A stretch of 64,000 nucleotides of DNA from Muribaculaceae bacterium (GTDB taxonomy: Bacteria > Bacteroidota > Bacteroidia > Bacteroidales > Muribaculaceae): contig JAMPDX010000001.1 of assembly GCA_023665425.1 (NCBI GenBank), forward strand, positions 1-64,000, given 5' to 3'. Below, in pieces: positions 1-64,000 of the stretch (positions within the stretch are counted from its first letter, which is position 1; each line of letters starts with the position of its first letter). A program made the position numbers and the translations under genes. The notes under the pieces were generated by a model that was not told where the DNA came from, searched no databases, and saw only the letters and a list, made by a program, of their open reading frames with translations.

Positions 1-63
1 GGTGGCCTACTTTTAAGTTAGAATGACTGGCCTGTTTTTAAATTATTATTGACAGTTCTCGGG

Positions 64-594
64 ATGTTTGTGAGAAACAAATCATCGAGCGAGGAAACGA
101 TAAAGAGAGTGGAAACAGTCTGGGACACCATACCGTACCGCGCACCGATAGCGCAGTCGGAGTTGGTGACAGGGACATACCTTTACAAGCTGCCGACTTA
201 CTGTTTCATCGGCGCAGGGAGCGGAGGCGAGCCGCGATTATGCAACGGTATCAACAAAGATACTTTAACCCTTCCCGACACGACAATCACAGTCCCCACA
301 TACGGCACCGGCGCAGGAGGTGAGCCGCGATTATGCAGAGACAGCGCACTTGTGGAGCTTCCGATGATACAGAGACACTATGCCGACAGCACATATGAGG
401 CATGGGTGAGCGGACCGATAGACCCCAAGCTCGACTCAATCAATGTATTTCTGCCCACAACCATCATCACACGGCAGGAATGGAAGCCTCCCAAGCGATG
501 GCACATAGGAGTGAGTGCAGGCTACGGATATGGACCGAAAGGTTTTCAGCCATACATAGGAGTGGGGCTAACATATTCAATAATCAGTTTTTGA
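64..594 (+). CDS. Phage protein, DUF6808-like, possible lysis-region protein
   Basis: The first rightward gene codes for about 176 residues from the ATG at 64; an in-frame TTG at 49 would add five, and an in-frame stop at 19 limits the start. The C-terminus carries a glycine- and tyrosine-rich tail ending in GVGLTYSIISF, like the tail of DUF6808 proteins found in Bacteroidales phage lysis regions. Members I know start with a membrane helix; here that part is absent or lies in another frame upstream, so the gene may be truncated. Two copies of a GEPRLC-containing segment lie 31 codons apart. The family call is from memory of the fold pattern and is tentative. Confidence 0.55.
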   Translation: MFVRNKSSSEETIKRVETVWDTIPYRAPIAQSELVTGTYLYKLPTYCFIGAGSGGEPRLCNGINKDTLTLPDTTITVPTYGTGAGGEPRLCRDSALVELPMIQRHYADSTYEAWVSGPIDPKLDSINVFLPTTIITRQEWKPPKRWHIGVSAGYGYGPKGFQPYIGVGLTYSIISF

Positions 595-595
595 C

Positions 596-1132
596 ATGGA
601 GATAACACTAACACTGAGCAAAGAAGACGTGATGAAAGAAGTGGCCGTAACGACCGCCTACACCGGCGGGAAGATGGACAAGGATGAGAACGCCTTCAAC
701 CGCATATCGACAGTAGACGAGGACGAGACCCACCTTGAGAGGTTTTGGGAGGAGTGCCGCGCCGACCTGTGCCAAGAGCTGATAGGGCTGGTGACATTTG
801 AGGGAATGACCACGACCACATCGGCAGTGCAACCGGTGAACCCGGATGTGCCGGTGCTGACAGCCATAGCGCCGACACTACCGGGAGTGACGCTGAAAGA
901 GCACTACGAGTTGCGGCTCGATGTGTCGCGGTCGTTTGACTCAGCGTTGCTGCCAAGCATGAAGCTGAGCCTGTTCAGTTACTTTGTGCATGGGATAGCT
1001 GCCAAGTGGTATATCTACACCAACAAAGGGGAGGCGGGGGACTATGCCGACAAAGCCTCTACCCTGCTTGATGACATCCACCGCAAGGCGCTCTACAAGA
1101 AAAAGCCGACCCGCCCCACATACGATGACTAA
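596..1132 (+). CDS. Phage hypothetical protein, first of three tandem paralogues
   Basis: This 178-residue protein starts one base after the stop of the gene before it. It shares its layout with the next two genes: a beta-rich N-terminus, a middle segment, a stretch with YFVHGIAAKWY, and a C-terminus of the form ALYKKKPTRPTY. No signal peptide or membrane helix is seen. I do not recognise a family with a known role. Its place beside presumed virion genes suggests a structural or assembly part, which is inference. Confidence 0.7.
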   Translation: MEITLTLSKEDVMKEVAVTTAYTGGKMDKDENAFNRISTVDEDETHLERFWEECRADLCQELIGLVTFEGMTTTTSAVQPVNPDVPVLTAIAPTLPGVTLKEHYELRLDVSRSFDSALLPSMKLSLFSYFVHGIAAKWYIYTNKGEAGDYADKASTLLDDIHRKALYKKKPTRPTYDD

Positions 1133-1152
1133 TTAATAATAATCCCACGACA

Positions 1153-1665
1153 ATGGAACAGAAGAAGACCATAACCGTAACGCTTGAGTCGAAAGAAATC
1201 AAGTTTGATGTGATGAACAAATCACACCTCACCGGCCAGGCACGCAATGCAGAGGGTAAGGACTACCGAAGCACCGCCTACATGCAGGCGAGTGAGGATG
1301 ACGAACACGCCTATCAGATACTGCGCTCCATCAGCAACGCCTTCTCGCATCTGAAGGTAGAGCTTGGGGAGTATCTGCACGAGGACGGCTCGACATCGAA
1401 CAACCGCATCAACAAGGCGGTGGAAGAGGGACAACAGCTAAAGCTGTCGTTTCTGCTGCCCTCCAACTTCAACAACTCTGCCTGCGACAGTCTGGGAGGG
1501 ATGCTCCACGAGTATATTGTGGACCGCACCCTTTCGGAGTGGTTTGTCATCACCGACAAGACCGATGCGCAGGACTATGCCAATCTTGCCACCGAAGCAC
1601 TCGACCGCGCCAAGCAGGCGCTCTACAAGCGAGAGAGACCGACCCGCCCGACATATACCGATTAA
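1153..1665 (+). CDS. Phage hypothetical protein, second of three tandem paralogues
   Basis: This 170-residue protein lies 20 bases after the previous gene. The C-terminal pattern (EW-x-ITDKTDAQDYANLATEALD then ALYKRERPTRPTY) matches that of its left neighbour in order and spacing, which shows common descent by tandem duplication. It is otherwise soluble and acidic with no motif I recognise. The three copies may form a hetero-oligomer in the virion, which is inference. Confidence 0.7.
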   Translation: MEQKKTITVTLESKEIKFDVMNKSHLTGQARNAEGKDYRSTAYMQASEDDEHAYQILRSISNAFSHLKVELGEYLHEDGSTSNNRINKAVEEGQQLKLSFLLPSNFNNSACDSLGGMLHEYIVDRTLSEWFVITDKTDAQDYANLATEALDRAKQALYKRERPTRPTYTD

Positions 1666-1668
1666 GCC

Positions 1669-2226
1669 ATGTATCATATAGGTTGCAGTGAACAATGTTA
1701 TAACCGCGACGGGAGAGACACCAAAGCCACAAAGAATGTGACTTTGGTGTTCCACCGCGAGCAGTTGCTCTACGACATCAAGAACTATGCCTACATAGAG
1801 GGTCATGTGTGGGGCGAGGAGAACCAACACGCCCAGCACACCTTGGTGGAGATAGGCGAAGAGGGGAATGTAGACCGTGTGAACCGCATATTGGCAGTAG
1901 TGCATGCCGCCGCCGTTGAGATGCTCTATCCCTACACCAAGGAAGAGCCGATTGAGGACGAGGTAATCTGCGACAAGATGTGGACGCCGGATGAATACAA
2001 AATCCAGATGTCGGTGCCTGCCACGATGTCAAGAACCACACTGCACCTGCTCAATAAGCTCATCCATGAGTTCATGGTGGCGCGAGTGATATATGATTGG
2101 CTAAGCATAACGCATCCCGATGCAGCCAAGAATTGGATAGACAAGGCATTGGAGGCGGAGCAAGAAATCAACTCAATCAAGAACAGCCGCACAGGAGTAC
2201 TGACGCGGCCTGCGCATCCATTCTGA
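1669..2226 (+). CDS. Phage hypothetical protein, third of three tandem paralogues
   Basis: This 185-residue protein starts three bases after the stop of the second copy. It keeps the shared pattern in weaker form: the central EFMVARVIYDWLSIT corresponds to EYIVDRTLSEWFVIT of the second copy, and the end (RTGVLTRPAHPF) has lost the TRPTY signature in part. It is the last gene of the rightward block and faces the leftward block across a hairpin. Confidence 0.65.
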   Translation: MYHIGCSEQCYNRDGRDTKATKNVTLVFHREQLLYDIKNYAYIEGHVWGEENQHAQHTLVEIGEEGNVDRVNRILAVVHAAAVEMLYPYTKEEPIEDEVICDKMWTPDEYKIQMSVPATMSRTTLHLLNKLIHEFMVARVIYDWLSITHPDAAKNWIDKALEAEQEINSIKNSRTGVLTRPAHPF

Positions 2227-2237
2227 GAATACTTACC

Positions 2238-2299
2238 TCCGGGAAAGCCGGAACCCCGACAAGGACGAGAGCCGAGACGCATCACGCGCCCCGGCTCTC
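2238..2299. terminator. Two stacked hairpins between convergent phage operons
   Basis: The main stem pairs GAGAGCCG (2267-2274) with CGGCTCTC (2292-2299), eight perfect base pairs around a 17-base loop. A smaller stem, TCCGG with CCGGA, lies at about 2238-2252. The site sits between the end of the rightward paralogue genes and the end of the leftward virion gene, where a two-way terminator is expected. There is no long T-run. Confidence 0.5.
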
Positions 2300-2343
2300 T
2301 TGTGTAACCTTAAATCTAATACCATGAAAAACTATTGAACTAA

Positions 2344-5247
2344 CTATCTTGGTTGGTCGGTGAGTCGCGGGTTGAATTGCAGGGACGCACCGAAAATACT
2401 TTCGTCCGGGGAGAGATTGCACAGCAGAGCTATACGGAAATACTTATAGGGAGTGCCACGGAAGCCGCGCAGGTAGTGGTCTTTCGAAGACCATACCAAA
2501 TGCCAATGGTAGAGGTCGCGCGAGCCGTAGAGGACGGACTGCACATGACCCTTTTGGAAATGGCCACGCTGAATAACCGTGTCGATGGTTTTCAGGACAT
2601 CGGGGGCTTCAAGTTTGAGAGGACGAGTGACGAGGAGAGACTTAACCTCGAGTGGGTTTCCATCCTTGTCAACCGCAGTCTTGCACAGATTTACCAACTT
2701 GCCGTCCTGCGTTACAGCGAGAGCCTCCGGGTAAGAGTTGACATTATCGCGGATGTTGGAATACATCATACCCCACGACCTTGTTTTCAGAGAATACACA
2801 TAGGCATAGGTATATTTCCGATTATATACAATTATTCGTTGGTGGACATAATCATATATCATCTTACACTCCTTAATGAAAGATGTAAACTCTTTAATGG
2901 GTAAGCAAGTGTCAGCATCATGACCGAGCATTGTATGCAGCTTATTGAGTCCGGGCAGATTCAAGACGTTGAAAACATCATCGTTGATTGAGTCGGTTAT
3001 ACATTGAGTCTGTGAACCACTGATAAGCATAATACCTCTATCCGTGGGGAACAAAACAGAAGAATCAATCTGTGTAATACCATCGGGATTTATGCAGACA
3101 TCGCGAGTAATGGGTTGCTTCGCCCGATAAGAGCCAGTTTCCGTTACCTCCATTGCCCATACACCATCTTCGCAGAAAGCATAGAGAGGGAACTGACCGA
3201 ACTGACCTTGAGAAAGAGCCTTTGCGGCCGTAGAGATCCCCAATATTTTTCCGGTGCCAACGGTATTGATACCAAGCAGGGGGAAATAGAAAGGGTTATT
3301 GACCTCCGATGTATATACCTTGTTGCCACAATTTACGTAATCATAAGGAGTAGCGGTCGTACTTGGCACTTTATCCGATGAATAGTTATGGAGTCTCTGA
3401 ATGTCGTAGTCAAGCAAAGCGTAGGCACCGTTGAGAAAGTCGTGGGGCTTCAAGTCAACCACCATTGCACCACCTCCATAGACCGCACCGCTATCACCCT
3501 CAAGGGATGAAATAACCATTTTTACGGCATTTACATTCGGGTAGAACAGATAACAACCATAGGACAATTCTTTCCTTGTCCAATTGGTATCATTCTTCGC
3601 ATCTTCATCTGACGGATAAAACTTGGGTGACAGATAGTAAGCCAATCCACTTGACGAAGTCTGCACCGAATAAGTTTTGCCACCCTCCTTTATGTAGACG
3701 GTTATCCCGACAGTATCTGAAAACGGGTTTGTTTTTATGATAAGGTTTTTCTTATTGTCCGCATTATATCCCCAAGAATGTATTTTGTCGCAGAAAGCGA
3801 ACATAGACCATGCAGGGAAGCCAGAGAAAAGTTTTCGCTTTACTCCCGAAAGATTAATGCGTGAGTTGTAAGTTTGAGATGTTGAAGCAACAAGTCTATC
3901 GTTGGTTAGATAATCATCGGTCATAACCTCGCGTGTAACGAGCGACTGCAAATAATCGTCCTCAATTGGTATTGCAGTCCTTGTCGTTGCTTCCGCGTCA
4001 GATAGAGTGATAGAATATAACTTGTAGAATGTTGAGCAGTTCTGAATAGACTCTGTGATTTTACCATCGGTAAACTCCGGCAAGTTGAGGGTGACACTCG
4101 GATATGTCCTTTCGGGAGAAAAATACAACGCATAGATTTTGGAATATTCCCACTCCATATAATGGTTTAGGAATTCGGTAGTACCTTTGGTTGTATCTAT
4201 CGGACCAAGTATATTATCCTCTGAGACAGTTGTTGGAAAACTTGCGCTACCACCACGATGATAATTTTTGTGATACAACTTACCGATGAATTTTGTTTCA
4301 AAGTTGTCTGTATCCCGGAAGTTGCTGATTTTACCCTCTTGGTCGTATGTGTATATTGGTTTGGATATAAATACATCGATAGACTTTATCAAGTCTTTCC
4401 ATTTTGACAGGTCGTAATAATCTCCATCATGACTAACTCGATAATCAAGTTCACACGCCACCATCATAATATCACAATTCTGTGCTTCGTTGAGGGTTTT
4501 CTTTTTGCCGTGAAGATTATCCCAAGTTACCAATGGAGCCGGACGTGTCTGCGGATTCATCAGAATCGGGGACGAATGACAGACAAGAGAGCCGTCATAA
4601 AGGCGAAGTGCATAGCGCACAAAGAATGGGAAACAGAAACGACCTTTATCAATCGTCTGTTCCTTGATAAACTTATTGACTTTCGCCATTACCTGTTCGG
4701 TAATCCTTGTTTTGTTGGCATCAGACAAAGTCCCGTATGATTCCTCAACAGTCATGCCCTCAGCAAATGCCACCGTAAACTTGGCATCAGTCTGACTATA
4801 TAAGCGAGGATGACCTACAAGACCGAATGAAACATATATCTTTGGCAGCTCATCGCCAAGGTCTGTATATTTTGTATCTTCCCAAAGGTAATACTGCATA
4901 GCAGAATCAGAGAATACTATCAGTGTATTGCCGACAGCATTGCAATGAGAAAAGTTATAGACATATCCCAAGTCCTTTGAAGCCCCACTGCCTTTATTTT
5001 TCCACGACAACTTGCTTGTGCGTTCGTCAAGCAGAATATAGTGGGTAAAGGCTGTCGTTTCATGGATGAATACAATCTTGCAATTCTGTTCCTCCTGCGA
5101 CAATGTCATTTCAACGTGGGGTTGCTCAATGGATGACAGCCCACCATTTTCATTAATCAAATTGAGCGACAGAGCGAGTTCACCATCGGGGCATTCGTAG
5201 TCGGAGGGGACGGCTGAATAGCCGGTGTATTTAATATCTTTAATCAT
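2344..5247 (-). CDS. Large phage virion (tail-type, beta-propeller-like) protein
   Basis: This is the largest gene of the phage, 967 residues, with no signal peptide or membrane helix. The N-terminus (KDIKYTGYSAVPSDYECPDGE) and the later DRGIMLISGSQTQCITDSI and GIMMYSNIRDN-type stretches resemble the large proteins of Bacteroidales prophages built from repeated beta-sheet blades. Blade-like repeats with aromatic strands followed by Gly-Asp turns run through the protein. I infer a tail or neck part that may reach to the host surface. Its start overlaps the stop of the gene upstream by four bases (ATGA), so the two are translationally coupled. Confidence 0.6.
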   Translation of the reverse strand: MIKDIKYTGYSAVPSDYECPDGELALSLNLINENGGLSSIEQPHVEMTLSQEEQNCKIVFIHETTAFTHYILLDERTSKLSWKNKGSGASKDLGYVYNFSHCNAVGNTLIVFSDSAMQYYLWEDTKYTDLGDELPKIYVSFGLVGHPRLYSQTDAKFTVAFAEGMTVEESYGTLSDANKTRITEQVMAKVNKFIKEQTIDKGRFCFPFFVRYALRLYDGSLVCHSSPILMNPQTRPAPLVTWDNLHGKKKTLNEAQNCDIMMVACELDYRVSHDGDYYDLSKWKDLIKSIDVFISKPIYTYDQEGKISNFRDTDNFETKFIGKLYHKNYHRGGSASFPTTVSEDNILGPIDTTKGTTEFLNHYMEWEYSKIYALYFSPERTYPSVTLNLPEFTDGKITESIQNCSTFYKLYSITLSDAEATTRTAIPIEDDYLQSLVTREVMTDDYLTNDRLVASTSQTYNSRINLSGVKRKLFSGFPAWSMFAFCDKIHSWGYNADNKKNLIIKTNPFSDTVGITVYIKEGGKTYSVQTSSSGLAYYLSPKFYPSDEDAKNDTNWTRKELSYGCYLFYPNVNAVKMVISSLEGDSGAVYGGGAMVVDLKPHDFLNGAYALLDYDIQRLHNYSSDKVPSTTATPYDYVNCGNKVYTSEVNNPFYFPLLGINTVGTGKILGISTAAKALSQGQFGQFPLYAFCEDGVWAMEVTETGSYRAKQPITRDVCINPDGITQIDSSVLFPTDRGIMLISGSQTQCITDSINDDVFNVLNLPGLNKLHTMLGHDADTCLPIKEFTSFIKECKMIYDYVHQRIIVYNRKYTYAYVYSLKTRSWGMMYSNIRDNVNSYPEALAVTQDGKLVNLCKTAVDKDGNPLEVKSLLVTRPLKLEAPDVLKTIDTVIQRGHFQKGHVQSVLYGSRDLYHWHLVWSSKDHYLRGFRGTPYKYFRIALLCNLSPDESIFGASLQFNPRLTDQPR

Positions 5248-5615
5248 AGTGAGCAGCGGTAAATAATTGTGATGTACTTGATATTGTCTCGTTCAAACTC
5301 CGAGCCGCAGGGGCATCGAAGTGTGTCGCGAGCGCCGACCTTTGAGAGGACAGTGCGCGTGATGGAGCGCGACCAGGTGCGGAACGTGCCGCGACCTTTG
5401 GCAGTGGCCCAGACGCACCCATCATAACGACCGACATAAGAGCCGGCACGGAGACGGACATATAGATACCACTCGTCACCCTCCTGCGCAATGTCAATCA
5501 CATCGCCCGGAGCGAGTGAAAGTTTCCGGGCAATGTGCGCCGATATATCAATCCGGCCATTGGCGCGGAAAGATATATCGTATCTGCGAGAGTTGGGCAA
5601 AATAGATTTCATCAT
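5244..5615 (-). CDS. Phage protein with AbrB/SpoVT-like swapped-hairpin region
   Basis: About 124 residues from the paired ATG codons at 5615/5612; a longer start at 5645 is possible but begins with sequence that looks random. The segment RYDISFRANGRIDISAHIAR followed by APGDVIDI resembles the looped-hinge half of AbrB/MazE proteins. A later CPCGSEFERDNIKYI stretch has two cysteines. It is coupled to the virion gene by an ATGA overlap. It may be a small virion or regulatory protein; the location favours a structural role and the fold favours DNA binding, so I leave it open. Confidence 0.6.
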   Translation of the reverse strand: MMKSILPNSRRYDISFRANGRIDISAHIARKLSLAPGDVIDIAQEGDEWYLYVRLRAGSYVGRYDGCVWATAKGRGTFRTWSRSITRTVLSKVGARDTLRCPCGSEFERDNIKYITIIYRCSL

Positions 5616-5650
5616 TGGCAAAGATAGTGAGGGCGAATAGCGCAATCACT

Positions 5651-5830
5651 TTAAGTTGTGGGAGAGGTGTTGCGAGATTGCATCAAAGCCGTTACTCGTG
5701 CAATCTCATCATCTATCTCTTTTTCAAGTGCGATGGACTGACGCAGAACATCTTTGTTATGAGTGGCAAAGTATTCTTTTTGGAATTTGCGGAGCTGTGC
5801 AACGCGGTCGAAGAATTGTCGGGCATTCAT
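5651..5830 (-). CDS. Small phage coiled-coil protein (59 residues)
   Basis: Reading the complement from the ATG at 5830 gives an uninterrupted 59-codon frame ending at TAA 5651-5653. It begins MNARQFFDRVAQLRKFQ and has an uninterrupted helix-forming, charged pattern (LEKEIDDEIARV). The ATG overlaps the stop of the gene upstream as ATGA, as with most genes of this block. It fills what would otherwise be an unexplained gap. Function unknown. Confidence 0.7.
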   Translation of the reverse strand: MNARQFFDRVAQLRKFQKEYFATHNKDVLRQSIALEKEIDDEIARVTALMQSRNTSPTT

Positions 5831-6378
5831 CGTTCAATCATTTTACGGTAGTGGTTATCGTTTAGGTTGTCGCGCATGGCCATTGCTCTTTTTATTCGGA
5901 GAATGTCTTCCTTTGTCAAAGGTTTTGCCAAGTCTTCGTGTTGACTTCCTTTACTTGAAAGGTCATGCTTGTCGCAATATGAGAGCATAAGTGCGTCAAT
6001 GGTCTGTTCTAAGTCTTTTTTGAAATTGGCTTTGTGCCATTCAAACATTGAACGCAGTTCGGCAAATTCATAGGCTGTCAGTTCAACAACAATCACAGAT
6101 TTGCTTAGTAGTCGATATGGAAGTTGTTTTTCATCTTTAAGACTACAGTAACACTGGGTGAACAGTGTTATGTCAATCTTACGCGCGCCGATGTTAAACT
6201 TGTAAAATTTTTTCTTTTCGGTATCGAGCAACGCATCTACGGATATGCCGTAATGCTCACATTGACGGTCTAAGAGTATACGGGCATTGCGAGCTTCACC
6301 ACCTTCACCGCGTTCTGCGAGTGCAAGCAGTTTCTTTAATTTAGTTTTAATACTTTCGTAGTTAGAAGATGTAGCCAT
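5827..6378 (-). CDS. DUF2786-like phage protein
   Basis: A 183-residue protein from the ATG at 6378. Residues 9-45 (KLKKLLALAERGEGGEARNA through LLDRQCEHYGIS) match the DUF2786 helical hairpin. The middle is beta-rich, and the rest is a charged helical tail. DUF2786 proteins are of unknown function. The longer frame reaching 6477 overlaps the upstream gene too far, so I take 6378, which leaves a 17-base overlap. Confidence 0.65.
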   Translation of the reverse strand: MATSSNYESIKTKLKKLLALAERGEGGEARNARILLDRQCEHYGISVDALLDTEKKKFYKFNIGARKIDITLFTQCYCSLKDEKQLPYRLLSKSVIVVELTAYEFAELRSMFEWHKANFKKDLEQTIDALMLSYCDKHDLSSKGSQHEDLAKPLTKEDILRIKRAMAMRDNLNDNHYRKMIER

Positions 6379-6625
6379 TGGGATTATTGCTTTTGAATTG
6401 AGGCGTCCAACAACGGTTAGCTTGAAACCAACCATGCGCGTGAGCGTATCTTGTTCTTTCTTCCTTAAAAAAGTCAAAGCTGCGTGTTGTGTAGGTTATG
6501 TCGTTTTCGACACCGAGATAATTATCCTGAGGGAGCATACACGGCCAATCTGGAATGTTGAGGTAGACGAAGTCCGAGAGGGCATCCATGCCGGCGAGGT
6601 CGGTCAGTTGGTCGTAGTCAATCAT
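6362..6625 (-). CDS. Phage hypothetical protein
   Basis: An 87-residue frame with ATG at 6625 overlapping the stop of the gene upstream by ATGA. The sequence is aromatic- and aspartate-rich (DFVYLNIPDWPCMLP) with no known domain. Support is the coupling at its start and the lack of another frame in the region. Confidence 0.55.
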   Translation of the reverse strand: MIDYDQLTDLAGMDALSDFVYLNIPDWPCMLPQDNYLGVENDITYTTRSFDFFKEERTRYAHAHGWFQANRCWTPQFKSNNPNGYIF

Positions 6626-6927
6626 GATGTATGTAATTTTTCACGTTTGAGGACTAATTCGAGTCCACCTGTTCTATCAGCTACACAAGCAATCTGCCAA
6701 CCATCAGCACCGAGAGAATTAAGCTCTCTCCATTTTTTGCGGTTTAGCTCTTTTCGCTCTTCGTCAGAGTATATGGAGACCATGGGAATGAAAAAAGAGC
6801 GATACTCGCAAGTGATACGATAATCGGGTTGTTTGGAGAACTTGCGTTGAACCCAAACGAGGATTAAGCCGACAGCAAAAGCCCCGATGATTATTGTCAG
6901 AAAGCGGAGAATGAACTGAAGTATCAT
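6622..6927 (-). CDS. Small membrane protein with DUF4177-like domain
   Basis: A 101-residue protein with a hydrophobic helix at residues 3-26 followed by a cytosolic or periplasmic part. The segment WRELNSLGADGWQIACV is the DUF4177 signature (a short domain in which a GW-Q pattern ends a beta-alpha unit). It overlaps the gene on each side by four bases. Role in the phage unknown; a membrane-linked accessory protein is likely. Confidence 0.6.
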   Translation of the reverse strand: MILQFILRFLTIIIGAFAVGLILVWVQRKFSKQPDYRITCEYRSFFIPMVSIYSDEERKELNRKKWRELNSLGADGWQIACVADRTGGLELVLKREKLHTS

Positions 6928-7370
6928 TGCTGACCTCCTTTCTTATTGCCGTTGACGATGTCAAGGAGCTCGGGACAATCGAAGATGTTGCCGACCACCT
7001 TCCACGACTTGATATGGTGGTTGCTCATGGGAGTTGTGGAAAACCAATCGTGGAGGCAGAAACATCCACGTTGGTAGACCACGCTGCGGTAAGCGTGCTT
7101 CATATCATCTTTGAGGCAGTGCAGGATGTCACCCTCATAGATGTCGTTACCGAGATAATCTGCGTAGCCTGTGAATTGTCCTACGGTGTGAGGCTCAATG
7201 ACCGCGATGTCTTTGTCGTGCAACCGCAGGGTCATTTCATCATTGGGGCATAGTTGAGTACGACTATTGTGTGAAACGAGTATGAAGGTTTGCTCCAATG
7301 TCTGTAATAAATGCCCGACAGCCCACTCGCCTGAGAGTACACGCTTGGCGCGAAATTCAATCTGTCTCAT
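6924..7370 (-). CDS. YopX family phage protein
   Basis: About 148 residues from the ATG at 7370, which overlaps the mazG-like stop as ATGA; the longer frame to 7427 is not needed. It starts MRQIEFRAKRVLSGEW and has QFTGYADYLGNDIYEGDI, the signature of the YopX family (first seen in phage SPbeta). The C-terminus has WKVVGNIFDCPELL, also typical. The family's molecular role is not established. Confidence 0.8.
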   Translation of the reverse strand: MRQIEFRAKRVLSGEWAVGHLLQTLEQTFILVSHNSRTQLCPNDEMTLRLHDKDIAVIEPHTVGQFTGYADYLGNDIYEGDILHCLKDDMKHAYRSVVYQRGCFCLHDWFSTTPMSNHHIKSWKVVGNIFDCPELLDIVNGNKKGGQQ

Positions 7371-7687
7371 CCTTGCGCACCTCCTTTCAGATTGTTGTAG
7401 AGGCGGAGCATTTTGAGCTGCGCCCACTTCTCGACCTCTTTTTCACCATAGATGAATGCCATTTGCAGAGCCATAATCATGACATCGGCAATCTCCTCAC
7501 AGACGTGGTCGGCAGTGTCGCGACCACGATTGTGTTTGCAGATAGCGTTCTGGAGTTCGGACATTTCCTCAAAGAGCATTTGAGTCTGCGCCTCCTTGCC
7601 GTAGGTGGAGACAGCGCGGTGGATTGTGTCTTCAAACTCCTTGTCGGAGAGCTTGGTTTTCTTACCGTATTGCATTTCGGGTTCCAT
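7367..7687 (-). CDS. MazG-like nucleotide pyrophosphohydrolase
   Basis: A 106-residue all-alpha protein. FEEMSELQNAI and CEEIADVMIMA give the ExxE and ExxD metal-binding pairs of MazG/dUTPase-like NTP pyrophosphohydrolases. Phage members clean up non-canonical nucleotides or change the (p)ppGpp and nucleotide pools. It lies among early genes and starts one base after its neighbour's stop. Confidence 0.75.
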   Translation of the reverse strand: MEPEMQYGKKTKLSDKEFEDTIHRAVSTYGKEAQTQMLFEEMSELQNAICKHNRGRDTADHVCEEIADVMIMALQMAFIYGEKEVEKWAQLKMLRLYNNLKGGAQG

Positions 7688-7688
7688 A

Positions 7689-7943
7689 TCAGTTCTGTTC
7701 TGTGAGATTGTTTTCTACGATAGTGAGAGCCATGCGGACAGCGGACAAGACACCCGGGTCGCGCTTCATCTCCTTGACAAGTCCCATGACGATGGGGTGA
7801 GTATTGCCGCCGGAGAAAGATGTTACTTTGCCCTGGTCGGGAGTAGAGGCAGAGCCAACGATAACGAGCGCGCCAAGAGTGCCATTGCCGCAGTTGGCAT
7901 TGTTGAGGATTTGTCTGTGCAGACGGTTGATTGCTTTTTCCAT
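7689..7943 (-). CDS. Phage hypothetical protein
   Basis: An 84-residue protein with a helical N-terminus (EKAINRLHRQIL), a glycine-rich middle and a helical C-terminus (VLSAVRMALTIVENNL). No recognised domain. It sits between the loader gene and the mazG-like gene, with one base before the latter, so it is in the same transcript. Confidence 0.6.
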   Translation of the reverse strand: MEKAINRLHRQILNNANCGNGTLGALVIVGSASTPDQGKVTSFSGGNTHPIVMGLVKEMKRDPGVLSAVRMALTIVENNLTEQN

Positions 7944-7953
7944 TATTGTTGAT

Positions 7954-8811
7954 TTATCTGCGGCTTTCGCCGGTTAGTTCTATTACGTTGTAGGTTTTGA
8001 AGCGGTCAACGAGACGGCCATACTTATCGCCCTGTGTGAAGCGGGCAATCAGAGCCTCCTCATCGAGGTTGGTGGTAATGTGGGCGAACTTATCCCAACC
8101 CGACCAAACATCATTGCGGGCGAGAAGAAACTCATCGGTCAGCACAGAGGTCTTCATACCGAAGAATACCTTATCATCGTTAAGTCCCACATCATTAAGG
8201 CAGACATTCTCCGGCTTAGGCATAAAACCCTTGCTTTCCTCCTCATAGAAAGTGTATCGGTCAAAGTTGTTATGAATGGTATAGTAATTCACCATTTGTG
8301 TAACCGACAGATTGTGGAAGAAGCGCGGAGAATTTATGCGCCGCAGATACTCCGAGAAGCACTGCATCATCATAGTCTTGCCGACACCGAGGCCACCCTT
8401 GAGCATGATGTTCTTATGCAGCTTGTAGCCACGACCGGGAAATACCTGTTCAGCGAGACGGCAGTTGTTGAAATAGTAGAGGAGGAAACGCACCACAGAC
8501 TTATTGTTATCGTCAATAACGAACTCGCGATGTTGAGGAGCCATGACGATATTGTTTGCGATGTATAAGAACAGACGAGCGTGCATCTCGTAGACCGCAG
8601 GGTCTGTAAGGTCCGGGTAAGCATCCTGCTCTTTCTTTTTATCCTCTTCGGCTTTCTTGATGTAATTGCAGATGTTCATAGCCTCATACACGGCAGTGTC
8701 GGAGGCACGGCGTTTGAGCGTGTCGAGCATAGCCTTATCCCAATCGAGATTATAGGTAGGCTTCTGGCCGTACTTGGCAAGCTCAGTGATTAATGTTTGC
8801 GGATAGCTCAT
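7954..8811 (-). CDS. DnaC-like replicative helicase loader ATPase
   Basis: A 285-residue AAA+ protein. GGLGVGKTMMM (about residue 146) is the Walker A loop, CLNDVGLNDD the Walker B strand, and HITTNLDEEALIARF with RLVDRF the sensor and arginine-finger region of DnaC/DnaI-type loaders. It would load the host DnaB helicase at the phage origin. It follows a DnaD-type initiator gene by 12 bases, a common pairing. Confidence 0.8.
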   Translation of the reverse strand: MSYPQTLITELAKYGQKPTYNLDWDKAMLDTLKRRASDTAVYEAMNICNYIKKAEEDKKKEQDAYPDLTDPAVYEMHARLFLYIANNIVMAPQHREFVIDDNNKSVVRFLLYYFNNCRLAEQVFPGRGYKLHKNIMLKGGLGVGKTMMMQCFSEYLRRINSPRFFHNLSVTQMVNYYTIHNNFDRYTFYEEESKGFMPKPENVCLNDVGLNDDKVFFGMKTSVLTDEFLLARNDVWSGWDKFAHITTNLDEEALIARFTQGDKYGRLVDRFKTYNVIELTGESRR

Positions 8812-8823
8812 GATTGAAATGTA

Positions 8824-9696
8824 TTAGACATCCATACCACCGAAACCGCCCTTGAAAGAATAGTCGGCAGCAGGTTGTTGAGGTTCGTTTACAGGGTTAT
8901 TGGCAGACGCAGGCCGTGAGGCATTATTCTTTTGGCGCATAGCTGAAATAAGATGGCGCGACCATTCAGTGTAGTTCGGTTTGTCGAGGCGTGAGAGCAC
9001 CCATTCACCGACAACCATGTTGGCAAGCTCACGCAGGCGTGGCAGGTCTGTAGGTTTCAGACCGAAGTTTTTGCAGAGCAGACGCAGATTCTCGCTGTGA
9101 TTCTCGGCGAAGAATTCTTTGAGCCATTCATCGTATTGCTTTTTCAGAGGGTCTTTTTTCTCATCCTTGGGAGACGACGCAGAGGGCGCGACAGGTTTTG
9201 GTGCAGTCGGAGCCGTAGCTTCCGGCTTTGGAGAGACAGGAGCTTTGGGGGTAACCGGCTTTTTGTCCTTGCGAGGTTTCTTTGCCGGAGCGTCCTTTGG
9301 CTGCTGCGCGGGCTGTTCAATCAAACAATGTTCCTGTATGCGGCTCATGCGCTTGTTGAGGCGTTGAATGGTGCAGTATCGTATCTGAATACCCTTTGAA
9401 GTCAGGACTTGCTCATTGTCGAATAATGCCTTGTCAAACAACCCCAACGACAGGCAGGTTTTGATGACCTCCGATACATACGCCTCATCATAGCCCGAAA
9501 GTTCCGAACCGATGAAAGGCAACTCTTCATCCCACTGCATGTAATACCCATTCTTATAGATAAGACAGAGCAGGAGAGCATATACCGTGATAGCCTTGCC
9601 ACCTTGCCGCTTGATTAGTTTGCGGATGCGAATATCTTGAAAGAAGTCGATGTCAAAGGGGAAATATTCAAGCCCCGATTTTGCTATTCTCGCCAT
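8824..9696 (-). CDS. Phage replication initiator, DUF4373/DnaD type
   Basis: A 290-residue protein with a Lin1244/Lin1753-like (DUF4373) winged-helix N-terminus (YFPFDIDFFQDIRIRKLIKR, residues 11-30), a proline-, lysine- and alanine-rich linker at about 128-180, and a helical C-terminal domain ending in W-S-RHLISAMRQK. Such proteins bind the phage origin and work with the loader encoded next. The linker coded by repeated CCN codons is normal for this family. Confidence 0.75.
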   Translation of the reverse strand: MARIAKSGLEYFPFDIDFFQDIRIRKLIKRQGGKAITVYALLLCLIYKNGYYMQWDEELPFIGSELSGYDEAYVSEVIKTCLSLGLFDKALFDNEQVLTSKGIQIRYCTIQRLNKRMSRIQEHCLIEQPAQQPKDAPAKKPRKDKKPVTPKAPVSPKPEATAPTAPKPVAPSASSPKDEKKDPLKKQYDEWLKEFFAENHSENLRLLCKNFGLKPTDLPRLRELANMVVGEWVLSRLDKPNYTEWSRHLISAMRQKNNASRPASANNPVNEPQQPAADYSFKGGFGGMDV

Positions 9697-9705
9697 AACT
9701 GTGTG

Positions 9706-10071
9706 CTAAATTTCAACAATTGATATTCCGTGAACATGGAGCATCAATTTACGTTTGATTAAATATTCTGATGTGCGTACCCCCTTTGTATCCTCCACGA
9801 TAGTCTTGCCGTCCTTGTCATACACGAAGTCGGCGCGGTAGGAGCACTCCTTTTCCAAGAGACGGCCGGCGGCATCGCGTTGAGTGGGAATAAGCACATA
9901 CTTCACCTGCTCACGGAGATTGGATATAAGGCCCGCACGCTGCATCAGTTTCAAAGTATTGGCGCGAGAGTGTTCCTTCTGAGAGTCGTAGCCCCCGGAC
10001 TTCTTTGCACCATACTTGTTTTTCTTCTTGGATGATGCAGCCTGCAGAGCCTTATATTCCTCAATCGTCAT
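9706..10071 (-). CDS. DUF1064 phage nuclease (resolvase-like)
   Basis: A 121-residue protein. It has NKYGAKKSGGYDSQKEH near residue 18, then YRADFVYDKDGKTIVEDTKG, the E-x(n)-D-x(n)-ExK arrangement of the PD-(D/E)XK fold. DUF1064 members are phage Holliday-junction-type or structure-specific nucleases. Its start overlaps the DUF4494 gene by four bases. Confidence 0.75.
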   Translation of the reverse strand: MTIEEYKALQAASSKKKNKYGAKKSGGYDSQKEHSRANTLKLMQRAGLISNLREQVKYVLIPTQRDAAGRLLEKECSYRADFVYDKDGKTIVEDTKGVRTSEYLIKRKLMLHVHGISIVEI

Positions 10072-10511
10072 GCGTTGTCAGTTTTGACCTTGTAGGGAAA
10101 CACATCGACAATCTTAGTCTCACTGATAGACTCAACCTCATAGTCGGCCATGGTGCCCTTCATGCCTGCATGGAAATTGGCAAGAGCCTCATCGAAGTTG
10201 GAAGCCTGCACAAGGATGTAGGAAGCGGTGCGCTTCTCGGCTGCGGTCTTCTCATCGAGCGTGATGAAATTGACTTTGACCTTGTAGAACTTATCACCGC
10301 CCTCATTCCAGAAAATCTCTGAAATTTTGGTCTTGCCGACATTGAGGACGTTGTATTCTCCGCTGATGTATGGAGTCACCTCCTCAATGACGCGAGCTTC
10401 AGCCTCGGTGCAGGAGAGAGCGTCCACGAGGTATGGGTCGGTAACCTTTACGTTTTTGCCGGAGTCCGTCAACTTCTCATGACGTATTCTAACTTCAGTC
10501 CACGTTGCCAT
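10068..10511 (-). CDS. DUF4494 family phage protein
   Basis: A 147-residue protein starting MATWTEVRIRHEKLTDSGK, the usual start of DUF4494 proteins, which occur in Bacteroidota phages and mobile elements next to replication genes. A central SYILVQASNFDEAL segment and FPYKVK near the end are also typical. Function not established. Confidence 0.75.
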   Translation of the reverse strand: MATWTEVRIRHEKLTDSGKNVKVTDPYLVDALSCTEAEARVIEEVTPYISGEYNVLNVGKTKISEIFWNEGGDKFYKVKVNFITLDEKTAAEKRTASYILVQASNFDEALANFHAGMKGTMADYEVESISETKIVDVFPYKVKTDNA

Positions 10512-10782
10512 TGTTCATGCGGTTTTTGAGTTCTTTGCAAGGACGGAATTTCACGGTGCGACCGGCGGGGATGATAACAGTTGTGCCGGCGCTGATGTTG
10601 CGCGCTTTCTTGGCAGCCGTAGACTTGACCTCAAAAGTGCCGAAGCCGCGGAGGTTGGTACTTTCGCCACTGACGAAGGAGTCAGCGAGGGTTTTGATAA
10701 CTGTGTCAACAACGTCAAGGGCTGTTGACTTGGTTAGAGCGTGTTTGCGGCAAAGAGCAGCCGCGATGTCATTTCTTGTCAT
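10495..10782 (-). CDS. HU/IHF family DNA-binding protein
   Basis: A 95-residue histone-like protein. NLRGFGTFEV (about residues 43-52) and the following arm ending GRTVKFRPCKELK give the HU fold. It bends and compacts DNA and may aid replication initiation, recombination or excision. It overlaps its left neighbour by 17 bases. Confidence 0.85.
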   Translation of the reverse strand: MTRNDIAAALCRKHALTKSTALDVVDTVIKTLADSFVSGESTNLRGFGTFEVKSTAAKKARNISAGTTVIIPAGRTVKFRPCKELKNRMNNGNVD

Positions 10783-10963
10783 CTTTTTTATTTTTAGTTG
10801 TTTGATAATTCTTTTGGTGTTTTTCCACGAAAAGGCCGAGCAGCCTTATGGCGTTTGCAGTTCGCAGAGAACCGCTTTGTTGAGCCGGTTTTCTTGCCAA
10901 GGCGAGGAGCACTGGCAACTTCTCCATCAGCAGGGAGAAATCGGAGTTTGAGATTGACTTCAT
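10769..10963 (-). CDS. Small phage protein (64 residues)
   Basis: A short lysine-rich protein with a central LLMEKLPVLLALARK helix and a basic tail. Both ends overlap neighbours (14 bases with HU, four with the helicase), so it is coupled to the operon. I recognise no family. Confidence 0.55.
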   Translation of the reverse strand: MKSISNSDFSLLMEKLPVLLALARKPAQQSGSLRTANAIRLLGLFVEKHQKNYQTTKNKKDDKK

Positions 10964-12375
10964 ACACCATCATAGTCGAGGAATGATTTTACAAGTTCAT
11001 CGAAGTACATCTCATCAGTGGGAATGTCATCATCGGAAGCCATAATCTGATTGGCGATGCTACGCTTTCGGTGGATGATGTTGTAGAGAACAGGGTCAAT
11101 AGTGTTGCGGCCTATAAGGTAGTAGCAATTGACATTGTTCTTTTGACCAATGCGGTGGGCGCGATCCTCACATTGGCAGCAGTCGGCATAAGTCCAGGGG
11201 AACTCAACGAAAGCCACATTGGAAGATGCAGTAAGGGTCAGACCCACACCGGCGGCTTTGATGGAGCAGATTATCAGCTGAGCTTCGCCCGACTGAAAGG
11301 CATCGACAGCGGCCTGTTTGTCGTTGAGCGTATCATCACCTGTAACCCGCACGGCATCCGGGAATTGCTTTTGCAACGCCTTGACTACCTCCTTGAGGGA
11401 GCAGAAGACGATGAGCGGCTTGCCGTTGGCGAGAAAGTTGCGGATGAAGTCAGTGGCCTGTTTTACCTTGCCCTTTGAGGCGAGGGAGCGCAGGGTCATG
11501 AACTTCACAAGAGCTTCCATGCGCATCTTGCGGCGGATGTCGCGGTCGGTGCATTCGGTATACTCGCGCAGATAGGCGGCGAGGTCAGCGGCGGCGAGGT
11601 CGTATTCATCGCGGTTGGAGATGTCGACATGCAGGTCGGTGCGCTGCTTGTCGGGGAGCTGGGTCAGCACTGACTTCTTCTCACGGCGTATCATGCAGGA
11701 GTCGTAAAGCTTGTGTGAGAGGTCATCGAGGTTTTCATTCTCGCCATAGTCGGCAAGGAACTTGCCACGGCCACCGAAGTCGGAGCGCAGTCTGCCCATG
11801 ATGGCCAGTTGTGCCACGAGGTCTTGCGCATGGTTGACAACAGGAGTACCCGACAGCAGGATACGCCACTCCTTGCCCTCTACAATGCCTCGGGTGAACA
11901 TCGTCTGTTGAGCCGTAGGGTCTTTGAGCCGGTGAGACTCGTCCATAATGACCGAGCGGAAGATGTTGATGTCGCGGTTGAAAACAACATCTTTGAGCCG
12001 GAATGTCTTTGAGCCGGATGTTATATCCCACACAAAGAACTTCTTCAGACTTTCATAGTTGACGATAGCCACATGGAACATACCCATGCCGAGCAGGTAA
12101 GGCCAAGAGGTGCGTGTAGCATTGTCAAGCACAAGAGCCTTCTTGTCGGTGAAATGCTCAAACTCGCGTTGCCAATTAATTTTGAGCGATGAAGGACAAA
12201 TCACGAGGCAGGGATAGGCGCCGGCGCAGTCGACAATGCCAATGCTCTGCAAGGTCTTGCCAAGCCCCGGCTCGTCACCGATGAGGACGCGCTGACGGTC
12301 AAGGCCGAAGCGTATACCCTCACGCTGATAGTCGTAAGGCTCGACACGAAGGTTATGTTTGAGAGCGGTTGTCAT
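10960..12375 (-). CDS. SNF2-family DNA helicase/translocase
   Basis: About 471 residues from the ATG at 12375; the longer frame to 12546 would cover the small gene upstream. Motifs in order: YDYQREGIRFGL (Q-like motif), GDEPGLGKTLQSIG (I), MDESHRLK (II, a DESH form), LSGTPVVN (III), then LTLTASSNVAFVEFPW and QCEDRAHRIGQ (V/VI). It lacks nuclease or other extra domains. It lies in the recombination set, so it may remodel DNA-protein complexes during phage recombination or replication. Confidence 0.85.
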   Translation of the reverse strand: MTTALKHNLRVEPYDYQREGIRFGLDRQRVLIGDEPGLGKTLQSIGIVDCAGAYPCLVICPSSLKINWQREFEHFTDKKALVLDNATRTSWPYLLGMGMFHVAIVNYESLKKFFVWDITSGSKTFRLKDVVFNRDINIFRSVIMDESHRLKDPTAQQTMFTRGIVEGKEWRILLSGTPVVNHAQDLVAQLAIMGRLRSDFGGRGKFLADYGENENLDDLSHKLYDSCMIRREKKSVLTQLPDKQRTDLHVDISNRDEYDLAAADLAAYLREYTECTDRDIRRKMRMEALVKFMTLRSLASKGKVKQATDFIRNFLANGKPLIVFCSLKEVVKALQKQFPDAVRVTGDDTLNDKQAAVDAFQSGEAQLIICSIKAAGVGLTLTASSNVAFVEFPWTYADCCQCEDRAHRIGQKNNVNCYYLIGRNTIDPVLYNIIHRKRSIANQIMASDDDIPTDEMYFDELVKSFLDYDGV

Positions 12376-12376
12376 A

Positions 12377-12574
12377 TCAAAAGCAGATGTTATATGGTTG
12401 GCCTTTGAGAGACGGCATGCGCTCCTCAATGTGAGACTGAATACGATTGACGGAGAATGTCGGTGTGCCGTCAGACTCAATGCGTTCAGCCAACAGAGTT
12501 GAGATTTTGAACGTATGGACGAAACGGCCACGGAGCATAACGTCAATGAATATGTATTTTGCTATCTTATTCAT
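12377..12574 (-). CDS. Small phage protein (65 residues)
   Basis: The ATG at 12574 overlaps the stop of the RecE-like gene as ATGA, and its stop is two bases before the helicase start. Sequence ends HIEERMPSLKGQPYNICF, a pattern shared by small proteins in this place in Bacteroidales phages as far as I recall. Function unknown. Confidence 0.55.
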   Translation of the reverse strand: MNKIAKYIFIDVMLRGRFVHTFKISTLLAERIESDGTPTFSVNRIQSHIEERMPSLKGQPYNICF

Positions 12575-13233
12575 AAGGCGAGGCACCAATATTGGAAAGC
12601 TAATTCAAGATACTTATCACGACCACGGAGATACACCGGGTCATCACGGCGTATGCGAGTGGTGAAGACGTTGCAGTTGCGTTTTGATATGGCATAGATG
12701 AAATCGCAATTGGATTTTGCTATGTCCATATACCAAGCGCGGGAGCGGTCCCAATCAAAGAAGTCAATGGCATCATCGAATTCTTTTTGAGTGGCGGCGG
12801 CGCAGGTCTTGAGGTCTCCGCCGAAACCGAAGCGAGGCAACCACCAATCCCATTTGCAACGAGTGTCGAGAGTAAAGGGGAACGAGCCATACTCAAACTC
12901 CTGAGCTTTGTTGACCATGAAGCGTTGGGTATCTGCCTCCGCCAATACCTTTGCGAGGAATTGGTCATGCCGGGCGGTCATGCGCAGGGAGCGGTACATC
13001 TCTTTGGCGAGGCGAAACTCATCTTCGTTGTATTGCTCATCATCAACCGTCAGCCGGTAGTAGTTGACACGGTCGGGTTCGGTAATGATAGCGTCCACAA
13101 GGTTGCCGAAGCGGAATGCTCGCTCCTTGACACCCGGCGGCATGGGCACCGGGTGAAGGAGGTTCTTCAACTCCGTAAGGTCGGAGTTGGAGACCTCACT
13201 TCTTTGGTAGTATGCATCGGGATTGTTGCTCAT
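12571..13233 (-). CDS. RecE-like exonuclease (PD-(D/E)XK fold)
   Basis: A 220-residue protein matching the C-terminal nuclease of exonuclease VIII: Y-QRSEVSNSDLTELK at the start, RFGNLVDAII, then FGGDLKTCAA (the D-x(n)-D-K pair) and DRSRAWYMD as the last motif. With RecT it would form a two-part annealing system: the nuclease makes single strands and RecT anneals them. Start ATG overlaps the previous gene's stop. Confidence 0.75.
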   Translation of the reverse strand: MSNNPDAYYQRSEVSNSDLTELKNLLHPVPMPPGVKERAFRFGNLVDAIITEPDRVNYYRLTVDDEQYNEDEFRLAKEMYRSLRMTARHDQFLAKVLAEADTQRFMVNKAQEFEYGSFPFTLDTRCKWDWWLPRFGFGGDLKTCAAATQKEFDDAIDFFDWDRSRAWYMDIAKSNCDFIYAISKRNCNVFTTRIRRDDPVYLRGRDKYLELAFQYWCLAL

Positions 13234-13748
13234 ATCTTTGTTATTTCAGAGAAGTGCATTGTGAACACACCACGCTCTTGCTTTCTGACGATGAAGATGT
13301 AGAGTTTGTCCTCCCAATCAGAGCATACGGGAATGTGGTAGTCTGATAGAGCGTCCAATCCGTCCGGCAATCTATAGCGCACGGAGTCGGCAAGCATTGT
13401 GAGGATGTCTGAAAGGCTTGTGTAGGTGGTGGGGTAACTCTCTCGGTAACCATCAATCTTGTAAAGCAAATCATCGAGGTTGTCGATTTCCACTTTCACA
13501 GGTTCAGACGGTCCACCAATTACCTCTCCAATTTGGATGTCGATGTTGCCGATGTACTTGTCGATAATCGGGAGAATATCATCTACCTCAATCGGAATGT
13601 TGAGGTACTGCTTTTTGCCCCAACCATCAACGTAGGCATAGAAGATGGACGCATCCTTGGTGTAGCACTTCATAGCCAACTTGACTTTATTGAGCCTGCC
13701 ACGACCATCGAAGTAGTCTTGAAGCTCTTGGATAGTGTCCTTTTTCAT
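13230..13748 (-). CDS. Phage hypothetical protein
   Basis: A 172-residue acidic protein starting MKKDTIQELQDYFDGRGRLNK. It has no signal peptide, membrane helix or motif I know. It lies between the coiled-coil gene and the RecE-like gene and is coupled to the latter by ATGA, so a role in recombination is likely by context only. Confidence 0.6.
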   Translation of the reverse strand: MKKDTIQELQDYFDGRGRLNKVKLAMKCYTKDASIFYAYVDGWGKKQYLNIPIEVDDILPIIDKYIGNIDIQIGEVIGGPSEPVKVEIDNLDDLLYKIDGYRESYPTTYTSLSDILTMLADSVRYRLPDGLDALSDYHIPVCSDWEDKLYIFIVRKQERGVFTMHFSEITKI

Positions 13749-13751
13749 GGC

Positions 13752-14957
13752 TTACTTTGCTTTTACTTCGTCCTCGTAGCGGACATTGTTAATGAACAGC
13801 GGATTATCCTTGGAGTTGGCGGCAGTGTTGGCAAAGGTAATTTGCTTTTTGAACTGCTTGCAGAGGTCATCCATAGGGAGTTTGCAGCCCTCCTGTGACC
13901 ACCAAAAAGCCACGATGGCCATAATGTCCTCGGCAGTCTCCACGACAACTTTCTTTTTGACCTGCGTCTTGGGCTGATAGGTAGTGGGAGCAGCCACCGG
14001 GATGCCAAACAGACCGTCCATTTCCGACTTCTGCGAAGCGAGAGCGGCGGCAGCTGCCTCCTGCTTCTCGCGCTCGGCGCGTTCAGCCTCCTTGCGAGCA
14101 TTCTCTTCACGCTCCTTAGCCTCCATCTCGGCTTTGAGTCGCGCTGCATCCTCAGCCGAAGCCTTGGCAATGCGCTCCAATTCCTTTTTCTTTGAGGGCA
14201 TGCGGTCCAGGATGTCATCGCGAGTGGACTGCACATCAAAGGGGTATTGCTCCTTGAAGCGGTTGACAAGACCGGCCATTACACTTGCCTGCATGGCCTT
14301 GCACTCCTCCTGGGAGAGTTCGGTATGACGGTAAGCACCGCTTGCCACGGTCTCGCACCAATTGTCGGGGAGTTCACAATAATAGTTTTTGATGCCGTCA
14401 TAGACAATCTCGTAGTTATCGAGGTTGATGCGCTTGTCCATGTCATTAAGCTCGTTGATGGCTTTGTTGACAAGAGCGTTGAATTGGCGCACATAGTCAT
14501 CCTCAACGGCAGCGCGGTAGGTATTCTTTGCAGTTTCCTTTGCCAAGCGAGCCGCCTCCGCGCGGCGGCGGCGTTCCTCTTCCTCATGTTTCTTTTGGGC
14601 GAAGGCGTTGCGCTGCGCCTGTATCTGACCCGGAATAGAGGCGGCTTTGGACGGGTTAACCTCGTTCTCCATTGAGGTGTAAGCTTTGCGTATCTGGTCA
14701 AACAGTTGGGTGACCGGGCTACGCCTGCCGTTCATCTTCTTGAGAGTTATCTTTGTCTTCTCGATGTACTTGGCGAGTTCCATGTCGAGAGCGTCTGACA
14801 TTCCCTCGCGCTTGATGCGCTCAAGAAGCTGCTTTCCCACCTCGATGCAGCGGAAGTGGGAGATTTGGTTTTCCTTGTAGGACTGCGGAGCCAACTCGGA
14901 GAGCGTCTGCACGTTCTTTGGCTCAAAGACAGTTAAGGTGGTTGTGTTGTCTGCCAT
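13752..14957 (-). CDS. Coiled-coil phage protein in the recombination operon
   Basis: About 401 residues from ATG 14957. A helical N-terminal half is followed by two strongly charged coiled coils (about 130-160 and 265-315, the latter Glu/Arg/Ala-rich), and a C-terminal domain with EDIMAIVAFWWSQEG. The frame reaches further up to 15032, but that part looks like a leader. Phage proteins of this shape are found next to recT; the function is unknown. The coiled coils suggest a scaffold or partner protein. Confidence 0.65.
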   Translation of the reverse strand: MADNTTTLTVFEPKNVQTLSELAPQSYKENQISHFRCIEVGKQLLERIKREGMSDALDMELAKYIEKTKITLKKMNGRRSPVTQLFDQIRKAYTSMENEVNPSKAASIPGQIQAQRNAFAQKKHEEEERRRRAEAARLAKETAKNTYRAAVEDDYVRQFNALVNKAINELNDMDKRINLDNYEIVYDGIKNYYCELPDNWCETVASGAYRHTELSQEECKAMQASVMAGLVNRFKEQYPFDVQSTRDDILDRMPSKKKELERIAKASAEDAARLKAEMEAKEREENARKEAERAEREKQEAAAAALASQKSEMDGLFGIPVAAPTTYQPKTQVKKKVVVETAEDIMAIVAFWWSQEGCKLPMDDLCKQFKKQITFANTAANSKDNPLFINNVRYEDEVKAK

Positions 14958-15092
14958 GATTGAAAACTTGTTTTCTTTTCTCTGCTGCATTCGGCAAAGC
15001 TCAAGCGAGCTTGACTCTGCGCTCATTGGCACGAGAATTGATATTGTTAAGGGTTACACGGTTTTGTTTTACAGTATTCTGTGATTATTTTA

Positions 15093-15153
15093 AGCCGTGT
15101 GCAGTAGTGTCCGTTGAGGGTGTTACGCTTCAACGGACACCCACTGCACGGCT
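15093..15153 (-). promoter_or_regulatory. Long hairpin just after recT
   Basis: The arm at 15093-15117 pairs with 15130-15153: AGCCGTG, CAGT and the 11-base GTGTCCGTTGA blocks pair exactly, separated only by a two-base bulge and a 1/2-base internal loop. The loop is 12 bases. It lies 12 bases after the recT stop and before the coiled-coil gene. There is no T-run on the leftward strand, so it could be an RNA stability or processing element, or a partial terminator. Confidence 0.6.
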
Positions 15154-15164
15154 TGGTTGATTGT

Positions 15165-16121
15165 TCAGAAGCCTTCCTCGTCATCAGTCTCAACTGTTAC
15201 GCCCTGTGGAGGCTCGTTGTTGCCGAAAGGCTGAGGGGCAGGCTGCGGTTGGTCGAGGACTTCTCCTGTCTCCATATCCACATTGCCAACTCCGTAGATG
15301 TCCTCATCGGAGAGCTGCGGCTGTTCGTCCACCTGTTGTGATTGAAGTTCCGTGCCGCGACCGATGCGCACTTTGGGATAGGACTTGAAAGCGTGCTTGA
15401 TGCACTTTGCCATGAGGAAGCCGGGGTCGATGTGCACAACTCCGTTGGCATCCATGCCGTAGAGGTCGTTGGCCTTGCCGTTGGGATTTGTCTTTGAGCG
15501 GTTCTGCTTCATGGAGTATCCGGCGAGGCGCACCCAATCCTCAGGGAACATCACCGAGTAGTCGATAGAGCCGTCAGCGCGGGTGATGCGCAGGTAGCAA
15601 GCCACGATGTTGTGGCCAGTGTGTGGCATGTTGCAGGTGTAGGAAACGGATTTGCGACCATCCACATCCTTGAAAGAGAATTCGTCATTGTCGTAGACGA
15701 GGACAGGATTGTCGGCATGGCGGATTTGGCCGGCGCGGGTGCGCATCACCAACTCGCCGTAAGCCGAGACGGTGAGGACGCAGCGTCCCTCCCAACGAGG
15801 TTGGTCACGAGAGCCGATGTTGACGTTGCGGCCAATGAGGTAGGCAAGGGCGCGAGTGCCGGGTTCAAGCGACAGGCCGCAGACGGCCAAGTCGATGAAG
15901 GCTGTGAAGATGCTGAACGGCGTAGCCTTCTGGAGCTTGCCGTTGTCGTTGTCGCGCAGAGCCTTGTTGAAGTAGATGCTTTCACGCTGATAGGCGGCTT
16001 CGCCATTGCCCCACAGGGTCTCATAGACCTGCGTGAAGCGTTCGCGCACGATGGGATGCTCAACGATGTCGAGCGGGCTGAGTTTGTTGATTTCCTCAAC
16101 AGTAAGTTGTAAGTTACTCAT
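15165..16121 (-). CDS. recT: RecT family single-strand annealing protein
   Basis: A 318-residue protein. The middle holds FIDLAVCGLSLEPGTRALAY, VLTVSAYGELVMRTRAG and DPGFLMAKCIKHAF, the usual RecT core. The last 60 residues are acidic and glutamine/proline-rich, like tails that recruit single-strand binding partners. It anneals complementary single strands made by the RecE-like nuclease encoded downstream. Confidence 0.85.
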   Translation of the reverse strand: MSNLQLTVEEINKLSPLDIVEHPIVRERFTQVYETLWGNGEAAYQRESIYFNKALRDNDNGKLQKATPFSIFTAFIDLAVCGLSLEPGTRALAYLIGRNVNIGSRDQPRWEGRCVLTVSAYGELVMRTRAGQIRHADNPVLVYDNDEFSFKDVDGRKSVSYTCNMPHTGHNIVACYLRITRADGSIDYSVMFPEDWVRLAGYSMKQNRSKTNPNGKANDLYGMDANGVVHIDPGFLMAKCIKHAFKSYPKVRIGRGTELQSQQVDEQPQLSDEDIYGVGNVDMETGEVLDQPQPAPQPFGNNEPPQGVTVETDDEEGF

Positions 16122-16169
16122 GATTGATGAGAGTTAAAGTGTTACACATTTGCGGAGTGCCGATGATTG

Positions 16170-16209
16170 AAAAATGGAGGTCGGGACATTTCACCTTAAC
16201 CCGACCTCC
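16170..16209 (-). terminator. Rho-independent terminator before recT
   Basis: GGAGGTCGGG (16176-16185) pairs with CCCGACCTCC (16200-16209), ten perfect pairs with a 14-base loop. On the leftward strand the stem is followed by ATTTTTC. It ends transcripts of the tRNA-like RNA and the small genes upstream, so recT must have its own promoter between 16170 and 16121 or depend on read-through. Confidence 0.75.
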
Positions 16210-16243
16210 GGGTTATCAATCATGTAGCAACTTTCCGCTACAA

Positions 16244-16323
16244 TGGTGGGAAAGGATGGAGTCGAACCATCTGCCGCGCGTTTAAAGGCTGAAAACTTAC
16301 ACGGTGCTCCGAGCTTCATTCCC
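16244..16323 (-). ncRNA. tRNA-like RNA with encoded CCA and a non-standard core
   Basis: On the leftward strand a 7-base GGGAATG pairs with CTTTCCC (one T-T mismatch), followed by A-CCA. The T arm is canonical: GATGG, loop TTCGACT, CCATC. The middle does not fold as D arm plus anticodon arm; the best fold has a 3-pair GCT/AGC mini-hairpin and one long stem CCGTGT-AA-GTTT with AAAC-GCGCGG. It starts two bases after the stop of the excisionase-like gene and is followed by a terminator. It may be a degenerate phage tRNA or a tRNA mimic. Confidence 0.5.
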
Positions 16324-16325
16324 GA

Positions 16326-16562
16326 TTATGGCATTGCGAACCTCAACACATCGGCGGCATTGCAATACCATTTGCCGTTTTGCTTGTTGGTGGGCTTCTC
16401 AAATCTGATTTTGCCCTGCTCAACAAGCCTGTAGAGTCTTTTCTTGCCTCCGACTATCTGCATGGCCTCAGTCTTGCTGAACATTATGCAGTGCCGGTTA
16501 AGGCAGCTGCTGATAATGCTCAGCTGATATTCAGCGTCAGACATTTCCGGCTTATAGTTCAT
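16326..16562 (-). CDS. Excisionase-like small DNA-binding protein
   Basis: About 78 residues from ATG 16562. MFSKTEAMQIVGGKKRLYRL followed by LVEQGKIRFEKP and W-CNAADVLRF is the winged-helix pattern of excisionase/MerR-type helix-turn-helix proteins. It may direct excision with the unseen integrase or act as a regulator. A longer start at 16586 would overlap the next gene. Confidence 0.65.
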   Translation of the reverse strand: MNYKPEMSDAEYQLSIISSCLNRHCIMFSKTEAMQIVGGKKRLYRLVEQGKIRFEKPTNKQNGKWYCNAADVLRFAMP

Positions 16563-16567
16563 AGTGC

Positions 16568-16828
16568 TTATTTCTCGATGTGGCAAGGGTTGGGGGCTTC
16601 GTTTTCGTCGTCACAGCTTTTCTCAAAGGCTATCAGCCAAGGGTCAACTTTGCTCCACCGCTTGTAGAGCTTGCCCATGTAGCGCAAGGCGGCAAAGGCG
16701 AGAGCCTTGTCAATGACGATGCGGAGGATGCTACAGTTCTCCGGTTCCTCGCCGAGGAGGAACAGAGCGCTGAATGAGAAGAGTGCCACAAGAATGACGA
16801 TGCGGATTATTGAGGTTGTCTTGTTCAT
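16568..16828 (-). CDS. Small phage membrane protein
   Basis: An 86-residue protein with one hydrophobic helix at about residues 7-26 and a C-terminal part with MGKLYKRWSKVDPW. It is encoded five bases before the excisionase-like start. No family recognised. Confidence 0.55.
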   Translation of the reverse strand: MNKTTSIIRIVILVALFSFSALFLLGEEPENCSILRIVIDKALAFAALRYMGKLYKRWSKVDPWLIAFEKSCDDENEAPNPCHIEK

Positions 16829-16840
16829 AATCGTAATTTT

Positions 16841-17254
16841 TTAGGCGATGCCACGTTTTACAAGTTTCTTACTGTGTTTTGGGTCTTCAAGCTGTTCACA
16901 GATAGCGACACGCTTGCCGGCGCGTACTATCTTGGGGAGATAGCAGTCGAGGGCATGGTGAGGGAAGCCTGCGAGGTAGATGTAATCTTTGCTACCGCTT
17001 GCCCTGCGAGTGAGGGTAATTCCGAGAATTTCTGAAGCCGTTACTGCATCTTCAGCAAATGTCTCGTAGAAGTCACCGACACGGAACAAAAGGACTGCAT
17101 CCGGGTGCTTGCGCTTCATCTCGCGATATTGTACCATCAGCGGAGGCTCAACAACTCGCTTTGTGGTTGTGCTTGGCTCAAGCTTCACTTCGGTTGTGGC
17201 ATCCAACCAATCGAAGAGGCTGGGTTGGTTGACGAATGTTGTTGTCTTTCTCAT
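16841..17254 (-). CDS. Free-standing MutS domain I protein with clamp-binding-like motif
   Basis: A 137-residue protein that covers only the mismatch-recognition domain of MutS. Residues 36-130 align with MutS domain I ([59 protein letters not shown]), and F62-Y63-E64 keeps the Phe-x-Glu wedge that reads mismatches. There are no MutS domains II-V, so no ATPase. Residues 10-14, Q-P-S-L-F, fit the QxxLF sliding-clamp motif. It may bind mismatched DNA or the clamp and block host mismatch repair during phage recombination; that is inference. Confidence 0.8.
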
Positions 17255-17266
17255 GATTACCGAGCG

Positions 17267-17587
17267 TTAGATAAGTTCTGCATCATCGCCTTCAAACCAT
17301 GCTTGATAGGCTTCGTTGTCGCAGTATCCTGCGAGTGAGTTGAGGAGCTGCCATGCCCAACGTGTGATTTTGTCATCGTCATCGCTAACGTATGTGCCGC
17401 GGTGCTCGTAGTCTTTGTAATCGACAACCACATTTGCGGTGAGAGCCATGCGGAAATGTTCACGTCCGATTTTGGTCAGCTTGACAGGTGGGCAAACTGC
17501 GATTTCTTCTTTGCCGTCTACCAACACATCGCGGTCTTCGCCGAAGATGTTGATTGCGTGCAGCAGGTCTTGTAATGTTACTTCCAT
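17267..17587 (-). CDS. Phage hypothetical protein
   Basis: A 106-residue acidic protein with VTLQDLLHAI near the start and a C-terminal WAWQLLNSLAGYC segment. No known domain. It is the second gene of the leftward early operon, 12 bases before the mutS-I gene. Confidence 0.6.
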   Translation of the reverse strand: MEVTLQDLLHAINIFGEDRDVLVDGKEEIAVCPPVKLTKIGREHFRMALTANVVVDYKDYEHRGTYVSDDDDKITRWAWQLLNSLAGYCDNEAYQAWFEGDDAELI

Positions 17588-17607
17588 GATTGATATTTTT
17601 TGGTGAA

Positions 17608-17850
17608 TTATTTTTCGTTGTGGGTAATCGTATAGGTTACGCCGTTGTCGGTTGTTGACACGGCATACTTCTCATAGCCTGCGGCTTGGTTAAGTCTGCA
17701 TACGCAGGACTTGGCCGTTCCAAGCGTACCGGCTTCACGACAATCGAAGGTTACCGACACCCCAACAGGGATGCGTTTGACACTCTCCGTCAGAGACACT
17801 CGTCTGAAGAGGTATGGATTTTCTTGGGTTACTTGCTTTGTTTTCTGCAT
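17608..17850 (-). CDS. Phage hypothetical protein, first gene of leftward operon
   Basis: About 80 residues from ATG 17850; a longer start at 17877 is possible. It has RRVSLTESVKRIPVGVSVTF, a C-terminal YAVSTTDNGVTYTI, and a beta-rich pattern like small Bacteroidales mobile-element proteins. It is the first gene read from the leftward promoter in the control region. Function unknown. Confidence 0.6.
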   Translation of the reverse strand: MQKTKQVTQENPYLFRRVSLTESVKRIPVGVSVTFDCREAGTLGTAKSCVCRLNQAAGYEKYAVSTTDNGVTYTITHNEK

Positions 17851-17914
17851 ATTATTTTGTAAATTTGCGGTCAGCATCAGCGAGTTGCAATGCTATAACC
17901 GAAGTATTGTGATG

Positions 17915-17947
17915 CAAAGATACAACAAAACTTTTGTTCCCACCAAA
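17915..17947 (-). promoter_or_regulatory. Leftward phage promoter with built-in palindromic operator
   Basis: On the leftward strand, TTTG (17944-17947) and TATCTTTG (17915-17922) are 21 bases apart, as in Bacteroidota promoters. The spacer holds the 15-base perfect palindrome AACAAAACTTTTGTT at 17924-17938. The repressor gene starts 50 bases to the right, so this palindrome is its probable operator. Confidence 0.7.
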
Positions 17948-17996
17948 CAATAGTTCTGTTTTTAACAAAGTTTAACAATTCAACAAAAGAATACTT

Positions 17997-18332
17997 ATGC
18001 TTGAAGACAAGATAAAAGAGCATCTGACCGCGCAGAGACGCACGGTCAAAGAGCTTGCCAAGTACGTGGGAATGTCGGACACCGCCATCCGCAACATCTA
18101 CTCGCGCAACAGTTGTGAATTGGCAACCCTCCGTAAGATTGCTGAATTCTTTGAGGTGCCCTTGACTGAGTTCCTTGAGGAAACCGACTTGCGTATAAAC
18201 ATCAAAGACGTTGAGCGAAGCTTCAATCCCGGCCAGAATGACCCCGAGACAATCCAAAAGCTGACCGACATAATTGACGAGCAGCGCAAGAGAATTGACA
18301 TACTTACGGACAGATTACTCGGTATGCAATAG
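17997..18332 (+). CDS. XRE-family transcriptional repressor
   Basis: A 111-residue protein. The N-terminal helix-turn-helix (VKELAKYVGMSDTAIRNIYS, about residues 17-36) continues with LATLRKIAEFFEVPLTEFL, the XRE fold. The rest is a helical C-terminus ending in an RIDILTDRLLG coiled coil that may make a dimer. It is divergent from the leftward early operon and is the candidate lysogeny repressor. It lacks a LexA-like peptidase domain, so induction would not be by self-cleavage. Confidence 0.8.
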   Translation: MLEDKIKEHLTAQRRTVKELAKYVGMSDTAIRNIYSRNSCELATLRKIAEFFEVPLTEFLEETDLRINIKDVERSFNPGQNDPETIQKLTDIIDEQRKRIDILTDRLLGMQ

Positions 18333-18333
18333 A

Positions 18334-18615
18334 ATGATTGATATTGGGTTTGGTATAGCAGGGCTTATTATCGCGTTTATTGTTTTCGCTGAACTTCATA
18401 GTATCAGAGCCATTTTGGGCAGACGCGAGCAAGTTAGAGATGACCGACAAGAACTCTCTGACGAAATCCGCTCACTCAAAAGAATATCGGAACAACAAGG
18501 AGAAGCAATCAAAGACCTTATCGGGATTATTGAAGAAGCTAACGTGCCATTGTCTGCCTATGGGAAATCCATTATCAAACATGCAAAGACCCAGGCTGCA
18601 GAAACCGCCAAATAA
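18334..18615 (+). CDS. Small membrane/coiled-coil protein downstream of repressor
   Basis: About 93 residues from the ATG at 18334, one base after the repressor stop. One membrane helix (about residues 4-20) is followed by a charged coiled coil to about residue 65. The location in the lysogeny transcript suggests it is made by the prophage, perhaps in exclusion or control; function unknown. Confidence 0.6.
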   Translation: MIDIGFGIAGLIIAFIVFAELHSIRAILGRREQVRDDRQELSDEIRSLKRISEQQGEAIKDLIGIIEEANVPLSAYGKSIIKHAKTQAAETAK

Positions 18616-18717
18616 CGGCTTTCATTTGTTCAGATGATAAAGTGTATCACCGAGACCGCCAACAAGCCACAGAAGCCGCGAGAATGGCGAATAAGGCTAT
18701 ATTAACAACCAAAGACG

Positions 18718-19068
18718 ATGAACAAAGAAACAACATACAGAAAAGCCGACAGCTCCATTGACGAGTTGAGGGCATCGGCATTTGAATATCTGCTGCTCAA
18801 TCCGGGCAGCGAGTTCGGAGATTGGAGACAAGGTCTGATTGATGAATACCCCACGGAGGTAGTGGACGCACTTGGCACTGACCCGGAGCAAGCGTATGCC
18901 GACCTCGCCGACCTTTGGGAGACCGACTACTACGACCCCGCTACCGGCATGGAGCAGAAGTATTCAGAGTGGGCTATGACATTCACCAACGAGTATGCGA
19001 CAGGCGTTTACTACTTCCTTGTGGACGCTTGTAAGAAGCTCAAAAATTTCAACATCAGTGTGATTTGA
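18718..19068 (+). CDS. Prophage-end hypothetical protein
   Basis: A 116-residue acidic protein, with DELRASAFEYLLLNPGSEF near the start and EYATGVYYFLVDACKKL near the end. It is the last gene before the attachment site and is rightward like the repressor. No family recognised; genes in this place are often lysogenic-conversion cargo. Confidence 0.55.
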   Translation: MNKETTYRKADSSIDELRASAFEYLLLNPGSEFGDWRQGLIDEYPTEVVDALGTDPEQAYADLADLWETDYYDPATGMEQKYSEWAMTFTNEYATGVYYFLVDACKKLKNFNISVI

Positions 19069-19142
19069 AAAATCTACATACCAAGAGGTACAACAGCATG
19101 AAAACTGTTATAAACAACCATATTACTAATCAGAGCCGCCCA

Positions 19143-19184
19143 TTCGTAACGAAAAGGTCGTGGGTTCGAGTCCCACTTGCGGCT
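19143..19184 (+). other. Attachment site: 3' half of a tRNA-Thr(CGT) gene
   Basis: The sequence reads as the anticodon loop TTCGTAA, 3' anticodon strand CGAAA, variable AGGTC, T arm GTGGG-TTCGAGT-CCCAC, acceptor TTGCGGC and discriminator T. The 5' half that should pair (TTTCG for the anticodon stem, GCCGCAA for the acceptor) is missing to the left. This is the form of an attachment site for an integrase that targets the anticodon arm. The intact tRNA gene should be rebuilt at the other end of the element. Confidence 0.75.
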
Positions 19185-19205
19185 CAAACTCTAAAAGTAA
19201 CTATG

Positions 19206-19251
19206 AAGCTGCTACCCGGACTTACAGTAAGTCTACGTAACAGCTTTTTTT
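19206..19251 (+). terminator. Terminator after the tRNA-Thr site
   Basis: AAGCTGCTAC (19206-19215) pairs with GTAACAGCTT (19237-19246) with one mismatch, enclosing an inner stem GACTTA/TAAGTC, followed by TTTTTTT. It would have ended the host tRNA transcript before the phage inserted. Confidence 0.75.
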
Positions 19252-19371
19252 GGCTACCCGGGCAAGGTCTCACTTTGGTATAATTAGAGAAACAATTCGT
19301 ATTACATGCTCATGCTTATGGAGTGGGTTGACGAACTTTATGGGAATTTTATACGTTTCTTGTTGTAGAGT

Positions 19372-20478
19372 ATGAAAAAAATCAGACTTCATATTGTCTT
19401 GGCGCTTTGTGTGGGTACGGCAGTCTGTTCGCTTAGTTTGTCGGCCGGCACTCCTGTGGCCGCTTCATCTGTTATAGAGCAGGAGCTCAACCCGCAGAAC
19501 TATAAGGGTGAGAAGCTGATAGTCAGTGATGATACATGGCATTCCGATATCCTTGGCGACGGATATGAAGCTCGCACTATCAAGTTGCAGGATAGCTTCG
19601 ATGGTCCTGTCTGCTGCACTGTGATACGCCGCACTTCACCTCAACCTTCAGGCAAGGCGGTATTGTATGTGCATGGGTTTAACGACTATTTTTTTCAGAG
19701 CGAGATGGGCAAGTTGTTTAATGACTCTTCCATCAATTTCTATGCTGTGGACCTGCGACGATATGGCAGGAGCCTTCGCCCGTGGCAGTATCCGTTTGAT
19801 GTGCGCAACGTAGAGGAATATTTTGAGGATATAGATGCCGCCATGAGTATCATACAGCGTGACGGCAATACAGACATCACTCTGAGCGGACACTCTACCG
19901 GAGGCCTTACCGTCTTGACTTATGCAGCCAATCGCGGAGCAAGAGTGCCCGTGAGGCGCGTGGTGACCGACAGTCCGTTTCTACAATGGAATTTCAGTAG
20001 TCTTTACCGAAATCTGTTGTTGCCGGCAGTTAGCGCCTTTGGTGCCATTTCCCCGGCCACAAAGATAGATCAGGGGCATTGTGATGCATACGCCGAGAGT
20101 CTGCTCAAACAATATCATGGCGAATGGGAATATAACACTGATTGGAAGATGGTGTTCTCACCCCCGGTTAAGGCCGGTTGGATACGAGCCATAAGCCGAG
20201 CGCAGAGCTATCTGATGAAGCATGCTGCCAATATATATGTCCCTACATTAATAATGCATTCGTCGCGCAAGCTGCATACATGTATGTGGCAGGAGGACTG
20301 TCAGATTTCTGATGTGGTGCTTAATCCGAAGCAGATAGCTGAGAGGGGGCGTAAGATGGGCCCAAAGGCCACCGTAGCGACAATAGATGATGGCATGCAT
20401 GATCTAATACTCTCAGAGCCGTCGGTACGTGCTGCTGCATATGATACTATTTTTAACTTCATTCGCAATAATCCGTAA
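19372..20478 (+). CDS. Secreted alpha/beta hydrolase (serine aminopeptidase S33-like)
   Basis: A 368-residue protein with a signal peptide (residues 1-25, ending near LSAGTPVAA). LYVHGFNDYFFQSE is the oxyanion segment, SGHSTGGLT (about residues 165-173) holds the nucleophile serine, and DGMHDLILSEPS near the end gives the histidine. The family splits esters or acts as lysophospholipase in the envelope; the substrate is not evident. It stands seven bases before relA-like, so they probably share a transcript. Confidence 0.8.
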   Translation: MKKIRLHIVLALCVGTAVCSLSLSAGTPVAASSVIEQELNPQNYKGEKLIVSDDTWHSDILGDGYEARTIKLQDSFDGPVCCTVIRRTSPQPSGKAVLYVHGFNDYFFQSEMGKLFNDSSINFYAVDLRRYGRSLRPWQYPFDVRNVEEYFEDIDAAMSIIQRDGNTDITLSGHSTGGLTVLTYAANRGARVPVRRVVTDSPFLQWNFSSLYRNLLLPAVSAFGAISPATKIDQGHCDAYAESLLKQYHGEWEYNTDWKMVFSPPVKAGWIRAISRAQSYLMKHAANIYVPTLIMHSSRKLHTCMWQEDCQISDVVLNPKQIAERGRKMGPKATVATIDDGMHDLILSEPSVRAAAYDTIFNFIRNNP

Positions 20479-20485
20479 CAGAATA

Positions 20486-22699
20486 ATGTTGGAGACTAAA
20501 AATTACATTTATCCTGAAGAGCAACAAGCTCCTCTCTCCGTAATAGAAAAACAGCAAATACAGCGAGACATTCTCGCAATCGCAAGGATAAGTGATGCTT
20601 CGTTTACATCGGCGGAGCGACGCAAACTATATGCGCAGGCGTTAATGGCGCCTGAGGCCCTCCAACGAGATCGCCACTTCCTGAGTCGTGCATTGGTGGC
20701 CAGCCGCACTGCCCGGCTGTTTGCCGAGATGGTGGAGCCGGACCGTAACTTGCTTATCACCATTTTGCTGTCACCCGCGACTTTGGGTGGAGGTATCAGT
20801 ATGGAGCAGATAAAGGATGATTGGGGTGAAGATGTTGCTGCACTGATAGAGGGGTATGGCAAGGTCAGCGAATTTGCCTCTCGCGGCGCTGATGTCAGTC
20901 AGGATAATTTCCGCGGGCTTCTCCTCTCGCTCGCCGGAGATATACGCATCATCATAGTAATGATAGCCGAGTCTCTCGCTCTGATGCGCCTTATCAATAA
21001 CCATCCGCACAATGATTGGGTACGCACTGTAGCTTTCGAGGCCAACTGCCTGTATGCACAATTGGCCCACCGCCTTGGTTTGTATAAAATCAAAGGTGAG
21101 CTTGAGGACTTGAGCCTCAAATACACTAATAGGGAGATATACACCAACATAGCCCGGCGCCTAAATGAGACAAAGCGTCAACGCGATGCATATATCGCTG
21201 CCTTTATAGCCCCGATAAAGCAGAAACTGCAGGAGGCCGGACTCCGATTCTCAATCAAGGGCAGGACCAAGTCTATCAGCTCAATTTGGGCCAAAATCAA
21301 GAAGCAGAAAGTAGATTTGGACCACATATATGACCTGTTTGCCATACGTGTCATAATCGACACCCCACTGGAGCGCGAGAAGCGCGATTGCTGGCTGGCA
21401 TACAGCATCTTGGCTGATATGTATACTGCCAATCCGGCGCGTATGCGCGACTGGATATCCATCCCCAAAAGCAATGGTTATGAGAGCCTGCATGCCACAG
21501 TCATGGGCCCTGACAATAAATGGGTGGAGGTACAGTTCCGCACTGTACGCATGGACCTTGTGGCCGAGAAGGGTATGGCCGCTCATTGGCGATATAAGGG
21601 AGGCCACGGCGACTCTACAGACCAATGGATGAACAATATCCGTGACATTCTTGAGAGCGCTGATGCGGGCCCTATGCAGCTGATGCGGGCCATGAAAATG
21701 GATGCTGAGAAGGAAATTTATGCCTTCACTCCAAAGGGCGACCTGTTCAGATTAGCCCCGGGAAGCACAGTGCTCGACTTCGCTTTCCACATCCACTCGC
21801 GTGTTGGTTGTCAGTGCACCGGCGCCATTGTCAACTCCAAGCATGAGAAAATCACATATCGCATCCATAACGGCGACACTGTTGAGATCCTCACATCTTC
21901 CAATCAGACACCCAAGCAAGATTGGCTGCAATATGTCACTACTACTCGCGCGCGCAACAAGATACGTCAGGCCCTTAACGAGGCTAAAACGCGTCAGGCT
22001 GACTTGGGGCGCGAATTGCTTGAACGCCGACTGAAGAATCGCAAAATCGAAATTGAGGAGCAGGTACTGATGAAGGTCATTAAGAAGTTGGGCTACAAAT
22101 ATACCACCGACTTTTTTGCCGACATTGCCGAGGGCACCCTTGAGCTGGGACGTGTCATCAACATGTGTTTGCCTGAGGAATCTTCTGATGATGCCACCAA
22201 GCGTGTGGGTGCTGAGGAATTTAAGATAAGACAGGATAAGGACATCGACAGCGATGTCCTGGTGATTGGCGATAAGGATATTAAAGGGCTTAATTACAAA
22301 ATGGCACGCTGCTGTGCTCCGGTGTATGGCGATGATGTATTCGGCTTCATAAGCTCTGACGGCGTGGTGAAGATACATCGCCATGACTGCCCTAACGCAC
22401 GCAATATCAAGGAGAAATATCCCTATAGACTCATTTCTGTAAGGTGGAGTGGCAATGCCGGCTCACACATGTCGGTGGTGCTCAAAGTTGTCGGTACAGA
22501 TGATATAGGTATTGTCACCAATATCACTTCGATTATCAACAAGGAGAAGAATACCCAGCTGCGAGCCATCAGTATCAATTCATCGGAGGGACTCTTCCAG
22601 GGCATTCTTACCATTGGTATCGCTGACCGAAGCACTCTCACATCCTTGTTGAAGAAGATTGCTACGGTCAAGGGAGTAAAGCAAGTGACTCGCATGTAA
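20486..22699 (+). CDS. RelA/SpoT-family (p)ppGpp synthetase with degenerate HD domain
   Basis: About 737 residues from ATG 20486. The N-terminal part lines up with the HD hydrolase domain but lacks the HD pair (LLSPATL stands where LLHDVVED is expected) and DRLHNMR reads AESLALMR. The synthetase domain is intact: GRTKSISSIWAKIKK, YDLFAIRVI, IPKSNGYESLHATV, VEVQFRT. TGS, helical and zinc-finger (ARCCAP, HRHDCP) domains and a C-terminal ACT domain follow. So it makes (p)ppGpp but should not degrade it; a separate bifunctional Rel would be needed elsewhere. Confidence 0.85.
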   Translation: MLETKNYIYPEEQQAPLSVIEKQQIQRDILAIARISDASFTSAERRKLYAQALMAPEALQRDRHFLSRALVASRTARLFAEMVEPDRNLLITILLSPATLGGGISMEQIKDDWGEDVAALIEGYGKVSEFASRGADVSQDNFRGLLLSLAGDIRIIIVMIAESLALMRLINNHPHNDWVRTVAFEANCLYAQLAHRLGLYKIKGELEDLSLKYTNREIYTNIARRLNETKRQRDAYIAAFIAPIKQKLQEAGLRFSIKGRTKSISSIWAKIKKQKVDLDHIYDLFAIRVIIDTPLEREKRDCWLAYSILADMYTANPARMRDWISIPKSNGYESLHATVMGPDNKWVEVQFRTVRMDLVAEKGMAAHWRYKGGHGDSTDQWMNNIRDILESADAGPMQLMRAMKMDAEKEIYAFTPKGDLFRLAPGSTVLDFAFHIHSRVGCQCTGAIVNSKHEKITYRIHNGDTVEILTSSNQTPKQDWLQYVTTTRARNKIRQALNEAKTRQADLGRELLERRLKNRKIEIEEQVLMKVIKKLGYKYTTDFFADIAEGTLELGRVINMCLPEESSDDATKRVGAEEFKIRQDKDIDSDVLVIGDKDIKGLNYKMARCCAPVYGDDVFGFISSDGVVKIHRHDCPNARNIKEKYPYRLISVRWSGNAGSHMSVVLKVVGTDDIGIVTNITSIINKEKNTQLRAISINSSEGLFQGILTIGIADRSTLTSLLKKIATVKGVKQVTRM

Positions 22700-22721
22700 G
22701 CTGACAAACGCACAAATATCA

Positions 22722-22757
22722 AGCCGGAGATGAAATCACCATAGTTCATCTCCGGCT
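22722..22757. terminator. Bidirectional hairpin between convergent genes
   Basis: AGCCGGAGATGAA (22722-22734) pairs exactly with TTCATCTCCGGCT (22745-22757), 13 pairs with a 10-base loop. It lies between the ends of relA-like and the thioredoxin-fold gene. There is only a weak T-tract on each side. Confidence 0.7.
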
Positions 22758-22779
22758 GATAAGTTATTTAATGAGTCGG

Positions 22780-23877
22780 TTACTTACCCATGAGTTTAGC
22801 TAAAGTGTTGGGGAAAGTGGGGTCTGCACCAACCACTATCTTCTTGATCTTGCCGTCAGGACCTACGATTACCTTGGTAGGAAATCCTTGAACATAATAG
22901 GCACTCAGAATGGGGTTATTCTCCTGGGTGCAGTCATTGTAAACATTAACCCAAGTCATGTCATATTTCTTGACTGCCTCGCGCCATTTATCGGGGGTGT
23001 CTCTGCAGTCCACGCCAAAGATGACAAGCTCATCACCATATTTCTGTTGAAGCTCTTTCAGCTCCGGGAAACCTTTGACGCACCAACGGCACCATGAGCC
23101 CCAAAAGTCTATAATCACCCACTTGCCTTTGAAGTCAGAGAGGGAAACCATTTTACCGTTAAGGTCCGGCAGGGTAATGGCCGGGGCATCGACAGTGCCA
23201 CTCTCCAATTGCTGCATCATACGCTCCTGAGCCACAGTCTGTTCCTCAGATTGCTTCTTCTGCTCAACTGAGGGCATCAAGATGGATTGTGCATGAGCAT
23301 CGCCCAACAAAGGGTATGCATCCAGAAACTCCTGGCCATCGAGCATCATGAGTGCGTATGGCACTTCCGGAGCGGCCGGATTAGATGAAATATAGTTGGT
23401 TAATGCAGTGTTGATGTCTGCTGACAGGGCATCAATCTGAGCAATAGTTGACTCCGGGTTAGTATCATAATATGCAGCTAACTCCTGAAAATGTTGCATA
23501 TAGGGACTCAAGAGTTTGTTTACCTTTGTAACCCCCTCCATAAGGGCTGTGCCGGTGGCTGAGAAGTCACCTTGGCCATCAGCGTCAATTACAATATTCT
23601 CTTTGCCGTCAGCACTGAAGATGCGTGTGGCTATCGGATCTGTGCCCTCGGAGATGTTTATCACTACCGGGAATACAGCCTGCTCAAACTTCAGAGAGCC
23701 GTCAGCGTCTGTTGTCAAATTAATTGGCTTGGGAGTGGCATCAGACTGATTCAGCGGGGTTTGCTCGATAGTCACATTTTTGCCGGCACCGTTGGCTATA
23801 TTCAGTATCACCTCAGCGTTAGCCGTAAGCCCTAAGGCCATAGTGCCAATAAGTAATGCTACTTTCTTAATATCCAT
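22780..23877 (-). CDS. TlpA-like thioredoxin-fold protein, exported
   Basis: A 365-residue protein with signal peptide (residues 1-21, LGLTANA). A Bacteroidota-type N-terminal domain of about 200 residues is followed by a TlpA/ResA thioredoxin domain from about 225: PDLNGKMVSLSDFKGKWVI, then GSWCRWCVKGFPEL with the Cys-x-x-Cys pair, and YYVQGFPTKVIVGPDG with the cis-proline. It probably reduces disulfides in the periplasm or at the outer membrane. Confidence 0.85.
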   Translation of the reverse strand: MDIKKVALLIGTMALGLTANAEVILNIANGAGKNVTIEQTPLNQSDATPKPINLTTDADGSLKFEQAVFPVVINISEGTDPIATRIFSADGKENIVIDADGQGDFSATGTALMEGVTKVNKLLSPYMQHFQELAAYYDTNPESTIAQIDALSADINTALTNYISSNPAAPEVPYALMMLDGQEFLDAYPLLGDAHAQSILMPSVEQKKQSEEQTVAQERMMQQLESGTVDAPAITLPDLNGKMVSLSDFKGKWVIIDFWGSWCRWCVKGFPELKELQQKYGDELVIFGVDCRDTPDKWREAVKKYDMTWVNVYNDCTQENNPILSAYYVQGFPTKVIVGPDGKIKKIVVGADPTFPNTLAKLMGK

Positions 23878-23906
23878 ATTATATCTGTTTTCGGGGTTAT
23901 ATGAGT

Positions 23907-23943
23907 TATTAGTAATGCGCTGTGAGAATGCGCATTACTAATA
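23907..23943 (-). promoter_or_regulatory. Perfect 14-bp inverted repeat in thioredoxin leader
   Basis: TATTAGTAATGCGC (23907-23920) and GCGCATTACTAATA (23930-23943) are exact complements around a nine-base loop. It lies between ddh and the thioredoxin-fold gene. A TATATTTG box (leftward, 23947-23954) is just upstream, so the hairpin may be the 5' end of the thioredoxin transcript. It may instead end the ddh transcript. Confidence 0.6.
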
Positions 23944-23989
23944 CAACAAATATATGGTCTAAAAAGTTAACAGAGTTAACAGAAATAGC

Positions 23990-24889
23990 CTATACCAGAT
24001 GAGCGACAGCCTCCTCGCGTGAACACTCCAGCAGGTCAACCACGGGAATCTCGATCATGGTGTAGCAGCCGGGGAGTTGGCGCATGGCCGCGCGTGCACA
24101 ACTCACCATTACCTGGCCGGTGAGGGCAGGATTGTTGATCTTCATATCGAACTCAAAGAGCTGGTTATGGGTCTTGCCACTCACTCCCTTACGAGTCATG
24201 TTGACACCATGGCCCACATCATTAAGTGCATCTACACTCTCTACGGCAAAGACATGTGTCTCATCGTTGGCGAAGTAAGGATCAGCCTTTATAGCGGCAG
24301 CCACCACCGGCAACTCATATCCGGGAAGGAGCTCTACATATACCATACGACGATGTATGCCGGTGCCCAGAGGAATTGTCATAGACAGGGCATCCTTCAC
24401 ACCCTCAATAGCCTTGACAGCCACTGTGTGGCCCATAGAACGACCGGGACCGAAGTTGGTGTATGTCACACCCTCGGGGGCGCAAGCCTGCATCAGTGTG
24501 CGCACTACTGAGTCTGAGCCCGGGTCCCAACCGGCAGATATGATGCTGACAGCCTCATTGGCCTTTGCCTCAGCATCCAGATGACTGCGCAGCTCGGGTA
24601 TCTGAGTGTGGATATCAAAGCTGTCAACTGTGTTGATGCCTCGTTTAAGCATCTTGACAGCATATTCTTCAACCTTGCGAGTTGGGGTAGCCAGCAGAGC
24701 TACATCCACATCCACCAGGTCATCGATTGTGTCTGTGACCTTATACTTTGATATCTCCGGCGGACAATCCTTTGCGCCCTGGCGGCGTATGATACCCACA
24801 ATTTCGAAATCGGGAGCGGCTTCCAGAGCCTGAACTGTGTATTTGCCGATGTTGCCATAGCCCACAACGGCTGCTCTAATTTTCTTCAT
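23990..24889 (-). CDS. ddh: meso-Diaminopimelate dehydrogenase
   Basis: A 299-residue NADP-dependent enzyme that makes meso-diaminopimelate from tetrahydrodipicolinate in one step, for lysine and peptidoglycan. AVVGYGNIGKYTV (residues 7-19) is the Rossmann loop. SAGWDPGSDSVVRTLM and FGPGRSMGHTVAVKAI are family signatures, and the length is normal for the family. It bypasses DapF and the succinylated or aminotransferase routes; see the dapF remnant at 63184. Confidence 0.9.
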   Translation of the reverse strand: MKKIRAAVVGYGNIGKYTVQALEAAPDFEIVGIIRRQGAKDCPPEISKYKVTDTIDDLVDVDVALLATPTRKVEEYAVKMLKRGINTVDSFDIHTQIPELRSHLDAEAKANEAVSIISAGWDPGSDSVVRTLMQACAPEGVTYTNFGPGRSMGHTVAVKAIEGVKDALSMTIPLGTGIHRRMVYVELLPGYELPVVAAAIKADPYFANDETHVFAVESVDALNDVGHGVNMTRKGVSGKTHNQLFEFDMKINNPALTGQVMVSCARAAMRQLPGCYTMIEIPVVDLLECSREEAVAHLV

Positions 24890-25054
24890 ATACTAATGCT
24901 TATAATATTTACTCATATAAATAACGCACAAAGTCGAAAAATTCCCGCCAAGACCCCCAATTTTTTTATTTTCGTTTGAGCCGGTATGCCGGTACATGCT
25001 CTTGGTTAATGGATGTTCGGGGTATAAAAATTTCACTATGACAATATTTTTTAC

Positions 25055-25080
25055 TAACTTTGCACCGTTTTTTTAACGGT
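25055..25080 (+). promoter_or_regulatory. Promoter of the AspT-type transporter
   Basis: TAACTTTG (25055-25062) is a -7 box of the Bacteroidota type. The next bases form a six-pair hairpin ACCGTT/AACGGT (25064-25080) at the start of the leader, 55 bases before the gene. Confidence 0.6.
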
Positions 25081-25134
25081 TCGCGGGTATGCCCCGGCGG
25101 GCTAAAATTCAGCTTTATAAGCATTTAAAATTAC

Positions 25135-26859
25135 ATGGAGTGGTTAATTGAGTTATTGAAACCCGGTGAGGTTACATTGGCGAGTACAATTCTGCTGTAC
25201 TCTTTTGTGATTTTCTCCGGTATTTGTTTAGGTAAAATTAAATTTTTCGGCATCTCGCTTGGCGTGACGTTTGTGCTGTTTGTGGGCATCCTTATGGGCC
25301 ACTTCGGCTATATCGCGGCGCCTGACACGCTCAACTTCCTTCGAGATTTTGGCCTTATACTGTTTATCTTCTCAATTGGTATGCAGGTGGGTCCCGGTTT
25401 CTTCTCCTCATTTAAGGAGGGAGGCATTAAGCTTAATATGCTTGCACTCATAGGTATTTGCCTAAACGTCGTGTTGATGATGGGCTTATATTATGTAGAA
25501 GGTGGGGACGGCGGTGTTGTCAAGATTTCGGAGATGGTAGGTGTCATGAGTGGCGCCGTAACCAATACCCCCGGTCTTGGTGCAGCCCAACAGACAGTGA
25601 TACAAGCTATGCCTGACAATGCAGAGTTAGCTAATACCCTCTCCGCCGATATGTCTATGGGATATGCCGCCGCTTATCCTCTGGGTGTTATCGGTATCAT
25701 AGTGGCAATGCTTATCATACGTAGCCTGTATAAGATAGATGTGGCAGCCGAGATACGTAATATTGAGGAGGATAAGGACAAGTCTCAACTCAAGCCTCAC
25801 GTGGTGACCTTTGAGGTGAGCAACAATCTTATTTCCGGACTCTCCATTGCCAAGCTGCATCAACTCATTTCATGTAACTTCGTGATATCACGACTGCAGA
25901 AACCTGATGGACGCATCATCATCCCTACAGCAGACACAGTGCTTGAAATGCAAGATATGTTAATGGTCGTTATCTCAGTGCAAGATGAGGAAATATTTGA
26001 GCGCTTCTTGGGTCAAGTAGTAGATAAAGATTGGGAGGGGGCGGAAGAAAAAGACCCGAATCATTCACACGTTGTAAGCCGCCGCATAGTAGTGACCCGC
26101 AGCGAGTATAACGGCAAGAAGCTCGGTGAGCTGCGTTTGCGTATGGGTTTCAAGCTGAATGTCACTCGAGTCACCCGTGCCGGAGTAGACCTGCTTGCCG
26201 CTCCTAACTTGCGCCTGCAAATGGGCGACCGCCTCACAGTGGTAGGCAAAGAGGAGGATATCAATCGACTTGCCTCACGCTTGGGTAACTCTATGAAGCG
26301 CCTTAATGAGCCTAATCTAGTGACTATGTTTGTGGGTATATTCCTCGGTATAGTGGTAGGTATGATACCTCTCTCGTTCCCCGGTATGAGTGTGCCCATG
26401 CGCCTTGGCCTTGCCGGTGGCCCGCTTGTGATAGCTATCCTTATAAGCAACTACGGACATAAATTCCATTTGGTGACCTATACCTCATCGTCGGCCAACC
26501 TGCTGCTGCGCGAGATTGGTATATGTTTGTTCCTTGCCTCTGTAGGTATAGCCGCCGGTGGCAAATTTGCCAAGACAGTCTTTACACCCACCGGTGCAAT
26601 ATGGGTGGCAAACGGTTTCATAATTACGCTTATACCGCTTGTTGTAATCGGCATCATCGCCCGCAGCAAGTACAAATTCAGCTACCTTACGATTATGGGT
26701 CTTATGAGTGGTAGCTACACAGACCCACCGGCACTTGCTTATGGCAATAAAGTGGCCGAAGGTGATGCACCGGCCGTGGCATATTCTACTGTCTATCCTC
26801 TGACAATGTTTATGCGAGTCATCATGGCTCAAATCATCATCCTCTTCTTCTTCAGTTGA
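25135..26859 (+). CDS. AspT/YidE-type transporter with two RCK_C domains
   Basis: A 574-residue inner-membrane protein of the aspartate:alanine exchanger family. Membrane helices at the N-terminus (to about residue 200, with SGAVTNTPGLGAAQQ) and the C-terminus (from about 395, with GLMSGSYTDPPALAYGN) surround two RCK_C domains (about 220-300 and 310-385). The twin GxxTxxPxL-type motifs mirror each other. The substrate, most likely an amino acid or dicarboxylate, is not readable from the sequence. Confidence 0.85.
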   Translation: MEWLIELLKPGEVTLASTILLYSFVIFSGICLGKIKFFGISLGVTFVLFVGILMGHFGYIAAPDTLNFLRDFGLILFIFSIGMQVGPGFFSSFKEGGIKLNMLALIGICLNVVLMMGLYYVEGGDGGVVKISEMVGVMSGAVTNTPGLGAAQQTVIQAMPDNAELANTLSADMSMGYAAAYPLGVIGIIVAMLIIRSLYKIDVAAEIRNIEEDKDKSQLKPHVVTFEVSNNLISGLSIAKLHQLISCNFVISRLQKPDGRIIIPTADTVLEMQDMLMVVISVQDEEIFERFLGQVVDKDWEGAEEKDPNHSHVVSRRIVVTRSEYNGKKLGELRLRMGFKLNVTRVTRAGVDLLAAPNLRLQMGDRLTVVGKEEDINRLASRLGNSMKRLNEPNLVTMFVGIFLGIVVGMIPLSFPGMSVPMRLGLAGGPLVIAILISNYGHKFHLVTYTSSSANLLLREIGICLFLASVGIAAGGKFAKTVFTPTGAIWVANGFIITLIPLVVIGIIARSKYKFSYLTIMGLMSGSYTDPPALAYGNKVAEGDAPAVAYSTVYPLTMFMRVIMAQIIILFFFS

Positions 26860-26882
26860 CAAATCCCTGTATCATAAAAATT

Positions 26883-26919
26883 GCTCCCAACGAAGTCACT
26901 CTTCATTGGGGGCTTTTTT
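26883..26919 (+). terminator. Terminator of the AspT-type transporter gene
   Basis: GCTCCCAACGAAG (26883-26895) pairs with CTTCATTGGGGGC (26901-26913) using two G-T pairs, followed by TTTTTT. A clear intrinsic terminator. Confidence 0.85.
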
Positions 26920-27009
26920 ATGCGGAGCGCGGAGCGGTCGCTTATGAATGTTAGTTGTTCATATTATGGTATGCAACCGCGCCGCGTCAGGCACGCATAT
27001 GTCATCAAC

Positions 27010-27054
27010 AACCCCACGAAGCTCGAGCCTGTGGCTATCGCATATCGTGGGGTT
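27010..27054. repeat. Unexplained intergenic hairpin
   Basis: AACCCCACGA (27010-27019) and TCGTGGGGTT (27045-27054) are exact complements; the 25-base loop holds an inner AGCC/GGCT stem. It lies in about 200 bases without a credible gene, between the transporter terminator and the tRNA-Ala terminator. No T-run follows on either strand. Confidence 0.45.
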
Positions 27055-27120
27055 ATAATAGTGCAAGCGCTCAGCGCTACTACCACCCGGCAAACTCGTG
27101 AAAGGGTGAATTCTGAGGAT

Positions 27121-27154
27121 AAAAAAAGCAGATTTAGTAGGAACTAAATCTGCT
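27121..27154 (-). terminator. Terminator of tRNA-Ala
   Basis: AGCAGATTTAGT and ACTAAATCTGCT pair exactly over 12 bases with loop agga; on the leftward strand TTTTTTT follows. Confidence 0.9.
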
Positions 27155-27158
27155 GAAG

Positions 27159-27232
27159 TGGAGCATACCAGACTCGAACTGGTCACCTCTTGACTGCCAG
27201 TCAAACGCTCTAGCCAGATGAGCTAATGCCCC
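27159..27232 (-). tRNA. tRNA-Ala (anticodon GGC)
   Basis: On the leftward strand: acceptor GGGGCAT with ATGCTCC including the G3-U70 pair that marks tRNA-Ala, D arm AGCTCATCTGGCTAGAGC, anticodon loop CTGGCAG, T loop TTCGAGT, discriminator A. CCA is not encoded. Confidence 0.95.
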
Positions 27233-27287
27233 GGATTGCGTATCGAATTCGTTGGCCTCTCGCGACCATCTCTTTCAGACTGCGGTG

Positions 27288-27319
27288 CAAAGTTACGCGC
27301 TTTTTTTGGATTAGCCAAA
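27288..27319 (-). promoter_or_regulatory. Promoter of tRNA-Ala
   Basis: Leftward TTTG (27316-27319) and TAACTTTG (27288-27295) with a 20-base spacer. Confidence 0.75.
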
Positions 27320-27408
27320 TGTTTCGTGGTTTTTTTATCGGAAATTTTATACTAACCCTCCATGGGGATGTGATAAGTTGCTGAATATCAAAACTTAATG
27401 TAATCTTG

Positions 27409-27439
27409 TTGGCAGTTACGGAAAATTTTCGTAATTTTG
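27409..27439 (+). promoter_or_regulatory. Promoter of glnS operon
   Basis: TTG (27409) and TAATTTTG (27432-27439) are 20 bases apart, about 90 bases before glnS. Confidence 0.6.
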
Positions 27440-27531
27440 TGCTCTAAAACATAAAGAAATCAAAGGGTGGCGATTTTTATAGTTCATGCCGGTGTGCATG
27501 ATTATGAGTTCGTGCCCTACAAAAATATCAG

Positions 27532-29238
27532 ATGATGGAAGAGACTAAGGACGAGGCTTTGGTGCGCGATAGCGAGGGCCTGAATTTTGTGGAGCAAATA
27601 ATCAAGGATGATCTTGAAGCCGGCAAGAATGGCGGCCGATTGAATACCCGTTTCCCGCCGGAGCCCAACGGCTATCTGCATATAGGTCATGCCAAGGCCT
27701 TCATTATGGACTTTGGCGCTGCTGAGAAGTTTGGAGGCACCTGCAATCTGCGTTTTGATGATACCAATCCTCAGAAGGAAGACATGGAGTATGTCGAAGC
27801 CATAAAGCGTGATATCCATTGGCTGGGTTATGATTGGGGTGATCGATTGTATTATGCATCTGATTACTTTCAGAAATTATACGACCTTGCCGAGCGACTC
27901 ATAAAGGAGGGTAAGGCTTACGTTGATGAGCAGAGCTCTGAAGAGATAGCTGCCCAAAAGGGTACCCCCACCACTCCCGGTCAGAACAGCCCGTATCGTG
28001 ACCGTCCCATAGAAGAGAACCTCGATTTATTCCGCCGTATGAATTCCGGTGAATTCCCGGAGGGTTCAATGGTACTTCGCGCTAAAATAGACATGGCGAG
28101 CGACAATATGCACTTCCGCGACCCGATAATGTATCGCATCATATTCGCGCCGCATTGGCGTACCGGTGAGACTTGGAAGGTGTATCCTATGTATGACTTT
28201 GCGCATGGCCAGAGTGACTATTTTGAGGGTGTGACACACTCTATCTGTACTCTGGAGTTTGTGCCTCACCGCCCTCTGTATGACTACTTTGTGAATGAGC
28301 TCGCCGATGAGACATATCGCCCGCGTCAGATAGAGTTCAATCGTCTGAACCTGACCTACACCGTGATGAGTAAGCGCAAACTTCTCGCATTGGTCAAAGA
28401 AGGGTTGGTGAACGGCTGGGATGACCCTCGCATGCCGACCATCTGCGGTCTGCGTCGCCGTGGCTACACACCTTCATCTATAAAGGACTTCGTGACTCGT
28501 ATCGGCTACACCAAGTATGAGGCGCTTAATCACATCGAGCTGCTGGAGCACAGTATCCGTGAGGACCTCAATAAGACAGCTACCCGTGTGAGCGCAGTGC
28601 AAAATCCCGTAAAGCTCATCCTCACAAACTATCCTGAGGATAAGACTGAGACAATGCTTATGGACAATAATCCTGAGCAGGAGGGTGCCGGCACCCACGA
28701 GATGCCCTTCAGCCGCGAATTATGGATTGAGCGCGAGGACTTCATGGAGAATCCTCCCAAGAAATTCTTCCGTCTTTCTCCCGACAAAGAAGTGCGTCTG
28801 AAAGGTGCATACATCATTAAGTGTACCGGTGTGAAGAAAAATGATGCCGGAGAGATAGAGGAAATATATGCCACCTATGACCCTGAAACCCGCAGCGGTC
28901 TCTCCGGAGCGGATCGCAAGGTCAAGGGCACTCTGCATTGGGTAAATGTACCGACAGCCGTTGAGGTAGAAGTTCGCGATTACGACCGACTGTTCGCTGT
29001 AGAAAACCCGTCAGCAGAGGAGGGCGATTTCCGCGATATGCTCAACCCCGACTCACTGAACGTACGTTCCGGTGTCAAGATTGAGCCCTGGCTTGCCGAG
29101 CAGGCTCAGGTGGGAGACCATTTCCAGTTCCAACGCCTTGGTTATTACACCGTTGACCCCGACAGCAAGCCCGGTAAGCTTGTCTTCAACAAGACTATCG
29201 GCTTGAAGGATACATGGGCCAAACAAAATAAAAAATAA
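27532..29238 (+). CDS. glnS: Glutaminyl-tRNA synthetase
   Basis: A 568-residue class I synthetase that charges tRNA-Gln. [17 protein letters not shown] (about 41-57) has the HIGH box and PEPNGY signature; [11 protein letters not shown] (about 281) is the KMSKS box. [11 protein letters not shown] and the GlnRS anticodon-binding beta-barrels follow. Length fits GlnRS rather than GluRS. It heads a run of genes to 32927. Confidence 0.95.
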
Positions 29239-29275
29239 GGCGGATTGACTTCTCAATCCATTCAAATCAGATAAT

Positions 29276-29938
29276 TTGGAAAACGAATTAAACATTGGTT
29301 TTTTGTTCGACCTGGATGGCGTGCTTATTGACTCCGAGAGGCAATATACACGCATCTGGGCCGATATAGACCGTATGTATCCTACAGGGGTGGAGGACTT
29401 CCCGCGAGTGATAAAGGGAATGACTCTTGCCAATATACTTGATAAATATTTCGATAAGTCTGAGCACAAGGCAATTACCGACTATTGTGTCGCCGAGGAG
29501 CTCAAGCTGCAATTCTCATATATGCCCGGTGTGGTGGAGCTCCTCAATGATTTGCATTGTCGCCATATTCCGGTGGCAATGGTCACCAGTAGCGATGCGG
29601 CGAAGATGGAGAAACTCAGTCGCAAAATGCCGGACATCATCGGCCGCTTTGATGCCGTGGTGATAGGGGAGATGGTAAAGCATGGTAAGCCGGCACCGGA
29701 CCCATATTTGCTTGGTGCAAAGTTGATTGGTGTGCCTGTCTGCCGTTGTGTTGTGGTGGAAGATGCCCTCACCGGGCTCGCCTCGGGCCATGCTGCCGGA
29801 GCCTTCACTATTGGCATGACAGACACCCTGGGGCGAGAAGCCATTGGACCTAACGCCGACCTCACACTCGACTCACTCACCGAGTTGGATCTCGATAAAC
29901 TTTTGGTATATGCCGATAAACACCGCACCTCTTGCTGA
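29276..29938 (+). CDS. HAD-superfamily phosphatase (beta-phosphoglucomutase-like)
   Basis: A 220-residue protein; the start is TTG at 29276 (MENELNIG). FLFDLDGVLIDSE is HAD motif I, MVTSSDAAKM motif II, KHGKPAPDPYL motif III and VVEDALTGLASG motif IV. The cap is the helical type between I and II. The substrate, a small phosphate ester, is not evident. It overlaps rarA by 29 bases. Confidence 0.85.
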   Translation: MENELNIGFLFDLDGVLIDSERQYTRIWADIDRMYPTGVEDFPRVIKGMTLANILDKYFDKSEHKAITDYCVAEELKLQFSYMPGVVELLNDLHCRHIPVAMVTSSDAAKMEKLSRKMPDIIGRFDAVVIGEMVKHGKPAPDPYLLGAKLIGVPVCRCVVVEDALTGLASGHAAGAFTIGMTDTLGREAIGPNADLTLDSLTELDLDKLLVYADKHRTSC

Positions 29939-31196
29939 ACGTTTGCGCCCTAATTCTCTTGAGGGATATATCGGCCAGACTCACCTTGTGGGACAGGGGG
30001 CCGTGTTGCGTCGCATGATAGAGACCGGCAAGGTGAGCAGTTTTATACTATGGGGCCCTCCCGGAGTTGGCAAGACCACCTTAGCTCGTATTGTGGCCAA
30101 GCAGACAGAAGTGCCCTTCTATACACTGAGTGCTGTGAGCAGTGGTGTGAAAGAGGTGCGCGAGGTGATAGAACGTTGCAAGGCCGACAGTCGGAGCCTC
30201 TTCTCCAAAGGAAGACCTATACTCTTCATAGATGAAATACACCGCTTCTCCAAGAGCCAGCAAGATTCTCTGCTTGGTGCCGTGGAGCAAGGGGTTGTCA
30301 CCCTGATAGGCGCCACCACCGAAAACCCCTCGTTTGAGGTGATACGTCCACTCCTGTCTCGCTCTCAAGTATATGTATTGCAGCCACTTAGCAAGGAGGA
30401 CATGGAGACCTTGCTGCACCGGGCACTCACCGAAGACAATGTGCTTGCCGCTCGCGATGTCAAGATAGAGGAGATAGATTCCCTGATGCGTTATGCCGGC
30501 GGAGATGCTCGCAAGCTCCTCAATATCCTCGATCTGCTCGAACAGTCTACCCCTGATGACGAGCCTCTGGTCATAAACGATGAGGTGGTGACAGCTCGTC
30601 TGCAGGAGAACCCGTCAGCCTACGACCGTGATGGCGAGATGCATTATGACATTATCTCCGCCTTCATCAAAAGCATCCGTGGGTCTGACCCGGATGCCGC
30701 TGTCTATTGGCTTGCCCGAATGGTAGCCGGTGGCGAAGACCCGAAATTCATAGCGCGTCGTCTGTGCATCCTGGCGGCAGAAGATATTGGCCTGGCTAAT
30801 CCGAATGCCCTGCTGTTGGCTAATGCCACCTTTGACGCCTTAGCTAAGATCGGGTGGCCGGAAGGACGCATCATATTGAGTGAATGTGCCATTTATCTGG
30901 CCACATCACCCAAGAGCAACAGCGCCTATTTGGCTATCGATGCCGCCTTGGCCGAGGTAAAGAATAGCGGCGACCTCCCCGTGCCTCTCCATTTGCGCAA
31001 TGCGCCTACAAAGCTTATGAAGGAGCTTGGCTATCATGAGGGGTATAAGTATGCCCATGACTACCCCGGGCATTATGTAGACCAACAATATCTGCCTGAC
31101 CAATTGATGCAGACACGCTTCTGGACTCCTGTTCCAAATCCTGCCGAGGCCAAGATGGTAGATTTGTTGACTCGCCTCAAAGAAATAAGTCAATGA
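29910..31196 (+). CDS. rarA: Replication-associated recombination protein A
   Basis: About 428 residues from ATG 29910. LAERLRPNSLEGYIGQ, the Walker A GPPGVGKTTLARI, Walker B LFIDEIHRFSKSQQ and ATTENPSFEV are the RarA/MgsA (Mgs1/WRNIP1) signatures. RarA acts at stalled forks and gaps together with SSB and RecQ-type enzymes. Start is inside the end of the HAD gene, so they are coupled. Confidence 0.9.
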   Translation: MPINTAPLAERLRPNSLEGYIGQTHLVGQGAVLRRMIETGKVSSFILWGPPGVGKTTLARIVAKQTEVPFYTLSAVSSGVKEVREVIERCKADSRSLFSKGRPILFIDEIHRFSKSQQDSLLGAVEQGVVTLIGATTENPSFEVIRPLLSRSQVYVLQPLSKEDMETLLHRALTEDNVLAARDVKIEEIDSLMRYAGGDARKLLNILDLLEQSTPDDEPLVINDEVVTARLQENPSAYDRDGEMHYDIISAFIKSIRGSDPDAAVYWLARMVAGGEDPKFIARRLCILAAEDIGLANPNALLLANATFDALAKIGWPEGRIILSECAIYLATSPKSNSAYLAIDAALAEVKNSGDLPVPLHLRNAPTKLMKELGYHEGYKYAHDYPGHYVDQQYLPDQLMQTRFWTPVPNPAEAKMVDLLTRLKEISQ

Positions 31197-31747
31197 AATT
31201 ACCGCTTATTTTAATTATAATCACCATCGCCTCTACCTTAACGGCATGCAGTTCGGCCGGAGGTAGCACTGACACGCTATCTGCGCAAGACACCACGATG
31301 ACAATGTCTGCCGAAGATACACCTGTCAGAGTTGCAGAAAAAAGCAGCTCCGCCACAGATAATAACAGCGCAATAAGCGATGCTGACTATTCTGTGCCTG
31401 AATATACTGCGCCGACATATTATCCATCTTATAAGGGAGGGTCCGGTGAGATACCAAAGAATATTGAGGTGGGGATGCCTGTCTCCCTGGCAATGCAGAT
31501 ACAGGGCGTCAAGCAGACTGTCTCTGCTGTGCTGACCGGTGGCAAGATCACCGGCACAGTTGTGCTCCAACACAAGGGGAAGAGCTATTATACAAATGTA
31601 GACTTTGCCGAGGAAGGGGGCTATGCCTTCGGTACTCGCTGCAACATCCCCGAGCAAGTGGCAGCCTTCATTGAACTCGCTTGCTCTGAACAGCTCACGG
31701 CAGATGATTTTTCTCCCGGAGCCGTAGTAACAGAATTAATCAAGTAA
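31193..31747 (+). CDS. Putative lipoprotein
   Basis: A 184-residue protein with a lipoprotein signal (hydrophobic residues 3-16, then LTACSSAGG with the lipid-bearing Cys 19). A long Ser/Thr/Asp-rich linker follows, then a small beta domain with a KSYYTNVDF segment. ATGA overlap with rarA. Likely sits in the outer or inner membrane facing the periplasm; function unknown. Confidence 0.7.
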   Translation: MKLPLILIIITIASTLTACSSAGGSTDTLSAQDTTMTMSAEDTPVRVAEKSSSATDNNSAISDADYSVPEYTAPTYYPSYKGGSGEIPKNIEVGMPVSLAMQIQGVKQTVSAVLTGGKITGTVVLQHKGKSYYTNVDFAEEGGYAFGTRCNIPEQVAAFIELACSEQLTADDFSPGAVVTELIK

Positions 31748-31772
31748 TTTACCAAACACATTCACATTCATT

Positions 31773-32927
31773 ATGCGAACAATAACCCTTATTTTTGCCG
31801 GAACACTTCTTTCTGCCGCATCAGCCGCTACCCCTTACATAAGCAAAGTGTATGAATATCGCCCAGCACCGGGCCAATTTATCAACACATTGCCCGCATA
31901 CGAGCAGGGGGACACATACGAAAGTATTCTGTCCAAAGTATCTCAGCAACTTGTAGGTGACCGCGCCCCGGGCCTGATTTCCTTAGGAGCTTTCGGCGGA
32001 TATGTAGTCTTTGGTTTCGACCACTCAGTGTTAAACAAGCCGGGGGAGAGTGACTTTAAGATTTATGGCAATGCCATGATAACTAATGCAGCCAATCATG
32101 CAGGGAGTGCCGAGCCCGGTATTGTAATGGTGAGCAGAGATGACAATGGCAACGGCTTGCCGGATGATGAATGGTATGAACTTGCCGGCTCCGATTATAC
32201 AAAAGAAAGCACACTGAAAGGCTACTCAATAACTTATTACGCACCGGCAGCAGATCATGTGGCCGAACCGGACCCCGAAAATAAGTATATCAACGACCGC
32301 ACTTATATTCGCTGGACAGCTGACATGGGGGATACAAACGAAGGCTATGTGATGCAAAACACAAACCATAAGCAGTCTTATTGGCCTGAATGGATCGAAG
32401 AAACAACCCTCTCATTCGTCGGCACCAAGTTGGCGGACAACTATTTGGATAAAAGTGGCAAAGGCACATATTATGAACAGTATTATCTGGACTGGGGCTA
32501 TGCAGACAATTTGCCTAATGCTCAGGATGCCGGTTTCAATATTGATTGGGCAGTAGCGGGCGACGGCACTCCGGTGAAGCTCGATAAAATAGACTTCGTG
32601 CGTGTCCATACCGCCGTTAACCAATATTGCGGCTGGCTGGGTGAGACATCCACCGAGATAGCCGGCGCTGAAGATATTCACCCCGATTATCTAAGCGTCA
32701 ATGCAATAAATGCGGATAGCGAAATTTTGCTGTTGACAGGGCAGTCTCATGACAACCTCACCGTCCGTTCCTCTCGCAATACACACTACTCCATCTATGG
32801 CATGGCCGGGAATTTGCAACTTGCAGGTATGCTTACAGCCGGAGAAACGACAATCGACATCGCCTTACTCCCTGCCGGTATCTACATACTGCATACAGGC
32901 AACAAACACATCAAATTTACGCGATAA
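31773..32927 (+). CDS. Secreted surface protein with T9SS-type sorting domain
   Basis: A 384-residue protein with signal peptide (ends near ASAATP). The main domain has YEYRPAPGQFINTLP, LGAFGGYVVFGFDHS and DDNGNGLPDDEWYELAGSDY, a family of Bacteroidota surface proteins of the PKD/cell-surface type that often sit near B12-type or TonB loci. From about residue 310 a TxxxYxxxG pattern and a final GIYILHTGNKHIKFTR match the type IX (Por) sorting domain. Ligand unknown; no TonB genes are adjacent here. Confidence 0.75.
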   Translation: MRTITLIFAGTLLSAASAATPYISKVYEYRPAPGQFINTLPAYEQGDTYESILSKVSQQLVGDRAPGLISLGAFGGYVVFGFDHSVLNKPGESDFKIYGNAMITNAANHAGSAEPGIVMVSRDDNGNGLPDDEWYELAGSDYTKESTLKGYSITYYAPAADHVAEPDPENKYINDRTYIRWTADMGDTNEGYVMQNTNHKQSYWPEWIEETTLSFVGTKLADNYLDKSGKGTYYEQYYLDWGYADNLPNAQDAGFNIDWAVAGDGTPVKLDKIDFVRVHTAVNQYCGWLGETSTEIAGAEDIHPDYLSVNAINADSEILLLTGQSHDNLTVRSSRNTHYSIYGMAGNLQLAGMLTAGETTIDIALLPAGIYILHTGNKHIKFTR

Positions 32928-32939
32928 AAAGCCATAAGC

Positions 32940-32971
32940 AAGACGACCTCCCGAAATCGGAAGGTCGTCTT
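32940..32971. terminator. Bidirectional terminator
   Basis: AAGACGACCT (32940-32949) pairs exactly with AGGTCGTCTT (32962-32971), with an inner CCGAAATCGG. It lies between convergent surface protein and DUF4301 genes, with A- and T-rich tracts on either side. Confidence 0.75.
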
Positions 32972-33046
32972 CTTATATGGGTGATATCAAATCACAGCAT
33001 CAGGAGGTTAGGCGAATTTTCGGAAATGCTTCCGAGATTGGTTATG

Positions 33047-34570
33047 TCAAGATTGATGGGCGGAGCGGAGCAAATCGTTGACAGTCTTTACCGGATTGAA
33101 TGTGCGGGCCGGAACTTCTACAAAGATTGTGTTCCAGTCGCTCATTGCGCCGTTCCAGAGGCCGGGGAGTTCCAGTGCCTTGATTTCTATACCCTTAACA
33201 CTCTTTGAGGAAATGAACCCGGTGTTCGGGTCCACAAACTCGCGCAGGTCATAGGGCCTGCCGCTCACATCGTTGATGTCGCAAACCAGGTCTACCGGAT
33301 TGAAGTGTGTGGCATGGCTCATAAGCTCCTGACCCTCAGGTTTGGAGGTGTCTATTTGTGAGCTTTCGAGGATTTGTGGAGAGACAGTGCCATCGGCATT
33401 ATAGGTGAGGTAGGGGCCACCGCCGGGCTCACCCTCATTGCGCACCATGCCGCACACGCGCAGCGGGCGGTTGAACTTGCATATCAGATAGTCGGCCAGC
33501 TCCATGTCGTCCATGTGAGCAGCGTCATCATTGGTCACGCACAGTGTGTCGCGCAGATAGTCGAGCATCTCGTTAAGCGCCGGACGTGAAGGCATGCCGA
33601 CACTTAGCTCATTGATATACTCAGCTATCTTGCCTGATGCTTCTACCAGTATACCGCCGAGCACTTTCTTGTACTCAATGGTAAGGGCGCGGCCGGAGTC
33701 CGGCACCACATTGTCAATATTCTTGAGGAATATGACATCGGCATCAATCTCACCAAGGTTCTCAATGAGTGCTCCATGTCCGCCGGGGCGGAAGAAGAGC
33801 TTGCCATCCACTCTGAAGGGCTCACCATCAGGGCCGAGGGCTACAGTGTCTGTTGATGGCTTTTGTATGCTTGTAGTCACATCAAATGTGACGCCAAACT
33901 GTTGGCTCAATTTCGGGGTAGCCTCCTTGACCTTTGCCTCCAGCAAGGGTATATGTTCGGGGCTCACGGTGAAGTGAACGTGCACTATACCATCAGAGCC
34001 GGCAGCATACTGTGCGCCTTCTGCCAAGTGCTCCTCGAGAGCTGTGCGTACGCTATCGGGATATTTGTGGAACTCAAGCAGTGCCTTGGGCAGCTGGCCG
34101 TAATTCATACCCTCAGGCTTGATGAGAGCTGTAACCACGTCGCGGTGACGATTAGCTGCTAACAATTCATCTATACCAAGTTGGTAGAGCTTGCGGCAAA
34201 CATTGTCTAACTCGTTGAAGAATGCAAACTTGTGCACACCGTTGAAGAATTCCTCGATGAATGGAGTGTCGGGGGTCATGCTTTCGCCATCAGCGAATTT
34301 AAACAGGTTCTTGAACATGCGTGAAGCGGCACCTGAGGCGGGCACCATCTTTACTACCTTTGCCCCGGTAGCCACATAGTTGTCCCAAATTTTCTCATAG
34401 TGCTGACGTTCCTTATCGTTGGGAGACAATATACCATTGCCTACAGTAGCGGGGCCTTGTATTTTGAGGTACGGAAAGCCTCCCTTCAATCTGCGTATTT
34501 CTTCCTCATACTTTTGTTCGGAGATGCCACGAGCCTGCAGTGTCTCCAGATCTTGCTTAGTAATTGCCAT
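33047..34570 (-). CDS. DUF4301 family protein
   Basis: A 507-residue cytosolic protein of a family widespread in Bacteroidota. Signs include VPASGAASRMFKNLF (about 75-89), LPKALLEFHKYPD, FFRPGGHGALIENL and VRNEGEPGGGPY. The nucleotidyltransferase-like pattern near the N-terminus suggests sugar-nucleotide chemistry, but the role is not known to me. Confidence 0.85.
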   Translation of the reverse strand: MAITKQDLETLQARGISEQKYEEEIRRLKGGFPYLKIQGPATVGNGILSPNDKERQHYEKIWDNYVATGAKVVKMVPASGAASRMFKNLFKFADGESMTPDTPFIEEFFNGVHKFAFFNELDNVCRKLYQLGIDELLAANRHRDVVTALIKPEGMNYGQLPKALLEFHKYPDSVRTALEEHLAEGAQYAAGSDGIVHVHFTVSPEHIPLLEAKVKEATPKLSQQFGVTFDVTTSIQKPSTDTVALGPDGEPFRVDGKLFFRPGGHGALIENLGEIDADVIFLKNIDNVVPDSGRALTIEYKKVLGGILVEASGKIAEYINELSVGMPSRPALNEMLDYLRDTLCVTNDDAAHMDDMELADYLICKFNRPLRVCGMVRNEGEPGGGPYLTYNADGTVSPQILESSQIDTSKPEGQELMSHATHFNPVDLVCDINDVSGRPYDLREFVDPNTGFISSKSVKGIEIKALELPGLWNGAMSDWNTIFVEVPARTFNPVKTVNDLLRSAHQS

Positions 34571-34595
34571 ATTCGTTTCGGGTTAACTTGAAATG

Positions 34596-34626
34596 CAAAG
34601 TTAATCAATCTTTTTATATAAACAAA
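34596..34626 (-). promoter_or_regulatory. Promoter of DUF4301 gene
   Basis: Leftward TTTG (34623-34626) and TAACTTTG (34596-34603), 19 bases apart; 25 bases before the start codon. Confidence 0.65.
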
Positions 34627-34713
34627 ACAAAATGCAAAAAGTCTGCTTATGGCTTATAAAAATTATATTGAACTATGATGTATGGAAGGTGTTTTAACTA
34701 AAAAGGATTAACC

Positions 34714-35985
34714 ATGGATGATAAGATACGTTTGCTCATAATTGGTGGCGGCTTTGCAGGGCTCAATCTGGCAAAACGCTTGAATAATGATAAGTTTGAT
34801 GTGCATCTTGTGGACAGGAACAATTTCCACGGGTTCCCTCCTTTGTTTTATCAAGTGGCATCGTCGGGCTTGGATGCATCGTCGATAGCCTTCCCATTGC
34901 GGCGTGAATTCCGACGCATTGGCAAGCATACCACCTATCACATGGGGCATGTCAAGAATATTGATGTGGATGCACACACCGTCACAACGAGCTATGAGAC
35001 ACTGAGTTATGATAAGCTGGTGATTGCTGCAGGTACGACCAACAACTTCTTTGGCATACAGGGTCTGAGCGAGAGCGTATATGGCATCAAGACAATTGCC
35101 GAGGCCTCTCATACCCGCGATGAGATACTTGACCGCCTTGAGCGTGGTGCTATATGCAAAGACCCGCTGCGACGCCGACAATTGCTTAGTTTTCTGGTGG
35201 TAGGCGGTGGTCCAAGCGGTGTGGAGATAGCCGGTGCATTGGGTGAGATGAAGAAGGATATCCTGCCGCGCGAGTACCCCGAGTTGCGGCCCGAGGATGT
35301 GCGTATTGTATTGGTGGAGGGGAGCGACAAACTGTTGGCCGCACTCGACCCGCGTGCCGGGCAAAAGGCTAAGGAATACCTTGAGGATTTGATGGTGGAG
35401 GTACGCCTCAATACCGTGATGAAATCATATCAGGACAAGATGGTCTCCTTTGGTGACGGCTCGCAAGAGTATTGGGAGACACTTATCTGGACCGCCGGCG
35501 TTGTGGGTGAGCCAATGCCGGGATTTCCGGCTGCTACTATCGGCCATGGTGGCAGGATTGTGGTAGATGATTACTGCCGTGTCAAGGGTGTTGAGGATGT
35601 CTACGCCATTGGTGATATCGCACTGTGTATGACCGAAGATGCTCCCAAGGGACATCCCCAAGTGGCACAGGTGGCAATACAGATGGCCAAAAACCTGGCC
35701 TCCAACCTCAATGGCAATGCCCCTAAGCGCTTCATCTATAAAGACAAAGGGAGTATGGCTACAATAGGCAAGGGGCGTGCTGTCGTGGACATGAAGGGTA
35801 AATTTATTTCCGGGCTGATGGCCTGGTGGGCATGGATGCTGATACACCTCATCTCAATCCTGGGTATGCGCAATAAGTTGACAGTGTTCATCACATGGTG
35901 CTGGAACTATATAACTTATTCCACCTCCCTTCGTTTACTCTTTAGGCCAACTCGATATCCCGAGCGTCGCCATTGGGGTGATTAG
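34714..35985 (+). CDS. ndh: Type II NADH dehydrogenase
   Basis: A 423-residue FAD enzyme. LLIIGGGFAGLNLAK (FAD) and LVVGGGPSGVEIAGALGEM (NADH) are the two Rossmann loops; VYAIGDIAL near 305 binds FAD; the C-terminus has amphipathic and hydrophobic helices (WWAWMLIHLISILG) for membrane attachment. It passes electrons from NADH to quinone without pumping ions. It stands beside the rnf operon, so both membrane NADH routes are encoded here. Confidence 0.85.
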   Translation: MDDKIRLLIIGGGFAGLNLAKRLNNDKFDVHLVDRNNFHGFPPLFYQVASSGLDASSIAFPLRREFRRIGKHTTYHMGHVKNIDVDAHTVTTSYETLSYDKLVIAAGTTNNFFGIQGLSESVYGIKTIAEASHTRDEILDRLERGAICKDPLRRRQLLSFLVVGGGPSGVEIAGALGEMKKDILPREYPELRPEDVRIVLVEGSDKLLAALDPRAGQKAKEYLEDLMVEVRLNTVMKSYQDKMVSFGDGSQEYWETLIWTAGVVGEPMPGFPAATIGHGGRIVVDDYCRVKGVEDVYAIGDIALCMTEDAPKGHPQVAQVAIQMAKNLASNLNGNAPKRFIYKDKGSMATIGKGRAVVDMKGKFISGLMAWWAWMLIHLISILGMRNKLTVFITWCWNYITYSTSLRLLFRPTRYPERRHWGD

Positions 35986-36010
35986 AGTTTATTTTATAAA
36001 AAATTTAACC

Positions 36011-36592
36011 TTAGCCGATTTTTATACCAGAGAAGCCCATAAATGCCATTGCCAAGATGCCGGCACCTATCAGGGCCAGGGGCACACCTTTCATGGCCTT
36101 GGGTACCGGTGTCACTTCCAGTTGCTCACGGATACCGGCAAACAGCAGCAGCGCGAGGGTGAAGCCAAGAGAGGTGGAGAACCCATAGACGATAGACTCC
36201 AAGAGGGTGAACTCCTTTTGTATCACAAGGATAGCGACACCTAATACAGCGCAGTTGGTGGTGATTAGGGGCAGGAAGACTCCCAATGCTTCATACAGTG
36301 AGGGTGCTATCTTGCGTATGATTATTTCGAGCATCTGCACCAGCGAGGCTATCACCAAGATGAAAAGTATGGTCTGCAAAAATCCCAAATCGAGCGGGTC
36401 GAGAACATAAGTCTGTAAGCACCATGTCACAGCAGTAGACAGAGTGATGACGAATGTGACAGCCATGCCCATACCCAAGGCTGAGTCAGTCTTCTTGGAC
36501 ACACCCAAGAAGGGGCATATCCCGAGGAATTGCGCGAGGACAATATTGTTGATGAATATCGCAGTGACGATGATGGATATATATGTGAGCAT
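36011..36592 (-). CDS. rnfA: Rnf complex subunit A
   Basis: A 193-residue membrane protein, last gene of the rnf operon. INNIVLAQFLGICPFLGVS and LPLITTNCAVLGVAIL are RnfA signatures. RnfA and RnfE hold the shared Fe-S site between two inverted membrane halves. The complex couples ferredoxin to NAD with Na+ or H+ transport. Confidence 0.95.
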   Translation of the reverse strand: MLTYISIIVTAIFINNIVLAQFLGICPFLGVSKKTDSALGMGMAVTFVITLSTAVTWCLQTYVLDPLDLGFLQTILFILVIASLVQMLEIIIRKIAPSLYEALGVFLPLITTNCAVLGVAILVIQKEFTLLESIVYGFSTSLGFTLALLLFAGIREQLEVTPVPKAMKGVPLALIGAGILAMAFMGFSGIKIG

Positions 36593-36597
36593 GGCAA

Positions 36598-37194
36598 TTA
36601 CTTATTGAAGTGGCGGATTAGAGAGTTGACTATGGCTATCAAATAGCCGAGGGCTATAAAGGCACCGGGGGCAAGGACAAAGAGTAGCATACCATAGTCT
36701 TCGGAATATAATGAGAGTCCGAACAGTGAGCCGGTACCGAGCAATTCTCTTACGGCTCCCAAAATGGTGAGGGCCAGTGTAAAACCGATGCCGCAGCCCA
36801 GGCCGTCAAGGGCGGAGTCTACCACACTGTTGCGGGAGGCGAATGCTTCGGCTCTACCAAGCAAGATGCAGTTTACCACAATCAAGGGAATGAACAAGCC
36901 GAGGCTCTGTTCCAATGCCGGGGCCCATGCGCGTATGGCAAGCTGAAGCAGTGTCACAAAGGTGGCTATGACCACAATAAAGACCGGTATGCGCACCTTG
37001 TCGGGCACAAGGCTCTTCATCATGGAGATTACGGTGTTTGAGCATATCAATACAGCGGCTGTGGCAAGCCCCATCATTAAGCCGTTAGTGGCAGACGAGG
37101 TGGTGCCAAGGGTTGCACACATACCCAGCAGTAACACCAGTACCGGGTTAGAGGGGAGTATGCCGTTCCAGATTATTTGGAATTTATTCTTCAT
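36598..37194 (-). CDS. rnfE: Rnf complex subunit E
   Basis: A 198-residue membrane protein. NPVLVLLLGMCATLGTTSSA and FIPLIVVNCILLGRAEAFAS are RnfE signatures, related to RnfA. Three bases before the rnfG end and five before rnfA, in one transcript. Confidence 0.95.
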   Translation of the reverse strand: MKNKFQIIWNGILPSNPVLVLLLGMCATLGTTSSATNGLMMGLATAAVLICSNTVISMMKSLVPDKVRIPVFIVVIATFVTLLQLAIRAWAPALEQSLGLFIPLIVVNCILLGRAEAFASRNSVVDSALDGLGCGIGFTLALTILGAVRELLGTGSLFGLSLYSEDYGMLLFVLAPGAFIALGYLIAIVNSLIRHFNK

Positions 37195-37197
37195 GGC

Positions 37198-37956
37198 TTA
37201 GAGCTTGTTTTTCTGGTCATTGTGTTTGGGAGAAGTGCCGGAGGCTGCATCGTGGGTCGGGGCTGACTCCTTGTTTGCCTTCTTGTTACCTTGCTTATCG
37301 GCTTGTGATGAAGCGCCGGAGACACCGTCACCTTTGGCACCTTCGGCCTTGATACCGGTCTTCTCGGTCTTGACTTGTGTGTAAGCATCAAAGGCCTCAC
37401 GCAGTGCACCAAGGAATGCACGGGAAGATATTGTGGCAGCGGTGATGCCATCTATCTCGCCATGTTGCGCTTTGTCTTTCACTACATAAAATGATATCTG
37501 TGCCGGAGATTTACCAATCACGGAGCGTGCTCCGGTGGGGTCGCGAAACCATTCTTGCATCTTGCTGCCCAGGCCGGGGGTCTCGGCGTGTGAGAGCACC
37601 TGATAGTCCTTGACAGTGCCATTGGCGTTAAAGCCGGCCATTATCTGTATCTCGCCACCGAAGCCGGCCATAGTGAATGTGGAGACGGCGGCGCCATTAA
37701 ATTTGCCATTCAAGTAAGCCGGATAAACGGTGCATTTGGTACCGGAGGGAGTAGTGACTTCAACGGCATCGGCCACCGGGTCATTGTCCATCTGCGGGGC
37801 AACGCGGCGGATAGCCTCAACACGGTTCTTTTGTTCTGTCTGCGCTATTGGCTCCTTGGTGATGATATACATGCCGGCGAGCAGGGCAGCGGCCACGATA
37901 CATACAATCCCAAGCGAGAGTATCATGTTTGGCAGGGTGGATTTCAGCTTTTTCAT
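37198..37956 (-). CDS. rnfG: Rnf complex subunit G (FMN-binding)
   Basis: About 252 residues from ATG 37956, coupled to rnfD by ATGA; one membrane helix (about 13-32) and a periplasmic FMN domain. The covalent FMN site, usually S/T-GAT, reads TAATISSRA, so its second position is Ala not Gly. The last 60 residues are a Lys/Ala/Ser-rich low-complexity tail not typical of RnfG. Confidence 0.9.
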   Translation of the reverse strand: MKKLKSTLPNMILSLGIVCIVAAALLAGMYIITKEPIAQTEQKNRVEAIRRVAPQMDNDPVADAVEVTTPSGTKCTVYPAYLNGKFNGAAVSTFTMAGFGGEIQIMAGFNANGTVKDYQVLSHAETPGLGSKMQEWFRDPTGARSVIGKSPAQISFYVVKDKAQHGEIDGITAATISSRAFLGALREAFDAYTQVKTEKTGIKAEGAKGDGVSGASSQADKQGNKKANKESAPTHDAASGTSPKHNDQKNKL

Positions 37957-38924
37957 GCAGCAGCCTCCTTTCTCTTTTTGCCGGAGCCGAAGCGGCGCGG
38001 ACGACAATATTTATTGAGCAAGGGTGTGCAACTGTTTCCTAACAGAATAGCGAAAGAGACACCCTCGGGATATGCGCCCCACAGGCGTATCACAATGGTT
38101 ATCACACCTATAAGCACACCGTATATAATTTGCCCCTTATGTGTCATAGGCGAGGTGACATAGTCGGTGGCCATAAATACGGCGCCGAGCAGCATGCCGC
38201 CGGTGAGCAGTTCCACTATCGGGTTAGCTCCACAAACCCATGCCAAAATAGCGGCAGAGAGGAGCATTGACACCGGGATGTGCCATGTTATGGTACGTGT
38301 AATGAGCAGATAAGCCAGCCCGATGAGTATGGCAATGGAGCCAACTTCGCCCCATGAGCCATTCATGTCGCCTACGGAGACTGCGAGCCAATCAATGGTT
38401 GATGAGTCTATATGGTGTCCGCTCATCTTGAGTGTGCCGAGTATTGTGGCGCCGGAGGAGGCATCAGCACCGGCTACCCCATTGCCCACCGTAGTGCTCC
38501 AGGTAGTCATGGCTGCCGGGAAGGAGAGAAGCAAAAATACACGCCCTACAAGCGCCGGGTTCCATATATTGGTGCCCAAGCCGCCGAAGGACATTTTGCC
38601 TATGCCTATGGCTACTATTGCGCCGATAATTACCATCCACCATGGCAGAGAGGCCGGCACATTCATGGCTAACAGTATGCCGGTGATGAGCGCCGAGCCA
38701 TTCAGGAGAGTGAAGGGGCGCTTCATGATGAGTGTGGCTATAACCCACTCGGTGAGCAGGCATGCACCCACACTTATAAGCAGGCAGGTCAGAGAGCTCA
38801 GTCCAAACACCCAAATACCGACGGCGATGGCCGGCAGCAGGGCTATGACCACATTCCACATACGCCGATTCACAGTGTCTGACGTATGCACATGGGGTGA
38901 TCCGGATATTATTAATTGCTGCAT
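37953..38924 (-). CDS. rnfD: Rnf complex subunit D (FMN-binding)
   Basis: A 323-residue membrane protein of the NqrB/RnfD family. SPHVHTSDTVNRRMW opens it, and ADASSGATILGTLK holds the SGAT threonine for FMN attachment. MATDYVTSPMTHKGQIIYG near residue 254 is typical. Confidence 0.95.
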   Translation of the reverse strand: MQQLIISGSPHVHTSDTVNRRMWNVVIALLPAIAVGIWVFGLSSLTCLLISVGACLLTEWVIATLIMKRPFTLLNGSALITGILLAMNVPASLPWWMVIIGAIVAIGIGKMSFGGLGTNIWNPALVGRVFLLLSFPAAMTTWSTTVGNGVAGADASSGATILGTLKMSGHHIDSSTIDWLAVSVGDMNGSWGEVGSIAILIGLAYLLITRTITWHIPVSMLLSAAILAWVCGANPIVELLTGGMLLGAVFMATDYVTSPMTHKGQIIYGVLIGVITIVIRLWGAYPEGVSFAILLGNSCTPLLNKYCRPRRFGSGKKRKEAAA

Positions 38925-38959
38925 AGATAAAGTCTGATATTATCTGTTTGAGTAGACAT

Positions 38960-40270
38960 TTATAGTTTGCGGATTTGGCGTTTTGCCAAACGGATAAAAT
39001 CGAGCAGAGGGCGTGAGGCAGGACATGTATAAACGCATGAGCCGCATTCTATACAGTCGGCTACATTGTGTGCCTTGGTGTCGGCCCACATATTCTGTAC
39101 GCTCTGAGCTGCGAGCAGGTAGGGCTCGAGGCCCATGGGGCATACATCGACACATGATGCACACCTTATACATGGCTCCGGCTCGCAGCGATGGCTCATG
39201 GACTCGGGCAGAACGAGTATGCCGCTCATTCCCTTGGTAGTAGGGGTGTCGAGTGTAGCCATGGCACGCCCCATCATCGGACCACCGCTGATTACCTTGC
39301 CGGTATTTTCCGGCAGGCCTCCGGCAGCCTCGATAAGGTCTTTCACTGGGGTGCCTATCTGCACCAGGAAGTTTCCGGGATTTGTGAGCTCCGGGCCGGT
39401 AACAGTCACTACTCTTGAGGTGAGAGGCAGTCCCTTCTCGCATGCTTGATATACGGCGTATGCGGTGGCCACATTGTCCACTATGGCACCCACATATACC
39501 GGGAGGGCACCTGAGGGTACCTGGCGGTTGAGAATGGCGTCGATAAGCTGCTTCTCACCACCTTGTGGATATTTCTTTTTAAGCTCGACAACTTCCACAT
39601 TCTTATGGTGGCCGGCAGCCTCACGCATGGCGGCAATAGCCTCCGGCTTGTTTTCCTCGATACCGATGTAACACTTTTGCACCTTTACAGCCTTCATGAG
39701 CCAGCGTGCGCCACGCACTATGCCATCGGCATGCTCACGCATCAGCCGGTCATCGCATGTGAGCCAGGGCTCACATTCGGCACCATTGATAATGACGAAT
39801 TCAGGACGATTGCCTTTGCCCGGAGAGAGTTTTACAGATGTGGGGAAAGTAGCACCACCCAGACCGACTATTCCGCACTCAGCCACACGGGCCACGATGT
39901 CGGCCGGAGCGTAATGAGCGCTAAGGTCCATAGCAGGGAGGGGCTCGAATGTATCTTCAGCCTCGGGGTCACGTTCTATCTCAATGGCCTCCACAGGGTA
40001 GCCTGCCACATCTCGTGTGGTGGTAATCTTCTTCACTGTGCCGGAGACGGGGGAGTGGAGTGATGCACTCACATAACCGCCGGGCTTGGCTATCATCTGG
40101 CCGGCCAGCACCTTGTCGTTAACTTTGACTTCGGCCTGAGAGGGCGCGCCTATACTTTGGCTCAATATTACGGTCAGCACGTTTGGCTGCACCGGTGCAG
40201 TGATAGGCACATTGGCCGTATGTTTGCAATCATCGGGGTGAATACCCCCTTTTCGGAATGTCTTTTTCAT
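38960..40270 (-). CDS. rnfC: Rnf complex subunit C (NADH site)
   Basis: About 436 residues from ATG 40270, which overlaps the rnfB stop. It starts MKKTFRKGGIHPDDCK, typical RnfC. VGLGGATFPTSVK is the NADH/FMN loop. Two [4Fe-4S] motifs follow: CIRCASCVDVCP and CIECGSCVYTCP. It passes electrons between NADH and RnfB. Confidence 0.95.
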   Translation of the reverse strand: MKKTFRKGGIHPDDCKHTANVPITAPVQPNVLTVILSQSIGAPSQAEVKVNDKVLAGQMIAKPGGYVSASLHSPVSGTVKKITTTRDVAGYPVEAIEIERDPEAEDTFEPLPAMDLSAHYAPADIVARVAECGIVGLGGATFPTSVKLSPGKGNRPEFVIINGAECEPWLTCDDRLMREHADGIVRGARWLMKAVKVQKCYIGIEENKPEAIAAMREAAGHHKNVEVVELKKKYPQGGEKQLIDAILNRQVPSGALPVYVGAIVDNVATAYAVYQACEKGLPLTSRVVTVTGPELTNPGNFLVQIGTPVKDLIEAAGGLPENTGKVISGGPMMGRAMATLDTPTTKGMSGILVLPESMSHRCEPEPCIRCASCVDVCPMGLEPYLLAAQSVQNMWADTKAHNVADCIECGSCVYTCPASRPLLDFIRLAKRQIRKL

Positions 40271-41094
40271 ACTGTTTGGGGGGTGTTTTCTATTAATATC
40301 GTCTTGCGCGGACAGGCTTCTATACAAGCGCCGCAGCGGGTACAAGCGTTAGTGTCAATCATTGCCAATGGTCCGATAAGAGTTACAGCACCGGAGGGGC
40401 ATGTCTTCTTGCATTTGCCGCAGCCAATGCAGCTAACCTTGCACTCTTTAAGGGCCTGAGCACCCTTGTCTTTGTTTCGGCAAGCTACAAACACGGTGGT
40501 GTCATAGCCATCGGGCACAGAGACTATTTCCATTACTCCTCGCGGACAAGTGTCGGCACATTTGCCACATCCCACACATTTAGAAATCTCCACCACCGGA
40601 AGCTCTGTCTCGGGGTCAATATGCAGGGCGTCGTAGGGACAAGCCTCCACACAGTCGCCACATCCGAGACATCCGTAGGCGCAGTCAGACTCACCCTCGC
40701 AGAACGATGCTTCAATAGAGCAGCGATGTACACCGTCATATCGGCGCACGTCAGGGCGAAGGCTGCATGAGCCGTTGCAAGCCACAACGGCGCGCTTCAT
40801 GATGGCGTTGCCGGGGTTCAGTCCGAGTATCTCACCAATGCGCTTCATGCCGGAAGCACCCGCGCCCGGACACATAATATTATCAAGAGATGAAGCTGCG
40901 CAGCATGCGGTGGCGAAGTCGTGACACCCTTTGTAGCCACATGCACCGCAATTGGCTCCGGGTAGACATTCCTCCACTAAGGCAATGCGCTCATCTTCAT
41001 GCACATAAAAGCGCCTTGAGACAAAGTACAACACTGCTCCGGCCAGAATACCGATACCTCCCATGAGCAGTATTGTTAACCAAAAAATATCCAT
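40267..41094 (-). CDS. rnfB: Rnf complex subunit B (multi Fe-S)
   Basis: A 275-residue protein with one N-terminal membrane helix, an Fe-S domain (ANCGACGYKGCHDFA, CPGAGA), and four ferredoxin-type CxxCxxCxxxC motifs (CLGCGDCVEAC, CVGCGKCADTC, CIGCGKCKKTC, CTRCGACIEAC). It is the entry for ferredoxin electrons. The extra pair of clusters over the enterobacterial form is usual in anaerobes. Confidence 0.95.
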   Translation of the reverse strand: MDIFWLTILLMGGIGILAGAVLYFVSRRFYVHEDERIALVEECLPGANCGACGYKGCHDFATACCAASSLDNIMCPGAGASGMKRIGEILGLNPGNAIMKRAVVACNGSCSLRPDVRRYDGVHRCSIEASFCEGESDCAYGCLGCGDCVEACPYDALHIDPETELPVVEISKCVGCGKCADTCPRGVMEIVSVPDGYDTTVFVACRNKDKGAQALKECKVSCIGCGKCKKTCPSGAVTLIGPLAMIDTNACTRCGACIEACPRKTILIENTPQTV

Positions 41095-41140
41095 ATATGT
41101 AGTTGTAGGTCAAAAAGTTATGAATTGTGTAAAAGGTCGG

Positions 41141-41563
41141 TTATGTCAGAATAATAAACTGGTGGTTTGTGTTGATATCCTTGCGACACCACCACAGTAT
41201 CAGATATGTGAGAGTGCAAGCGCCTATACCGGCAAGCAGAGCAGCCCATTCGGGCACGCCGAGCTGGCATAGCGATACGATAGGCAGGATAAGCATAAGG
41301 CATGGGAGCCCCAGCATAAGCCCTACGGCCCGCCTATGTGTCCCGTTAGAAGCACCTATTCGTACCCGCTGTCCCTGTGTGAAGTCAGCCGGGTTGGCCA
41401 CATGTATCCTTATCGTTCCGCCAGAGTGCTTGCAAAGGGCAGCAGCAGCGCATGCGGAGCAATTATCAGACTCATTGTCGGAGATAACTACTTCCACTTC
41501 AGATGAATACGGCAATATACGCCGTATAACCGCTTGATGCTCTATGCTGACGTTCTGACTCAC
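41141..41563 (-). CDS. rseC: RseC/MucC-family membrane protein
   Basis: A 140-residue protein with the SACAAAALCKHSGG cysteine site and two membrane helices (about 85-102 and 107-124). RseC-like genes head rnf operons in Bacteroidota, 46 bases before rnfB here. Probably helps assembly or redox function of Rnf. Confidence 0.85.
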   Translation of the reverse strand: MSQNVSIEHQAVIRRILPYSSEVEVVISDNESDNCSACAAAALCKHSGGTIRIHVANPADFTQGQRVRIGASNGTHRRAVGLMLGLPCLMLILPIVSLCQLGVPEWAALLAGIGACTLTYLILWWCRKDINTNHQFIILT

Positions 41564-41573
41564 TATCCGCCCA

Positions 41574-41605
41574 CAAAATTACAAAATCTAAATGAGCTGA
41601 ACAAA
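41574..41605 (-). promoter_or_regulatory. Promoter of the rseC-rnf operon
   Basis: Leftward TTTG (41602-41605) and TAATTTTG (41574-41581), 20-base spacer, 11 bases before the rseC start. Confidence 0.75.
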
Positions 41606-41649
41606 GAAAATTACGGAAATTTTTCTGTAATTAATCCTTTGCATTTTCG

Positions 41650-41681
41650 TTTGCAAATATGGAGCGTTTTTCGTAATTTTG
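41650..41681 (+). promoter_or_regulatory. Promoter of zinc-repeat protein gene
   Basis: TTTG (41650-41653) and TAATTTTG (41674-41681) are 20 bases apart. The box ends only five bases before the ATG at 41687, so the transcript would start at or next to the start codon. Confidence 0.75.
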
Positions 41682-41686
41682 CGTGT

Positions 41687-42124
41687 ATGAAAAAGATACT
41701 TGCGCTACTCGTTTTTGCTTTGTGCTGTCTGACAATGGCAGCAGATAATTATTACTGTACATATTGTGGATCGCGTTACTCATCAATCAGCTCGATGACA
41801 GCCAACAAATGCTCCCGTCACCCTGATGGCGCATATAAGGGGTATCATACTCCTTATCAGGGAGATAGTTCACAGAAAAAGTTTTATTGTGCTTATTGCG
41901 GATCCTCGTTCACATCTATCGGCTCGATGACGGCCAACAAGTGTTCTCGCTATCCTGATGGTGTATACATGGGATATCATTCACCTTACAGCGGCAGTGC
42001 CTCCAACAAGTATTATTGCATCTATTGCGGATCCTCGTTCACATCCATTGGCTCGATGACGGCCAACAAATGCTCGCGCCACCCAAAAGGGGCATATAAG
42101 GGCTATCATTCTCCATCTCGATAA
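41687..42124 (+). CDS. Secreted protein with three zinc-finger-like repeats
   Basis: A 145-residue protein with a signal peptide (residues 1-18) and three near-identical units of about 43 residues beginning at 22, 66 and 109. Each has Y-C-x-Y-C-G-S, SMTANKCSR and KGYH. Possible metal ligands are C24/C27/C42/H45, C68/C71/C86 and C111/C114/C129/H132; in the second repeat His 89 is Tyr. The frame runs further left to 41534 but the signal peptide and promoter fix the start here. Function unknown; the unit recalls short Bacteroidota extracellular cysteine-repeat proteins. Confidence 0.8.
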   Translation: MKKILALLVFALCCLTMAADNYYCTYCGSRYSSISSMTANKCSRHPDGAYKGYHTPYQGDSSQKKFYCAYCGSSFTSIGSMTANKCSRYPDGVYMGYHSPYSGSASNKYYCIYCGSSFTSIGSMTANKCSRHPKGAYKGYHSPSR

Positions 42125-42206
42125 TAAGTGTCTCACATTAAATAGTATATGTATTCAAGCGACTCGTGTTTAACCTTTTATATGGCTCACTTATAGGCAT
42201 AAAGGA

Positions 42207-42238
42207 AACGTCATGCCCCGAAAGGAGAGCATGACGTT
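42207..42238 (-). terminator. Hairpin terminator after the small gene
   Basis: AACGTCATGC (42207-42216) pairs exactly with GCATGACGTT (42229-42238), loop 12 bases. On the leftward strand TTTCCTTT follows. It lies 32 bases after the 50-residue gene. Confidence 0.6.
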
Positions 42239-42269
42239 GTCGTTATACCCGTTAGGGTAATAGTTGCTT

Positions 42270-42422
42270 TCAATTCAAAACCAATGTTCCGGCAGCAGGC
42301 GAGTAGTTGTAAGCTCGCGCAAAGTTTCGCAGGAAATTGATAGTAGACATACGTGGGGTCTTCATGTTAATATCATCGGCTTTCTGTGCCGTGCGAATTT
42401 TAGAGGTGTAGATTTTTTGCAT
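42270..42422 (-). CDS. Small protein (50 residues), not previously called by length cut-offs
   Basis: Reading the complement from ATG 42422 gives MQKIYTSKIRTAQKADDINM then KTPRMSTINFLRNFARAYNY and a stop after SPAAGTLVLN. The frame fills a gap of 388 bases between neighbours and is followed by a hairpin. A start at 42365 would give a 31-residue form. The C-terminus NFARAYxYxPxxGTLVLN looks like a conserved short motif that I have seen in Bacteroidales intergenic regions; I cannot confirm it. Confidence 0.5.
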   Translation of the reverse strand: MQKIYTSKIRTAQKADDINMKTPRMSTINFLRNFARAYNYSPAAGTLVLN

Positions 42423-42512
42423 AGGCAAACATGGTGTTAAATGATAGTTTACATTATACTAACGCATGTTTCTGGATAATATTGTAAAAATCTAAAAAAA
42501 TCGTAAGGTGTC

Positions 42513-43220
42513 CTATATGTCGCACTCTTGGCTTGTGGGGATGTAGTGGTGCAGGGCGTGGCAATGGGTGAGTGTCTGCTCCACAATGATGTGCTTGTTG
42601 GCCATGCCGGAAATGATGGACATCTCGTGGCTCACAAGGATGATGGTGGTATGCTTTGCCAATGCTTCTACTATCCCGTATATTTGTTGCTCAAAACGCT
42701 TATCGACGTATGACAATGGCTCATCGAGGACTAATAGCTCGGGCTTGGAAATAATTGCACGGGCCAGCAAGGTACGTTGCAATTGGCCGCCGGAGAGTTC
42801 GCCAATACTTTGCGACATAAATTTATCGGTATTGGTGAGCGCGACAACTTCATCCAGGCGCTCATAGTCCGTAGCTGTGGGGCGGCTCCAGGGCTTGCGA
42901 TAAAGGCCTGAAAGTATCACCTCTTTGACAGTAATGGGGAAGCTGGTGTCGATAGCGCTCTTCTGCGGCAGGTAGCCAATGTGCAGATGCTTAACCTTAT
43001 TACCCTGTATGTCAAAATATTGCACTGTACCGTGGGTGGGCTTTAGTAGTTTCAGCAACACGCGCAGCAAGGTGGTTTTGCCTCCTCCGTTGGGGCCCGA
43101 TATGGCCAAAAAGTCGCCGCGGTCTATTGTCAGATTAATGTCGGTAAGTGCGGGCGGTCTATGGCTTTCATAACTCACCGAGACATTGTTGAGCTCAATG
43201 ATTGGTCTGTGTGAGTGCAT
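42513..43220 (-). CDS. znuC: Metal ABC transporter ATPase (ZnuC-like)
   Basis: A 235-residue ABC ATPase. Walker A ISGPNGGGKTTLL, Q-loop YLPQKSAI, signature LSGGQLQR, Walker B LLVLDEP and H-loop SHE are all present. The spacing of these and the partner gene upstream fit zinc/manganese uptake. It overlaps the znuA stop by 26 bases. No permease gene follows. Confidence 0.85.
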   Translation of the reverse strand: MHSHRPIIELNNVSVSYESHRPPALTDINLTIDRGDFLAISGPNGGGKTTLLRVLLKLLKPTHGTVQYFDIQGNKVKHLHIGYLPQKSAIDTSFPITVKEVILSGLYRKPWSRPTATDYERLDEVVALTNTDKFMSQSIGELSGGQLQRTLLARAIISKPELLVLDEPLSYVDKRFEQQIYGIVEALAKHTTIILVSHEMSIISGMANKHIIVEQTLTHCHALHHYIPTSQECDI

Positions 43221-44100
43221 GTGTCAGAAAACGTATTTGAGCAGCGATATCGGGCTGCATTAACGAAATGTTTGTAGTGGGGATACCCAACTCTTTGGCC
43301 ATTACGTCAGCCTCGCGAGAGTCAAACTCAGCTTGGGTGAAAAAGATCAGGGCATTGGGCTGCCCGGCTTGCTCAATGCGTTGCTTGTATTGAGCAACAG
43401 ACGTCTCTTTACCTGTAGTTTCAAGCCCGGTCTGCACCAATCCGTAATCGCGGGCAAAGTAGCTGAGAGAGGGATGCCACACCACAAACGCGCGCCCCTT
43501 CAGCGTACTTAACGCTGTCTTGACAGAATCATCAAGGGCGGCAAGGTTTGTGTCAAGGTCTTTGTATCTTGTTGTGTAATAATCCTTTCCCTCCGGGTCA
43601 AGGGCGATGACCTTCTCATACATGTTTTTAGCCATGATGCGCGCATTGAGCAGGGATGTCCATACGTGCGGGTCGGGGGCGTGGTCATGGTCTGTGCCGG
43701 CAGAGGCCGCATGGCCATCGGTCAGCACATTAATGCCGGCTGAGGAGTCAACTATTTGCAGGGATGGGAAATTCTCCTGTATCTTTGGCAGGGATGTCAG
43801 TTCGAAAGCCAGATTACCCACGGTGAAGTAAGCCTGACTGGCCTGGAGGTTCATGAGCTGATGCATTGAAGGCTCAAATGTCTCCGGGTTTGAGTCTGCC
43901 TTCAGCATGGAGACAACAGTAAATCTGTCTCCCACTATACTGTCGAGCAGCCACTTTTGTGGCGGGATGCTCACTGTGAGCACATTCGTATCCGAGCTGT
44001 GAGTGCAGCTGCACAGCAGACACAAAATTGCACACAGCATTGCTGTGAGGCAACGCTGTGGCAATAATATCGGTATGTCGGGGATATGTCGTTTTGTCAT
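43195..44100 (-). CDS. znuA: Zinc ABC transporter binding lipoprotein (ZnuA-like)
   Basis: A 301-residue cluster A-I binding protein with a lipoprotein signal (LLCSCTHS). His residues for metal are in the FEPSMHQL, DPHVWTS and VVWHPSLSYF segments, and a His/Asp-rich HDHAPD loop lies before DPHVW. Its start overlaps the trpS stop by one base. Confidence 0.85.
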   Translation of the reverse strand: MTKRHIPDIPILLPQRCLTAMLCAILCLLCSCTHSSDTNVLTVSIPPQKWLLDSIVGDRFTVVSMLKADSNPETFEPSMHQLMNLQASQAYFTVGNLAFELTSLPKIQENFPSLQIVDSSAGINVLTDGHAASAGTDHDHAPDPHVWTSLLNARIMAKNMYEKVIALDPEGKDYYTTRYKDLDTNLAALDDSVKTALSTLKGRAFVVWHPSLSYFARDYGLVQTGLETTGKETSVAQYKQRIEQAGQPNALIFFTQAEFDSREADVMAKELGIPTTNISLMQPDIAAQIRFLTHALTQTNH

Positions 44101-45173
44101 CAGAACTTTTTGATACCCATTATTTGACGCACATCGTGCAGTGTGTCGGAAGCTATCGCTCTTGCCTGCTCAGCGCCGCGCCGCACCACCTTGCTTATAT
44201 ACTCATCATTATTGCGAATGTCAAGGATGCGTTCGCGGATGGGCAGTGTTACCTTCAGAATATCTTCAGCGAGCTGCTTTTTGAGGTCGCCATAGCGGAT
44301 TGAGCAGTCTGCGTATGCATTCTTGAAGTGTTCCACTGTCGAAGGTTCGCTCACTAACTCCATGAGGGTAAACAGATTTGCTATCGGCTCGGTAGGAGTA
44401 GAGTTGGGCTCTGTGGGGCCGGCATCAGTCACTGCGCGCATCACCTTCTTGCGCAGGGTCTTCTCATCGTCGATGAGGTAGATGCAGTTACCTTCGCTCT
44501 TACCCATCTTGCCGGATCCGTCGAGTCCGGGCACCTTGACCGGCTTGCCATCGAAGTTGAAGTTGACGGCATCATGGAAGTAATCGGTCTTATAGAATGA
44601 ATTGAAGCGGCGGCCAAAACGGCGTGTAAGCTCCAAATGCTGCTCCTGGTCCTTGCCTACGGGCACAAAGTCTGCTTTATGTATCAGGATATCCACGGCC
44701 ATGAGGGTGGGGTAGGTGAGAAGGCCGGCGTTAACACTCTTATTACTCTGATTGCCAATGATTTCCTTCTCTATCTCATCCTCGCTCTCATCAGCCTTGA
44801 CTGATATGCCGAGTGCCTTGCGCGCTTTGTCCTTGAAGGAGGCCGTTCGCATCAACTCTCCTATGCCGGCGTGCATATTCATTAGCAGATACATCTCGGA
44901 GATTTCGGGCACATCGCTCTGGACATAGAGTATGTTCTTTTCCGGGTCAAGACCGGCGGCCAGATATTCGGCAAGAATACTTTTGACATTCTCGTGGAGC
45001 ATCTTCGGGTCGGGATGTGTGGTGAGCGCATGTAAGTCAGCTATGAAGAAGCGGCAATCAAAATCGTCCTGCATACGGACGAATTTGTTGAGCGCTCCAT
45101 AGTAGTTGCCTAAATGTAAATTACCGGTGGCGCGGATGCCGGAGAGTACTATTTTTTTCTTATTGTCAGACAT
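44100..45173 (-). CDS. trpS: Tryptophanyl-tRNA synthetase
   Basis: A 357-residue class I synthetase. TGNLHLGNYYGAL (about 16-28) holds the HIGH-like HLGN box, DLHALTTHPDP the Trp site, and GKMGKSEGN (about 220) the KMSKS box. It charges tRNA-Trp. It lies in a leftward run between the SGNH gene and znuA; the link to metal uptake is not obvious. Confidence 0.95.
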   Translation of the reverse strand: MSDNKKKIVLSGIRATGNLHLGNYYGALNKFVRMQDDFDCRFFIADLHALTTHPDPKMLHENVKSILAEYLAAGLDPEKNILYVQSDVPEISEMYLLMNMHAGIGELMRTASFKDKARKALGISVKADESEDEIEKEIIGNQSNKSVNAGLLTYPTLMAVDILIHKADFVPVGKDQEQHLELTRRFGRRFNSFYKTDYFHDAVNFNFDGKPVKVPGLDGSGKMGKSEGNCIYLIDDEKTLRKKVMRAVTDAGPTEPNSTPTEPIANLFTLMELVSEPSTVEHFKNAYADCSIRYGDLKKQLAEDILKVTLPIRERILDIRNNDEYISKVVRRGAEQARAIASDTLHDVRQIMGIKKF

Positions 45174-45221
45174 AGAGTAAGAGCTTGTTTTAATAAAAGT
45201 TAAGGCCGAATGTGGGCTTGC

Positions 45222-45896
45222 TTATAACGATTGGTTCATGCGGCGGTATATGAAAGTCTTGCCACGTTTCATCTGCTGGCCGGTTGGCTTGTGCAGAGAG
45301 TGGAAGTTTATACCGGTGCTCGGTAGCCAGGATACAATGTGGTCCATGAGCAGAGCTGCCCCATCGCGTGTGGGATGCGGGTTGGTCTTGCTCTGGCGAG
45401 GGATTGACTCATTTGAGGCATTGTAGAAGTGTCCGTTAGGGGCGCTCTCCACACTCTGCTTCAGCCAGTTGACCAGAGTCTCACCTTTACCCTTACCGGG
45501 CCATGACAGCGGGCCTATCCAAACAAAGGGCGTTTTGCCGATGGCCTTTTTAATAGTAGCCATTGAGGGGCCCAAACTTGCCTGCGGGTTGCGTTCCAAC
45601 AAGGCATTCATACCCAAATTGATAAAGATTACGTCAGGCTTGTGCTGGGCTATCAAGGAGGGAAGTTTGCCCGATTTGGCATACTTCTGCGGGGTGGCAC
45701 CATCCCATGTTATTGTAGCCACATCGAAGCCGTTCTCAGCTCCGTATGCGGTGAGGCGTTCACCCATCCAGCCGGTCTGGGAGTCGCCTATGAACAACAC
45801 TTTTTTGACCGGCTTGGTTTCTGCCATTGCCGGGAGCGTGGAGAGCAGAGCCAGCAATATCAGAGCCAAAAAGTGATATGTATTTAATTTTTTCAT
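45222..45896 (-). CDS. Exported SGNH-type hydrolase
   Basis: About 224 residues from ATG 45896, with a signal peptide (to about 25, LPAMAETK). VLFIGDSQTGWMGERL is SGNH block I (GDS), VIFINLGMNAL block III and PHPTRDGAALL block V (D-x-x-H-like). The YrhL/DUF459-type family acts on esters of peptidoglycan or surface sugars. Substrate unknown. Confidence 0.8.
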   Translation of the reverse strand: MKKLNTYHFLALILLALLSTLPAMAETKPVKKVLFIGDSQTGWMGERLTAYGAENGFDVATITWDGATPQKYAKSGKLPSLIAQHKPDVIFINLGMNALLERNPQASLGPSMATIKKAIGKTPFVWIGPLSWPGKGKGETLVNWLKQSVESAPNGHFYNASNESIPRQSKTNPHPTRDGAALLMDHIVSWLPSTGINFHSLHKPTGQQMKRGKTFIYRRMNQSL

Positions 45897-45918
45897 AATC
45901 AATCTATTAGACACACTA

Positions 45919-46938
45919 TTAGTCGGCAGCCAAATTTGGCTCCTCGTCGGGGCGATATGGATGAGCTGCTTCGGATGCCTTATGCTCCGGCAGGGTGCTG
46001 TGGTGTTTGGGCTTTTTCAGACGCACCTTCATCGTATCGAAGCCTTTGCCATAGACACCATTGGCTTTACTCTGAGCTATAAATGCATCCGGGTCGATGC
46101 TCTTAATGATGCGGAACATGGTCACTGACTCAATCTTGCGACACCACACGAGCAATATCTTCACCTCATGCTTGGAGTACCAGCCCATACCATCCATTAC
46201 AGTAACACCTCTGTGTGCCACTGAGTTTATTCCATCTGCAATTTTTTGCCATTCGCGAGAGAAGATTATGAATTGAGTAGCCTGACGGTTAGTATTTATG
46301 AGCATATCTGTCATGAATGATGTCAAATATGTCACAACAAGGCCGTAGACTATCAAGGGCAGTCGCACCTGAAAACGCTCCATGAGTGTGCCGTCAAAAG
46401 GCAAGAATATAGAGCTGCTCACAATGAGCATATCGGTGATAATCATGGTGCGACCTATGCTGACATTGCTCAGCTTGCTCACCATAGCAGCCACAATATC
46501 AGTACCACCCGAGGAGCCGTTGTGGATGAAGATGGTGCCTATACCCAGACCACAAAGCAGACCACCGAGCACAATACTCATTGTCGGGTCTTCCATGAGC
46601 GGATGGCTAAGCCCTAAAAATACAGGCTGCATCCATCCAATCATAATAGCTACTATGGTGGCACCGAAGATTGTGCGCTTAACAAAGGTTTTACCTACTA
46701 TCTTGAAGGCTATAGCGAGTAACGTCAGATTACAAGCATAGCCGGTAACGGCTACCGGTATTAACTCGTTGCTGGCATAGAATACAAGTGTACCCACACC
46801 GGTGAGGCCACCCATTACCACATGGTGGGGCAGCACAAAAGCGGTGAACCCAAAAGCATAGAAGGCTATACCCAGGACGATAAAAAAATAGTCCTTGGCT
46901 GAGTGAAACAGCGAGTCGTAATGAATCTTTTTGGTCAT
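45919..46938 (-). CDS. YitT/DUF2179 family membrane protein
   Basis: A 339-residue protein with about five to six membrane helices (to about 215) and a C-terminal DUF2179 domain. VMGGLTGVGTLVFYAS, HNGSSGGTDIVAAMVSK and RGVTVMDGMGWYSKHE are YitT signatures. Function of the family is not established. First gene of the leftward run ending at znuC. Confidence 0.85.
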   Translation of the reverse strand: MTKKIHYDSLFHSAKDYFFIVLGIAFYAFGFTAFVLPHHVVMGGLTGVGTLVFYASNELIPVAVTGYACNLTLLAIAFKIVGKTFVKRTIFGATIVAIMIGWMQPVFLGLSHPLMEDPTMSIVLGGLLCGLGIGTIFIHNGSSGGTDIVAAMVSKLSNVSIGRTMIITDMLIVSSSIFLPFDGTLMERFQVRLPLIVYGLVVTYLTSFMTDMLINTNRQATQFIIFSREWQKIADGINSVAHRGVTVMDGMGWYSKHEVKILLVWCRKIESVTMFRIIKSIDPDAFIAQSKANGVYGKGFDTMKVRLKKPKHHSTLPEHKASEAAHPYRPDEEPNLAAD

Positions 46939-47056
46939 AGAATCTCAAACAAGTTATAGCCGGATTAATTAGATACACTCTAAAGCCCAACCCGGTCAAT
47001 TAGTGTAAAAAACTCCGGCCCCATCAATCGTTAATGAGGAGGAGCTAAATTTGCCG

Positions 47057-47064
47057 CAAAATTA
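47057..47064 (-). promoter_or_regulatory. Promoter -7 box of the yitT run
   Basis: Leftward TAATTTTG; the -33 element is not recognisable. It is 119 bases before the start codon, leaving a long leader. Confidence 0.45.
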
Positions 47065-47170
47065 CGGAAAAATTTCCATAATGCACCCACATTCCTCTAA
47101 AAATATTTCCATGCGTACTCAGAATTCAAGTTTCTCAAGTATTATCCAATTGAATATGTTATGATTAGGA

Positions 47171-47282
47171 GTGTACGGAAGGACACCGACTTATCGTAAC
47201 TCCGTACACACGCGGCGATAGCAAAGGGTGTGTGAGGTTTGGAAGGCAGACAAATTGCGTGCGTAGCCCGCCGATTTACTTC
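47171..47282. repeat. Intergenic repeat, copy A
   Basis: About 112 bases, related over its whole length to the copy at 49117-49230. Shared blocks include TTATC, CGTACA-ACGCGGCG, GCAGACAAAT and CCGATTTACT. Here GTGTACGGA (47171-47179) pairs exactly with TCCGTACAC (47201-47209). Confidence 0.65.
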
Positions 47283-47488
47283 TTGTTAATGTTATACGCG
47301 AGCACTTGCGAAATTTGGACTAAAAATTCCATACACCTTATTAATATATACCTATTGTAGGACCATGGTGCAAGTCTCAAAATAGTGTATGACCTCCTCC
47401 AATTATTAACAATAGGAGGGTGAGTATCGTTATTGCAGGCTAATAGAAGCTCTATTTTTAACATAATTAACATTTAATAATTAAAATA

Positions 47489-47520
47489 TTTGCCAAATCA
47501 AAAAAAGTGTTATATCTTTG
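47489..47520 (+). promoter_or_regulatory. Promoter of the ompA-like gene
   Basis: TTTG (47489-47492) and TATCTTTG (47513-47520), 20-base spacer. The start would lie near 47525, giving a 110-base leader. Confidence 0.8.
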
Positions 47521-47573
47521 CGCCGAAAATGCGAACCATATCGTTTTTGGTTTGTTTCTTAATTAAAGTGAAT

Positions 47574-47595
47574 AATTTAGCTCAAAAGCTAAATT
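47574..47595 (+). promoter_or_regulatory. Hairpin in the ompA-like leader
   Basis: AATTTAGCT (47574-47582) pairs exactly with AGCTAAATT (47587-47595), loop of four, 40 bases before the ATG. Long structured leaders often make such transcripts stable. Confidence 0.55.
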
Positions 47596-47635
47596 TATTG
47601 AAATTATTAATTGTAGAACTAAATAAATTTAAATT

Positions 47636-48895
47636 ATGAAGGTTAGAAATCTTTATTTCGGTGCAGCTGTAGCAGCAGTAGCTCTGTGTGCTTCAACTGA
47701 TGCCAACGCGCAGACAGTCTACGAGAGTGAGACTATCGCCGTTACCGAATTCGAATGTGACCCCAATCCCCACTATTTCTCAAATTGGCGTAACAACTGG
47801 TTTATCCAGCTCGGTGCCGGTATCAACCAGCCCTTCGTAGAGAGAGGTGATGGTATCCGTGAAGATATCAAGGCGATCGACCGCAAGCGTATGACAGTAG
47901 CTTACAACTTCGGCTTCGGTCGTTGGTTCAGCCCTTATCTGGGTTTCCGCATCAACGCTATTGGTGGCGCAATGCACTGGGATAACCCTACACTTGCCCA
48001 GCCCCACAACGGCTGGACCCGCGCTAAGCACGTTAACGTAAACTTCGAGCTTATGTGGGATATGTTCAACTCACTGGGTGGCGTAAATGCTAACCGTGTA
48101 TTCTCAATCATACCCTTCGCCGGCTTTGGTGGTGACTACATGTGGCGCATCCACGACTCTCAGGATAACTTCGCTGCCGCTTCAAACATCAACGGCAAGG
48201 GTGAGCAGGGCATCAAGGATGAGTCTTGGACTCTTCCCGTTACTGCCGGTATCCAGTTCCGTTTCCGTCTCTGCAAGTATGTTGACTTCTTCGCTGAGGC
48301 TCGCGCTACATTCTACGGCGACAACTGGAACAACTGCTCATACGGCGACCCCATCGAGGCTAACGTAGCTGCTATCGGTGGTTTCAACATCAACTTCGGT
48401 GGCCGCGGCTGGAACACATTCAACGAGTGTGACTATGTTAACCAAATTGCTGACCTCAACAATCAGGTTAACGCCCTCCGTGGTGAGCTCCTTTCTACTA
48501 CTCAGGCCCTCGCAGCTTGCGAGGCTCAGCTCCCCTGCCCCGAGCCCGTGGTACAAAAAGACTGTGTTAACGCTCCTCTCATGACTACTGTACGCTTCAC
48601 CATCAACTCTGCTAAGATCATGCCTACAGAAGAGGTTAACGTATACAACATGGCTGAGTGGCTCAAGGCTAACCCCAATGAGAAGGTTAACATCGTAGGT
48701 TACGCTGACAAGGATACCGGTACAGCTGAGTACAATATGCAGCTCTCTGAGAAGCGTGCCAACGCAGTTGCTGATGCTCTGGTTAACACTTACGGCATCT
48801 CACGCGACCGCTTGAATATCCGCTTCGACGGCTCAGACGTACAGCCTTACAGCACAAACGACTGGAACCGTATCGTAATCTTCACTCAGAAGTAA
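47636..48895 (+). CDS. OmpA-family major outer-membrane protein
   Basis: A 419-residue protein with a signal peptide (ends near DANAQT), a beta-barrel region (about 50-265, aromatic-rich strands with ARATFYGDNWNNC and GRGWNTFNECDY), a short coiled linker (LNNQVNALRGELLSTTQ), and a C-terminal OmpA peptidoglycan-binding domain (FTINSAKIMPTEE to SDVQPYSTNDWNRIVIF). Codon use is biased to a few codons (GGC/GGT, AAC, CGC/CGT), as in highly expressed genes, and it has a strong promoter and leader. In this group such proteins are abundant outer-membrane anchors. Confidence 0.9.
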   Translation: MKVRNLYFGAAVAAVALCASTDANAQTVYESETIAVTEFECDPNPHYFSNWRNNWFIQLGAGINQPFVERGDGIREDIKAIDRKRMTVAYNFGFGRWFSPYLGFRINAIGGAMHWDNPTLAQPHNGWTRAKHVNVNFELMWDMFNSLGGVNANRVFSIIPFAGFGGDYMWRIHDSQDNFAAASNINGKGEQGIKDESWTLPVTAGIQFRFRLCKYVDFFAEARATFYGDNWNNCSYGDPIEANVAAIGGFNINFGGRGWNTFNECDYVNQIADLNNQVNALRGELLSTTQALAACEAQLPCPEPVVQKDCVNAPLMTTVRFTINSAKIMPTEEVNVYNMAEWLKANPNEKVNIVGYADKDTGTAEYNMQLSEKRANAVADALVNTYGISRDRLNIRFDGSDVQPYSTNDWNRIVIFTQK

Positions 48896-48917
48896 GATAC
48901 CCACCTATACAAAATCG

Positions 48918-48949
48918 CCCCGGCAGCCATCTGTCGGGGTTTCTTTTTT
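48918..48949 (+). terminator. Terminator of the ompA-like gene
   Basis: CCCCGGCA (48918-48925) pairs with TGTCGGGG (48932-48939) with one G-T pair, followed by TTTCTTTTTT. Confidence 0.85.
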
Positions 48950-49414
48950 GTTAGCGGCTATTGGTGCGCTCAGTAGTACATTGTGTATTCTTACTGTAGG
49001 GGCACCACCTGCAGCGACCGTGACAACCCTCGATAATGACCTATAAATCAGGCTTGTAGGTTACAAACCCATGAGAACTAAAACAGGCGCATCGCGAGGT
49101 CATAAACGCAGGGATAGTGTCCGTCAAGACACTGATTTATCAGTAACCCCGTACATACGCGGCGTAGCCGTGGATGCGCGGGGGTAAATATGCAGACAAA
49201 TGGTGTCCGCCCGGACACCGATTTACTGTGAAAATGCTTCAACTGTTGTGGAGTAGCGCGGTTTATGAGTCTGTGCTCACCAACCGTTCCTGTCCGCCGA
49301 CTGCAAATAAACAAGAAGGTTGAAGTGGTCGCCACAGGAGGCGAGCCCTACAGTGACAGCACACAACGTTGTTAGGGTTGGTGCGAGTGACGTGGCGGGG
49401 AGTCAATAGATGCC
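48950..49414. other. Intergenic region with repeat copy B
   Basis: The stretch holds repeat copy B (49117-49230). Open frames in it are short, have no plausible start and one crosses the tRNA-His gene. I see no other gene. Confidence 0.55.
49117..49230. repeat. Intergenic repeat, copy B
   Basis: About 114 bases matching copy A (47171-47282). It has its own hairpins: AGTGTC (49116-49121) with GACACT (49128-49133), and GGTGTCC (49202-49208) with GGACACC (49213-49219). Confidence 0.65.
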
Positions 49415-49443
49415 AAAAGAGGGCGAGCGTTGCTCGTCCTCTT
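49415..49443 (-). terminator. Terminator of tRNA-His
   Basis: AAGAGGGCGAGC (49417-49428) pairs with GCTCGTCCTCTT (49432-49443), 12 pairs with one G-T; TTTT follows on the leftward strand. Confidence 0.75.
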
Positions 49444-49447
49444 ACGG

Positions 49448-49522
49448 GGTGGAAGATGGGGCTCGAACCCACGACCTACGGAACCACAATCCGTCGCTCT
49501 AACCAACTGAGCTACATCCACC
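49448..49522 (-). tRNA. tRNA-His (anticodon GTG)
   Basis: Leftward GTGGATG acceptor with CTTCCAC (one T-T mismatch), D arm AGCTCAGTTGGTTAGAGC, anticodon loop TTGTGGT, T loop TTCGAGC, discriminator C, and G at -1 (49522), the marks of tRNA-His. CCA is not encoded. Confidence 0.95.
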
Positions 49523-49575
49523 ATGTATTGATATTGAGGTGAGTTTGATAGCTTTGTTCGCCCTCAAATGCACTG

Positions 49576-49607
49576 CAAAGTTACGGACTTTTTTTTATAT
49601 GAACAAA
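49576..49607 (-). promoter_or_regulatory. Promoter of tRNA-His
   Basis: Leftward TTTG (49604-49607) and TAACTTTG (49576-49583), 20-base spacer. Confidence 0.75.
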
Positions 49608-49701
49608 TTTTTTTGTTAAATATTTTTACATCAATAGCTAAGCGTTTGAAAATAAATACCCTAACATTCTCTGCTATCACTCTGAGAGGCATAGTTATGT
49701 G

Positions 49702-50112
49702 TCATATGCCAAGTATATTGCGCACCACAAACCAAATGCAAAAGAGTGTGACGTATGTCCAGGCCGGTATGGGGCCGGTGATAAATCGGCTTAGCTGTGT
49801 GTGGCATTTGAGTGACGGTATATAGCAGACAGCGCATACAGACAGGAAGTAGGGGATGGAGATGATAAAGAACCAATTGTAGGACAGGGCCTCGTACAGC
49901 CGTCCATGTAGCAAAGCGTGTGTAGCTCTGGATATGCCGCATCCGGGGCATTGAAAGCCTGTGAGCAGATGCACCGGGCATTGAGGTGCCCATGCTATCT
50001 TTGTGGGGTCATATTTCCATAATATAATAAGGCTCGTTACTATTAAAGTGACGAACCCTATGCGTAATATTGCCTTCGACCTATTTGGCATATATGCGTT
50101 GAACTCAGGCAA
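49702..50112 (-). CDS. DUF2752 membrane protein
   Basis: A 136-residue protein with about three membrane helices. CPVHLLTGFQCPGCGISRAT is the DUF2752 signature with its two conserved CPGCG cysteines. Members are often next to CD225 proteins, as here. Function unknown. Confidence 0.85.
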   Translation of the reverse strand: MPEFNAYMPNRSKAILRIGFVTLIVTSLIILWKYDPTKIAWAPQCPVHLLTGFQCPGCGISRATHALLHGRLYEALSYNWFFIISIPYFLSVCAVCYIPSLKCHTQLSRFITGPIPAWTYVTLFCIWFVVRNILGI

Positions 50113-50140
50113 GCTGAGATAGCTTAACTATGGCCAATCA

Positions 50141-50620
50141 TTATGAGTTGGCAAGAATTGCCAAGAACATTACGACAACTCCGGATATTACTGACAGTAT
50201 GCACCATTTCATGGCGTCCTTGCTGTTTTGTATTGCCAAATCGCGATTGCCGGCATACCACGCGCTTTTTACGTTTGATGCTTTGATAATGGCTACGATA
50301 CCAAAAGGCAGACAGCAAAAGATAGTGCAGAGGATAGCCCATACCATGTTGTTGGATGGGGGCATCTCATTGATTTGAGAGGGTTGCTGTTGCATGTGCT
50401 GTTGTTGCATGTGCTGTTGCTGCATGGGTTGCTGGTACCCCATGTTGTGGGCACCATTCAGATATGGCTGAAGTTCGGGTATGGTGCCGGCCACTACCCA
50501 TTGGGTGCCTCCCACAGGACATACTAATGTTTGGGAGTGAATACCGCACTGTGCACATTGCTGGGGCATGATTGGGCCATGGCTCTGATTGTCCGGCCCT
50601 ACATAATAATATTGGCTCAT
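50141..50620 (-). CDS. CD225/dispanin-type membrane protein with GYF_2 domain
   Basis: A 159-residue protein. The N-terminus (YYYVGPDNQSHGP, WVVAGTIPELQPYL) is a GYF_2 domain, then a Gln/Met/His-rich linker with QQQHM repeats coded by a tandem tgttgttgcatg unit, then a CD225 domain with two membrane helices (ILCTIFCCLPFGIVAIIKAS, WCILSVISGVVVMFLAIL). It lies 28 bases before DUF2752. Role unknown; a membrane-shaping or envelope protein is possible. Confidence 0.8.
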   Translation of the reverse strand: MSQYYYVGPDNQSHGPIMPQQCAQCGIHSQTLVCPVGGTQWVVAGTIPELQPYLNGAHNMGYQQPMQQQHMQQQHMQQQPSQINEMPPSNNMVWAILCTIFCCLPFGIVAIIKASNVKSAWYAGNRDLAIQNSKDAMKWCILSVISGVVVMFLAILANS

Positions 50621-50712
50621 TGACGACTATTGTTTGTATTTACGATGAATTGGACTTCTATACCGCAAAGTTACCAATAATATTTCACTTAGACAAATAA
50701 ATTATGTTAAGG

Positions 50713-51186
50713 CTACTCATGGTGATAGGGCTCGTGCCGGAGTATGGTCATGGCTCGATACACTTGTTCGGTGAAGAAGAGGCGTATCATCTCATGGCTG
50801 AACGTCATGTCAGAGAGCGAGAGCTTGCTGTCAGCACGGGCATACACGTCAGGCGAAAAGCCATACGGCCCACCCACCACAAAGACCATTCTCTTTAGTC
50901 CTGAAGACATTTTTGTTTGCAACCAGTCAGCAAAAGCTATGGAAGTATATCGCTTGCCCCTCTCATCGAGCAGCATCACAAAGTCTGAGGGCTGCAGAGC
51001 TCCAAGCAGCAGTTTGCCCTCTGCATTCTTTTGCTGCTCTTCGCTGAGTGTGCGTGTGTTTTTGACATCCGGCAACACCTTGATACTATATTGGATGTAA
51101 TGCTTCAGCCGTTTCAGATATAATTCTGTAGCTTCCAGCAGTGGGCCCGAGGAGTTTTTTCCGATAACAAGCAATTGTATTTCCAT
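50713..51186 (-). CDS. rlmH: 23S rRNA pseudouridine1915 N3-methyltransferase
   Basis: 157 residues from ATG 51186; the reading frame runs further right into the nadC start region but has no use there. SPOUT fold: LLDERGKRYTSIAFA, FVVGGPYGFSPDV and the end LSDMTFSHEMIRLFFTEQVYRA are RlmH signatures. It methylates position 1915 of 23S rRNA. Confidence 0.9.
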   Translation of the reverse strand: MEIQLLVIGKNSSGPLLEATELYLKRLKHYIQYSIKVLPDVKNTRTLSEEQQKNAEGKLLLGALQPSDFVMLLDERGKRYTSIAFADWLQTKMSSGLKRMVFVVGGPYGFSPDVYARADSKLSLSDMTFSHEMIRLFFTEQVYRAMTILRHEPYHHE

Positions 51187-51196
51187 AATTTTTTTG

Positions 51197-51250
51197 TAAT
51201 TTTGTCGTTTGAAAGATAGAAGATATTTCCTATTTCCCGCTACAAAGATA
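51197..51250. promoter_or_regulatory. Facing promoters of nadC and rlmH
   Basis: A rightward TAATTTTG (51197-51204) serves nadC and a leftward TATCTTTG (51243-51250) serves rlmH. They point toward each other, so the first bases of the two transcripts would be complementary. Confidence 0.6.
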
Positions 51251-51258
51251 CAAAAAAT

Positions 51259-52113
51259 ATGAAAACTAAAGAACAGCTTATAGACGAACTGCTCGATTTG
51301 GCCTTTGCTGAAGATATCGGCGACGGAGACCACACCACATTATCCACCATCCCTGCCGAAGCTTGCGGCAAGAGTCGGTTGTTGATAAAGGAGGAAGGTA
51401 TCCTCTCCGGAGTCAATGTAGCACGTCGTGTGTTGGAGAAGATTGATCCGGAGTTGAAAATGGAGACCTTTATCGAAGATGGTGCTCATGTAGTGCCCGG
51501 CGATGTGGCCTTCACTGTAGAGGGGTCCGTACGCTCTTTGCTCATTGCCGAACGCACTATGCTCAATATCATGCAGCGCATGAGCGGTGTGGCAACTATG
51601 ACTGCTCGTTATCAGAAACGTCTCGAAGGTTTGCATACCCGTGTGCTTGACACTCGCAAGACTACCCCCGGTATGCGCATGCTTGAGAAGGAGGCTGTCA
51701 AGACCGGCGGCGGCACTAACCACCGCATCGGCCTGTTTGACATGATACTCATCAAAGACAATCATATTGACTTTGCCGGTGGTATCGAGAATGCTGTCAA
51801 GGCTGCCCAAGACTATTGCAAAGCCAATGGCAAAGACCTCAAGATAGAGGTCGAAGTGCGTTCGCTTGACGATATTCGCCGTGTGCTCGCCATTGGAGGG
51901 GTAGACCGCATCATGTTTGACAACTTCACCCCTGAGCTGACCCGCGAGGCCGTGAAGCTGGTAGACGGCAAATGCGAAACTGAGTCCTCCGGAGGTATCA
52001 CTATAGAAAATCTCCGCGATTATGGAGAGGCCGGTGTTGACTTCATATCCGTAGGCGCTCTAACCCACTCAGTCAAAGGGTTGGATATGTCTTTCAAGGC
52101 CGTAACTAAATAA
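51259..52113 (+). CDS. nadC: Nicotinate-nucleotide pyrophosphorylase (carboxylating)
   Basis: A 284-residue enzyme of NAD synthesis that turns quinolinate and PRPP to nicotinate mononucleotide. AEDIGDGDHTT, RVLDTRKTTPGMRMLEK, TGGGTNHRIGL and ESSGGITIENL are NadC signatures. Full length. Its last codons lie inside the left arm of an inverted-repeat element. Confidence 0.9.
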   Translation: MKTKEQLIDELLDLAFAEDIGDGDHTTLSTIPAEACGKSRLLIKEEGILSGVNVARRVLEKIDPELKMETFIEDGAHVVPGDVAFTVEGSVRSLLIAERTMLNIMQRMSGVATMTARYQKRLEGLHTRVLDTRKTTPGMRMLEKEAVKTGGGTNHRIGLFDMILIKDNHIDFAGGIENAVKAAQDYCKANGKDLKIEVEVRSLDDIRRVLAIGGVDRIMFDNFTPELTREAVKLVDGKCETESSGGITIENLRDYGEAGVDFISVGALTHSVKGLDMSFKAVTK

Positions 52114-52381
52114 GTGTCTGCTCAATTTAAATTAAATTTTATGTGGCTATGCTCATTTGTATTTAGAGGCCTTTATTCCGACGCCTTTTTGGCAGCTTTT
52201 GCCAAGTTTCCTTTCAGGTAATCGGTACACGCTCGGCATAATCCAAGCAAGCTTGACTTCTGCTCTCGCTTAATCGATTTCATCAGTCGTTATGCCCGCA
52301 TAACTCCTTCTTCAACTTGCAAAATCTGCGCAAAAATTCGCTCGGCATAAAGTTCAATTTAAATTGAGCAGCCACTTAATT
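52108..52381. repeat. Inverted-repeat-bounded intergenic element (MITE-like)
   Basis: The left arm 52108-52143 and the right arm 52346-52381 are complementary over 36 bases with about five mismatches, including 16 exact bases. The interior is non-coding and holds CGCTCGGCATAA twice (near 52230 and 52339). No transposase is inside. A target-site duplication is not clear. Confidence 0.6.
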
Positions 52382-52405
52382 CTTACATTTAATTATCTAT
52401 ATTAT

Positions 52406-53845
52406 ATGAGAACTCTAACGACTGCTGCCGTGGCAGCCCTGTTAGGCATCTCCGCCGTGTCGGCCAAGGATCGCATCACGCGCAATCCCAATGTCACCAA
52501 CGAAGATGTCATCTTGCATGCATGGAGCTGGAATTTCCCCACAATAGCTGAAAATATGAAAGCTATTGCCGATGCCGGCTACACCATAGTACAGACATCA
52601 CCGGCTCAGGCCTGTCTTACTCCTGAAGGAGGTAACAAGCACCTCTTCTCCGAGACACCTGATGGCAAAGGGGGCAATTGGTATCATTATTATCAGCCCA
52701 CCGACTGGACAATTGGTAACGATATAGTGGGTACACGCGACCAACTCAAGCAGATGTGTGACTCTGCTGCTAAATACAATGTACGTGTTATCGTGGATGT
52801 ACTGCCCAATCACACAGCCTTCAACGTTGACTTGGTGAGCGACGAAATGGTGAAAGCTGTCGGCGGCCGTGATAAATTATATCACACTGAGGGCCTCAAC
52901 CCGGTGCGCGACTATAATGACCGTCTGCAATGCACACTGTGGGGCTCCGGAGCGCTACCCGATGTCAATACGGAGAACCCTGATTTCCAAAAGTATTACA
53001 TGAACTATGTCAACGACCTGCTCGCCCTTGGCGTGCGCGGTTTTCGCTATGACACTGCCAAGCATATCGGTGTGCACTCAGACCCGAAAGACACTGCTGC
53101 CGGCGTGACTGAGAATGACTTTTGGGATGTAGCCACCGGCCGCAAGGCTGTCAAAGGCACCAAGCTCGCATTGCCCGAAGATGATCTCTTTATTTATGGC
53201 GAAATCTTGCAAGACAAGAATGTCCCGGAGGCTGAGTATGCAGACTATATGGGCCAGACTGCTTCCGGCTATGGCTGGCATCTGCGCGATGCTCTTGAGA
53301 AAGGCTCAGCTAAAGGTATTGATATGGTAGACTGGCGTCACGAAGCGGCTCCTGAGTATCTCACCTCATGGGTAGAGAGCCACGATACATATTGCAATGC
53401 TCACGAGAGCGCCGGCCTCACTGACGACCAGATACGCATGGGTTGGGTATTCCTCACCTCTCGCCAGAATGGTATACCATTGTTCTTCTCTCGCCCAATG
53501 AACTCCTCCAAGGATAATGTATGGGGCGACAATATAGCCGGCGCGCGCGGTAATGACGAATTCTTACACCCCGAGGTTGTTGCCGTCAACCATTTCCGTC
53601 AGGCTATGAAAGGCCAAAAAGAAGATATCCAAGTTAGCGACAACGGACACATATTACTTGTCAACAGAGGCAAGAAAGGAGCCGCAGTGGTGAATATCTC
53701 CACCCAGGCCGGTAGAGTTGACCTTCCCACCGCTTTGCCTAACGGTACATATAAAGACCAAGTACATGGCAAGGAGTTTAAGGTGAAGAATGGCCGTCTT
53801 GTAGGCATTCTCGCTCCCCTCACCTCATATATCCTCGTGAAGTAA
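52406..53845 (+). CDS. Secreted alpha-amylase (GH13)
   Basis: About 479 residues from ATG 52406, where the signal peptide begins (to about 20, SAVSAKD). Barrel motifs: DVLPNHTAF, RGFRYDTAKHIG (catalytic Asp), LFIYGEIL (catalytic Glu) and WVESHDTY (third Asp). A C-terminal beta domain follows. It splits starch outside the cytosol. Confidence 0.85.
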   Translation: MRTLTTAAVAALLGISAVSAKDRITRNPNVTNEDVILHAWSWNFPTIAENMKAIADAGYTIVQTSPAQACLTPEGGNKHLFSETPDGKGGNWYHYYQPTDWTIGNDIVGTRDQLKQMCDSAAKYNVRVIVDVLPNHTAFNVDLVSDEMVKAVGGRDKLYHTEGLNPVRDYNDRLQCTLWGSGALPDVNTENPDFQKYYMNYVNDLLALGVRGFRYDTAKHIGVHSDPKDTAAGVTENDFWDVATGRKAVKGTKLALPEDDLFIYGEILQDKNVPEAEYADYMGQTASGYGWHLRDALEKGSAKGIDMVDWRHEAAPEYLTSWVESHDTYCNAHESAGLTDDQIRMGWVFLTSRQNGIPLFFSRPMNSSKDNVWGDNIAGARGNDEFLHPEVVAVNHFRQAMKGQKEDIQVSDNGHILLVNRGKKGAAVVNISTQAGRVDLPTALPNGTYKDQVHGKEFKVKNGRLVGILAPLTSYILVK

Positions 53846-53867
53846 TACATCTCGTTTAACCTGAGAT

Positions 53868-53912
53868 GGCCCTATTTCCCGATGCGCAACCAGTCGCTCG
53901 TGAAATAGGGCC
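53868..53912 (+). terminator. Hairpin after the amylase gene
   Basis: GGCCCTATTTC (53868-53878) and GAAATAGGGCC (53902-53912) pair exactly over 11 bases; a loop of 23. Short T-run (GTTATTTG) after it. Confidence 0.6.
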
Positions 53913-53945
53913 GTTATTTGTCGCCACCGGAATATGTCGGCCGGG

Positions 53946-53976
53946 TTGCATGTGTCAGAATTTTTTGCTAACTTTG
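53946..53976 (+). promoter_or_regulatory. Promoter of pyrB
   Basis: TTG (53946) and TAACTTTG (53969-53976), 20-base spacer, about 75 bases before the start codon. Confidence 0.7.
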
Positions 53977-54050
53977 CCTTGTCTTTGTGAGTCGGTTGTT
54001 ACGACCCCGTAGCTCAGATATTAATCGAGCTCTAAAATTAGTTATTGTCT

Positions 54051-55139
54051 ATGAGTAATATAGTGTCCATCAATGACTTAAGTAAGTCAGAAATTCTCGA
54101 GTTGCTTAATACAGCCTCTGAGTTTGAGGCTAATCCCAATCGTAAAATATTAGACGGTAAGGTCATAGCTACGCTCTTCTTTGAGCCCTCAACTCGCACG
54201 CGTCTGAGCTTCGAGACCGCAGTCAACAGGCTTGGCGGACGTGTTATCGGTTTCTCTGACCCGGCAGCTACATCTACCTCCAAGGGGGAGACACTGAAAG
54301 ACACCATTAAGATGGTAAGCAACTATGTGGATCTCATCATCATGAGGCATTACCTTGAAGGGGCGGCACAACGCGCCATTGAAGTAACCGACACTCCGGT
54401 AATAAATGCCGGCGATGGGGCACATCAGCATCCCTCACAGACAATGCTCGACCTTTATTCCATCTATAAAACTCAAGGGCGCCTGGATGACATCACCGTC
54501 ACTATGGTGGGTGACCTCAAATATGGTCGCACTGTGCATTCATTGCTGCAGGCTCTCAGCCATTTCCGCGTGAAGTTCAACTTTGTGGCATGCCCGGAGC
54601 TCAAGATGCCCGATGAGTTTATTGCCTTCTGCAAGGAGAAAAATATCCCCTTCACCGAGACCGAAAGCTTCTCAGAGGAGATTATCAATAATACCGATAT
54701 CCTATACATGACTCGTGTGCAGCGCGAGCGTTTTGCAGACCTTGATGAATATGAGCGCGTGAAGGACATTTACTCACTGACAGCCGATATGCTCAAGAAT
54801 GCGCGCCCCGGTATGCGTGTGTTACATCCGCTTCCACGTGTCACTGAGATAGCCCAGGATGTAGACGATACCCCATATGCGTATTACTTCCAGCAAGCTA
54901 AGAATGGCTTGTATGCACGCCAGGCAATGATTTGCAAATGTCTCGGTATTGACCCTAACGGCAACCCGCTCCCCGCCAATAATCAGGAGAATAAGAAGCT
55001 CGAGAGTGTGCCCCCCACCCACGAAGGACAGAAGTGCATCAACCCCAAATGTATCACAAACAGTGACCCCATGCCACAGCGTTTCATTGAGGTGGATGGC
55101 AAACTGCGTTGTGCCTACTGCGAGCATGATTTAGACTGA
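54051..55139 (+). CDS. pyrB: Aspartate carbamoyltransferase with fused PyrI-type zinc ribbon
   Basis: 362 residues from ATG 54051. Residues 1-305 are Pyr[14 protein letters not shown] and [12 protein letters not shown] bind carbamoyl phosphate, MTRVQRERF and HPLPRV the aspartate. After a linker, residues 326-362 hold C329-x4-C334 and C354-x2-C357 with [11 protein letters not shown], matching the zinc domain of PyrI. The N-terminal nucleotide-binding half of PyrI is absent. The fusion is a single frame with no stop between, so the zinc part is likely made as part of the enzyme. Confidence 0.9.
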
Positions 55140-55156
55140 TTATTGTCAACCAAGAT

Positions 55157-55723
55157 ATGGCAAAAGTTATGTGGAAGCCGGGGACAATGATAAATCCTCT
55201 CCCGGCATTATTGGTGACATGCGGCAGCTCTCCCAAGGATTGGAATGTGCTCACTGTAGCGTGGACAGGCACTATATGCACTGACCCGGCAATGTGTTAC
55301 ATCTCGGTGCGAAAGGAGCGCCACAGCTATGGCTTGATAGCAGAAAATATGGAGTTTACCATCAATCTTACCACCGAGGATATGGCACGCGCAACTGACT
55401 GGTGCGGTGTGAAAAGCGGGCGTGATGTCAATAAATTTGAAGCTACCGGCCTTACACCTATCCCCGGCGAATTGGTCAGTTCTCCAACTATAGAGCAGAG
55501 CCCGCTGAGCATAGAGTGTGCTGTCACCGAAATCATGCATCTCGGCAGCCACGATATGTTTATGGCAAAGGTGCTTGGAGTTCGAGCCGATGATAGATAT
55601 ATAGACCACTCAACCGGACGTTTTGACTTGGATAAGGCACGTATGATAGCCTATTCGCATGGTCACTATTATGCTCTTGGTCAGCATCTTGGCCATTTCG
55701 GTTTCTCCGTCAGAAAGAAGTGA
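55157..55723 (+). CDS. Flavin reductase/flavoredoxin-like protein
   Basis: A 188-residue protein of the flavin reductase-like FMN-binding fold. KPGTMINPLPALLVTCG, WTGTICTDPAMCYIS and DWCGVKSGRDVNKFE are family signatures. It binds FMN and probably moves electrons. It follows pyrB by 17 bases and may be in its transcript. Confidence 0.8.
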   Translation: MAKVMWKPGTMINPLPALLVTCGSSPKDWNVLTVAWTGTICTDPAMCYISVRKERHSYGLIAENMEFTINLTTEDMARATDWCGVKSGRDVNKFEATGLTPIPGELVSSPTIEQSPLSIECAVTEIMHLGSHDMFMAKVLGVRADDRYIDHSTGRFDLDKARMIAYSHGHYYALGQHLGHFGFSVRKK

Positions 55724-55751
55724 GTGTGTGGACCTATGGTCAAAATTGGGT

Positions 55752-56501
55752 CTAAAATGCTGCCCCGATAGTATCATTGAGGATGAGGTCTGCTTTATTC
55801 TCCAATTTGTAGTATTCCTTGGAGCACAGATACTCGCGTATTACCTCCAGATGCGAGGGACGGTGTAAGTCGCTGCCTACAAAGTTAACCATGTCGTGTG
55901 CCAACAGCCATTCAGCTGTTTGCTTTATTTGCTTGCCGTAATGTCCGGCCAAAGAGAGAAGATTGACCTGCAGAGCCACACCATTGTCAAACAGTTGCTC
56001 AAGTCTATCATAATGGCGCTGATAATATGGGTATCTCTCCGGGTGTGCAAGAATAGGCTTCAGCCCGTGGCCGCTGCGCAGATCAAACAAGAAAGCCTCC
56101 AATCCAAACGGCTCTTGGAACCATGAATTTTCGACCAACAGCCATCCACCCGGTATCGGAGAAATGATGTTTTGCTCCACCATATTATATAGGATGTCGT
56201 CTACACGATATTCTGCCGAACAGCGTAATTGCATTTTCAACCCGGCTTGTTCGCAAGCCTTGGTGAGGATTTCAAATGAGTCGTGAATTATTTCGGGAGT
56301 GTTAGGGAATGTTTCGTCAGTGACATGAGGGGTGACCACCATTTTTGTAAATCCCAAATCAGCCATACCTCTTACTAACTGCACACTTAACTGAGATGAT
56401 GGTGAGCCGTCATCTATGCCGGGGCATACATGGCTATGAATATCAGTGTGCCAAAACAACTCAGGCAGTATATTATTTTTCCTGCGAAATAATCCTAACA
56501 T
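55752..56501 (-). CDS. PHP-domain tyrosine-protein phosphatase (CpsB/YwqE type)
   Basis: A 249-residue protein. WHTDIHSHVCPGIDDGS is the metal-binding opening, VVTPHVTDETF and ILAHPERYPYY are next, then NFVGSDLHRPSH closes the site. The family dephosphorylates the tyrosine kinases that control capsule and exopolysaccharide. No such kinase is in this window. Confidence 0.8.
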   Translation of the reverse strand: MLGLFRRKNNILPELFWHTDIHSHVCPGIDDGSPSSQLSVQLVRGMADLGFTKMVVTPHVTDETFPNTPEIIHDSFEILTKACEQAGLKMQLRCSAEYRVDDILYNMVEQNIISPIPGGWLLVENSWFQEPFGLEAFLFDLRSGHGLKPILAHPERYPYYQRHYDRLEQLFDNGVALQVNLLSLAGHYGKQIKQTAEWLLAHDMVNFVGSDLHRPSHLEVIREYLCSKEYYKLENKADLILNDTIGAAF

Positions 56502-56525
56502 AGTATATAGTAAAAAGAAGTATAT

Positions 56526-56555
56526 GGTGCCTGTGAGTTTGCGCTCACAGGCACC
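56526..56555 (-). terminator. Hairpin after the phosphohexomutase gene
   Basis: GGTGCCTGTGAG and CTCACAGGCACC pair exactly over 12 bases with loop of six, 16 bases beyond the stop. Confidence 0.7.
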
Positions 56556-56570
56556 TGGAAGTTATCGAGA

Positions 56571-58322
56571 TTATTTTACACCTAACTCACCGAGTATCTT
56601 GTCAATCTTGGCATCGGCCTCCTTGACACACTTCTCGTAGTCCTTGGGGTCCTTCATGTCGCCGCGCACCTCGATGTAGAACTTAATCTTAGGCTCGGTG
56701 CCGGAAGGACGGATAGAAATCTTGTCGCCATTGTCGGTGAAGAACTGAAGCACATTGCTTGTAGTGGGGAAGTCCAGCTTCTCTACCTGACCGGTCTTCA
56801 GGTTAGTGAAGTTGAGGTCCAGATAGTCCTTCTTGGCTGTAACGGGCACACCATCCAGAGTCTTAGGCGGATTCTCGCGGAACTCCTTCATCATGGCCAC
56901 GATCTCGTCGGCACCGGTCTTGCCCGGGCGCACGATGCTCACACCTCTCTCGCGAGAGAAGCCATACTTGGCATAAATGTCAATCAACATCTCATAGAGG
57001 TTCTGGCCCTTGTCGGCAGCCCAAGCTGCAATCTCGCACATCAGAGAGATGGCGGATACCGAGTCCTTATCGCGGCAGAATGTCTCGGCAAGGAAGCCGT
57101 AGCTCTCCTCACCGCCACCCAGATAGCGGGCTGTCTGCTCATGGTTGCGGATTACGTCGGCAATCCATTTGAAGCCGGTGTAGCAGTCGAAGCACTTCAC
57201 ATTGTTGGCATCGGCTATACGTTTGATAGTCTCAGTGGTGACAATGGTCTTGACGCAATACTCAGTGCCGTTGAGCAGGCCGAGCTCTACATTGCGGGTG
57301 ATGATGTAGTACAAGAAAATCATCACGATTTGGTTACCATTCACCAGCTGATAATTGCCCTGCTTGTCGCGGACAACGAGACCTATACGGTCAGCATCCG
57401 GGTCAGAAGCCACCACTACCTCGGCGCCGGTCTCTTTGGCCTTAGCAATGGCCATAGCCATAGCTGAAGCGTTCTCCGGGTTGGGGGAGTCTACTGTGGG
57501 GAAGTCGCCTGAGAGTACATCCTGCTCCGGTACGTGAATAATGTTCTTGAAGCCCCAAAGCTTCAGAGAGTCGAAGATCAGCATCTTGCCGGTGCCATGG
57601 ATAGGAGTATAAACAATCTTCATGTCCTCGTGGCGCTTGATAGCGTCGGGTGAGAGTGACAGCTTGTGCACGTCGTTCAGGAAGTCTTGGTCTATTTCCT
57701 TACCGATGATTTGGATAAGGTCCTTGTTGGGGGTGAACTTGATCATGTCAACAGAAGTAATCTTATTGACATACTCAATGGTCTTGACATCGTGCGGGGC
57801 AATCATCTGAGCACCGTCGCTCCAGTATGCCTTGTAGCCGTTATACTCCTTGGGGTTGTGTGAGGCAGTGACCACCACACCGCTCTGGCAGCCGAGGTGG
57901 CGGATACCGTAAGAGATTTCGGGTGTGGGACGGCAGTCATCAAACAGGTACACCTTGATGCCGTTGGCTGAGAAGATATCGGCAGCCAGCTCAGCAAACT
58001 TGCGTGAGTTGTGACGCACATCGTGGCCAATACATACACTAATCTGGGGTATATCCTTGAATGTATCGTTCAGGTAGTTGGCAAGACCTTGAGTGGCAGC
58101 ACCTACAGTGTAGATATTCATACGGTTTGAGCCGGCACCCATGATGCCGCGCAGACCACCGGTACCGAATTCCAGGTCTTTGTAGAATGCTTCAATCAGA
58201 GGAGTCTTGTCTTCAGCATCGAGCATGGCTCTTACCTCAGCACGTGTCTCTTCGTCGTATTGTGGGCCAAGCCATTTCTCGGCTTTGGCAGTGACTTGTT
58301 TCAATAATTCGTCGTTTTCCAT
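56571..58322 (-). CDS. pgm: Phosphoglucomutase/phosphomannomutase
   Basis: A 583-residue alpha-phosphohexomutase. VVTASHNPKEYNGYK has the phosphoserine, DPDADRIG the metal site, GGGEESYGF the sugar site and RPSGTEPKIKFY the phosphate site. It converts glucose-1-P and glucose-6-P (or the mannose forms). Its length fits the large phosphoglucomutase group. Confidence 0.9.
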   Translation of the reverse strand: MENDELLKQVTAKAEKWLGPQYDEETRAEVRAMLDAEDKTPLIEAFYKDLEFGTGGLRGIMGAGSNRMNIYTVGAATQGLANYLNDTFKDIPQISVCIGHDVRHNSRKFAELAADIFSANGIKVYLFDDCRPTPEISYGIRHLGCQSGVVVTASHNPKEYNGYKAYWSDGAQMIAPHDVKTIEYVNKITSVDMIKFTPNKDLIQIIGKEIDQDFLNDVHKLSLSPDAIKRHEDMKIVYTPIHGTGKMLIFDSLKLWGFKNIIHVPEQDVLSGDFPTVDSPNPENASAMAMAIAKAKETGAEVVVASDPDADRIGLVVRDKQGNYQLVNGNQIVMIFLYYIITRNVELGLLNGTEYCVKTIVTTETIKRIADANNVKCFDCYTGFKWIADVIRNHEQTARYLGGGEESYGFLAETFCRDKDSVSAISLMCEIAAWAADKGQNLYEMLIDIYAKYGFSRERGVSIVRPGKTGADEIVAMMKEFRENPPKTLDGVPVTAKKDYLDLNFTNLKTGQVEKLDFPTTSNVLQFFTDNGDKISIRPSGTEPKIKFYIEVRGDMKDPKDYEKCVKEADAKIDKILGELGVK

Positions 58323-58420
58323 TTTCGGTTTGGGTTATAATTGATTAATATTGTACACACTCAATAGGGGAGAGTTATGCTCTTCCACAGTGGAGAAAGC
58401 ATCACGAAAGGATTGTAGAA

Positions 58421-58447
58421 GTGAGGGCTTTTGTCATTAGCCCTCAC
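58421..58447 (-). terminator. Hairpin after the amylomaltase gene
   Basis: GTGAGGGCT (58421-58429) and AGCCCTCAC (58439-58447) pair exactly, 47 bases beyond the malQ stop. Confidence 0.6.
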
Positions 58448-58493
58448 TTCATATAACAATTAATCTATGTCTTTTGTTGTAGACCGAAGCAGA

Positions 58494-61175
58494 TTATCTT
58501 CCTGAGTTTTTGACCTTCTCGGCTACCATATTATTGAAGTCAGTTTGGCTCAACAAATTCTCTACTGTGAGATGCATGCGGTATCTCCAGTAGTGGCGTG
58601 AGATGGCCGGGATATTGATTTGCTCATCGGTGGGGTTCTCGCGGCGCAGACTTCCGTCGGCACTCAGCCAGTCTTGCAAGGGCAGTATGCAAAGCATTGA
58701 GGGTGAGTTGAGTTGCAAATCCAGGATGCGTGAGCAAATCCAGGGCTCGGCATAGAAGGGAGCCTCACCGTTCTCATGAAGCACCTGATTGAAGTATCGC
58801 TGTGCCATGGCATGGTCGCTCTCCCACCAGCCGCGTATGCCCGGCATATCGTGGGTGGAAGATGTGCATACACTATAATACGGATAAGCCCATGTGTTGC
58901 CAAACTCCACTTTGGGGTCTTTGGGCATACGCTGTATCTCCAGGCTCAATATCTGCAGATTGTGCATTACTGCAGGTACACAATCAGGTATCATGCCCAA
59001 ATCCTCGGCACAACAGAGCATCTTGGTGGAGTCAATCAACGGGGGCAGTTTCCACATAGCTTTGCCATACCAGAAATCATTGTGGCGGTGATAGAAGAAG
59101 TCGTTGTACAGACGGTCGAAGCACCAGCGCTCATAGTCGCTCAGGCAGCGATACTGGTGAGTCATCTGAGCGGCAATGCGCGGGTGATAATGCCCCTTTT
59201 GCTCCTGGTCCTCGATAAACAATACATTATCTATCAGGCCCAACAGGCCATTGCACAGCTGCTCATTGTCCTCATCTTTATCCTGAGTGGCAAAGTAGTC
59301 TACCACTTTGCGCTGAGTGTCAATCCATGGGAGTAGCTCATAGCGGTCACCACCCACAGGATGCATAAATCGCTCCTTGGCCTGCCGTGTGTTGCCGCCA
59401 AAGAAGTCAGTGAGCATCCATTCGAGTATCAACGGTTTAGTCTGTATCTCCGGATTAATCCAGAAGTCGAAGTCATTACGGAGCTCATCGGCAGAGAAGG
59501 GGAGTGCGGGCTGGAATGTGCCCAACAGGCCATGAACGGCATCCATCGGGATTTGCCATATACGGAAGAAGCCCAACACATGGTCAATGCGGTAAGCATC
59601 AAAATATTCGCTCATCTTGGAGAAACGAGCCTTCCACCAGGCAAAGCCGTCGCGGCTCATCTCCTCCCAGTTATAGGTGGGGAAGCCCCAGTTCTGGCCC
59701 ATGATAGAGAAGTCATCCGGCGGTGCACCTGCCTGGCTTTCCATATAGAAGAGGTTAGGGTAAACCCATGCATCCACACTTGTGCGCGATATGCCGATAG
59801 GAATGTCTCCCTTGAGCACCACACCCTTCTGGTGAGCGTAATCACGGACAGCGCGCAGCTGCTTGTCAAGGTGATATTGCTGGAAATAGACAAAGCGCAT
59901 CTGAGGCTCATGTTCCTCCCACAAACGATCTATCAGCTCGGGTGTGTAGACTGAATATTCACCCCACTTGTTGAATTCGGGGGTATGGTGTATGTCGCGC
60001 AAGGTGCAGAAAGCGGCGTATGGTTTAAGCCAATACTCATTGGCTGAGACAAACTCCTGATAGGCGCGGTCTTTGAGGGTGGATGCTCCCTTCTCGGCGA
60101 AGAGCTCGCGCATGAAGGCGTTTTTGGCATTGTTCACTTGCTCATAATCCACTGTATCGAGCTTATTGAGCTCGCGCCCCAAGTTGTCATAGTAAGCCTG
60201 GCGATCCTTGTCTTTGAGCTTGCCTACGGCCGACAGTCTCAGATACATGGGATGCAGGGCAAATGTGGAATTGGCATTGTAAGGATAAGAATCGGTCCAG
60301 CTGCCGGTCATTGTGGTGTCGTTCACCGGGAGTAGCTGTAGCACCTTCTGGCCTGTCCCCACGCACCAATCCACCATCTTCTTGAGGTCCATAAAGTCGC
60401 CCACGCCAAAATCCTCCTCAGAGCGAACAGAGAATACGGGGATGGCGGTGCCGGCCCCCTTCCAAGGGGTCATCGGGTTCAAGAAGCGCATGCCGGCCTC
60501 CACCACAGCCTCACTTTTAGAATCAGCGTTCGCAGGGTCGAGCACACGGTTGTTGCGCATTTCCCAAGCTACCACCTCGCCGCTGTTCTCCTTCAGAATT
60601 AAAAACTTATATTCGCAAGGGAATTTCAGGTCGGCGAGAGGTATATTTGCCTCCCATTCGGGGAAACGAGCGTCGTTCATGCGTACTGCCAGCTTGGGGT
60701 CCCACTTGCCGAGTGCGTCACACTCACCGGCAATTGCCAGTATTTCGTCGGGAGCCACCATGGGAGCCTGCACCCGAATATTGAGCATACCAGCCTCAAT
60801 CTTGAGGGGCTGTGAGCGGAACGGACGATAAAGTATGCCATCCACAAACGCGCTCGAATAATAGGGCTTGTCGTATGGTTGGTCTTGCCAGCGGTCATAG
60901 ACTTCTACATGTGATACCCCGTTGCCGGCATTGAAGCGATGAGGCTCGCCCCATTCCAGACGCCAAGGCTGATTGGCAGCTTTGACGATATATCGATAAT
61001 TGAAATCAGCCTTCTGCTCAGGCACCTCAATCTCTAATTGCCATGTCTCCCCGCCCAGGTAATTGAGCTGTGGTGCGGCATGGTCGTTATCATCGCCCAA
61101 GGCCGGGATGTTGCCGCAGATATACAAGGCCTCACCCCAAAATGTGCGATAATTGATATTGAACGTAATTTTCAT
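58494..61175 (-). CDS. malQ: 4-alpha-glucanotransferase (GH77) with two starch-binding domains
   Basis: About 893 residues from ATG 61175. Two CBM20-like domains (residues 1-105 and about 120-235) come before the GH77 barrel: AIPVFSVRSEEDFGVGDF, DIPIGISRTSVDAW, YFDAYRIDHVLGFFRIW (catalytic Asp) and CAEDLGMIPDCVP (catalytic Glu). Cytosolic; it moves glucan chains for use or storage. With the GH13 amylase and mutase it marks alpha-glucan use. Confidence 0.9.
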   Translation of the reverse strand: MKITFNINYRTFWGEALYICGNIPALGDDNDHAAPQLNYLGGETWQLEIEVPEQKADFNYRYIVKAANQPWRLEWGEPHRFNAGNGVSHVEVYDRWQDQPYDKPYYSSAFVDGILYRPFRSQPLKIEAGMLNIRVQAPMVAPDEILAIAGECDALGKWDPKLAVRMNDARFPEWEANIPLADLKFPCEYKFLILKENSGEVVAWEMRNNRVLDPANADSKSEAVVEAGMRFLNPMTPWKGAGTAIPVFSVRSEEDFGVGDFMDLKKMVDWCVGTGQKVLQLLPVNDTTMTGSWTDSYPYNANSTFALHPMYLRLSAVGKLKDKDRQAYYDNLGRELNKLDTVDYEQVNNAKNAFMRELFAEKGASTLKDRAYQEFVSANEYWLKPYAAFCTLRDIHHTPEFNKWGEYSVYTPELIDRLWEEHEPQMRFVYFQQYHLDKQLRAVRDYAHQKGVVLKGDIPIGISRTSVDAWVYPNLFYMESQAGAPPDDFSIMGQNWGFPTYNWEEMSRDGFAWWKARFSKMSEYFDAYRIDHVLGFFRIWQIPMDAVHGLLGTFQPALPFSADELRNDFDFWINPEIQTKPLILEWMLTDFFGGNTRQAKERFMHPVGGDRYELLPWIDTQRKVVDYFATQDKDEDNEQLCNGLLGLIDNVLFIEDQEQKGHYHPRIAAQMTHQYRCLSDYERWCFDRLYNDFFYHRHNDFWYGKAMWKLPPLIDSTKMLCCAEDLGMIPDCVPAVMHNLQILSLEIQRMPKDPKVEFGNTWAYPYYSVCTSSTHDMPGIRGWWESDHAMAQRYFNQVLHENGEAPFYAEPWICSRILDLQLNSPSMLCILPLQDWLSADGSLRRENPTDEQINIPAISRHYWRYRMHLTVENLLSQTDFNNMVAEKVKNSGR

Positions 61176-61310
61176 ACTATATATAGTGTGTAAGTTTTTC
61201 GAAAGCGGGAAATCACATATATAGCCCCGGCAGCCACTTATAAGCAGCCGGACCATAAATTATATCTATCGGTATTGACCGGGTTATCATATACCTAACT
61301 CTATCATAAT

Positions 61311-61384
61311 TAGTGAGTTTTAATCTTAATCAGGATAGGCTATGGAGTCTCCTTGACTATCCTTTTATTCTGATTAGCTCACTT
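61311..61384 (-). promoter_or_regulatory. Nested inverted repeats upstream of malQ
   Basis: Arms AGTGAG, AATCAG and GATAG on one side are met in order by CTATC, CTGATT and CTCACT on the other. This is a broken stem of about 74 bases upstream of malQ on the leftward strand. It may be a leader structure or an operator. Confidence 0.45.
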
Positions 61385-61473
61385 TATGTGTGCAAATTTA
61401 CTCAAAAGCGTTGACTTTTCCAACATCCACAGCATGTTTTATAGCATAACGGACCAATATTTTTCAGATTATG

Positions 61474-62214
61474 TCAATTCCGATTGCGACATGGATGCTT
61501 AATGCGCTTTTTTAAGGCCACGCGAGCTTCATGTTTGCTCTTGATACTCACACCTATATTAAAATAATCTTGTGGCAAATGAGAGCAGCGCAGATATTCC
61601 TTGAAGAAAAATTTGAAATCCTTGTCAAAATAGCTGAATCGGCACAAGTTGGCAAATCGCTCATGCAAAGGAATTCCCTCTCCGCGGGGGTATATTTGCA
61701 TACGGTTAAGGTCTATTAACGTGAAGGAGAATTGGTTGTTGTATGCTACCCGTACATTGGTGTTATTCAGGTCTTTATGAATTATTCCATTTGCATGAAG
61801 GTCAGCGACAAAAGCTGCGAAGGCAGACAGACATTCACGCCCATATTTTTCTATCCCCTCCTTCAGAGACTCACGGCTGTCGTATTCGCAAACATAATAA
61901 GAATCGAGCAGGGTATTAAACTTTCCGCGGCACTCGGCGTACCCTATCGGGGCCGGTGTGCCAATGCCCCGGGCTGCCAATTCGGTAGCGTTGGCGAAGG
62001 ATTTATGTGCTTTCGATTTAAATATGGCATACACCAACTTGTTCTTGATGCCTGAGGCAAAGCGCTTTACCACCAACTTGTTACCCTTATATGGGACGCT
62101 GATGAGTTTGTTCCTGCCATCAAAAATCACAGTGCCCCGATTGGCGGCTGCAGTGATGATGTCCGACAATTGCTGTGAACTGACGTCGGCAGTGGTGTGA
62201 ATTAGTGTGTTCAT
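61474..62214 (-). CDS. LPS-core/Kdo-type sugar kinase
   Basis: A 246-residue protein of the Kdo/WaaP kinase family. The kinase loop DLHANGIIHKDLNNTNVRV holds the HxDLNxxN catalytic pattern and FTLIDLNRMQIYP the metal Asp (DLN). It adds phosphate to a lipopolysaccharide sugar. It follows the glycosyltransferase by 12 bases, a pair that fits core-oligosaccharide work. Confidence 0.8.
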   Translation of the reverse strand: MNTLIHTTADVSSQQLSDIITAAANRGTVIFDGRNKLISVPYKGNKLVVKRFASGIKNKLVYAIFKSKAHKSFANATELAARGIGTPAPIGYAECRGKFNTLLDSYYVCEYDSRESLKEGIEKYGRECLSAFAAFVADLHANGIIHKDLNNTNVRVAYNNQFSFTLIDLNRMQIYPRGEGIPLHERFANLCRFSYFDKDFKFFFKEYLRCSHLPQDYFNIGVSIKSKHEARVALKKRIKHPCRNRN

Positions 62215-62226
62215 ACCGCAAAACAG

Positions 62227-63003
62227 TTATTTCTTCTTTGTGTCAGACGAGATTTTAAGACCCTCTTCTGTCAATTTTGACAGCAACATAATTTGATACA
62301 CCGAGTCCATGTATGCTTTTACAATACCCCGACGCCCCTGCTTGAAGCCGCCCCCTATTATATAGCTCTTGATGAAGAACCATACCGGGCGAAACAGCAG
62401 ACTTCCGGCCCCATACTTTTTATGTTTGCGTTTCGGGGCCTCATAGTCAGAATACAGATTGAGCTTGTTGAGGCGTTGAGCTACAGTGGGATTATCCAGA
62501 TGAATGATGCTTAACTCGCGCTTTGCCGGGATGCTTTCGATGTCACCATCAATCACCGGGCGTGCATGAATGATGGGTGGCCAAACCGCTTTGTTCTTCA
62601 AGAAAAATCGCAACTGATAGTCCGGGGTGTCATGGACCTCCATACCCATAAACTTATTGATGCGGGATATTGCCAAGGCATTTGTAAAGGAAGCATCGGA
62701 TATACGGTCATAAAGATACCGGCGCAGGGTTGGGGGAATCAGCTCATCGGCGTCAACTACGAGCACCCAATCATGAGTCGCCGAGTGGATGGCGAAGTCG
62801 CGTGCCGGTTCGCAAATCTTGTGCTCTCCCTTGGGAAATGTCACAATTTTGCAATCAAAACGGCGAGCAATCTCAAGGGTGTCATCGGTACTCTCCATGT
62901 CACAGATTACTATTTCGTCAAAATCCTTGACGCTCTCAAGTACCTGTGGCAGATGCTCCGCTGCATTATATGTATTTATTACGACTGAAATCTTGGTGGC
63001 CAT
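62227..63003 (-). CDS. Family 2 glycosyltransferase (WaaE/KdtX-like)
   Basis: A 258-residue GT-A protein. SVVINTYNAAEHLP begins the fold, MESTDDT the nucleotide site, VLVVDADELIPPTL the DxD-like metal site, then a C-terminal RPVWFFIKSYIIGGGFKQGR segment near the membrane. This form adds heptose or glucose to LPS core in WaaE proteins. Confidence 0.85.
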   Translation of the reverse strand: MATKISVVINTYNAAEHLPQVLESVKDFDEIVICDMESTDDTLEIARRFDCKIVTFPKGEHKICEPARDFAIHSATHDWVLVVDADELIPPTLRRYLYDRISDASFTNALAISRINKFMGMEVHDTPDYQLRFFLKNKAVWPPIIHARPVIDGDIESIPAKRELSIIHLDNPTVAQRLNKLNLYSDYEAPKRKHKKYGAGSLLFRPVWFFIKSYIIGGGFKQGRRGIVKAYMDSVYQIMLLSKLTEEGLKISSDTKKK

Positions 63004-63105
63004 TAGATGTCAAAATATAGTCTTTTCGAAATTCAGTGCAATATACAAAAAATTCCCCAATGCAGCAAATCCCGATATTTTGGGCCTATAAAATGGTGAT
63101 AATTT

Positions 63106-63137
63106 TTTGGCGGGTTGATAAAAATAGTGTAATTTTG
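63106..63137 (+). promoter_or_regulatory. Promoter upstream of dapF remnant and glnN
   Basis: TTTG (63106-63109) and TAATTTTG (63130-63137), 20-base spacer. It would now feed glnN through the remnant. Confidence 0.7.
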
Positions 63138-63183
63138 CGTTTTCGAAGTGTTAGGTTTACGTTAATATTGAGTGGTAGTTTAA

Positions 63184-63396
63184 ATGGTTCCATTATATGA
63201 TACCGGGCCGAAGAAGTTGCATTGCTATAAGATGCAAGGTCTCGGAAATGACTATATTTACATGCTTGGTGAGGAGATGCCGGCCGGTATTGACTTGTCT
63301 GAGCTTGCTCGCTCTGTCTCCAATCGGCACTTCCTTTTAGGCTCTGATGTGATGATTAATAAACAAACACCTCTGCATAAGAGGCCATGGGGATAA
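63184..63396 (+). pseudogene. dapF: Remnant of diaminopimelate epimerase
   Basis: 70 codons that match only the N-terminus of DapF: LHCYKMQGLGNDYIYMLGEE (the GNDY signature with the start of the substrate site), SNRHFLLGSDVMI, then a stop in unrelated sequence. The rest of the enzyme, with both catalytic cysteines, is gone and glnN starts 33 bases on. A promoter is still in place. An in-frame leaky function is unlikely. Confidence 0.75.
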
Positions 63397-63428
63397 TCCC
63401 GGCCTTTTGGCGGACAAAACGAAATAAT

Positions 63429-64000
63429 ATGTCAACATCCTTACGATTTAAGAGCGTGGAAGAGGCTTCTTCACGCAAGGCAAAGGCAGTGGAAATTCCT
63501 GCCAGCCGCCCCGAAGTGTATTACGCTTCAAAGGTGTTCAACCGCCAGAAAATGTTTGAATACCTCCCCAAGGAGACATACGACGCGCTTGTGAAGGCCA
63601 TAGACCTCAAGCAACCCATCTCCCGTGACTTGGCTGATGATGTGGCCCGCGGCATGAAACGCTGGGCTCTTGACAATGGAGCGCGCCATTATACCCACTG
63701 GTTCCAGCCCATGACCGACGGCACAGCCGAAAAGCATGATGCATTCATTGAGCATGACGGCAAGGGTGGCGTGCTCGAAAAGTTTACCGGCAAGCTGCTG
63801 GTACAACAGGAGCCTGACGCATCATCATTCCCCAACGGTGGCATCCGCAATACCTTCGAGGCTCGCGGTTACTCAGCCTGGGATATTTCTTCACCGGCTT
63901 TTATCACTGACGGCACTTTGTGTATTCCCACCATCTTTATATCATATACGGGCGAGGCACTTGACTTCAAGACCCCACTACTACGCGCGCTCAACAGTGT
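63429..64000 (+). CDS. glnN: Glutamine synthetase type III (5' part)
   Basis: The frame from ATG 63429 ([19 protein letters not shown]) is open to the window edge, giving 190 residues. [31 protein letters not shown] and [18 protein letters not shown] are GSIII signatures. The family is about 730 residues, so about a quarter is seen. It makes glutamine from glutamate and ammonia. Confidence 0.9.

What the first reader, a model, noticed from the sequence alone, without database searches (positions are those of the whole stretch)
16244..16323. tRNA-like RNA with CCA and canonical T arm but abnormal core
The acceptor stem, T arm and encoded CCA are as in tRNA, but the D and anticodon arms cannot be drawn in the normal form; a single long stem (CCGTGT-AA-GTTT with AAAC-GCGCGG) replaces them. 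It sits between the excisionase-like gene and a strong terminator, so it is likely a discrete transcript. It could be a degenerate tRNA, or a mimic that binds the host synthetase, CCA enzyme or elongation factor.
Basis: partly seen in the sequence, partly recalled or inferred. Interest (0 to 1): 0.6.

Follow-up and report, generated by a model that had tools for sequence, protein, structure and literature searches.

The report
Phage tRNA-like element before recT gene
In a gut-bacterium prophage, the gap before a DNA-recombination gene encodes a conserved RNA with the ends and elbow of a tRNA but no usable anticodon; it belongs to a large, apparently unannotated set of such RNAs that probably mark where the phage's long messenger RNA is cut into single-gene pieces.

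Summary
The element has a tRNA acceptor stem (one T·T mismatch), a perfect T arm and encoded ACCA; a 3-bp mini-hairpin stands for the D arm, and a bulged 10-bp hairpin with no anticodon for the anticodon arm. ARAGORN does not call it; Rfam's tRNA model gives 25.3 bits (cut-off 29). It is not decay: against its nearest relative (L012), six stem pairs changed and all six keep or gain pairing.

It is one of a large set. Of 112 distinct recT loci in Bacteroidales phages, 61 carry such an element just upstream of recT (0.1 expected in shuffles); ARAGORN gives a normal anticodon to 24. Other early-operon gaps hold more: 93 distinct elements without a normal anticodon call. Seven hits in 319 kb of host chromosome are all ordinary tRNAs. 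Two subclasses show strong covariation, one inside its extended anticodon arm. Elements tend to start just after a stop codon and to precede the next ATG by 15-49 nt.

Best explanation: RNase P/RNase Z processing signals, a phage 'tRNA punctuation'. Cleavage is inferred, not shown. Rivals: an uncut cis-acting leader or a trans-acting decoy. I found no description of the set in the papers searched.

The parts
16244..16323 (-). tRNA-like element, 80 nt with encoded ACCA
   Evidence: sequence; Rfam tRNA 25.3 bits; six of six changed stem pairs kept or gained against L012
16317..16323 (-). acceptor stem, 5' strand GGGAATG
   Evidence: pairs with 16248-16254, 6 of 7
16306..16314 (-). mini D hairpin GCT-CGG-AGC
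   Evidence: inner pair T-A becomes A-T in L012, CGG loop kept
16274..16304 (-). long hairpin in place of the anticodon arm; 6 bp, 2-nt bulge, 4 bp, 9-nt loop
   Evidence: T-A becomes G-C, two G·U become G-C, T·T becomes T-A in L012; loop core and bulge size kept
16255..16271 (-). T arm GATGG-TTCGACT-CCATC
   Evidence: identical in L012
16244..16254 (-). acceptor stem 3' strand CTTTCCC and ACCA tail
   Evidence: C74 present in 128 of 131 elements when not required by the search
16224..16241 (-). small hairpin GTAGC...GCTAC directly after the element
   Evidence: present with different sequences in related leaders
16215..16231 (-). arm GTTGCTACATGATTGAT, complementary to the recT start region
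   Evidence: predicted duplex -28.2 kcal/mol, shuffled mean -11.6
16163..16209 (-). terminator-like hairpin GGAGGTCGGG...CCCGACCTCC, T run, and outer 3' arm TCAATCAT
   Evidence: hairpin in the same place in relatives, T run not always
16113..16128 (-). recT start region ATCAATCATGAGTAAC
15165..16121 (-). recT (single-strand annealing protein)
   Evidence: Pfam RecT E 3.9e-9
16326..16586 (-). small helix-turn-helix (HTH_17, excisionase-like) gene; its stop codon is 2 nt before the element
   Evidence: just under Pfam's cut-off; gap 2 nt
17915..17947 (-). candidate Bacteroidetes promoter TTTG-N21-TATCTTTG of the leftward operon
   Evidence: only TAnnTTTG match on the minus strand between 16050 and 17950

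Best explanation
The element is a non-decoding tRNA-like RNA inside a polycistronic early phage transcript. It folds like the top half and elbow of a pre-tRNA, so host RNase P and RNase Z (or exonucleases) would cut on either side of it, parting the upstream mRNA from recT and giving recT a defined 5' end: a phage 'tRNA punctuation'. The anticodon arm is free to vary because decoding is not selected, perhaps disfavoured. In the window clade the released recT leader then carries a second control, an arm complementary to the recT start codon plus a terminator-like hairpin. Shown: tRNA-like structure and its maintenance, recurrent placement, co-orientation with recT, presence of host enzymes. Inferred: one transcript, the cleavage itself, and its use.
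For: 61 of 112 distinct recT loci have an element within 220 nt upstream, 0.1 expected in shuffles. 93 distinct elements lack a normal ARAGORN anticodon call, while seven hits in 319 kb of host chromosome are all canonical tRNAs. Of 138 elements, 65 have the next gene's ATG 15-49 nt downstream (47% against 20% of random positions, p 6e-13) and 39 follow an upstream ORF stop within 15 nt (28% against 8%, p 2e-12); 24 have both, about 2 expected; the following leader is A-rich. Kept features are those of RNase P and RNase Z substrates: acceptor and T arm, GG in the D region in 87 of 93 (62 expected), C74 in 128 of 131. Covariation in two subclasses, including 6 of 9 pairs of one extended anticodon arm; six of six changed pairs kept or gained between window and L012. 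Host RNase P RNA 256 bits; an RNase Z homologue 282 bits, just under its curated cut-off. One promoter motif for the operon.
Against: No RNA data: neither cleavage nor expression was observed. 51 of the 112 recT loci show no element by this detector. Some slots hold ordinary-looking tRNAs (24 of 61), which fits a tRNA-gene slot too. Some elements lie in clusters without clear genes between them (L226, L230). In the window clade a terminator-like hairpin separates element and recT, so recT expression needs read-through whatever the processing. Relatedness among loci makes the positional p-values optimistic.
Confidence: 0.5

Rival explanations
1. Uncut cis-acting leader: the tRNA-like fold stays on the mRNA and tunes recT transcription or translation (for example by binding a tRNA-binding protein or RNA polymerase), together with the anti-start arm and terminator-like hairpin.
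For: The arm after the element is complementary to the recT start region in most of 31 related leaders (mean -18.7 kcal/mol; about -10 when shuffled; -15.9 with partners swapped between loci) and the sequence pair changes together between clades.
Against: The anti-start arm is confined to leaders with long spacing; many loci have only a short A-rich leader of 25-49 nt. Elements also precede unrelated small genes.
Confidence: 0.2
2. Trans-acting decoy: a released tRNA-like RNA that occupies host or defence factors acting on tRNAs (RNase P, CCA enzyme, tRNA-cleaving defence nucleases).
For: Several different elements per phage and extreme variety of the anticodon arm, as in an arms race.
Against: Anticodon loops, the target of most tRNA nucleases, are lost rather than imitated; placement close to stop and start codons would not be needed.
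Confidence: 0.15
3. Decayed tRNA gene in a phage tRNA slot, without present function.
For: Closest phages carry tRNA-Gln(UUG) in the same place; L003 looks like an altered Gln form.
Against: Six of six changed stem pairs kept or gained; covariation in other non-decoding subclasses; dozens of independent non-decoding forms without broken acceptor or T stems. The detector demands those stems, so this last point is weaker.
Confidence: 0.07
4. A working tRNA with an unusual anticodon arm that still decodes.
For: Discriminator A and CCA encoded; some class members have 7- or 8-nt loops.
Against: The window loop (UCAGCCUUU, or CAGCCUU if closed) has no U33 context and the anticodon stem is 10 bp with a bulge; ARAGORN gives no call.
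Confidence: 0.03

Closest known systems
tRNA punctuation of polycistronic RNAs (mitochondria)
   Same: tRNA-like folds, often with reduced D or anticodon arms, lie between genes of one transcript and guide cuts by RNase P and RNase Z (general knowledge)
   Different: Mitochondrial punctuation tRNAs also decode; most elements here lack a usable anticodon; in a phage; cuts not shown
C4 antisense RNA of phages P1 and P7 (RNase P substrate)
   Same: Phage RNA of about 77 nt cut out of a longer transcript by host RNase P at the foot of its first stem (PMC5320573, citing Hartmann 1995)
   Different: C4 is an antisense regulator with three stem-loops, not a cloverleaf with T loop and CCA
Ordinary phage tRNA genes (here tRNA-Gln UUG in sister phages)
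   Same: Same genomic slot, same T arm type and 3' end
   Different: Sister tRNA has a normal 7-nt anticodon loop; the window element has none
allo-tRNAs and other irregular tRNAs from soil bacteria (PMC7609411)
   Same: Odd tRNA-like sequences, some unable to work in translation in E. coli, some in polycistrons
   Different: Allo-tRNAs are defined by a 12-bp acceptor domain (8/4 or 9/3); this one is 7/5

Membership tests
Functional (decoding) tRNA | 7-bp acceptor and 5-bp T stem with TTCRANY loop | tested here: met
   6 of 7 and 5 of 5 pairs, loop TTCGACT
Functional (decoding) tRNA | 5-bp anticodon stem with 7-nt loop, U33 and anticodon | tested here: not met
   10-bp bulged hairpin, 9-nt loop TCAGCCTTT; no ARAGORN call
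Functional (decoding) tRNA | score above the Rfam tRNA gathering threshold | tested here: not met
   25.3 bits against 29
Functional (decoding) tRNA | aminoacylation | not testable with these tools
   needs biochemistry
Processing signal / tRNA punctuation | pre-tRNA-like fold kept by selection | tested here: met
   six of six changed pairs kept or gained; covariation in sister subclasses
Processing signal / tRNA punctuation | located between co-directional genes of one transcript, close to stop and start codons | tested here: met
   single promoter motif for the operon; co-transcription itself not observed
Processing signal / tRNA punctuation | host RNase P and RNase Z present | tested here: met
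   the RNase Z homologue is just under its curated cut-off
Processing signal / tRNA punctuation | cleavage at the element's borders | not testable with these tools
   needs RNA-end sequencing or in vitro cleavage
Decayed tRNA-Gln copy | sequence similarity to the sister tRNA-Gln and loss of pairing | tested here: not met
   different stems throughout; no pair lost against L012
allo-tRNA | 12-bp acceptor domain, 8/4 or 9/3 | tested here: not met
   7/5; definition from PMC7609411

The most novel reading that the evidence does not exclude
Bacteroidales phages carry a large family of non-decoding tRNA-like RNAs (D-arm-poor, anticodon-less or with long structured anticodon arms) as punctuation marks that host RNase P and RNase Z cut to divide early polycistronic transcripts into single-gene mRNAs with short unstructured leaders: phage tRNA punctuation independent of decoding.
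Probability: 0.45. Interest if true: 0.78.

Novelty: new variant of a known kind. Interest (0 to 1): 0.62.

Why it matters
If true, it is a clear bacterial-virus counterpart of mitochondrial tRNA punctuation and a supply of natural tRNA-like RNAs freed from decoding, which show what RNase P, RNase Z and the CCA enzyme really need. It also names an apparently unannotated RNA class in gut phages: the isolated phage BKO1-TP3 carries a 59-nt one before recT that its record does not list. It makes the idea testable in a cultured phage.

Tried and rejected
Exact search for the window's T-arm/acceptor sequence in viral contigs: none. Search for the window's loop-and-stem motif: only the two L012-type contigs. 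Nucleotide search of 397 family genomes: only fragments of a host or phage tRNA and coding genes. Phage DNA search: only the T arm of tRNAs such as tRNA-Tyr. Origin from tRNA-Tyr considered; the tRNA-Tyr of L195 does not share the 5' half. Nearby matches to Rfam microRNA or snoRNA families are sub-threshold chance. MFE z-score was not useful. Papers on phage tRNA-like elements with recT, tRNA punctuation in phages, or irregular phage tRNAs: nothing on this class found in the library searched. My simple ORF caller gave messy gene contexts and was replaced by the stop/start distance test with random-position control.

Full report
OBSERVATION. The finding lies on the minus strand, 16323 to 16244. 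Read 5' to 3' it is GGGAATG AA GCT CGG AGC A CCGTGT AA GTTT TCAGCCTTT AAAC GCGCGG CA GATGG TTCGACT CCATC CTTTCCC ACCA. The D arm is reduced to a 3-bp, 3-nt-loop hairpin, and the anticodon arm is replaced by a 10-bp hairpin with a 2-nt bulge and no anticodon. ARAGORN calls only two host tRNAs in the window and so does Rfam at its gathering threshold; with a permissive threshold the element scores 25.3 bits with the tRNA model, its arm modelled as an insertion. Folding energy alone is weak evidence (z -1.3).

CONTEXT. The element starts 2 nt after the stop codon of a small HTH_17 gene and is followed by a small hairpin, an arm, a terminator-like hairpin with T run, and recT. On that strand the only Bacteroidetes-type promoter motif (TAnnTTTG) between 16050 and 17950 is at 17922, ahead of the first gene of the leftward operon, so the element and recT are most simply part of one transcript.

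RELATIVES. RecT relatives were collected from viral contigs and genomes. The same slot holds tRNA-Gln(UUG) in most close phages, a different non-decoding element in the window, L012, L048 and L003, and many other forms further away. Of 112 distinct recT loci, 61 have an element within 220 nt upstream; shuffled sequence gives 0.1. ARAGORN gives a normal anticodon to 24 of the 61 and not to the other 37; a few of the 24 (for example L031, L061, L065) look like forced calls on extended arms. Loci with HTH_17 relatives show that such elements also occur in other gaps of the early operon. In 20 (pro)phage regions (337 kb) a strict detector finds 58 tRNAs or tRNA-like elements against 0.2 in shuffles, most without a canonical anticodon call; some of the canonical ones in those regions are host tRNAs. 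In 319 kb of the host chromosome it finds 7, all canonical tRNAs. Lambda gives no hit; 50 kb of SPbeta gives two weak ones that do not look like tRNAs. The published Bacteroides phage BKO1-TP3 carries a 59-nt element 6 nt after gp4 and 41 nt before recT, and its record lists no tRNA there.

STRUCTURE IS SELECTED. Between the window and L012, six base pairs differ; all six keep or gain pairing (T-A to G-C, T-A to A-T, two T·G to C-G, G-C to G·T, T·T to T-A), while the loop core CAGCCTT and the size of the bulge stay. In a subclass with an extended anticodon arm (six sequences), 10 of 25 pairs have changes on both sides, six of them in the nine pairs of that arm; no shuffle of 500 reaches the covariation score. 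In a second subclass (ten sequences) seven pairs do, in acceptor and T stems; its arm carries a conserved tandem G·A stretch that one member (L057) replaces by Watson-Crick pairs (my reading of the alignment). So these are maintained RNAs, not wreckage.

WHAT IS KEPT. Across the class the acceptor and T stems are part of the search definition, but C74 was not required and is present in 128 of 131; a GG in the D region occurs in 87 of 93 non-decoding elements (62 expected). Anticodon arms are missing, 3-bp, 8- to 10-nt-looped or long. This is the pattern expected if RNase P, RNase Z and perhaps the CCA enzyme, but not the ribosome, read the RNA (established knowledge of these enzymes). The host has RNase P RNA and an RNase Z homologue, the latter scoring just under its curated cut-off.

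POSITION. Among 138 elements, 47% have the next ORF's ATG at 15-49 nt (random positions 20%), 28% follow an upstream ORF stop within 15 nt (random 8%), and 24 have both where about 2 are expected; the sequence that follows is A-rich (41% A against 29%). For non-recT genes the spacing is typically 17-30 nt, for recT 25-49 nt, or 107-144 nt in the window clade and its relatives. A spacing of 20-30 nt leaves little room for a separate promoter, so the element lies in the leader of the next gene unless cut away.

MECHANISM (inferred). Cuts on either side of the element would leave the upstream mRNA ending just after its stop codon and give the downstream mRNA a short, open, A-rich leader, as suits Bacteroidetes translation (general knowledge). 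In the window clade the remaining leader has a further device: the stretch after the small hairpin (16231-16215) is complementary to the recT start (16128-16113), -28.2 kcal/mol in the window, and also to the outer arm of the terminator-like hairpin. Over 31 leaders the arm-start duplex averages -18.7 kcal/mol against about -10 for shuffled starts and -15.9 for starts swapped between loci; clades with GATTG arms have CAATC starts and clades with CATGTT arms have AACATG starts. That fits translational control of recT, on top of processing.

LIMITS. No transcript evidence; detector hits depend on chosen limits; loci are related, so p-values are rough; the literature library is incomplete, so 'not described' means not found here.

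VERDICT. A real, conserved, non-decoding tRNA-like RNA and a member of a large, apparently unannotated class in Bacteroidales phages; most likely a transcript-processing mark (0.5), with an uncut cis leader (0.2) and a trans decoy (0.15) as the main rivals.

Noticed in passing
L224-L243 (phage early regions), e.g. L216, L221, L222: Repeated short hairpins CCCGTGAGGG (stem closed by a GTGA tetraloop) in gaps of the early operon, 23 copies in 337 kb against 0.7 in shuffles and 1 in 319 kb of host; they recall the boxB hairpin of lambda nut sites and could be antitermination signals. The window itself has none.
   Followed up: partly
window 16113-16231, minus strand: Conserved arm complementary to the recT start codon region, with a terminator-like hairpin between; sequence changes together with the start region between clades.
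   Followed up: partly
window 19140-19190, plus strand: A second tRNA-like 3' half (GTGGGTTCGAGTCCCAC TTGCGGC T CA) with a small TTCG-TAA-CGAA hairpin before it, near the probable right edge of the prophage; could be an attachment-site remnant of a tRNA gene or another element of the class.
   Followed up: no
L079, L080, L086, L154: tRNA-like elements of 125-141 nt upstream of recT with long inserts in the anticodon loop, several sharing motifs such as TTTTCAATAGG.
   Followed up: no
L037, L038: A 125-nt tRNA-like element before recT with a long insert in the anticodon region.
   Followed up: no
window 16841-17254, minus strand: Phage gene encoding only domain I of MutS (mismatch-binding domain), E 1.9e-34.
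   Followed up: no
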